From a virus: a stretch of 26,330 bases of DNA. Positions 1 through 26,330 of the stretch are shown here, in pieces. A model generated the notes under the pieces. It was not told the DNA's origin and ran no database searches. It worked only from the letters and a program-made list of their open reading frames with translations. Each line of letters opens with the position of its first letter. Position 1 is the stretch's first letter. Location: IMG/VR virus record IMGVR_UViG_3300032215_000494, positions 1 to 26,330 of that record. The stretch is one strand, 5' to 3'. The translations under genes were made by a program, and so were the position numbers.

Positions 1-360
1 CATATGTCGTGCATTGGGTAATATATAACGCTTACCTTTGGCTCCTGCTTGTGCAAGCAAGCTACCCATACTACATGCTTGACCCATAACAATAGTCATA
101 ACATCGGGCTTAATAAATTGCATTGCATCATAGATAGCCATACCAGCAGTTACGCTACCACCTGGGCTATTAATATAAAGGCTGATATCTTTTTCACCTT
201 CACTTTCCAAATAAAGCAATTGGGCAACAACTAGATTTGCCATTTGGTCATGTACTTCGCCCTCAAGCAAAATAACACGGTCACGCAACATGCGGCTGTA
301 GATATCGTAACTACGCTCGCCTTTTGCGGTTTGTTCTAAAACCATTGGTACTAAACTCAT
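1..360 (-). CDS. clpP: ATP-dependent Clp protease proteolytic subunit ClpP, partial at window edge
   Basis: Serine peptidase subunit that forms the double-heptamer degradation chamber fed by ClpX or ClpA. The 120 visible residues match the N-terminal part of Clp[31 protein letters not shown] (oxyanion loop) and GQACSMGS with the nucleophile at Ser97, followed by [16 protein letters not shown]. The catalytic His and Asp lie beyond the window. The start at 358-360 is set by a Shine-Dalgarno AAGGAG just upstream. A sigma70-type promoter precedes it at 390-418. The residues needed up to the cut are intact, so an active peptidase is likely. It is close to, but not cotranscribed with, phage clpX. 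Confidence 0.95.
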
Positions 361-389
361 AACACTCCTTAAGTAGATTTATATGTAAC

Positions 390-418
390 ATTGTACATGC
401 TATATTTACTTAATTCAA
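390..418 (-). promoter_or_regulatory. Sigma70-type promoter of clpP
   Basis: Reading the minus strand, a -35 TTGAAT (413-418) and a -10 TACAAT (390-395) are separated by exactly 17 bases. The start site would fall near 383, giving a leader of about 25 bases that contains the clpP Shine-Dalgarno. Confidence 0.6.
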
Positions 419-448
419 ATGTTATGGATAGTTATTTTTTATATTGGG

Positions 449-1906
449 TTAATCTGTGACTTTGAAACTTAAGCCTGCATCACCGGGACTACCCGGTGAC
501 ATTTTGGTATGTAGTACAACATTCCCGTCAACTTTACCCGGCCATAGAACTTTGGTAACTAATTTTTTACTAATGATACGTGAGAAGATTTGGATAAAGT
601 TTTCATCTAATAACTCTAACACAGTTTTTCTAAATTTATCAATTAGTGTACTTGTGTTAATAATGTTAACTAAGTCTTTGGTAACAACATAAGCTAACTT
701 ACCACCATCAGTACCTTTACTTTGCTGGATGCTAGGAGCACTGATTAATTTGTTAAACTTTTCAGGCATTGGTTCAGCACCTTTGCTATTGATGTTCTTT
801 AACACTTTACGCATGTCTTCGCTGTAAAAAGGTAGCATGCCGCTATACTGTTCTGGAATTAAATCTGGATAATTATTATATAACCAATTCATCCCGGCAA
901 ATCCTTGAACGGTAACCGGCTTTACCTGAATAATATGATTGATAAAGTCTAATGAATTACCTGTTTTAATTTTGTCCTTACGCTTTTGAAGTGAAGGAGC
1001 TAGACCACTTAATGCAGGAGCCGCGCCTGATGCAGTACTACCCTTACCGCCTTTGCTACTAATCATAATAGTATGTCCAGTAGCCGCATTTTGCACTCCA
1101 TAACTATCACTCAATGATGCATTTTGTTCACCCGGGAATATTAGTGATAATCCCTTAAGGTTTGGCGCTCCTAAGAATTTTAAAAATCTATCTTGTTTGG
1201 GAAATTCTGCAACTTCGTTTATCATTGCAAGTATACCCAAATACTCACCTGCATCGATGGCTATTTTCTTTTGTGTAGTTTCATCATACATGCTTAAGTC
1301 AGGTACTTTTTTAGCTTGCATTTGTTTAGCAACTTCTTTAATCCCGGCACCTAACTCACCTGCTTGGTCAAGTATTTCGTTGTTCATAATAGTTTGATAT
1401 AAACTACCTGCAGGAATTTCTTTATGTGCATCTAGTGCATTTTTAATTTCTTCATCTGTAGTAAGTACAACTTTATCTTTTGGTTTAGTTCCGGGTTTAT
1501 TGATAGGATCAGTTGCAATACCGATACCAATTGGTTGAACATTAACGTCAGTTGTTACCTGACCTTTCTTAGTTTGTAAGTCAGCTTTTTCAAACTTACT
1601 AACAGGTATAACTTTACCCGGTAATTCTTCACCCTGAGGTGTAACTATTTTTTCAATCTTTAGTGACAGACTTGGTAAAGATGCATTTGGTTGTTTCTTT
1701 AGTGTATCCAACAAATTATAAACTTGTGTAGCTATATTGTCAACTTGCGTTTGGTCCGGGAAGTATTGATTCCCGTCTTTATCAAGGAATGGTGTCCCGT
1801 CAACTATTTTTTTAAGGAAATTAGCAGGTCTCCAGTCTAGGTGACGAGGATCAAATAAATTTGCCGGGGTTAGGGGACTTTCGGTTAAAAATTCTGTGGC
1901 TCGCAT
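449..1906 (-). CDS. Uncharacterised 485-residue phage protein
   Basis: I do not recognise this protein. It opens with MRATEFLTE, a short N-terminal pattern of a type I associate with T4-like environmental phage proteins. It has no signal peptide or membrane segment. The middle (about 110-170) is rich in Lys, Pro, Thr and Asp and looks extended. A low-complexity Gly/Ser/Lys/Ala stretch follows near 285-300 (SSKGGKGSTASGAAPALSG). The C-terminal third looks globular. There is no Shine-Dalgarno; instead a T4-late-like box ends eight bases before the ATG, which points to late expression and perhaps a virion role. Function is unknown. Confidence 0.75.
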   Translation of the reverse strand: MRATEFLTESPLTPANLFDPRHLDWRPANFLKKIVDGTPFLDKDGNQYFPDQTQVDNIATQVYNLLDTLKKQPNASLPSLSLKIEKIVTPQGEELPGKVIPVSKFEKADLQTKKGQVTTDVNVQPIGIGIATDPINKPGTKPKDKVVLTTDEEIKNALDAHKEIPAGSLYQTIMNNEILDQAGELGAGIKEVAKQMQAKKVPDLSMYDETTQKKIAIDAGEYLGILAMINEVAEFPKQDRFLKFLGAPNLKGLSLIFPGEQNASLSDSYGVQNAATGHTIMISSKGGKGSTASGAAPALSGLAPSLQKRKDKIKTGNSLDFINHIIQVKPVTVQGFAGMNWLYNNYPDLIPEQYSGMLPFYSEDMRKVLKNINSKGAEPMPEKFNKLISAPSIQQSKGTDGGKLAYVVTKDLVNIINTSTLIDKFRKTVLELLDENFIQIFSRIISKKLVTKVLWPGKVDGNVVLHTKMSPGSPGDAGLSFKVTD

Positions 1907-1914
1907 GATATAAG

Positions 1915-1922
1915 TATTTATT
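1915..1922 (-). promoter_or_regulatory. T4-late-like promoter box before the 485-residue gene
   Basis: The minus strand reads AATAAATA followed by CTTATATC and then the ATG. This differs from the T4 late consensus TATAAATA at one base and also continues with the CT of the consensus extension. There is no Shine-Dalgarno between box and start, so the transcript would begin at or next to the start codon. Confidence 0.5.
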
Positions 1923-2010
1923 CAAAATTATAATTTATTCATATAAAAAAATGACTATTAGCCGTTCCTGTGTTAAATATACTGTACAGTTCAAAATTAA
2001 AGGAGAATAT

Positions 2011-2349
2011 ATGTTTGAATTTTTGAAAAAGTTATTTTCAAGTAAGCCTAAGACAATAGAAACACCCGCACCAGCGTGGGATAATACAGTACCTTATAAG
2101 GTGCCTGAGCCACCTGCAACAACACCGATTCCATTAGTTATTACTAACAGCAATCCTGCAGATAATGTACCTTTAGTTGCAAAAGTAGAACCAGTTGTTC
2201 CTAAAGCTGAAACACCTGCTAAAAAACCACGTGCTCCACGTGCTCCAAAAGTAGCAAAAACTGAAACTGCACCTAAAGCAAAAAAAGTTAAAGAAACAAC
2301 TGATAAGCCTAAGGCACCTAAAAAACCAAAAATTAGTATTGCCAAATAA
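2011..2349 (+). CDS. Lys/Pro/Ala-rich basic-tailed protein
   Basis: A 112-residue protein beginning MFEFLKKLFSSKPKT, a short amphipathic head. A Pro-rich linker follows, then a basic low-complexity tail built from KKPRAPRAPK- and KAPKKPK-like units (about residues 68-112), resembling histone H1 or bacterial Lys/Ala/Pro DNA-binding tails. The start at 2011 is chosen over the upstream ATG at 1951 because AAAGGAG precedes it with good spacing. It is the first of two plus-strand genes in a mostly minus-strand region, with the next start 3 bases after its stop. The head resembles that of the protein at 25686-26123. Nucleic-acid binding is an inference from composition only. Confidence 0.75.
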   Translation: MFEFLKKLFSSKPKTIETPAPAWDNTVPYKVPEPPATTPIPLVITNSNPADNVPLVAKVEPVVPKAETPAKKPRAPRAPKVAKTETAPKAKKVKETTDKPKAPKKPKISIAK

Positions 2350-2352
2350 TAG

Positions 2353-3054
2353 ATGAACACGATTGGTTTTGATTTAATTAGCGACCTGAATCTTAACAAT
2401 CAGGACAGTTTTAATTGGGAAGGTAAAGCTACAAGTTTATATTGTATCATTGCGGGTAACTTAAGTGATGACTTACAAGTTATAAGAGAAACATTAATTC
2501 ATTTATCTAATTGTTATCAGGGTGTGTTTTACACGCTAGGGTCGATGGAATATAACAATACCAATGATATTGCTACTCGTACTGCTGAAATACATAAATT
2601 ATGCAGGACAATTAAAAATGTAGCTGTTATGCACCATCACGTGGTAATCGTAGATGGCATAGCTGTTGTGGGGGCAAACGGATGGTATGGTAATGTAGTA
2701 CCTACTAATCCTGAAATCAATGCGTTAGTAGAACAACATCGTAATGAAGATATACTATATCTAAAAAATACAATTGAAAAACTACAAAAACATTTGGATG
2801 TTAAAAAGATTATCGTAGTAAGTAACTCGGTTCCTAGTCCAAATTTGTATTTTGGACAACAACCAGAAACAATTCAAAATCAATTAAATCTTACTATAGC
2901 CCTACTTTCAGATAGTGAAAGTAAAGTAACTCATTGGGCATTTGGGACATTTGACAAATTAGTTGATGTCGGTATTAGCGGCATCAACTATGTCAACAAT
3001 GGATGTTTTAGAAAAAACCCTTATTGGGCTAAAAGAATAGAAATTACCTGTTAA
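2353..3054 (+). CDS. Degenerate metallophosphoesterase-fold protein (probable pseudoenzyme)
   Basis: A 233-residue protein that follows the calcineurin-like phosphoesterase layout: FDLISDLNLN (usual SDLHL), CIIAGNLSDD (usual AGDxxD), VFYTLGSMEYN (usual GNHEY), AVVGANGWYGN, KIIVVSNSVPSP (usual VTHHAPS) and HWAFGTFDKLVD (usual GHTHxxxD). The first Asp is kept. The His of DxH, the Asp of GD, the Asn/His of GNH, the His of the HH motif and the GHTH histidines are all replaced. It therefore probably binds a partner or ligand rather than hydrolysing phosphoesters. No Shine-Dalgarno is evident; translation may be coupled to the gene ending 3 bases upstream. The stop overlaps the clpS stop. Confidence 0.75.
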   Translation: MNTIGFDLISDLNLNNQDSFNWEGKATSLYCIIAGNLSDDLQVIRETLIHLSNCYQGVFYTLGSMEYNNTNDIATRTAEIHKLCRTIKNVAVMHHHVVIVDGIAVVGANGWYGNVVPTNPEINALVEQHRNEDILYLKNTIEKLQKHLDVKKIIVVSNSVPSPNLYFGQQPETIQNQLNLTIALLSDSESKVTHWAFGTFDKLVDVGISGINYVNNGCFRKNPYWAKRIEITC

Positions 3055-3356
3055 GCCTCTTGCTCAATTTTTACTTGAAGAGGAAAGCCCTTGCTACGTG
3101 CGTCTAGTGTAACTTCAACGCCCTTTTGTTCAGCAATTTCGTAAGGTAATACAGCTACTACAGCACTACCGGCTTCATGGATATTATGCGTAATGTTCTG
3201 TGCATGTTCCATATTGTAGTCAAAGTAATTAATTAGACTACCAACAACAAACTCCATGCTTGTTACTTCATCATTAAAATAGATTATTTTAAATAATGGT
3301 GGTTCGCTCAATGCTAGATTGGGTCTAATTTTTACTTTTGTTTCTGCTTTTGACAT
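3051..3356 (-). CDS. clpS: ClpS N-degron adaptor
   Basis: ClpS delivers proteins with destabilising N-terminal residues to the Clp protease, classically through ClpA. The 101-residue product has the ClpS core PPLFKIIYFNDEVTSMEFV, a long helix, IHEAGSAVVAVLP and YEIAEQKGVEV. Compared with E. coli ClpS, the binding-pocket Asp35 (here Asp29), Met40 (Met34), Val43 (Val37) and His66 (His60) are kept, while Asp36 is Glu30. The start at 3356 is preferred over an in-frame ATG at 3413 because AAAGG lies upstream of it, whereas the longer start has none and sits at the edge of a hairpin. It is downstream of hsp20 in the same direction. No ClpA is seen in the window. Confidence 0.93.
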   Translation of the reverse strand: MSKAETKVKIRPNLALSEPPLFKIIYFNDEVTSMEFVVGSLINYFDYNMEHAQNITHNIHEAGSAVVAVLPYEIAEQKGVEVTLDARSKGFPLQVKIEQEA

Positions 3357-3387
3357 GGTTTGGCTAGCCTTTAAAATGTTGTTATAA

Positions 3388-3411
3388 GTGTGTAGCCTTT
3401 CGACTACACAC
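3388..3411 (-). terminator. Hairpin between hsp20 and clpS
   Basis: A perfect 8-bp stem GTGTGTAG/CTACACAC with an 8-base loop lies 11 bases past the hsp20 stop. No strong T-tract follows on the minus strand, so it could be a weak terminator, an attenuator or an RNA-processing and stability element between hsp20 and clpS. Confidence 0.45.
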
Positions 3412-3422
3412 ATGCTATTATA

Positions 3423-3878
3423 TTATTTAGTGTAGGTAATAGCAATAGACTTGGGCTTTTGTTCCTCAGGAATTTCACGTTTTAAGTGAACACTAAGGAT
3501 ACCCAATTCAAGGTGAGCATTTTCAATCTCAACGTGGTCTGCAAGTTTGAATTCACGACGGAAATCTCTTGCACTAATTCCACGATGTAGATAGTTAATG
3601 TCAGGCACATCTTCTTCCTTGATTGTGTTTTTACCCTCAATAATCAAAAAGTTTTTGTCTTTTGTTACTGAAAGGTTATCAAGTCCAAACCCAGCCACAG
3701 CCATACTAATCATATACTCGTCCTCATTGATTTGGACTATGTTATATGGGGGATAGTTTGTGGTTGATTGTTGGGAATGAATTCTATGTAACTCATCAAA
3801 CATGTTATCGAATCCGATACCAAATTTGTGAATTGCGGGAAGGTCGAAGGAACGCAGGGTTAAAGTTTTATTTGTCAT
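3423..3878 (-). CDS. hsp20: Small heat-shock protein Hsp20 (IbpA-like)
   Basis: A 151-residue alpha-crystallin-type holdase that would keep unfolded proteins soluble. It aligns along its length with E. coli IbpA: IGFDNMFDELHRI, YPPYNIVQINEDEYMISMAVAGF, LIIEGKN, YLHRGISARDFRREFKLADHVEI, GILSVHLKREIPEEQKPKSI, with the C-terminal I-x-I/V-type tail. Hsp20 genes are known in T4-like cyanophages. The start at 3878 is fixed by the Shine-Dalgarno AAGGAG at 3886-3891, which can be paired in a ROSE-like hairpin (see 3885-3904). It lies between bS21 and clpS in the same orientation. Confidence 0.95.
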   Translation of the reverse strand: MTNKTLTLRSFDLPAIHKFGIGFDNMFDELHRIHSQQSTTNYPPYNIVQINEDEYMISMAVAGFGLDNLSVTKDKNFLIIEGKNTIKEEDVPDINYLHRGISARDFRREFKLADHVEIENAHLELGILSVHLKREIPEEQKPKSIAITYTK

Positions 3879-3884
3879 TTGTTT

Positions 3885-3904
3885 TCTCCTTTATATAAGC
3901 AAGA
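3885..3904 (-). promoter_or_regulatory. ROSE-like RNA thermometer hairpin over the hsp20 Shine-Dalgarno
   Basis: In the hsp20 leader, UCUUGCUU (3897-3904) can pair with AAGGAGA (3885-3891) across an AUAUA loop. The pairs are U-A, C-G, U-A, U-G, a bulged G, then C-G, U-A and U-A. A U(U/C)GCU motif pairing with the Shine-Dalgarno around an unpaired G is the hallmark of ROSE elements that control bacterial small heat-shock genes, including ibpA. Thermosensing itself is inferred. Confidence 0.6.
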
Positions 3905-3915
3905 TGACTGTATGA

Positions 3916-3939
3916 GTAGACCCGACTATCGGCATCTAC
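3916..3939 (-). promoter_or_regulatory. Upstream hairpin in the hsp20 leader
   Basis: The minus strand can fold with an outer stem GTAGA/TCTAC and an inner stem CCGA/TCGG around a TAG loop. ROSE leaders typically carry one or more such stable hairpins before the thermosensing one. It would be the first structure of a transcript starting near 3939. Confidence 0.45.
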
Positions 3940-3945
3940 AATACG

Positions 3946-3953
3946 TATTTATT
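3946..3953 (-). promoter_or_regulatory. T4-late-like box upstream of the hsp20 leader
   Basis: The minus strand reads AATAAATAC, one mismatch from the T4 late box, and sits inside a 7-bp inverted repeat TACAATA/TATTGTA (937-956). A start near 3939 would give a leader of about 60 bases that contains both hairpins. Confidence 0.4.
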
Positions 3954-3988
3954 GTAATAAAAATACGCAAAAAATTCTACTATTTTGG

Positions 3989-4210
3989 TTAAAAAAGTTT
4001 CTTTGGTAACTCTTGGTCACGTAATTGTCGTTTCCATCTACTCTTTGCTTGCCCTCTGGCAATTTTTCTCTTAGTAGTTGGTTTAGTGTATTCTTGGCGG
4101 TCACGGACTTCTTGCAGTAAATTAGACTCTGCTATTTTCTTTTTGAATTTACGTAATGCTTTTTCAACATTTCCGTCCTGTACAATGACTTTTCTGCCTC
4201 TGAGAATCAT
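3989..4210 (-). CDS. rpsU: Ribosomal protein bS21
   Basis: A 73-residue small-subunit protein homologous to bS21, which sits near the mRNA exit and anti-Shine-Dalgarno region of the 30S subunit. Matching features are the N-terminal KVIVQDGNVEKALRKFKKKI, LLQEVRDRQEYTKPTTKRKI and a basic C-terminal tail. Length is as usual for the family. Its ATG overlaps the clpX stop (ATGA), so translation is coupled to clpX. Phage-encoded bS21 is known in large and pelagic phages, where it is thought to exchange into host ribosomes and bias initiation. That idea is relevant here because several genes in this window appear to lack Shine-Dalgarno sequences. Confidence 0.95.
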   Translation of the reverse strand: MILRGRKVIVQDGNVEKALRKFKKKIAESNLLQEVRDRQEYTKPTTKRKIARGQAKSRWKRQLRDQELPKKLF

Positions 4211-5418
4211 ATAATCTTTTTTGGTTCCAAAACTAGTGCTTGATTAATATTTATCTCTTTTACGTTATTTTCTCTGTAGTCTCTTGTGTTATACATATGC
4301 GGCATCAATACACGTTCAATCTCAGTATGCAATCCGCGGGCGCCTGTTTTTAGTGTCAAGCAGTTATCAACGATTTGGTCTAGTGCCTCATCATCAAATG
4401 ACAATTCAATACCATCAATACTGAACAAGTACTTGTATTGGTCAATATAACTGTTTTTAACATCAATAAGTACCTTTTTAAGTTCCTCTTTAGATAGTTC
4501 AGTGATACTAACTGTTGTAGTAAAACGACCAATGAATTCAGGAATCATGCCAAACTTAACTAGGTCATCAGGCGTAGTTAGTGCTAAGTCACCTTCTTTT
4601 TTGCCGTCTCTAACCTCAGCACTAAATCCAATACTAGTGCCATTAGTCCGCTTGTTAATAACTTCTCTTAATCCAACAAACGCTCCACCGGCAATAAACA
4701 AAATATTCTTTGTGTTAATCTCTAACATATCACCGCCGGGGTGTTTGCGTCCGCCACCATTTGGAATTCTACAAACTGTACCCTCAACCAGTTTAAGTAA
4801 TGCTTGTTGAACACCCTCACCTGATACATCACGTGTTATGCTAGCACCTTCACTTTTACGTGCAATCTTATCAATCTCATCAATAAACACAATGCCACGC
4901 TCTGCTAATCTAGCATCACCGTTAGCCGCATTAACTAACATGGCTATCATACTTTCGGCGTCATCACCAACATAACCTGCTTCAGTTAAACTGGTTGCAT
5001 CAGCTACAACAAAGGGAACTTCTAAATACTTTGCTACTGTTTTAGCTAGTAATGTTTTACCACTACCGGTTGGACCTAACAACAATACATTGCCTTTTTG
5101 AATTTCTAAATCTTTAGGTGGATGTGTAATACGTTTATAGTGATTGGCAATAGCAACACTTAAAATAGTTTTAGCCCAGTCTTGACCTATAACATGTAAA
5201 TCTAAAAACGTTTTAATAGTACAAGGATCATATTTGATATTGTTTTCTTTTGAAACTTCAGTTTCTGGTGTAACTGCTTCCTCGTCCATTAAGTGAACAC
5301 ACAAATCAATACATTCACTACATATAGCAACATCATCCCCTACAATTAGTTTTTTTACTTTATCTTTGTGATTGTTGCAAAACGAACAGTGGTTCAATGG
5401 TTTAGTTTCATTAGTCAT
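4207..5418 (-). CDS. clpX: ATP-dependent Clp protease unfoldase ClpX
   Basis: Complete 403-residue AAA+ unfoldase. The N-terminal zinc-binding domain has Cys11, Cys14, Cys33 and Cys36. Walker A GPTGSGKT is at about 115-122, the pore-1 GYVG loop at 148-151, Walker B IVFIDEID with Asp180-Glu181, the RKH substrate loop at 224-226, the IGF loop at 263-265 that docks on ClpP, and sensor-2 GARGL near the C-terminus. Everything needed for ATP-driven unfolding and ClpP docking is present. No Shine-Dalgarno precedes the ATG; a perfect TATAAATA lies six bases upstream. Its stop overlaps the bS21 start. Confidence 0.97.
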   Translation of the reverse strand: MTNETKPLNHCSFCNNHKDKVKKLIVGDDVAICSECIDLCVHLMDEEAVTPETEVSKENNIKYDPCTIKTFLDLHVIGQDWAKTILSVAIANHYKRITHPPKDLEIQKGNVLLLGPTGSGKTLLAKTVAKYLEVPFVVADATSLTEAGYVGDDAESMIAMLVNAANGDARLAERGIVFIDEIDKIARKSEGASITRDVSGEGVQQALLKLVEGTVCRIPNGGGRKHPGGDMLEINTKNILFIAGGAFVGLREVINKRTNGTSIGFSAEVRDGKKEGDLALTTPDDLVKFGMIPEFIGRFTTTVSITELSKEELKKVLIDVKNSYIDQYKYLFSIDGIELSFDDEALDQIVDNCLTLKTGARGLHTEIERVLMPHMYNTRDYRENNVKEININQALVLEPKKII

Positions 5419-5424
5419 ATGTTA

Positions 5425-5432
5425 TATTTATA
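5425..5432 (-). promoter_or_regulatory. T4-late-type promoter box of clpX
   Basis: The minus strand reads TATAAATA, then TAACAT, then the clpX ATG. It is a perfect match to the T4 late box. With the usual spacing to the start site, transcription would begin at the A of the ATG. No Shine-Dalgarno is present. Confidence 0.55.
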
Positions 5433-5449
5433 TTAATATTTTTTAGATT

Positions 5450-6445
5450 TTAATTTTGACAATTGCTATGTGGTACAACCGATACTTCAATAGTAATTAT
5501 CTTTTGTAAAATCCATTCGTACTTTGGATCAATAGTTGCTCGTAGTACGTTTTCCTCTGATTCATTACCGTATATAATGAGGTTGCTTGGATCACCTAAA
5601 CCATAAAAAGATGCTTTTTTTCCTGTCACCGAATCGGGAATCCAACAGCTACTATATAGTGCAACATTATTTCTATCACGCAATACCATTTTAATGCGTA
5701 CTTCTTTGTTACCGGTCATTGAAGATTTAATATCATCAATCATTGGTACATCATTAAATTGATAATGATTGCGATTTCCTAATACATAATCTTTGGGATC
5801 CTTTGCCATGACTGTTACATTAGCAGGAGCCTTTTGCAAAAAATTAAATTTATTATCCTGTGTTATTTTCAACGCTTCATTAAAGGCTACGATGTAGTCA
5901 TAGTTCCAATTCAATTTATAAGGTACCTCTAGCACAGCATTTTGATTTTTATCAACCACAATACTATACGCTTTAGTTTTAATGGTATAGGCATTTTGTG
6001 GGTATGTTCTCAACACAGCGGACATAATACTATTGGCATTGTTTTTTTGAGTCCTATATGAATTTATTTTATCGCTAAGTTTAGTACCGTCAATGTAGTC
6101 TTCAACTTTTCCTCTGTTAAGAGTTTGGTCAATTAATTTACTAGGAGCAACAAGAACATCCATTGTGATCCGTACATTTGTACCTAACACCGTTGACGAA
6201 ATAATTCTATAGTCATCAATATATCCGGCACTGTACAAAGAAATATTGTCACGGGTTAGGTTGTTAGTATTTGATTCTAGTTCACTGATAACAACCGAAC
6301 CAACCCTAGTTTGTATTGCTTGTCTAAAGGCATTATTTTTTGCCTCAATAACTGTAGTGCCTTCTGCTGTTACACGAATGTAATCATTAGCAAAACATTC
6401 AATTGAGGCAAATAAACATGCTACTACACATAGTAGTCGCAACAT
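5450..6445 (-). CDS. Secreted LPP20/FlgT-like protein
   Basis: A 331-residue protein with a signal peptide (MLRLLCVVACLFASIECFA, cleavage before ND). The next part, IRVTAEGTTVIEAKNNAFRQ followed by VGSVVISELES and YIDDYRIISSTV, follows the alpha/beta layout of the N-terminal domain of FlgT and related LPP20-type periplasmic proteins. The C-terminal half is unrecognised. It starts three bases after the lipoprotein gene upstream and is probably cotranscribed with it, so the pair likely acts together in the periplasm. Family assignment rests on pattern only. A role in envelope remodelling or superinfection exclusion is possible but unproven. Confidence 0.7.
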   Translation of the reverse strand: MLRLLCVVACLFASIECFANDYIRVTAEGTTVIEAKNNAFRQAIQTRVGSVVISELESNTNNLTRDNISLYSAGYIDDYRIISSTVLGTNVRITMDVLVAPSKLIDQTLNRGKVEDYIDGTKLSDKINSYRTQKNNANSIMSAVLRTYPQNAYTIKTKAYSIVVDKNQNAVLEVPYKLNWNYDYIVAFNEALKITQDNKFNFLQKAPANVTVMAKDPKDYVLGNRNHYQFNDVPMIDDIKSSMTGNKEVRIKMVLRDRNNVALYSSCWIPDSVTGKKASFYGLGDPSNLIIYGNESEENVLRATIDPKYEWILQKIITIEVSVVPHSNCQN

Positions 6446-6448
6446 GAT

Positions 6449-7084
6449 TTAGTTACTGCCAAATTTCTTACGCAATTGAGCCGCAGTATTATCGCTGTCT
6501 TTATCCCAACGCATAGTAACAGTAACTTCTTGATTACCGGTTACTTCTTGCTTAAGGGCATAAAAGCCACGCAACCTAGTCTGTGCATTTACACGAATAT
6601 TTTCAGCCAATGAATGTGCAGTGTTATTGCTGTTTTCAAGAATGCTATAGTTAGTATCTTTTTCAGCTTCGGTATCACTCATGCTAACAGCTTCACCAGT
6701 TGTAGTGCGTGACTTAACACGGTCATTAGCTTTTTCAATGTTCTTGGCAATAGTGTTAGACACCCTATTACTAGAAACTTCTTCATTCATAAAGTGAGCC
6801 ACGTTAGCTAATGCCTTCATTTGGGCACGTGTTAATGCAGTGATGCGATTGTTGTTACTATTACCATTTGTAGTTGCACTACCAGAACTAGTGATAGAAA
6901 CAATTTCACAATCAGATTTCCATGGTTTGTACCATACACAATCAGTTTCAATCTTGATTGTATCTTGATTAAAAGATGTTGAAAGTTTTTGATTGCGGAT
7001 GGGTTCGATTTCACCCTCACCACGTTTTACTGTACTGCAACCAACCAATGCCATAACTGCGGCTGAAATAATTAAGAGTTTCAT
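6449..7084 (-). CDS. Outer-membrane-type lipoprotein, LPP20-like
   Basis: A 211-residue protein with a lipoprotein signal MKLLIISAAVMALVGC; the lipidated residue would be Cys16, and Ser at +2 predicts outer-membrane sorting. A Ser/Asn/Thr-rich stretch lies at about 65-80. The later part (ALTRAQMKALANVAHFMNEE, then a helical segment and RLRGFYALKQEVTGNQEVTV) resembles LPP20-type lipoproteins. GAGGA (7091-7096 region) gives a good Shine-Dalgarno, and a near-consensus sigma70 promoter precedes it. It is followed directly by the secreted partner. Confidence 0.75.
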   Translation of the reverse strand: MKLLIISAAVMALVGCSTVKRGEGEIEPIRNQKLSTSFNQDTIKIETDCVWYKPWKSDCEIVSITSSGSATTNGNSNNNRITALTRAQMKALANVAHFMNEEVSSNRVSNTIAKNIEKANDRVKSRTTTGEAVSMSDTEAEKDTNYSILENSNNTAHSLAENIRVNAQTRLRGFYALKQEVTGNQEVTVTMRWDKDSDNTAAQLRKKFGSN

Positions 7085-7114
7085 ACTGAATCCTCAAGAG
7101 TTAATGATGTATAT

Positions 7115-7143
7115 ATTATACTACAAATCTTAATTCTTGTCAT
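7115..7143 (-). promoter_or_regulatory. Sigma70-type promoter of the lipoprotein pair
   Basis: The minus strand has ATGACA (138-143 of the 7000s) and TATAAT (7115-7120) with a 17-base spacer. The -35 box overlaps the end of the membrane-protein gene. The predicted start near 7108 gives a short leader with a GAGGA Shine-Dalgarno. Confidence 0.7.
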
Positions 7144-8812
7144 CTTTTTTGGTTAAATATTCTTCGATTTGTTGTTTCTCACTTTCGGATAACAGTTCAA
7201 TGTCATATTCACCATTATCAATCTTTTGGATCAAGTATTTGACGTACTCAATATCATGCAAGTAGCTTGTGGATATGTCTTTATTGACAGCAATCCATCT
7301 TAACCCGTCAAATTTGTACACACGGTTTGGCAATACATCAACACGGACAAAAGTGTCACCTTTAATTGCTAATTTGGGAAACTCTACTCCAAAACTAGTA
7401 TTGCTTTGTCTTTCGTTGTCCGCAACCAATTTCAACACATCTGGGCGCATATTCTTTAGTACGTCCATGTGCATGTGTTTACCCTCGTAAACCACGTAAT
7501 TACCTTCCAACATTTGGTATGGTTTTTCAGCGGTTACACCATCTGTAATTATGGTTTCGGTTGAATCCACTGTTATATCATCATTGACAGTAGGTTCTTT
7601 ACGGATTTCTATTTTGGGTTGGTTTTCTTTATATGTTACTATGGGCTCACTAAAGGTATAATTACCGTTACCAAAATTGGGCTTTTTAGTTTCGGGTTTA
7701 GTAAATTCCCAATCTATACCATAAGTATTGTCTACAACATCACATTCTTTGTTAGGACAGAATGGTCCAATACCAGGTGCGTCTATTAATGGTGTACCAC
7801 ATTTATAGCAAGGTCCTAATTTGTCATCATCTTCTTCGGGAAACAATTCAGTTTTGGTAATCAGTTCGTCTTTGGGTAAATCTTCTTTTACCCGTTCACG
7901 TAATGCATTTAGTGCTTCTTCATTTATGGGGCCTTCATCTGGTTCATACGCAGGTTTAATTGGATTCTCTACATTTTCTTTGACACGATCCTCAAACATT
8001 TTCATGTAATCAGGTGCATCTAAAACAGTCTTTTCTCTTTCTTCTCTATCCCACACACGACTTTGATTTGCCGCAATAACCATCATTAATGCCAATGGGT
8101 CAAATACTAAAACAATAAGAATGATTACCCAACGTACAGCACGTTCTAATAAGTTACTGTCTGGGTTATCACCGTACATGAATGCCGCAATATATTTTAT
8201 TGGTCCAACCTCTGCTTCCACTTTTCTGACCTCGGCGGCAATAGGCGCACGGGCATCACTAAGTTCCGCGATAGACTTCTGCGACTGTAATATTTCATTT
8301 TGAAGGCGAGTACGTTCTTTCTGCTGGGACTTACGCATAGCCACAGCTTTGTCGGCACCTTTTTCATCTGTTGAGCGGCCCAGTACTTGGTCCACTCCCT
8401 CATCCATCTGTTTAAGTGCCTTACGGTTTGCTTCAATATTCTCTTTCTCGGTTTTAATTTTTTCATCATATACTGCAATCTTAGCGATAACGTCACCGCT
8501 AACTAAATTTTGGTCACTATGTGCTTTACTTAGGTAGCCAAAGATACCCATACTTGTCATTAGTGCCAGTGCAAGTACAGCGGGAATCAAATACACTTTG
8601 AGAAGAAAACTTACACGTTCCCAATATATTTTTAACCAAACAGTGGTCACAATCTTAGATAGTTCTAGTATTGAACCCATGATAATGATTGGGATTACTG
8701 CCCCGGCAAAGATGGCAGTAAGTCCTGATATACTATACCATGCGGCAACAGCACTTAATGAAAGTGCTACTAGTAGTGTAAAATTGGAAAAGGTGAATAT
8801 TCTTTTTATCAT
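7130..8812 (-). CDS. Four-helix membrane protein with coiled coil and zinc ribbon
   Basis: A 560-residue membrane protein. Likely membrane segments are at about 11-28, 31-50, 72-93 and 228-247. Residues 108-205 are strongly charged and helical, consistent with a coiled coil between segments three and four. A CxxC-x13-CxxxxC zinc-ribbon-like motif uses Cys335, Cys338, Cys352 and Cys357. The C-terminal 200 residues are acidic and soluble. The first 100 residues (TAIFAGAVIPIIIMGSILEL and the following helix) resemble a recurring uncharacterised membrane protein of T4-like marine phages. No Shine-Dalgarno; a T4-late-like box lies six bases before the ATG. Function unknown. Confidence 0.8.
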   Translation of the reverse strand: MIKRIFTFSNFTLLVALSLSAVAAWYSISGLTAIFAGAVIPIIIMGSILELSKIVTTVWLKIYWERVSFLLKVYLIPAVLALALMTSMGIFGYLSKAHSDQNLVSGDVIAKIAVYDEKIKTEKENIEANRKALKQMDEGVDQVLGRSTDEKGADKAVAMRKSQQKERTRLQNEILQSQKSIAELSDARAPIAAEVRKVEAEVGPIKYIAAFMYGDNPDSNLLERAVRWVIILIVLVFDPLALMMVIAANQSRVWDREEREKTVLDAPDYMKMFEDRVKENVENPIKPAYEPDEGPINEEALNALRERVKEDLPKDELITKTELFPEEDDDKLGPCYKCGTPLIDAPGIGPFCPNKECDVVDNTYGIDWEFTKPETKKPNFGNGNYTFSEPIVTYKENQPKIEIRKEPTVNDDITVDSTETIITDGVTAEKPYQMLEGNYVVYEGKHMHMDVLKNMRPDVLKLVADNERQSNTSFGVEFPKLAIKGDTFVRVDVLPNRVYKFDGLRWIAVNKDISTSYLHDIEYVKYLIQKIDNGEYDIELLSESEKQQIEEYLTKKDDKN

Positions 8813-8818
8813 AATTAG

Positions 8819-8826
8819 TATTTATT
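8819..8826 (-). promoter_or_regulatory. T4-late-like box before the 560-residue membrane protein
   Basis: The minus strand reads AATAAATA then CTAATT then ATG, matching the T4 late consensus core at seven of eight bases plus the CTA extension. It overlaps the stop codon of the upstream gene. No Shine-Dalgarno intervenes. Confidence 0.5.
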
Positions 8827-9046
8827 CGAAAAGGTATCCGTAGATTTCTAAAAACGTGACCAAAGGTAGTATAAGTTTCTGTGGTATACCTGGACCTTGA
8901 TAGGCAAAATATGTAACAGATGCACCACCTCTGCGTTCATCCCTCTCGTTAATTCTAATTATTTCTAATTTATTACCATCTTCAAACGTATGCATCATGC
9001 CCTCTTTTAAAGAGTGCTGTGGTAAATCATCAGTATCCTCTATCAT
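8822..9046 (-). CDS. Small uncharacterised protein
   Basis: A 74-residue protein of unknown function with an acidic start (MIEDTDDLPQ), a charged middle (INERDERRGG) and a hydrophobic C-terminal helix or strand region (LILPLVTFLEIYGYLF). Its ATG overlaps the stop of the upstream gene as ATGA, so the two are translationally coupled. Nothing identifies a family. Confidence 0.7.
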   Translation of the reverse strand: MIEDTDDLPQHSLKEGMMHTFEDGNKLEIIRINERDERRGGASVTYFAYQGPGIPQKLILPLVTFLEIYGYLFE

Positions 9047-9603
9047 TCATTATCCATTTTTTCATCGTCTAATGCCGCCCAACGTGCTTCACGTTCCTTA
9101 CGCTCTTGTTCATCCTTAATACCTTCTTCAGTTAATTCAACGTCACTATCACACATTGGACACACATCTTTTGTATTATGTGATTCTTCATCAGTACTAT
9201 AGTAATCTATAATTACTGAACCATCTTCACGTAGGTGCTGAGTAATTGTATTGTAAACATTACCTTTCCAACGACATTTGGTACACTTATGTGTTGGTTC
9301 TGGTTCTTGTTGTGCCTCTACCCAGCTCTCGCTGTCACCATATTCATAGGTAACTTCGTATCCACCTTTACGGTCAGTCCAACAATCATCGTATTGAAAG
9401 TCCCATTCAATTTCAATATCGTTGTTCCAAGCCTCGTTAATAATTTCTTCAATGTCAGCTTCACCATTTTCAAGGTCTTGCATCAATTTAGCAATTTCAT
9501 CTTCATCCATATCTGGATAAATTTCACTTAGCATATCTTCATCAAGGTCAATACAATATTGTCTGTCAACTTGATGCCATTCATGTTTTACAATAGTTAC
9601 CAT
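9043..9603 (-). CDS. Acidic zinc-ribbon-like protein
   Basis: A 186-residue, strongly acidic protein. Two CxxC pairs (Cys107/Cys110 in HKCTKCRWKG and Cys148/Cys151 in VCPMCDSD) suggest a zinc ribbon at about 104-155. The N-terminal 70 residues are rich in Asp and Glu and the C-terminus is a charged helix. AAAAGGAA precedes the start, and a sigma70-type -10 lies upstream. It leads an operon with the 74-residue gene. The function is unknown; DNA mimicry or protein binding are possibilities. Confidence 0.75.
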   Translation of the reverse strand: MVTIVKHEWHQVDRQYCIDLDEDMLSEIYPDMDEDEIAKLMQDLENGEADIEEIINEAWNNDIEIEWDFQYDDCWTDRKGGYEVTYEYGDSESWVEAQQEPEPTHKCTKCRWKGNVYNTITQHLREDGSVIIDYYSTDEESHNTKDVCPMCDSDVELTEEGIKDEQERKEREARWAALDDEKMDNE

Positions 9604-9625
9604 AATTTATTCCTTTTAAAATACT

Positions 9626-9653
9626 ATTATACTTATGTTTGAGAAAAAAGCAA
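9626..9653 (-). promoter_or_regulatory. Probable sigma70-type promoter
   Basis: The minus strand shows a perfect -10 TATAAT (9626-9631) with a weak -35 TTGCTT (9648-9653) 16 bases upstream, placed just before the Shine-Dalgarno of the acidic zinc-ribbon gene. Confidence 0.5.
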
Positions 9654-9672
9654 AAGAAAACGGAAAACTTGC

Positions 9673-10209
9673 TTAAATTTTTTCTAGCTTGAGTACAGGC
9701 AAACCTTTGCGTTTTCCTTTGGTCATTATATCAAACGATCCCATTAAGATTTTCAATGGTTTATTGTATAGCATGGTTTCAGTAAAATAGGGAGCATAGT
9801 ATGCTGTGTTCTGTGCTATCCAATCACCTTTAACCATTGGTGCTAATGCCGCAAAAAATTCAGTACAGTCTTTGTTACGTGCAACAAATAAGTATTCACT
9901 GGTTCTGTCTGACAATGACCCGCCACGAAACCTTACACGTGAACCCATTGATTGGGCAACTTTAATTTCTAATGGTACGTCACCACTAGGAAATTTAAAT
10001 AAATTATCTGGGTCAACATCTGCTCGACCTGGTAATACTTTAATGCCTAACTTGTTAGTAAAATGAGCCGCGGACACTTGCTCCAATAACTTAGAACATA
10101 GCTCAGAAATAACTTTTTGCCCTACATCATATTTTGATGAGGGCAAATTATCACGTACTTCAGTTATGATTGTTTTAAAATCATCAGTAGTAAAACATTG
10201 TTGAATCAT
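9673..10209 (-). CDS. Putative PD-(D/E)XK-fold nuclease
   Basis: A 178-residue protein. Residues 63-83 contain a Pro67-Asp68, then 12 residues, then Glu81-Ile-Lys83 (DVDPDNLFKF, then PLEIKVA), the spacing of the PD-(D/E)XK catalytic core shared by restriction enzymes and recombination nucleases. The segments after it (RTSEYLFVARNKD, FFAALAPMV) would supply the following strands. The ATG overlaps the upstream stop as TAATG. Fold and activity are inferred from the motif alone; a restriction-type or repair nuclease is plausible. Confidence 0.6.
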   Translation of the reverse strand: MIQQCFTTDDFKTIITEVRDNLPSSKYDVGQKVISELCSKLLEQVSAAHFTNKLGIKVLPGRADVDPDNLFKFPSGDVPLEIKVAQSMGSRVRFRGGSLSDRTSEYLFVARNKDCTEFFAALAPMVKGDWIAQNTAYYAPYFTETMLYNKPLKILMGSFDIMTKGKRKGLPVLKLEKI

Positions 10210-10436
10210 TATACAATCTTTCCAAGTCCTGCATAAATTAGTTGGTCTAATTCATATTGATAGTCACGACCTTCTCTGCGTTTAAGCCAAATTGTTTCTA
10301 ATAAATTTTTACTAGATTCTGGTACAGAAAAACCCATTCCTCGACTTTCAAGTTCCTCAATGAGGTCTTCGCTGTCAAACTCACTAATGTCTACATCAAC
10401 TTCAACTTCTGTATATATGGTTTTATATTTGCTCAT
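10209..10436 (-). CDS. Small acidic phage protein
   Basis: A 75-residue protein with VEVDVDISEFDSEDLIEELE near the start, an acidic pattern I associate with a common small protein of environmental phages. The C-terminal half is mixed charge with a helix. It is joined by TAATG overlaps to genes on both sides, so it is part of a translationally coupled run. Function unknown. Confidence 0.75.
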   Translation of the reverse strand: MSKYKTIYTEVEVDVDISEFDSEDLIEELESRGMGFSVPESSKNLLETIWLKRREGRDYQYELDQLIYAGLGKIV

Positions 10437-10729
10437 TACTCAATACTTTCGATTCCAAAATGTTCTTCAACCGGCATATCAGGGATATTTTCTGTATCGC
10501 CATCTTGTGCAAAGACAAAACCCAAACCTAACAATGTTTCCATTTCAAATTGTGTGCAGTTGCCACGGAAGATAAAAATTCTACGGGTTAGATTGTCTTT
10601 AGAATAATAGATTCTATAACTTACCCGAGGAACATCAAATTTTTCAGCAAGCATTGTCGCAGTAACCTCATCACCCCAATCTTCAGTGATAGATTCCCGT
10701 TGTTGTTCATACATAAAATCTTTCATCAT
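10436..10729 (-). CDS. Small uncharacterised protein
   Basis: A 97-residue acidic protein with no signal peptide or membrane segment. The central part (VSYRIYYSKDNLTRRIFIF) looks like beta strands and is followed by a helix and an acidic tail. The start codon overlaps the previous stop (ATGA), and its Shine-Dalgarno GGAG lies inside the last codons of the upstream gene. Function unknown. Confidence 0.72.
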   Translation of the reverse strand: MMKDFMYEQQRESITEDWGDEVTATMLAEKFDVPRVSYRIYYSKDNLTRRIFIFRGNCTQFEMETLLGLGFVFAQDGDTENIPDMPVEEHFGIESIE

Positions 10730-10944
10730 TCTTCAACTCCATATTCTGCTTGAAGGTCATACAATGCTTTGCGTACCTTTACTGCCACAGGTTTATACTT
10801 ATCAGGATGTATAGGATGATAGGTGTATTCCATACCCGCCCATGTCTTGCTACCTGTCAATAATTTATCAACCTCTGCTAGAATTTCAAAGCGAGGATCA
10901 GCCCACATCTTGATTACATTATCAGTAACGATTGGCATGTTCAT
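10726..10944 (-). CDS. Small phage protein ending in YGVEE
   Basis: A 72-residue protein with no recognised domain. Its last codons (Gly-Val-Glu-Glu-stop, read GGAGTTGAAGAATGA) supply both the Shine-Dalgarno and the ATGA overlap for the next gene. Its own start uses an identical arrangement in the upstream gene. Function unknown. Confidence 0.7.
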   Translation of the reverse strand: MNMPIVTDNVIKMWADPRFEILAEVDKLLTGSKTWAGMEYTYHPIHPDKYKPVAVKVRKALYDLQAEYGVEE

Positions 10945-11138
10945 TCTTCAACTCCAAAATGTTTCAACAAAAATTCTAAATCAGGATGACCTCGATGAAA
11001 GGCAGTATCAACACATTCCCGCACAATCAACTCGGCGAACATTCTGTAATCAAAATCACGCAACCCTTCACGGTCACTACCATATGGAGCAATAAGACCA
11101 GCCTTTCTGGCTAGGTCTTTAATTAGTTGTTCATTCAT
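10941..11138 (-). CDS. Small phage protein ending in FGVEE
   Basis: A 65-residue protein. The segment FAELIVRECVDTA resembles a recurring small protein of T4-like phages, and the protein at 23603-23824 shares the related [10 protein letters not shown] segment and the FGVEE ending. The two are probably paralogues. It starts by ATGA overlap with the ligase stop, with AGGGA upstream. Function unknown. Confidence 0.75.
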   Translation of the reverse strand: MNEQLIKDLARKAGLIAPYGSDREGLRDFDYRMFAELIVRECVDTAFHRGHPDLEFLLKHFGVEE

Positions 11139-12484
11139 TTGTCATCCCTAAATCTGACAAAGCGGGGAAAACGTAAACTATACGTTCCATCTTGGTTCTG
11201 CGTAATTACATCACACAAGATTTCAGCAGTACGACCAATGACCAGATTACGATTATTCCAATAATCATCTCTATCAGAGTCAGAAAAACCACTACCAACA
11301 TTGACGGTAATAAATTTCCCATCATCAACGCCTGAGCAAACCAATGCTCCAAGGCGTCCTGCGTTTCTTCCAGTACCTTCTTCAACACCGATAACCTCCA
11401 AATCTACTGTGATTGTTGGTTTCCACTTCATCCAACTTGTGCTACGTTTACATTCATAGGGAGCATCTGTGTTTTTAATCATAATGCCCTCAAATCCTGC
11501 ATTCACTTGATCCTTAGCATAACGATTCAATTGGTCGTGTCCTTCGGCAGTATCAAGGTCAACCATGATGTGTGGTAACAATTCAACATTAGGCATTGTT
11601 TCAATAACACCACGCATTGATTCTAACAATTTAATTCTTTTGCTTAATTGAGCATTCCAATAACCTCTACGGAAGTCAGCTAGTGGGATAATGTCAAAGA
11701 CATTGAACACACTATCAGTAGCTTGTACATCAGTTTTGCGGCGTGCTTGTCGCATTAGTTCTTGGAATGTATTACCAATTACTTCACCATCAAGTACAAA
11801 GCCATCTATAAGACCACGACCTTGATCCGTACCACGTGTAGCCCGGCAAATTTTAGTGTAATTTTTTTCAATCTGTTCTTCGATGTGTGTAAAGTTTTCA
11901 AATACTTTACCATTGCGACTAAAACAAATGGTTGTAATATCTCCAAAGTCATTTGGTATAACCATTAGTAATACACGAACACCATCAAGTTTAGGCTCAA
12001 GTCGTTTTGTTCCCTGCATTTCAGGACGACCTTCGCTGTTAGTTGCAAGTTGACAACCAAAGATTGGAATCTCGTAGTCTGTCTTTTTACAGATTTTATT
12101 GATTGTCTTATCGCTGATACCTGCACGAAGGTCTCTACGCAATACAGGTGCTAAGAATGTATTCCATTCGTTACTATCAAAACGTTCTGCCATTTCCTGA
12201 ATAGCATCACGTGCGGCATGACCTGTTAACCTGCGTTGGCTAAGCTGTAGCATCAATTCATTAAATTCATCCCAGGGGTTTTCAGCATCAACAATGCCCA
12301 CTGTATCAGGAATTTGTTTGACACCAAACGTTACATAAGGGTTGTAACAGGCTTTTGTGAATGAAAGAAAATTGATAGCATTTGTGCTACCAAGGACACT
12401 TGCCTCAAGCGCCTGTTTTACGATATCCTCTTTATAAAGACGGCTATCGCTTTCATTTAATTTATTAATCCAACTTGCACTCAT
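11135..12484 (-). CDS. ATP-dependent DNA ligase
   Basis: A 449-residue nucleotidyltransferase that seals nicks in DNA using ATP, needed to join Okazaki fragments and in repair. The adenylation motif I is EPKLDGVR with Lys165 as the nucleophile. Motif III-like SRNGKVFENF, motif IIIa VLDGEV, motif IV FEGIMIK and motif V SWMKWKP follow in order, and the C-terminal OB domain ends near FPRFVRFRDDK. Length and layout match T4-type ligases. It heads a run of overlapping small genes; the 65-residue gene starts at its stop. Confidence 0.95.
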   Translation of the reverse strand: MSASWINKLNESDSRLYKEDIVKQALEASVLGSTNAINFLSFTKACYNPYVTFGVKQIPDTVGIVDAENPWDEFNELMLQLSQRRLTGHAARDAIQEMAERFDSNEWNTFLAPVLRRDLRAGISDKTINKICKKTDYEIPIFGCQLATNSEGRPEMQGTKRLEPKLDGVRVLLMVIPNDFGDITTICFSRNGKVFENFTHIEEQIEKNYTKICRATRGTDQGRGLIDGFVLDGEVIGNTFQELMRQARRKTDVQATDSVFNVFDIIPLADFRRGYWNAQLSKRIKLLESMRGVIETMPNVELLPHIMVDLDTAEGHDQLNRYAKDQVNAGFEGIMIKNTDAPYECKRSTSWMKWKPTITVDLEVIGVEEGTGRNAGRLGALVCSGVDDGKFITVNVGSGFSDSDRDDYWNNRNLVIGRTAEILCDVITQNQDGTYSLRFPRFVRFRDDK

Positions 12485-12493
12485 TATTATTCC

Positions 12494-12703
12494 TTAAACA
12501 CCGTTTACTGAAATTCTTTTTCGGGTAGCACATTCGGTGATGACCTCATCGGGTACAAACGTATATTGGTCTAACATTGAACAACGATAGTCTACTGTTA
12601 CAACATCAGGATCGTCTTCCTCAACCGGATCTGATTTCATCCAAAGCAATAACACTATTACACCGAGTAGGAAAAATAGTGTTAGTCTAGCTTCCCTATT
12701 CAT
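12494..12703 (-). CDS. Small single-pass membrane protein
   Basis: A 69-residue protein with one N-terminal membrane helix (about residues 8-22, LTLFFLLGVIVLLLW) followed by an acidic loop (DPVEEDDPDVV) and a short soluble tail with two cysteines. The start overlaps the upstream stop as ATGA. It belongs to a group of three small membrane proteins upstream of DNA ligase. Function unknown. Confidence 0.7.
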   Translation of the reverse strand: MNREARLTLFFLLGVIVLLLWMKSDPVEEDDPDVVTVDYRCSMLDQYTFVPDEVITECATRKRISVNGV

Positions 12704-12885
12704 TTTTTGCTCACAGCAACATGGAAGAAACTATGTGCAACAAGTATTGCACACCATGTTTCAAACGAATACGCAATATTCAAACTAGGGAACAACACAT
12801 TCAATGCCCAAATATGAGCGAAAGGGGCAAAAATTACTAAAACAATTACCAATATAATAATTGGGACTAGCGACAATTTAAACAT
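12700..12885 (-). CDS. Small two-helix membrane protein
   Basis: A 61-residue protein with likely membrane helices at about 3-25 (LSLVPIIILVIVLVIFAPFA) and 33-57, linked by IWALNVLFPSLNIAYSFETW, a pattern I associate with small T4-like phage proteins. The start at 12885 is chosen over an in-frame one at 12909 because AAGGA lies eight bases before it and the longer start falls within the upstream gene. Function unknown. Confidence 0.72.
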   Translation of the reverse strand: MFKLSLVPIIILVIVLVIFAPFAHIWALNVLFPSLNIAYSFETWCAILVAHSFFHVAVSKK

Positions 12886-12889
12886 AATA

Positions 12890-13021
12890 TTATTCCTTTG
12901 CCTGTTCAACAGTTACTTGTTTGACCTTATTGACACCGTTGTCAAGAAGTTTTGCGATTCCACTGAATCCGATTGTTGAAATTACAATACCAAATATGGT
13001 TCCTAAAATAAAGTTACGCAT
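12890..13021 (-). CDS. Very small membrane protein (43 residues)
   Basis: A 43-residue protein: MRNFILGTIFGIVISTIG, then FSGIAKLLDNGVNKVKQ and a short charged tail. One membrane helix is likely at about 3-21, followed by an amphipathic helix. AGGAA precedes the ATG and a clean sigma70 promoter lies upstream. Its stop region contains the Shine-Dalgarno of the next gene. The pattern is familiar from T4-like phage genomes, but function is unknown. Confidence 0.75.
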   Translation of the reverse strand: MRNFILGTIFGIVISTIGFSGIAKLLDNGVNKVKQVTVEQAKE

Positions 13022-13053
13022 AATTGTTCCTATACAAAAGTTGATGATAGCTT

Positions 13054-13082
13054 ATTATAAATCATTTAACAATTAATGTCAA
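13054..13082 (-). promoter_or_regulatory. Sigma70-type promoter before the small membrane-protein genes
   Basis: The minus strand has a perfect TTGACA (13077-13082), a 17-base spacer and a perfect TATAAT (13054-13059). The TGA inside TTGACA is also the stop codon of the upstream 216-residue gene. It should drive the three small membrane genes and perhaps the ligase. Confidence 0.8.
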
Positions 13083-13729
13083 ACAATCTTTACCCGATTA
13101 AGTTGGGTGCTGTTGTCACGGTGTGCCTTAACAGTACCTTGTACTTTAACTTTCCTGTCAATTTCACAACCATTTTTATGACCAAAGAACACAACCTTAT
13201 CATCGGCTGTGATACCGGTTACGTAATAAATGTTCCATTGTTGAGAAAACACTGACTTGACAACATCCAATTCAAGTTGTACCTTGTCACCAACACTACC
13301 AACAAAACCACCTTTAGCAAAAAAGATACGCTGGTCTGCATTGTGACGTTTAACACCGCGCTCGTAAGAACTGGGAAGACTTGCAATCACCGCCAAATCA
13401 TAAGTACTTTCAACCGTGTCACGATTGGCAATCAACATTGCATTGTTGTCAAACTCGGACAGCTTGATACCTTTGAGAATTTTAAAAGTAAACGCCTGAT
13501 AAAATTTACGAACTTGGACACCCTGCTCACGATCCTTATCGGTGATTTGGGTAGTATCCGTAAGAAGGCTTTCAACAATCTGACGATTAGATTTGCGTTC
13601 CAAATCAGGATCCGATTCAGACATAACACTCAATTTAACATAAGCACCGTTGATGCGTTGGGCTTGACAAGCCGCGGCCCAAACGTCATCGGCATTGAAA
13701 TTCAGTACGGGTTTCTGATAGCGAGCCAT
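13079..13729 (-). CDS. Uncharacterised phage protein with possible OB-like C-terminal half
   Basis: A 216-residue protein with no signal peptide or membrane segment. The N-terminal half is helical and charged. The C-terminal half (about 135-216) is beta-rich: FVGSVGDKVQLELDVVKSV, IYYVTGITADDKVVFFGHK, KVKVQGTVKAHRDN. A repeated strand-turn pattern ending with HRDN and NRVKIV resembles an OB fold, so nucleic-acid binding is possible. This is inferred by eye. It precedes genes for small membrane proteins and ligase. Confidence 0.75.
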   Translation of the reverse strand: MARYQKPVLNFNADDVWAAACQAQRINGAYVKLSVMSESDPDLERKSNRQIVESLLTDTTQITDKDREQGVQVRKFYQAFTFKILKGIKLSEFDNNAMLIANRDTVESTYDLAVIASLPSSYERGVKRHNADQRIFFAKGGFVGSVGDKVQLELDVVKSVFSQQWNIYYVTGITADDKVVFFGHKNGCEIDRKVKVQGTVKAHRDNSTQLNRVKIV

Positions 13730-13755
13730 GATTACCTCTGAGATTAAAAACTTAA

Positions 13756-14037
13756 TTAAGCAACAGTCAACATGTTAGCCGGCACACGCCAGTTAGCACT
13801 AATCAATCCATTCTCACGCACAATAACAAACTTACGATTTACCTTTTCTACGGTACCGGTCACAACCTTACCAGACCGTGAACTAGTAAATTTCACAATC
13901 GAGCCTTTACCCAATACGCACTTGTTGCGTTCAACAATACGGGCACGTGCGAATTTAACCGCATCGATAACACTATTCAAGTCCTCGTTAGTAAGAGAGC
14001 CTGAAATAATTGCGCTATTGATTTCTTGCAAAGTCAT
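13756..14037 (-). CDS. Small protein with SH3/KOW-like barrel
   Basis: A 93-residue protein. The N-terminal helix MTLQEINSAIISGSLTNEDL is followed by a barrel-like segment (about 46-93: GSIVKFTSSRSGKVVTGTVE and the strands after it, ending in WRVPANML). The same layout recurs in marine T4-like phages. AAAGGAAA precedes the start and promoter cassette P1 lies just upstream. Function unknown. Confidence 0.78.
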   Translation of the reverse strand: MTLQEINSAIISGSLTNEDLNSVIDAVKFARARIVERNKCVLGKGSIVKFTSSRSGKVVTGTVEKVNRKFVIVRENGLISANWRVPANMLTVA

Positions 14038-14051
14038 TTTATTTCCTTTAT

Positions 14052-14098
14052 CTAACTGTTTAAGATTCTATTATATACCCAAATCCATTTATTGTCAA
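14052..14098 (-). promoter_or_regulatory. Early-promoter cassette P1
   Basis: TTGACA (14093-14098), 17-base spacer, TATAAT (14070-14075), then a conserved transcribed start AGAATCTTA. The TGA in the -35 is the stop codon of the 66-residue gene at 14095. Drives the KOW-like gene. One of four near-identical copies in 1.25 kb. Confidence 0.85.
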
Positions 14099-14295
14099 CT
14101 TTTTTTCACCGGGACACAGATGAAAGATTTTTCAAATTTAAGATTATTTTGGATCATTTTGTCGATTTCAGGGCTACGCTGTCCGGCTGGGTTAGCTTTG
14201 GTAGCGTATATTTCGTACAACGCATTTTGACAAGAGGGAAGATCCGCATAGGTTCCCATGAATACAAAATTAGCAACGTAAAGTAAATTGTACAT
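14095..14295 (-). CDS. Small Cys-containing phage protein
   Basis: A 66-residue protein beginning MYNLLYVANFVFMG, hydrophobic enough to be a short membrane anchor or a strand. CQNALYEIYATKANPAG and FICVPVKKS follow; the two cysteines might form a disulfide. The ATG shares one base with the previous stop (TAATG). The stop codon lies inside promoter P1. Function unknown. Confidence 0.7.
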   Translation of the reverse strand: MYNLLYVANFVFMGTYADLPSCQNALYEIYATKANPAGQRSPEIDKMIQNNLKFEKSFICVPVKKS

Positions 14296-14567
14296 TATAC
14301 CAAGTCCACTTGAATTTGCTTGCCACGAATAGTAGTACCAAGACCAGTTGGAATCAGTTCATTTTTGCGTTTGGCTTCATAGCGCAAATATGACAATTGA
14401 ATTAGTGCATCCCAGCACAGTACCCTAGCGTTAACGGTAGCAAATTGCTCGGTCATTTGCTGGACCGTCATATACATACCAATATCGTTTTCAGAACCAT
14501 CGCCCTTGAAAATCACACGGAATTTTTGAGAATTTTTCAAACCGTCAATCACTGTTTTTGTACGCAT
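14295..14567 (-). CDS. Small uncharacterised protein
   Basis: A 90-residue protein with a basic N-terminus, a central helix (MTVQQMTEQFATVNARVLCW) and a basic end. It is driven by promoter cassette P2 and has an AAGGA Shine-Dalgarno. The next gene starts at its stop. Function unknown. Confidence 0.72.
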   Translation of the reverse strand: MRTKTVIDGLKNSQKFRVIFKGDGSENDIGMYMTVQQMTEQFATVNARVLCWDALIQLSYLRYEAKRKNELIPTGLGTTIRGKQIQVDLV

Positions 14568-14589
14568 TTCCTAGTCCTTTTCTTTACTG

Positions 14590-14629
14590 TCTAAGATTCT
14601 ATTATATAGCCAAATCGATTTATTGTCAA
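14590..14629 (-). promoter_or_regulatory. Early-promoter cassette P2
   Basis: TTGACA (14624-14629), 17-base spacer, TATAAT (14601-14606), then AGAATCTTAGACAGT. The TGA in the -35 is the stop codon of the 102-residue gene. Drives the 90- and 66-residue genes. Confidence 0.85.
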
Positions 14630-14934
14630 ATTTTGGCGTATTGAGCTACCTGCTCTTGGATGTACTTGTCAAAACCTGCTTTAGAAACCTCGTAGCCGTT
14701 TTGCTTGAGGTACTTTTTGATATGCGGGAGAAGGTAACCTTTGGATTCTACAATTTTCAGTGGAGCCTCGCCACCTTCCAATCGACCAAAATACTCTTCA
14801 ACCGTAAAATTCTTAGCCAAAAACGTCAAGAACGTACCCTTGCTACCTTTTTGGTATTTGAATCGGGCAACAAATTTACCCTGATAGTTGATGTACTCGG
14901 AACCTGAGAAGTCTGCTTTGATAAATTTAGTCAT
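14626..14934 (-). CDS. Small basic uncharacterised protein
   Basis: A 102-residue protein rich in Lys and aromatic residues, with strands at the start (KFIKADFSGSEYINYQGKF) and a helix at the end (LPHIKKYLKQNGYEVSKAGF). No membrane segment. The arrangement of its own promoter cassette (P3) and Shine-Dalgarno CGGAG marks it as a separate early transcription unit. Function unknown. Confidence 0.72.
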   Translation of the reverse strand: MTKFIKADFSGSEYINYQGKFVARFKYQKGSKGTFLTFLAKNFTVEEYFGRLEGGEAPLKIVESKGYLLPHIKKYLKQNGYEVSKAGFDKYIQEQVAQYAKI

Positions 14935-14948
14935 TTCTTACTCCGTTA

Positions 14949-14996
14949 TCTAACTGTCTAAGATTCTATTATATACCCAAATCGATTTATTGTCAA
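14949..14996 (-). promoter_or_regulatory. Early-promoter cassette P3
   Basis: TTGACA (14991-14996), 17-base spacer, TATAAT (14968-14973), then AGAATCTTAGACAGTTAGA. Lies just downstream of the stop of the 77-residue gene and drives the 102-residue gene. Confidence 0.85.
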
Positions 14997-15000
14997 CCGT

Positions 15001-15234
15001 TTAACCGATTACGATAACACGGGGAGAATCATCACGATCCATGAACTGTTCACCTTGAACCGGGGCAGTGAAAAAGTCGGTCTTGAACTTTTTGTCCTCG
15101 ACACCTTCCCAAACACGCTTGATGAATTCAGCACGGAACAAGCCGTCGAATTGAATACCGACAACTTTACCAACCATGTAGCAGTTGTCAATTCCATTAA
15201 AGTCTAAAGACTTCACAATATCACCGATTTTCAT
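15001..15234 (-). CDS. Small phage protein, barrel-like
   Basis: A 77-residue protein starting MKIGDIVKSLDFNG, with CYMVGKVVGIQFDGLFRAEF and RVIVIG at the end. The strand pattern suggests a small SH3-like barrel of the kind seen in short phage proteins starting with MKIGDIV. GGAGAAAATCT precedes the ATG and promoter cassette P4 lies upstream. Function unknown. Confidence 0.74.
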   Translation of the reverse strand: MKIGDIVKSLDFNGIDNCYMVGKVVGIQFDGLFRAEFIKRVWEGVEDKKFKTDFFTAPVQGEQFMDRDDSPRVIVIG

Positions 15235-15249
15235 AGATTTTCTCCGTCA

Positions 15250-15297
15250 TCTAACTGTCTAAGATTCTATTATATAGCCAAATCCATTTATTGTCAA
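15250..15297 (-). promoter_or_regulatory. Early-promoter cassette P4
   Basis: TTGACA (15292-15297), 17-base spacer, TATAAT (15269-15274), then AGAATCTTAGACAGTTAGA. Drives the 77-residue gene. Confidence 0.85.
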
Positions 15298-15318
15298 CCA
15301 AAAATCGGGGGTTCCATA

Positions 15319-15336
15319 GTGTTGTTTTTACACAAC
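15319..15336 (-). terminator. Weak hairpin after the glycosidase-like lipoprotein gene
   Basis: A 6-bp stem TGTTGT/ACAACA with a 6-base loop lies about 10 bases past the stop at 15345. No T-tract follows on the minus strand, so any termination would be weak; the early promoter P4 follows it. Confidence 0.35.
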
Positions 15337-15344
15337 ATTTTGTA

Positions 15345-16589
15345 TTAATTTAGTGTAATTAATGAATGATATCCCCATGCTTGACTAAAATAGCTATTAA
15401 TAGTTTTTTGCTCAGTTAAATCGTTTGAAATTTCCCAACTACAGCAATAATATTGGTATACTGGATTATTAATATCACTAAAATTCTTATCTTGTAACCA
15501 AGGTGAGAATTCAGTAAAACTCACACCAATTGCAACGTCACTTAATTCTAATCCAATTATTTCAAAGAATGCTTTTACTTTAAGTGATTTTAATTCAGTA
15601 TTTGCAACTTTAGCCTGAGTAGCACCAAGAGCAAAGTTTGTAAACATTGCGCCCCAAAAATCAGCGGGAATTACTCCTACTCCTACATCAGCTCCGCTAG
15701 AAGCCATTCCCAAAATTACCTTTTTACCATACTTATTGTAAATGTCTTTTAATACTTTAACTTGGTCTATGCCATAGATATCATTATGATACAGTTTTGT
15801 AATTGCTTTTAAATCAGTTAATGGGGTGTTAGATAATCCATTTGATAAAATTATACTAGGGTAATCAACATAATTCCAAACTGGGGTGTCTTGAATCATA
15901 GGAGTAGAATATGAAAGTTTACCAGAATACATTGATTTGATATTAGAAATTAAATACTGCCAGTAATAAACATGACTCTCTGAATCAAAATTGTAATTAC
16001 CTTCACTAACAAATATACCGTCAACCTTATGACTTTCTGCAAGTGCGGCAATAGGCTTGTCGTAATTTGCAATGTTGTTAAACATTTGTTGTTCAGAATA
16101 TTTGGTAAAGTCAGGGGTTAAGAAACAATCTGAAACACTATCTACAATAGCCAATGATATCCAAACTTTTAACCCTTGACTTTTAGCATAATCAACTACT
16201 TGCCAAGTAGCCTTAGGCAAAACTTTAATATTAGTAGGATCATCATTGATAGCTCCGGTCTTAGCATTTACCGGGGCTTGTAATTGAATAACCACTCCGT
16301 TAAATCCAATAGATTTGATTTGGTCTATTAGTGGGGTAACTGCTTCGTATGATGTTGTATGAACACCTGCTTTATTTACAGAACCAGTTTGTGTATCATA
16401 TCGGTAATCTAATCTAGCAAATCTAAAATTGTTTACTGTAATTGGTTGTATGAAACCATTTTGGTTAACAATTACACTAGGACTAGAAGTTGGATTGGGT
16501 AGTGCGCTAGAATTTGTTGCACCGCCCCCACCACCGCATGCTGTAAGAACAAGGCTAAGTACAGTTGTACATATAACACTACGGAACAT
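15345..16589 (-). CDS. Lipoprotein with glycoside-hydrolase-like (GH113-type) barrel
   Basis: A 414-residue lipoprotein. The signal MFRSVICTTVLSLVLTAC places the lipid on Cys18, followed by a run of five Gly and a Ser/Pro linker. The rest reads as a TIM barrel: NFRFARLDYRYDTQ, IKSIGFNGVVIQLQAP, YAKSQGLKVWISLAIVD, KVDGIFVSEGNYNF, YYWQYLISNIKSMYSGKLSY, KKVILGMASSGADVG. The order recalls GH113 and related glycosidases, with a Glu in VSEGNYN as a possible catalytic residue. The start at 16589 is favoured over 16601 because GGAG sits six bases before it. Likely periplasmic side of the outer membrane. Activity is unproven. Confidence 0.75.
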   Translation of the reverse strand: MFRSVICTTVLSLVLTACGGGGGATNSSALPNPTSSPSVIVNQNGFIQPITVNNFRFARLDYRYDTQTGSVNKAGVHTTSYEAVTPLIDQIKSIGFNGVVIQLQAPVNAKTGAINDDPTNIKVLPKATWQVVDYAKSQGLKVWISLAIVDSVSDCFLTPDFTKYSEQQMFNNIANYDKPIAALAESHKVDGIFVSEGNYNFDSESHVYYWQYLISNIKSMYSGKLSYSTPMIQDTPVWNYVDYPSIILSNGLSNTPLTDLKAITKLYHNDIYGIDQVKVLKDIYNKYGKKVILGMASSGADVGVGVIPADFWGAMFTNFALGATQAKVANTELKSLKVKAFFEIIGLELSDVAIGVSFTEFSPWLQDKNFSDINNPVYQYYCCSWEISNDLTEQKTINSYFSQAWGYHSLITLN

Positions 16590-16621
16590 AAGAAACTCCA
16601 TGAGTTGACAATAATGTAGCT

Positions 16622-16650
16622 ATTGTACTACACTATCCATTTAATGTCAA
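16622..16650 (-). promoter_or_regulatory. Sigma70-type promoter of the glycosidase-like lipoprotein
   Basis: TTGACA (16645-16650), 17-base spacer, TACAAT (16622-16627) on the minus strand. The -35 flank TTGACATTAAATGGAT resembles the early cassettes. The leader contains a TGTCAAC that is the inverse of the -35 region, a possible but unproven operator. Confidence 0.75.
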
Positions 16651-16656
16651 CCGAGT

Positions 16657-17781
16657 TTATTCTAGCAATAAAGTTTTGGGTGCATCATTATACCAATCTT
16701 TGACTTCATCATTACTAATTAATTTTAATTCATCATTGGTATATTTTTGACCTAAATTATTTTCTTCTACCCAAATATTATATGTTTCTACACATTGGTC
16801 AAAGTTTTTTATAATTTTTCTTTTCTCTGCTAATGTTTGTAATTTAATTGGTACACCGGTGGGAAGTGTACCTGTTTGTACTAACTCTTTTATCCCTTTA
16901 TAAGTACTGGTATATTTTTCACTATGTTGTTTTAAATAATTTTGATCCATTAATGATAAGTTATTTCTTAACTTGTTAATTACCATTAATTTTTTTTCTG
17001 TAGTATTTTCCTCATTACCATCATAACCCAATGATGCAATATCTTCTACACTACCTAAATCACTTAATAATTTATGACATTTATTCCAATCATTCCATTC
17101 AATTGAAAAAATATCATTCCAAGTCTTCTTTTCTTTGTTGGGGAAAATATCTAAATTTAAAATATAACTTTCAATATCTTTCAAATCTTTTTCATAATTA
17201 AAATAACTATTAACTTGAAAATGATTTTCTACCCATTTTAAATAATTTTTATATTTAGATAGGTAATTCCATAATACAGTTTGGTCTACTGTAATACCAT
17301 TTTTATATATGTCATAAAATACATTTAATTTTTCAACGTGGCTGTAAACATTCAATTTTTTACTGTGTGCAGAAATTGCCCAACTAATTCCATGCTCAAA
17401 TAAATTTTCTCGTCTGGCTGAAATAATAAAAAAATTCTCATTAATGTAATTGTAAAAACGTAGTTGGTCTGCTAAGGAATCTTGTCTGTTTATTATATGA
17501 TATAATGCTAACCTAGATGTTTTATAATGGTCTGCCCTTTCTAGTAAATCAATAATCTCAGTTAACGATTGATGGTATCCCCATTTATCACGATCCCACA
17601 TTGGAGGTTTACTTAACATTTCTCTACCATATGTGGTGTTGTAATTAATGTCTAATCCATTAGTAAGTTCGTGTAAGTTGATAACAGGTTTATCGTACTG
17701 ATGTCCTGCCATGTATATAGTTATTAATCGTTGTAATAAAGTGCTGCCTACTCGGTCAGGAGTTAAAATAAGAACATTCAT
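16657..17781 (-). CDS. Sulfotransferase-like protein
   Basis: A 374-residue protein. The N-terminal MNVLILTPDRVGSTLLQRLI has the position and shape of the PAPS 5'-phosphosulfate-binding loop (P-x-S/V-G-S-T-L/F). FFIISARRENLFEHGISWAIS at about 120-140 resembles the 3'-phosphate-binding segment of sulfotransferases. The remainder is helical and Asn/Lys-rich. Such proteins recur in T4-like environmental phages. The start ATG at 17781 is used; the only upstream extension begins at a TTG inside a hairpin. Substrate unknown, perhaps a host surface glycan. Confidence 0.72.
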   Translation of the reverse strand: MNVLILTPDRVGSTLLQRLITIYMAGHQYDKPVINLHELTNGLDINYNTTYGREMLSKPPMWDRDKWGYHQSLTEIIDLLERADHYKTSRLALYHIINRQDSLADQLRFYNYINENFFIISARRENLFEHGISWAISAHSKKLNVYSHVEKLNVFYDIYKNGITVDQTVLWNYLSKYKNYLKWVENHFQVNSYFNYEKDLKDIESYILNLDIFPNKEKKTWNDIFSIEWNDWNKCHKLLSDLGSVEDIASLGYDGNEENTTEKKLMVINKLRNNLSLMDQNYLKQHSEKYTSTYKGIKELVQTGTLPTGVPIKLQTLAEKRKIIKNFDQCVETYNIWVEENNLGQKYTNDELKLISNDEVKDWYNDAPKTLLLE

Positions 17782-17802
17782 ATATTTATTTAGCGCATAT
17801 GG

Positions 17803-17826
17803 ATAGAGGATCAAAAGATCCTCTAT
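17803..17826 (-). terminator. Strong hairpin between the 93-residue and sulfotransferase-like genes
   Basis: A perfect 10-bp inverted repeat ATAGAGGATC/GATCCTCTAT with a 4-base loop. No T-tract follows on the minus strand, so it may act as a processing or mRNA-stability hairpin or a Rho-assisted terminator. Confidence 0.55.
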
Positions 17827-17843
17827 TGTTACATAATTAAGAA

Positions 17844-18125
17844 TTACTTCTTATTAGTAGTACCAGCATTAACAAATGCGTACATTTTTTCTGCTGTTTC
17901 TAAAACTTTGTCAAGTCCTGGAAACTCTGGCATGCCCACTGTGGTTACCAACTTGCCTGTCTTTTCATCTTTGGCAGTTGACATTTCCCAACCTTGGAAT
18001 TTAGCATGGAAATCATCTTGTACTAGGCTTTTGGCCATGCCCAAGATATCTGTACGGATTTCATAACCGTTTTTGTTGAATTTAACTTCAGGCAATTTTG
18101 GTGCCCAATCATTTGAGTTTGACAT
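17844..18125 (-). CDS. Small conserved-type phage protein
   Basis: A 93-residue soluble protein: WAPKLPEVKFNKNGYEIRTD, ILGMAKSLVQDDFHAKFQGW, and a C-terminal LDKVLETAEKMYAFVN helix. I associate the NGYEIRTDIL pattern with a small protein of T4-like cyanophages, but its function is unknown. AAAAGGAG gives a strong Shine-Dalgarno. A 10-bp hairpin follows its stop. Confidence 0.76.
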   Translation of the reverse strand: MSNSNDWAPKLPEVKFNKNGYEIRTDILGMAKSLVQDDFHAKFQGWEMSTAKDEKTGKLVTTVGMPEFPGLDKVLETAEKMYAFVNAGTTNKK

Positions 18126-18177
18126 AATTATCTCCTTTTAAAATAGTGTGTATGTCTGTTTGGCTTCTTGACTCAGC

Positions 18178-18402
18178 TTAGGCCGTTGCTGTTTTTTCTT
18201 TTGGAAAGAAAATCTTTGTATACGAATCTACACTATGTGCAGTAATATCAATTGTATTCTTTACTAACATTTTTGCAAATACTGATTGGGCGTCTATAAA
18301 TGCATGGCATGCCTTGTTTAATACTGCATCCTTGTAGACTTGATTGGTAGTCATCTTTTTAGATGTCTGTAATAAGTCAATATAAAAATCTGGTGTAAAC
18401 AT
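18178..18402 (-). CDS. Small helical protein with duplicated start region
   Basis: A 74-residue, mostly helical protein (MFTPDFYIDLLQTSKKMTTN and three further helices, ending FFPKEKTATA). An in-frame ATG 51 bases upstream (18453) has a near-copy of the same Shine-Dalgarno and first codons (MFSPYFY versus MFTPDFY). The shorter form is listed because its N-terminus fits the rest of the helix; the longer form would add 17 residues. Function unknown. Confidence 0.68.
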   Translation of the reverse strand: MFTPDFYIDLLQTSKKMTTNQVYKDAVLNKACHAFIDAQSVFAKMLVKNTIDITAHSVDSYTKIFFPKEKTATA

Positions 18403-18470
18403 CGTAGTTTCCTTAAATAGAAGATGTGTGGGATAAAAATATGGCGAAAACATAATAGTTTCCTTATTTG

Positions 18471-18596
18471 TTATTTAGGTAGATTCATCATGTCTTTGGC
18501 AAGGTCATGGCGACCTATTTGAGCAAAATGTGCTGCCGCTCTAGCTTTACCCATAAGGTACAAGAAGTTATAAAAATTATCAAGTATTTTTTTCAT
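18471..18596 (-). CDS. Very small protein (41 residues)
   Basis: A 41-residue basic helical protein: MKKILDNFYNFLYLMGKARA followed by AAHFAQIGRHDLAKDMM. The ATG overlaps the stop of the upstream 60-residue gene as ATGA. It has the look of a short amphipathic-helix protein. Function unknown. Confidence 0.7.
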   Translation of the reverse strand: MKKILDNFYNFLYLMGKARAAAHFAQIGRHDLAKDMMNLPK

Positions 18597-18775
18597 GCTA
18601 TCCACCCTTGACGTTGAATAGTTCTTTCGTATTGGCGAGTAAGCATATCAATATCTGCCGCGCTTTGTGGGTGTTTTGAAGCAATATATGCTTCTAGTGC
18701 TGAGCCATATGATTGTGGCTTGTGAAAAGATTCAGCTAGGCTTTTGACCCAACCTAATAATGGTTGTATAAACAT
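18593..18775 (-). CDS. Small uncharacterised protein
   Basis: A 60-residue protein starting MFIQPLLGWVKSLAESFHKP. The rest (YGSALEAYIASKHPQSAADI, DMLTRQYERTIQRQGWIA) is helical; the DIDMLTRQYERT segment resembles the C-terminus of small DUF3563-type proteins of Betaproteobacteria, by eye only. GGAGAAAAT precedes the ATG. Coupled to the 41-residue gene by an ATGA overlap. Confidence 0.7.
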   Translation of the reverse strand: MFIQPLLGWVKSLAESFHKPQSYGSALEAYIASKHPQSAADIDMLTRQYERTIQRQGWIA

Positions 18776-18853
18776 ATTTTCTCCTGTGTAAGTGTGTTTA
18801 TATCAATTTTTACAGAATTGTAACTGTTGTACTTTTATTTAGTCCTTGTGAGA

Positions 18854-19591
18854 CTAATTAGTATTAATATACTTTGATTTCATCAAGTTGTCAACAAAAT
18901 TGGTTGCCGTTAATATGTCGTAGTGATGCCCGTCTCTAGCCAAATCGAGCACCTCGTAATTAACACGTAATGCATTTAATTTCTCAAACTCATCCTCAAA
19001 ATGGTTAATATATGCATCATCCATAAGTCCTGGTATAAAACTATTAAGTAGTGTTATTTGATTGTTACAGGCATGTAGACCATTTTTTATGTTACCTATT
19101 AAATTTTTAACATCCTCAGTGGATTGCATTTCTTTTACATACCAAATTCTTCTGTCATAGTCATTTAACTTGTCTGCTGTTATATTACTTTCTCTGCGGT
19201 TTATATAACTCCATTGAGCAATGATTAATTTTGGTTTTATTACATCTGCTATTCTTACAATTTTTCGTGATATCCAATCATTGCTAGCACCATCCATTGA
19301 TATGTTGATAGTGCGAATGTTTAATTTTTTTGCTAATACTTGAGGCCATATATGCTCATATGATTGTCCCAGGCCACTAGTAAAACTGTCACCTACACAC
19401 CATATACAGTCGCTTAAATTTTCAGGCCATTCGTCATCACGATAACCCCTAACATTGTATTTGTAACTAATGCTATAAGGATAGTTGTTAAAATGATTTT
19501 TGTCTAATGCATACTTAAAGGTATCAAGTCCAGTGGTGTCTAACGTTAGGCCACTAAGTTGAGGTATTATAAAATCGGAAAGTATAGACAT
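18854..19591 (-). CDS. SGNH/GDSL-type hydrolase
   Basis: A 245-residue esterase or lipase-fold protein. Block I is IWCVGDSFTSG with Ser69 as nucleophile; block II/III is SMDGASNDW with Gly101 and Asn104; block V is the Asp220-Gly-His-His223 pair in LARDGHHYD. These are all four SGNH residues in the right order. Such enzymes act on acyl or acetyl groups of glycans and lipids. The start at 19591 is used because the upstream ATG (19618) is in the loop of a strong terminator. There is no Shine-Dalgarno before either start. Likely cytoplasmic; substrate unknown. Confidence 0.78.
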   Translation of the reverse strand: MSILSDFIIPQLSGLTLDTTGLDTFKYALDKNHFNNYPYSISYKYNVRGYRDDEWPENLSDCIWCVGDSFTSGLGQSYEHIWPQVLAKKLNIRTINISMDGASNDWISRKIVRIADVIKPKLIIAQWSYINRRESNITADKLNDYDRRIWYVKEMQSTEDVKNLIGNIKNGLHACNNQITLLNSFIPGLMDDAYINHFEDEFEKLNALRVNYEVLDLARDGHHYDILTATNFVDNLMKSKYINTN

Positions 19592-19594
19592 GAT

Positions 19595-19627
19595 AAAAAA
19601 AATATAGGGAACTTTCATTCCCTATAT
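19595..19627 (-). terminator. Rho-independent terminator
   Basis: A 10-bp stem ATATAGGGAA/TTCCCTATAT (602-611 and 618-627 of the 19000s), a 6-base loop, and then eight T on the minus strand. It lies three bases past the stop of the gene at 19630, which it should terminate. Confidence 0.88.
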
Positions 19628-19629
19628 AC

Positions 19630-19914
19630 TTATGCCGTTCCATAAGTCTCTTTATATTTCACTAAAGCCTTTGCCCTAGCTAAAGCTAATCTCACTGTAA
19701 CATAATCACTTAATTCTTCATCTGGTTCAGGTTGAAGATTACTTGACTTGTCTACATCCTTACGGCGATATCCAGTTATTAATCCGTCATCGTCAAGGTC
19801 TATATCATCGTCATTGTCATCTAAGACAAATAACGAAAATTTAGTTGGATTACTTCTTAGTAGCTTCGGCTGCTGGTTTAGCTTCTGTTTTAGCAGGAGC
19901 ACTTTTAGTGGCAT
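19630..19914 (-). CDS. Small acidic protein overlapping the secreted protein gene
   Basis: The C-terminal 70 residues (FSLFVLDDNDDDIDLDDDGL, TGYRRKDVDKSS, YVTVRLALARAKALVKYKET) look like a real acidic phage protein ending at a strong terminator. No ATG, GTG or TTG exists in this frame between the stop of the upstream gene (19850) and that conserved part. The only start is an ATG at 19914, overlapping the upstream gene by 65 bases in another frame. It has only a weak AAGG. Either an internal start or a frameshift from the upstream gene is possible. Confidence 0.5.
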   Translation of the reverse strand: MPLKVLLLKQKLNQQPKLLRSNPTKFSLFVLDDNDDDIDLDDDGLITGYRRKDVDKSSNLQPEPDEELSDYVTVRLALARAKALVKYKETYGTA

Positions 19915-20101
19915 CTGCCTTTTTGTCTTCCTTTTTCTTAGCCAACTTCATTTCGTCCTTATGTGCATCTGCTTTATGAGGAGCGGCTGGTGCTGTTACG
20001 GGTGCAGTTGGTGCTGGTGTTGCGGCTACTGGGGTTTTTGCAGGTTGTGCAAATGCTGATACGGTTGCTAGAGTAGCGATTAGAGTAACGATTGATTTCA
20101 T
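19850..20101 (-). CDS. Small secreted Ala/Pro/Lys-rich protein
   Basis: An 83-residue protein with a signal peptide (MKSIVTLIATLATVSAFA, cleavage before QPAK). The mature part is a low-complexity Ala/Pro then Lys/Ala/Glu stretch (PVTAPAAPHKADAHKDEMKL and a Lys-rich tail) with no globular domain. AAAGGAAA gives a strong Shine-Dalgarno. It would end up in the periplasm. Function unknown; its frame overlaps the next gene. Confidence 0.7.
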   Translation of the reverse strand: MKSIVTLIATLATVSAFAQPAKTPVAATPAPTAPVTAPAAPHKADAHKDEMKLAKKKEDKKADATKSAPAKTEAKPAAEATKK

Positions 20102-20192
20102 GATATTTCCTTTAAAAGTTAGTGTAGATTCATGTGTCTACATATATATAACGCCTTTGCCTACACTTTCGTTGACAAGTTCTTACCCGATT

Positions 20193-20200
20193 ACTAAATA
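20193..20200 (+). promoter_or_regulatory. Possible T4-late-like box before the plus-strand gene
   Basis: ACTAAATAC lies four bases before the ATG at 20205. It differs from TATAAATA at two bases; no Shine-Dalgarno is present. Weaker than the minus-strand examples. Confidence 0.3.
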
Positions 20201-20204
20201 CAGT

Positions 20205-20693
20205 ATGCAATATATATCTTATCAAGGAATTTACGACGGCACAAACTTTGAGTATGCCGGTACACCAGACCAAATTGGAAAATCATTCAATCATGGGTAT
20301 GCTGTATTACAAAATGTTTGGAGAATAGATGGTGTTATCTATTTGGGAGTTTACCAACCCAGAACAGTAGTCAGTGAAAAATTTATTCAAGGTAACCGAT
20401 TTTTTCTTAATGCAATGAATCAGGAAATGCAAACTTGGTTACCAACTCAGCCGGCTAAATCTTATCCTAATTACTTTTGGTTTCCCAATGAACAAGAAAA
20501 TACTCCTGTAACTACTAGTGGTGGGCAGTTGATTACTCCTGGTACGGTTGCAATCAATAACACTAGTATTATTTTTCTTCCTGAAATTCAGGATAGGGGA
20601 ATGTATAGCACCATAAAATTACGATGCTATGGGATTTGCAGTAACTACGCTAGCTTTTCTAAACGAATGCGTAACGAAGGTATTTGGTATTAA
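20205..20693 (+). CDS. Glycerophosphodiesterase-family pseudoenzyme (degenerate active site)
   Basis: A 162-residue protein that follows a short GDPD/PI-PLC-like family as I recall it: ISYQGIYDG where ISHRGNxxG is usual, AVLQNVWRIDG where a VExDVW pair is usual, IYLGVYQP where LGHDxP is usual, FLNAMN where WxHAKN is usual, FWFPNEQ where FWHQxDD is usual, then TPGTVAINNTSIIFLPE and GICSNY where GICSDY is usual. Each catalytic His, Glu or Asp in those motifs is changed, while the fold-forming residues stay. It therefore probably binds rather than hydrolyses. The start at 20205 is chosen because the upstream frame is antisense to a signal-peptide gene. Confidence 0.65.
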   Translation: MQYISYQGIYDGTNFEYAGTPDQIGKSFNHGYAVLQNVWRIDGVIYLGVYQPRTVVSEKFIQGNRFFLNAMNQEMQTWLPTQPAKSYPNYFWFPNEQENTPVTTSGGQLITPGTVAINNTSIIFLPEIQDRGMYSTIKLRCYGICSNYASFSKRMRNEGIWY

Positions 20694-20857
20694 CCACCGC
20701 GACCAGTTCTGCGAACAACACTACTGCCACCAAAACCCTTAGTATTAACCTTAGGCATCTTACCTTCTAAGTGTTTGGCATTTGGAATATTGTTTTTCTT
20801 TTTAGCTTCATTAGCCATGTTGATAAATGGATTCTTGCTTTTCTTTTCTTCAGTCAT
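20690..20857 (-). CDS. Small basic protein (55 residues)
   Basis: A 55-residue protein: MTEEKKSKNPFINMANEAKK, IPNAKHLEGKMPKVNTKGFG and a basic GGSSVVRRTGRGG end. AAAGGTGA precedes the ATG, which overlaps the upstream stop (TAATG). Its stop shares TTAA with the stop of the convergent plus-strand gene. The basic, Gly-rich end suggests nucleic-acid or protein binding; function unknown. Confidence 0.78.
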   Translation of the reverse strand: MTEEKKSKNPFINMANEAKKKNNIPNAKHLEGKMPKVNTKGFGGSSVVRRTGRGG

Positions 20858-21240
20858 TATTTCACCTTTATTGAATCTAAGTAGCTATGTATGTCCCCAT
20901 ACAATGTCATAACTACGGCAATCTTACTATCATACAACCTTATGTACATAGCTTTCTTTTTGCCGTCATCAGTATTTACCCCTATGTAATATGGGCATTT
21001 GATTTTTTTGCCACAATCAAGTATAAACTTGTGCCAATTGTTTTGTGTGATTTCAAGGGGTAAGTCAAAGAATTCTATCTCTGCATGACGAAATGCCATG
21101 TCACCTAGTTGAGATAATCTAAGGCTATCGCCTGACTTAGTAAGCCACCAATCTTTTATTACCTGCGGTGTAAATTCAGATGACGGTAATTGCGCTAGTA
21201 CTGCTTTAGTAATAGTTTCTTTTAGATGTCTTCTATTCAT
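20857..21240 (-). CDS. Conserved-type phage protein
   Basis: A 127-residue protein: IKDWWLTKSGDSLRLSQLGD, MAFRHAEIEFFDLPLE, KKIKCPYYIGVN and MYIRLYDSKIAVVMTLYGDI. The order and the YIRLYDSKIA motif recall a recurrent, uncharacterised protein of T4-like phages. The ATG at 21240 overlaps the previous stop by 8 bases; an in-frame ATG at 21261 lies deeper in the upstream gene and has no Shine-Dalgarno. Function unknown. Confidence 0.76.
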   Translation of the reverse strand: MNRRHLKETITKAVLAQLPSSEFTPQVIKDWWLTKSGDSLRLSQLGDMAFRHAEIEFFDLPLEITQNNWHKFILDCGKKIKCPYYIGVNTDDGKKKAMYIRLYDSKIAVVMTLYGDIHSYLDSIKVK

Positions 21241-21526
21241 CTGGGTACACAGTTGTACCATTATTCATAAACACAACTGTAAATTTATTAGTTTTAAACT
21301 GGTCGTTTAATTTTCTGCATAAATTTCTTGCATGTCCAGGATTACTAAAACTTGTTTTCTTGTATTTAGGTGTAGCTTCATTATCTAAGTAATGTTGGCT
21401 TTTCAAATTGATTGGTTGTCGGTCATAAAACACAGCCCAAATACCACTGGCTTCTACGATTTGGTCGCATTTATATGTTTTCTTGTCTACCATTTCAACA
21501 AGTACTTTGGGTTGAGTTCTGCTCAT
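21233..21526 (-). CDS. Small basic uncharacterised protein
   Basis: A 97-residue Lys/Asn-rich protein with two short strands near the start (KVLVEMVDKKTYKCDQIVEA), a NPGHARNLCRKLND helix and a strand at the end (KFTVVFMNNGTTVY). Its start overlaps the 65-residue gene (ATGA). Function unknown. Confidence 0.68.
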   Translation of the reverse strand: MSRTQPKVLVEMVDKKTYKCDQIVEASGIWAVFYDRQPINLKSQHYLDNEATPKYKKTSFSNPGHARNLCRKLNDQFKTNKFTVVFMNNGTTVYPDE

Positions 21527-21720
21527 TTGAAAGAACCTCCCGTAATTTGTACTTGAATTACTTCTTCAGGTTTGTTTTGTAATTCTTCAGCTTTATCTAT
21601 AAGTAACTTTGCTAGTTCGTCACGTAAACCCCTAGCCTCAGATAAAGGAATGACCACGTCTTTTCCTTGTCTGCTATCAACACTAGCTACTCTATCGATA
21701 AATCTTTTAGTATTAATCAT
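21523..21720 (-). CDS. Small helical phage protein
   Basis: A 65-residue protein beginning MINTKRFIDRVASVDSRQGK, then IPLSEARGLRDELAKLLIDK. The order recalls a recurrent short protein of T4-like phages. There is no Shine-Dalgarno; a GATAAATAC box lies six bases before the ATG, inside the end of the upstream gene. Function unknown. Confidence 0.74.
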   Translation of the reverse strand: MINTKRFIDRVASVDSRQGKDVVIPLSEARGLRDELAKLLIDKAEELQNKPEEVIQVQITGGSFK

Positions 21721-22180
21721 TGTGTGTATTTATCATACTCAATGCTTCGGCCTCTGTTTTATAAGGACCTGAATATGGGTATCTTTGTACAAAAATATAC
21801 TTAGGACAAAAAATAACTTCAGGCTCAGCACTTTGTTTCAATACAAACCATCCTGCGGCATGATAGCATTTGCTCTTTTGTGTTTTGGTAAACAAATGAA
21901 TTTTTCGTTTAATATCAACAATTGAATTGAATACACGTTTTGTAGTGGGATATTCACTAAGAGGTAATTCTTGTTTTACCTTAGGTGCCCCGGGGTGTTG
22001 AAATTCAATTTTAGTTTGTTTTTGAATAGCTGATGTGTTTTTATAAAATTGTTTGTTACCATTCAATTTAACCTCAAAGCCACTACCCTCAGCAAGAACG
22101 TTTCCTACTTTTTCTGTGCCGTTAGTAACTATCCAAAATTGATTTTTAACTACTGGTTTAGCAATTAGTACCTGTGTCAT
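21713..22180 (-). CDS. Conserved-type phage protein with basic C-terminal half
   Basis: A 155-residue protein: KPVVKNQFWIVTNGTEKVGN, FEVKLNGNKQFYKNTSAIQK, TKRVFNSIVDIKRKIHLFTK, SKCYHAAGWFVLKQ and YIFVQRYPYSGPYKTEAEAL. I recognise the order from T4-like marine phages, where the function is unknown. AAAAGG lies before the ATG. The 65-residue gene begins inside its last codons. Confidence 0.78.
   Translation of the reverse strand: MTQVLIAKPVVKNQFWIVTNGTEKVGNVLAEGSGFEVKLNGNKQFYKNTSAIQKQTKIEFQHPGAPKVKQELPLSEYPTTKRVFNSIVDIKRKIHLFTKTQKSKCYHAAGWFVLKQSAEPEVIFCPKYIFVQRYPYSGPYKTEAEALSMINTHND
21727..21734 (-). promoter_or_regulatory. Possible T4-late-like box before the 65-residue gene
   Basis: The minus strand reads GATAAATAC, one mismatch from the T4 late core, then six bases to the ATG. 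It lies inside the final codons of the upstream gene, so chance is a real possibility. Confidence 0.35.
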
Positions 22181-22240
22181 TTTTTATACCTTTTCTTATG
22201 TTAACAGTTATTTCTATGGATTTCAAGTGTAAAGGGTAAA

Positions 22241-22510
22241 TTACCAACTATTGGTTTCATAGTTCCAATGTCGGGTATCGTATATATGCATGTCAAAACG
22301 ATAGGTAAAAAATCCTAGATTGATTCTTAATCCTGCATGGTCATGACCTCGAAATGAAAATCTAAAGCCTAAACCAAAAATGCATTCAGGGTCTTTGTAG
22401 ATTTCTGTTTCCAAAGCCTTATATCTAGATAAGGTCGCATGTTTATTCCAAAAAGCCTTAAAGTTATTTTTAGGATAAGGATGTTGTATTTCAAAGTCAA
22501 ATTGTATCAT
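22241..22510 (-). CDS. Small aromatic-rich phage protein
   Basis: An 89-residue protein rich in Phe, His and Tyr: MIQFDFEIQHPYPKNNFKAF, FGLGFRFSFRGHDHAGLRIN, LGFFTYRFDMHIYDTRHW. The start at 22510 overlaps the upstream stop as ATGA; a longer start is less likely. Strand-rich, with several His/Asp pairs. Function unknown. Confidence 0.74.
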   Translation of the reverse strand: MIQFDFEIQHPYPKNNFKAFWNKHATLSRYKALETEIYKDPECIFGLGFRFSFRGHDHAGLRINLGFFTYRFDMHIYDTRHWNYETNSW

Positions 22511-22737
22511 TTTGATAATTCTTCCCAAACATATTCACTTTCTTTCACATATGCGATTGGTTTAATCCAACCATGCTGAATACACTCTTGAATCAAACTT
22601 CGATAATTCTCAGGACATCGTTGACTAATTTCAAATCCAGCTCTTGGTGTTATTGTTAGTCCATTGATTATACTCCAACCGACGTCACCTGGCTTAATTG
22701 TTTTTATACGATGTTCTGGTTTTTGTATGTTAATCAT
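22507..22737 (-). CDS. Small uncharacterised protein
   Basis: A 76-residue protein with IKPGDVGWSIINGLTITPRA near the middle and a short helix rich in Glu at the end (VKESEYVWEEL). The start overlaps the upstream stop as ATGA. Function unknown. Confidence 0.7.
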   Translation of the reverse strand: MINIQKPEHRIKTIKPGDVGWSIINGLTITPRAGFEISQRCPENYRSLIQECIQHGWIKPIAYVKESEYVWEELSK

Positions 22738-22967
22738 AATGTAAACTTTTGCAAATAAGTTCTTGCCATTTCAAAATCTTCCACAGTCTCATCTATTAGT
22801 GTAATCATTAACAGATTTTTAAGTTGGTTAGCTAAATTAATTTCTCTTTCAGAAAGGCTGTTAAGCCAATCGTCCATATCATCTGATGATTCAATACTCC
22901 ACATCATATCAAGCATTTGTACTTGCTCTGGTGTAAGACCGTTAATTTGAATATCTTTATCTTTCAC
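22734..22967 (-). CDS. Small acidic helical phage protein
   Basis: A 77-residue acidic protein: NGLTPEQVQMLDMMWSIESS, then DDWLNSLSEREINLANQLKN and a final EDFEMARTYLQKF helix. The NGLTPEQVxMLD opening recurs in environmental T4-like phages. The start overlaps the upstream stop as ATGA. Function unknown. Confidence 0.74.
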   Translation of the reverse strand: MKDKDIQINGLTPEQVQMLDMMWSIESSDDMDDWLNSLSEREINLANQLKNLLMITLIDETVEDFEMARTYLQKFTL

Positions 22968-23425
22968 GTTTGGTTCTCTTTAGTTAGTTCACATACCAAA
23001 TGAAAATGTTCATAGGCTTTCTTTACTGATGGGTTAGTCATAAGTTTTTCAGCTTCATCTATCATGGCTTTAATACCAGCCTCTGAGTAGTCACGAATGC
23101 TACCATAATTTAAACTAAAAAATTCATCACCAAAGGCAGCTTTCATTTCTTGCCACGCTTTGCGCTGTCTTTCGGTAATAGGTTGTTCTTTGGGCTTTGC
23201 TTCACTGGCCCTATGAATAGCACTACAAATTGCATCCTCAGCAACACGTGCCGCCGCAATCAAGGGAGCATAATCAATTTTAACATTATACCGTGTGCTT
23301 TGTCCACCTGGATAGCACATTACAAGATGAGCACCTTTAGGGAACGCATCCATTAATGTTTGGTCGTATTCATACACAGGTTTATACCTGCGACCAATCT
23401 TTTCATAAAATATCTTTTTAGTCAT
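22964..23425 (-). CDS. Conserved-type phage protein
   Basis: A 153-residue protein: [76 protein letters not shown]. The pattern resembles a recurrent phage protein I cannot assign a function to. The start at 23425 has GGGAAG upstream; the longer in-frame start at 23506 would run through the DfrB-like gene. Function unknown. Confidence 0.78.
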
Positions 23426-23606
23426 CTTTAGGAACTTCCCATGCCTCAAGGGCCTTTGCAGGATATATTTGTACTGAACCCTTTTCAGTCCAACTCTCAA
23501 CTGCATACCCTTCAGGAGTTAACTCAGTTGAGTATGTACCTACTATAATACCATGCCATTGCGAACCAGAAACTTTTCTAACAAAATCACCTAATTTAAA
23601 TTTCAT
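23418..23606 (-). CDS. R67/DfrB-type dihydrofolate reductase homologue
   Basis: A 62-residue protein that aligns without gaps to the core of the plasmid-borne R67 (DfrB) dihydrofolate reductase, offset by 21 residues. [19 protein letters not shown] matches its [29 protein letters not shown] is identical, and GSVQIYP is identical. The active-site Lys32, Gln67, Ile68 and Tyr69 correspond to Lys11, Gln46, Ile47 and Tyr48; Trp38 is Trp17. R67 works as a tetramer with one shared active pore, reducing dihydrofolate with NADPH, and resists trimethoprim. The unstructured N-terminal 20 residues are absent here. An unrelated binding role for the SH3-like barrel is the alternative. Confidence 0.82.
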
Positions 23607-23824
23607 TCTTCAACTCCAAAACGGTCTTGAATTCTTTGCTCAATCTCATAGCACCTGTCCAATGCAAAATCATCGGGTTCAGAAATGTTTCCTACATTAT
23701 GTGCAATACCCATACATTCTTTGATAATCAACAGGGCGAACTTTTCTGCATGTTCTGTACCCATCCATTTACCACTAGTGTCAGTACCAGCTTGTTTCAT
23801 GTATTCTTTAATTTTGTCGTTCAT
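23603..23824 (-). CDS. Small phage protein ending in FGVEE
   Basis: A 73-residue protein: [13 protein letters not shown], then [20 protein letters not shown] and a last helix [16 protein letters not shown]. It resembles the protein at 10941-11138 at the helix and at the ending. The last codons supply the GGAG Shine-Dalgarno for the DfrB-like gene and overlap its ATG (ATGA). Function unknown. Confidence 0.74.
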
Positions 23825-24819
23825 ACTAAATTACCTTTATATGGATTGTTAAGCCATTTTGCATATGTGTCTGCATTATCAGAAATTTTATTTAAATCAT
23901 ACTTACCGCAAAATCTCATCAAGTGAATTCCAACTTGTGGGATAGTAGTTCTACGAACACCTTCACGGATGTTTGTATCTACTGATAGTTTAACATCTTC
24001 TGGCTGTGCTGTCAAGTCAATCAATACTCGGTTGCGTTCATAGTCATCACGTACCCGATGCTCAACACCATCATGGTCTACCCATCGTTGTAACATCATG
24101 TTGTTCCAATCAAAACCTTGCTTAGTACGGTCCTGATAAGCCTCAACTAATCCAGCTTTCTTTTGACTGCCCTTTTCACGCACACCCGGATAAGCACTGA
24201 ATACATTATCCGTACCGTCTCCCCTCATGCACTTTTTGAACAGCAAATACTTTGGGTCTTCTAATAGTTTGGGTTCTTTAGTTTTCTTATCTTTGACAAT
24301 TTTACCTTTGTCATCAAAATAACCCTCAAGTGTAATCAATTGATTAGCAACACCATTATATTGTTTTACATTTTCTGTGATTAACTGAACATAGTCAGTA
24401 TCGCTACTGATAATAAAATGTTCGTCATCAGGATGCAAGTGAACGAAACGGGCAATCAAGTCATCAGCCTCTGCCTTAGGATCACGCAATACACTTACAT
24501 TTGTTTTCTCTTTAAGATACGTGGTAAAAGTTTCGTATGTTTCCCAAAACATTTTATTTTCTTCTACTTCAGCCTCTGTCTGAGACATTGTATCCACTAT
24601 ACGATTCTTTTTGTAAGGAGCATAGTAGTCTTTGCGCCAACTGCGGCCCTCTAAACAAAATACTACGTGGTCAATTCCAAACTTTTTAACAATTTGATTA
24701 GTGCTAGCCATTGTAAGATGAAGGGCCATACCAATCTTTTCCCATGTATCACTATTACGTGATGCAATGTGACGGGCACGGAAGAATGTGTTTGCTGTGT
24801 CAATGAGTGCGTATTTCAT
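23821..24819 (-). CDS. T4 RNase H/FEN-type 5' nuclease
   Basis: A 332-residue flap-endonuclease-family 5' to 3' nuclease that would remove RNA primers during lagging-strand synthesis, with the phage ligase as partner. Metal ligands are visible at Asp7 (ALIDTANTF), Glu117/Asp119/Asp120 (KAEADDLIARF) and Asp140/Asp142 (SSDTDYVQL). The basic arch (EGRSWRKDYYAPYKKNR, about 57-73) and the H3TH-like RGDGTDNVFSAYPGV near 205 fit the family. A TTGAAA-N17-TATAAT promoter places its start at the A of the ATG. No Shine-Dalgarno is seen. Confidence 0.93.
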   Translation of the reverse strand: MKYALIDTANTFFRARHIASRNSDTWEKIGMALHLTMASTNQIVKKFGIDHVVFCLEGRSWRKDYYAPYKKNRIVDTMSQTEAEVEENKMFWETYETFTTYLKEKTNVSVLRDPKAEADDLIARFVHLHPDDEHFIISSDTDYVQLITENVKQYNGVANQLITLEGYFDDKGKIVKDKKTKEPKLLEDPKYLLFKKCMRGDGTDNVFSAYPGVREKGSQKKAGLVEAYQDRTKQGFDWNNMMLQRWVDHDGVEHRVRDDYERNRVLIDLTAQPEDVKLSVDTNIREGVRRTTIPQVGIHLMRFCGKYDLNKISDNADTYAKWLNNPYKGNLV

Positions 24820-24825
24820 ATGTCT

Positions 24826-24854
24826 ATTATATACTACTATTTAGATTATTTCAA
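24826..24854 (-). promoter_or_regulatory. Sigma70-type promoter giving a leaderless FEN transcript
   Basis: TTGAAA (24849-24854), 17-base spacer, TATAAT (24826-24831) on the minus strand. Only six bases (AGACAT) separate the -10 from the ATG, so the start would fall on the A of the start codon. Confidence 0.72.
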
Positions 24855-25634
24855 TTGTATTTGGGCAACAGTAAGTCTTGCAAAAACACTATCCCCGAAA
24901 TCCCAACCTTCGGGCATACTTGTTTGCATGTCTAATTCATTGTCAAGCAATTCTGCTTCCTCGTTTGTAATCAACACAATAGCCAAATTATTTTTAATCA
25001 TTTGTGCTATTTCGGTTACACTACGTTTTTCCATAGTCATAGTAACCGCTTGATTGTAAATTAGAATACAAGGAACAATATGTTCACGGTATGTATTTTC
25101 TTTTGTGCGTTTTACTGATTGACCTATTGTAATTAAATGGTCAATACTATCACCCTCAAGCAATGCACGTGTATTCTCTAGACCAAATCCATCTTCGCTA
25201 TCAATAAAGTATTTGAAACGTTTGGCAATCTTTTCAAAGATATTACGTTCGCTTACTTCACGGGGGATAGGTTTAATTGCCTGTCCACGTACCTTGCGGA
25301 CAATAGTTTCAATAGCTTCAATAGTACCAACTATGATCCAAAAGTTTTCAAGTACATCCCCATCAAAAGGAATGTTCATAAAGTCTTTGGCATCTTTGCG
25401 TTCGCTACGCTTGCCTATTTTCTCAGTAAAGCCCTGTGCCAAAAGTTGCTTACGCATTTCGGCTACATCTTCAGGACGTGCAAGCCATCCTATTGTATAG
25501 TGATTCTTTTTAATCTCACACTTTACACCATTGTTAGTGTAAAGTACGCAGTTATTTTGTTCCTCATAAACACGTTCCGTGTAACCGCGTTCCTCACATG
25601 AGGATTTGAATGTATTGAAGGGTATAGCTGCCAT
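24846..25634 (-). CDS. Uncharacterised phage protein
   Basis: A 262-residue soluble protein. The first half holds EIKKNHYTIGWLARPEDVAE and FWIIVGTIEAIETIVRKVRG; the second half has TYREHIVPCILIYNQAVTMT then SVTEIAQMIKNNLAIVLITN and a final DFGDSVFARLTVAQIQ. The REHIVPC part recalls HNH-type or other phage proteins, but the rest of an HNH motif is not visible. It is served by an early-type promoter (25661-25689). Function unknown. Confidence 0.76.
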   Translation of the reverse strand: MAAIPFNTFKSSCEERGYTERVYEEQNNCVLYTNNGVKCEIKKNHYTIGWLARPEDVAEMRKQLLAQGFTEKIGKRSERKDAKDFMNIPFDGDVLENFWIIVGTIEAIETIVRKVRGQAIKPIPREVSERNIFEKIAKRFKYFIDSEDGFGLENTRALLEGDSIDHLITIGQSVKRTKENTYREHIVPCILIYNQAVTMTMEKRSVTEIAQMIKNNLAIVLITNEEAELLDNELDMQTSMPEGWDFGDSVFARLTVAQIQLK

Positions 25635-25660
25635 TACTTACTTTCTTAGTTAGTATAGAC

Positions 25661-25689
25661 ATTATATACCCAAATGGATTTATTGTCAA
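25661..25689 (-). promoter_or_regulatory. Early-type sigma70 promoter P5
   Basis: TTGACA (25684-25689), a 17-base spacer with the same ATAAATCCATTTGGGTA core as P1-P4, TATAAT (25661-25666). The TGA in the -35 is the stop codon of the upstream gene. The transcribed start differs from P1-P4. Confidence 0.85.
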
Positions 25690-26123
25690 CTAACTTCTGT
25701 TCGTCCACCGCCCAAATCACGCTGTCTGACCACACGCATATCCGTAGCCATTGCCCGATTCTCAGGATCAGCTTGCTGTTGCTCATAGAGTTCAAGTGCT
25801 ACGTTTCGGCAAACCGTTTGAAACCATCTTTCAACAATGATTGTATCAGTATCGTCATCACGTTGTTTATAACCTGCCCTAATCAAATTCAATACGAATT
25901 TATCGTTCCAATCTAATTCAAATGCACCCGTGTTAATATCATATGGATCAATTTCCATTTTTAAGATATTAACATAAGGCAAACCATCAGCATTGGCTTT
26001 GTCTTTGTCAGTTGAAGTAGTCTCTTCCTTCTTTTCCTTAGGCTTGCGTGGTTTCTTTTCCTTAACAGGTTCAGTTACCTTAGCTGGTTCTGCTTTCTTT
26101 CTAAAAATGTCAAATAAACCCAT
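25686..26123 (-). CDS. Uncharacterised protein with Lys/Pro/Glu-rich linker
   Basis: A 145-residue protein: MGLFDIFRKKAEPAKVTEPV (amphipathic head), a Lys/Pro/Glu linker (about 14-45) and a globular C-terminal part (VNILKMEIDPYDINTGAFEL, WNDKFVLNLIRAGYK, ERWFQTVCRNVALELYEQQQ). The start at 26123 overlaps the previous gene by 14 bases; a weak AAGAG lies upstream. Its head resembles that of the gene at 2011. Function unknown. Confidence 0.75.
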   Translation of the reverse strand: MGLFDIFRKKAEPAKVTEPVKEKKPRKPKEKKEETTSTDKDKANADGLPYVNILKMEIDPYDINTGAFELDWNDKFVLNLIRAGYKQRDDDTDTIIVERWFQTVCRNVALELYEQQQADPENRAMATDMRVVRQRDLGGGRTEVS

Positions 26124-26330
26124 TTGCTTTTGCTCTTTCATGTAATTTAAAACTTGCAAGATTCTTAGCCTTGCTTTCGCACATAATGTCAGCCCAGTCA
26201 GAGTGCGTTAATGCCCAATCATTAACTGCATCGTTCCAGTAGTAGTCACTATGGGCACGTAATTTTTGCTTGTTATGTCCACTCTCCCTTAAGGGTGCAA
26301 GAGCGGGGCGTCCATGTTTGGTATGCTCAG
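26110..26330 (-). CDS. Uncharacterised protein, C-terminal part only (5' end outside window)
   Basis: An open frame runs from the window edge to a stop at 26110-26112, giving 72 visible residues that include HNKQKLRAHSDYYWNDAV, NDWALTHSDWADIMCES and SFKLHERAKANGFI. It is helical and rich in Trp, His and Lys. It overlaps the start of the gene at 26123. Family not recognised. Confidence 0.65.
   Translation of the reverse strand, partial: EHTKHGRPALAPLRESGHNKQKLRAHSDYYWNDAVNDWALTHSDWADIMCESKAKNLASFKLHERAKANGFI

Follow-up and report, generated by a model that had tools for sequence, protein, structure and literature searches.

Genes and boxes in the window

The window (the whole stretch of viral DNA analysed, 26,330 nt) is a 26-kb fragment that holds no gp55 gene. 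The T4-late-like boxes found in it and the genes they precede are listed below; spacers are counted between the box and the ATG, and SD denotes Shine-Dalgarno.

4207..5418, minus strand: clpX, with ClpX C4 zinc finger and AAA_2 Pfam matches; without SD
5432..5425, minus strand: clpX box TATAAATA, read directly in the sequence; 6-nt spacer TAACAT, ATG 5418
3989..4210, minus strand: bS21 homolog (phrog_21469), the start overlapping the stop codon of clpX (ATGA)
7130..8812, minus strand: gene for a 560-residue membrane protein (p560), predicted leaderless; without SD
8826..8819, minus strand: p560 box AATAAATA; spacer CTAATT (6 nt), ATG 8812
449..1906, minus strand: gene for a 485-residue protein (p485), predicted leaderless; without SD
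1922..1915, minus strand: p485 box AATAAATA; spacer CTTATATC (8 nt), ATG 1906
21734..21727, minus strand: box GATAAATA of a 65-residue gene (21523-21720); spacer 6 nt
20193-20200, plus strand: box ACTAAATA of a 162-residue gene; spacer 4 nt, ATG 20205
17794..17787, minus strand: box GCTAAATA of a 374-residue gene, missed in the first-pass annotation; spacer 5 nt, ATG 17781
19627..19634, minus strand: box CATAAGTA of a 254-residue gene, the seventh candidate; spacer 8 nt, ATG 19618
3946..3953, minus strand: hsp20 distal box AATAAATA, 67 nt before ATG 3878; leadered configuration
3885..3891, minus strand: hsp20 SD AAGGAGA, within the leader of the distal-box transcript

Boxes without an SD had been reported before the ATGs of clpX, p560 and p485 in the first-pass annotation, and direct reading of the minus strand confirms them. 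The boxes of the 65-residue gene and of the plus-strand gene at 20205, described there as weaker, are also present, but are as good as the others. A spacer of 6-8 bases is correct for the three named genes; typical spacers are 4-6 nt, so these genes fall in the upper part of the range. clpX is predicted to be the first cistron of a leaderless late mRNA, with the bS21 homolog as its predicted second cistron. No PHROG or Pfam family matched the 485-residue protein. The true start of the 162-residue gene is probably 20205, not 20100. In relatives, boxes are placed as in the window before a 65-residue gene (49823-50020) and a 375-residue gene (44462-45589) of G015, and before genes similar to the 162-residue gene in G015 (48505) and G006 (254503); the hsp20 distal box is found at 64 nt in G015 and G002. 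The 254-residue candidate, with AGGGA directly 5' of its ATG, is doubtful. On count alone there is no excess of the box in the window (78 one-mismatch matches found vs. 84 expected), and the strength of the observation is the position of the box, not its number.

Box position, start codons and conservation

In a motif-free scan of hexamers just 5' of starts, the enriched hexamers form two classes, SD and TAAATA. At the family level (1,047 gene families from related jumbo phages, one per family), TAAATA is the only top-ranking hexamer unrelated to the SD, besides its shifted register ATAAAT (56 vs. 3.5 background). It precedes ATG starts in two modes, at 4-8 nt (56 vs. 7.7 expected) and at about 16-25 nt; between them, at 9-14 nt, these families show no excess. 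The same bimodality and gap are seen in pooled genomes, where 57 boxes lie at 4-8 nt vs. 4.3 expected (Poisson p about 5e-43). Near-mode spacers are mostly 4-5 nt within this range, and there are 23-32 near-mode genes per 350-kb genome. The box is also enriched 16-80 nt upstream, before SD-bearing leaders. Starts were called with a simple caller that ignores upstream signals and favours ATG in all genes alike. The exact TATAAATA was too strict as a search motif, giving only a handful of matches per genome. The logo of 130 boxes is RATAA[A85/G15]TA, with no -35 element and, upstream, only weak A-richness above background.

An SD is present in 1.5% of 338 near-box genes, vs. 58% of genes with a box at 15-30 nt. 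The box fills the SD site, and part of the exclusion is trivial for that reason. Near-box genes start with 338 ATG, 2 GTG and 1 TTG (p about 6e-5 vs. other genes). The base at -1 is a pyrimidine in 83/100 near-mode families vs. 43-47% in controls (47% of SD controls, p about 5e-11). Initiation by RNA polymerase on the A of the AUG would predict such a bias.

The position of the box is non-random. Orthologous starts retain it while their flanks diverge. The position is kept in 96 of 99 p560 orthologs, none of which has an SD, and in 68 of the 79 clpX orthologs at at least 66.5% identity. An adjacent box without SD is found in 7 of 11 p485 orthologs; the other four have the box at 17-20 nt and an AGGT SD, a switch of form with gain of an SD.

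The first-pass annotation had inferred that these transcripts begin at or beside the start codon, and had named a genome-wide scan of the box against ATG distance and SD as a check. The inference survives that scan, as the box is enriched at 4-8 nt from starts without an SD. SD exclusion, the pyrimidine at -1, distal boxes with SD leaders and the within-family switches support it further, although it remains an inference from sequence with no mapped RNA 5' end.

Probable late promoters and other readings of the box

The boxes are best read, with a probability of about 0.85, as T4-type late promoters used in both leadered and leaderless forms, the leaderless form starting at or beside the AUG. 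RATAA[A/G]TA boxes would be read by the host RNA polymerase with a phage gp55-type late sigma factor. This step is inferred; a gp55 gene (phrog_234) is present in 10 of the 12 relatives of at least 220 kb, and that of G002 carries its own distal box and SD. HMM searches of the jumbo relatives (phrog_254, PF09116) detected neither gp33 nor the gp45 C-terminal domain. Such proteins may have diverged beyond the reach of these models, and the demonstration of the T4 late apparatus is thus only partial. In the leadered form the box would lie about 16 nt or more upstream, with a leader that often carries an SD, and in the leaderless form it would end 4-8 nt before the ATG. T4 late promoters are numbered with the box at -13 to -6 (PMC2988020), and by this ruler the first transcribed base of the leaderless form would be the A of the AUG or lie no more than one or two bases away. 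The exact 5' end is likewise inferred: with spacers of 4 to 8, there may be 1-3 nt ahead of the AUG in some transcripts, or a start within it. Lacking an SD, leaderless mRNAs would be translated by recognition of the 5'-terminal AUG, as in other bacteria, a mode that is also inferred.

Near-box genes include the terminase large subunit (three genomes), portal and virion structural proteins, while the tail sheath gene has a distal box before an SD-bearing leader. Some distal boxes precede replication genes, e.g. DNA polymerase and SSB, so the box class is not purely late.

The occurrence of the same box at a distance, before the SD-bearing leaders of hsp20 and tail sheath, indicates a promoter and not a ribosome-binding element. 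It is quite improbable, then, that the near-ATG box is an A/T-rich, SD-independent translation-initiation element, possibly read by phage-bS21 ribosomes. Such an element would account for a box that occupies the place of the SD and replaces it, in phages that often encode bS21, but not for the distal enrichment of the same consensus, its match to the T4 late consensus in the presence of gp55, or the p485 orthologs in which the box shifts upstream and an SD is gained. In addition, for 37 of 113 near boxes no gene on the same strand ends within 200 nt, which calls for a promoter there, and bS21 is not detectable in XacN1 or RAS14, though both have near-mode boxes. The box might alternatively be a promoter of leadered mRNA whose N-terminus is mis-annotated, transcription beginning within the gene, or the true start codon lying downstream with its own SD. 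At a spacer of 4 the strict T4 ruler does put +1 one base inside the AUG. However, in-frame SD-bearing ATGs within 40 codons are equally frequent in near-box families (3/97) and other genes (33/929), the alignment of clpX orthologs begins at residue 1, before the zinc finger, and the depositors of XacN1 and Mosig picked the same starts for most genes checked, which makes this highly improbable.

A chance origin, with an A/T-rich genome and the TAA stops of upstream genes yielding TAAATA near starts, is scarcely credible and already refuted by controls. Permutations of the hexamer show no enrichment. Other TAA hexamers that lack SD letters do not exceed about 5 (save the variant TAAGTA at 9) against the family-level 56 vs. 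7.7, and orthologs keep the box despite diverging flanks. The absence of enrichment across the window and the coincidence of 13/113 boxes with an upstream stop are compatible with chance, but as a trivial source stops explain only those 13.

The proposed link of the arrangement to phage-encoded bS21 is only weakly supported. bS21 lies directly behind clpX at 123 of 146 clpX ends, and is thus probably a product of such a transcript, not a precondition. Strict dependence on bS21 is contradicted by XacN1 and RAS14. A more elaborate scheme, rather unlikely as it stands, has one promoter type serving two late programmes in parallel, leadered with SD and leaderless; the latter would be favoured late by bS21-altered ribosomes, and bS21 from the leaderless clpX-bS21 mRNA would close a positive loop freeing part of late translation from the anti-SD.

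Distribution and relation to known systems

In T4 late transcription, the box is placed well upstream and the SD is part of the leader. No boxes at 4-8 nt from starts were found in T4, KVP40, Aeh1 or S-PM2, whereas the near mode is present in the related jumbo phages and in XacN1 (14 near-mode boxes), which bears out the earlier remark that the arrangement is not the usual one of T4. Near-box genes of XacN1 include a tail sheath stabilizer (start 249327) and genes starting at 126974 and 128288. Counts alone do not make the near mode significant in Mosig, RAS14 and SCTP-2 (p 0.09, 0.06 and 0.5), although 16 of their 18 near boxes lie at exactly 5 nt. In a large group of freshwater giant phages, and in a few relatives in culture, a T4-type late promoter is thus often set against the start codon, and the mRNA is expected to start on the AUG without a ribosome-binding site. 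In this widespread clade and XacN1, and probably in SCTP-2, Mosig and RAS14, late promoter and start codon seem to be fused for terminase, portal and other genes, which would tie the choice of promoter to how translation is initiated. Cultured phages such as XacN1, SCTP-2 and Mosig are models for testing natural leaderless translation during infection, and the near-start box would aid gene-start calling. Near-start placement might also be a reason why standard searches can overlook late promoters; in pelagimyophages, attempts to predict them failed (PMC7029224). Promoters are not treated in the XacN1 paper. A literature search of incomplete coverage found leaderless phage transcripts and the phiKZ TATG element, but no T4-type late promoters in a near-ATG position.

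The boxes share with T4 late promoters (gp55/gp33/gp45, PMC2988020) the 8-bp TATAAATA sequence, the absence of a -35, a gp55-type sigma and downstream structural and packaging genes. An a/gC variant at -13/-12 reported for Aeh1 (PMC2988020) matches the ACTAAATA form seen here. In known bS21-encoding phages (PMC9723584), bS21 also lies beside Clp, Hsp20 and structural genes and is expressed late; that paper mentions no promoter or leaderless arrangement, whereas in the window bS21 is predicted to follow, as second cistron, a clpX that is itself predicted to be leaderless. The late promoters of phiKZ (5'-TATG-3', non-virion RNA polymerase, PMC4666361) are similar in being a jumbo-phage late element at or beside the transcription start, but polymerase and element differ, the box here being a -10-type box of the kind recognised through a gp55-type sigma. 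Leaderless mRNAs of bacteria and lambda cI (PMC9031893) likewise have no leader, no SD and a strong AUG preference; in the phages studied here, a dedicated late-promoter class would set the 5' end at the AUG of dozens of phage genes.

Near boxes in the window and their conservation

The first-pass annotation proposed that T4-late-like boxes lie so close to ATGs that the mRNAs would be leaderless. Read directly, the boxes of clpX, p560 (a 560-residue membrane protein) and p485 (a 485-residue protein) lie as it placed them, on the minus strand without a Shine-Dalgarno (SD) sequence, and the two that it called weaker match the others in quality. Near boxes lie 4-8 nt before the ATG, distal boxes farther upstream; spacers run from box end to ATG.

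5425-5432, minus, near box of clpX, spacer 6 nt, no SD
8819-8826, minus, near box of p560, spacer 6 nt, no SD
1915-1922, minus, near box of p485, spacer 8 nt, no SD
21523-21720, 65-residue gene, near box with spacer 6
start 20205, plus, gene with near box, spacer 4
ATG 17781, 374-residue gene, sixth near box, spacer 5
ATG 19618, seventh near box, doubtful
hsp20, distal box 67 nt upstream, SD AAGGAGA before the ATG

One-mismatch boxes are not over-represented across the window (78 found versus 84 expected), and thus the case depends on position and conservation. Relatives of proteins encoded in the window, itself a 26-kb fragment in an IMG/VR virus record, occur on contigs reaching 525 kb. The DNA preceding homologous starts was aligned, and the box was scored at 3-9 nt before the ATG. 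It is present in 96/99 p560 orthologs (commonest forms ACTAAATA or AATAAATA), 68/79 close clpX orthologs (GATAAGTA or GATAAATT) and 7/11 p485 orthologs, and in all three alignments the flanking sequence diverges while the box stays. The other four p485 orthologs all carry the box at 17-20 nt, followed by an AGGT SD before the ATG, so that a single gene family switches between two forms. The box is missing from more distant clpX genes (<66.5% identity).

Five near-identical sigma-70-type consensus promoters (TTGACAATAAATSSATTTGGSTATATAAT, 17-nt spacing), each directly before a gene, are probably early promoters, contrasting with the late boxes:

14070-14098, minus, sigma-70-type promoter
14601-14629, minus, sigma-70-type promoter
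14968-14996, minus, sigma-70-type promoter
15269-15297, minus, sigma-70-type promoter
25661-25689, minus, sigma-70-type promoter

Elsewhere in the window, a 418-residue protein with a lipoprotein-like start (15345-16601, minus) has a borderline match to glycoside hydrolase family 113 (26.9 bits, cut-off 27).

Distance to the start codon and the nature of the box

Genes in relatives of 56-364 kb were called from codon usage only, blind to upstream signals. Hexamers enriched directly upstream of starts form two groups, SD and TAAATA; apart from TAAATA and its shifted register, every top-ranking hexamer at the near position is related to SD. The first-pass inference would have been refuted by a lack of box enrichment at 6-8 bases from starts; the genome-wide scan found enrichment at 4-8 nt, in genes that rarely have an SD. 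In five pooled genomes, with expectation from permuted motifs, the distance from ATAAATA to ATG is bimodal: 57 versus 4.3 expected at 4-8 nt, 2 versus 5.7 at 9-14 nt and 71 versus 9.5 at 15-25 nt. When each of 1,047 families contributes a single gene, the picture is unchanged, at 56 versus 7.7 (4-8 nt), 5.8 versus 8.0 (9-14 nt) and 65 versus 13.9 (18-25 nt). Among 4,148 genes, SD occurs in 1.5% of the 338 ATG genes with a box at 4-8 nt, versus 58% with a box at 15-30 nt and 37.5% with none.

On sequence evidence, the box is read as a promoter, not a ribosome-binding element. Across 130 near boxes the logo is RATAA[A/G]TA without a -35 element, which is the T4 late consensus, and the ACTAAATA form corresponds to the a/gC variant known in Aeh1 (PMC2988020). 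Distal boxes also precede SD-bearing leaders (hsp20 in the window, tail sheath, and gp55 itself in the relative G002), as well as DNA polymerase and SSB. A third of near boxes (37/113) have no same-strand gene end within 200 nt upstream, and the upstream gene's stop codon coincides with only 13/113. Genes with near boxes include late genes, such as those for a portal protein, for virion structural proteins and, in three genomes, for the terminase large subunit. Of the 12 relatives of at least 220 kb, 10 have a gp55-type sigma factor; HMM searches of the jumbo relatives for gp33 and the gp45 C-terminal domain detected neither. A second sigma-factor-like gene (phrog_351) in one relative (G006 284983-285936; L201:4983-5936) has an adjacent late box without SD, and thus this regulator may come from a leaderless late mRNA.

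Predicted transcription start and the bS21 gene

Bacterial RNA polymerase favours a purine start with a pyrimidine before it. A pyrimidine directly precedes the ATG in 83% of near-box families (n=100), versus 47% in genes with an SD and 43% in those without (p ~5e-11 and ~3e-14). Among all near-box genes, both preceding bases are pyrimidines in ~90% with 7-nt spacers and 82-88% with 6-nt spacers, the latter pattern being weaker when reduced to 15 families. This is expected if the A of AUG is the first usable purine. The T4 late box spans -13 to -6 (PMC2988020), so that a 5-nt spacer sets +1 at the A of AUG, and near-box spacers centre on 4-5. ATG is the start codon in 338/341 near-box genes, which agrees with the finding that leaderless mRNAs strongly prefer AUG in E. 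coli (PMC9031893). That near-box transcripts begin at the AUG is inferred, not shown.

The suggested link to phage bS21 is only weakly supported. Mosig, SCTP-2 and most of the jumbo relatives carry bS21, whereas T4 and S-PM2 lack it; as it was not detected in XacN1 or RAS14 either, both with near boxes, it is not required. It does adjoin clpX, lying directly behind it at 123/146 clpX ends (loci partly redundant), with its start codon overlapping or nearly overlapping the clpX stop (ATGA in the largest group, as in the window). From this overlap, bS21 is probably translated by coupling from the predicted leaderless clpX mRNA, which fits the late bS21 expression reported for other phages (PMC9723584). 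In the window both belong to a proteostasis cluster lying on one strand (1-360 and 3051-5418: ClpP-like fragment, ClpS-like protein, Hsp20, bS21, ClpX). The 524,565-base relative G001 (IMGVR_UViG_3300027749_002876) has two bS21 genes as well as clpX regions at two loci, L113 and L152: either the genome is really this large and contains duplicates, or two genomes have been joined.

Range across phages

XacN1 has 14 near boxes (p ~2e-8). SCTP-2, Mosig and RAS14 have 9, 5 and 4, counts not significant alone, with a spacer of exactly 5 nt in 16/18. Independent annotators' start codons in XacN1 and Mosig are identical to those called here in most cases checked, including tail sheath stabilizer and baseplate wedge protein; one XacN1 gene annotated as a chitinase has its deposited start 72 nt farther downstream. 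In the cultured Salicola phage SCTP-2 (MF360958, ~192.7-195.1 kb), clpX directly follows a p560-like gene; this phage might serve as a laboratory model of the region.

The literature searched, with incomplete coverage, contained no report of T4-type late promoters in the near-ATG position. Judged from sequence, the near box would be a T4-type promoter that is ordinary in itself but unusually placed, and the phages would use it systematically. The same scan (partial for KVP40, Aeh1, Atu_ph07, RAS14 and SCTP-2) found one near box in Atu_ph07, none in T4, KVP40, Aeh1 or S-PM2, and distal boxes in all five. As first proposed, the arrangement is unlike the usual one of T4.
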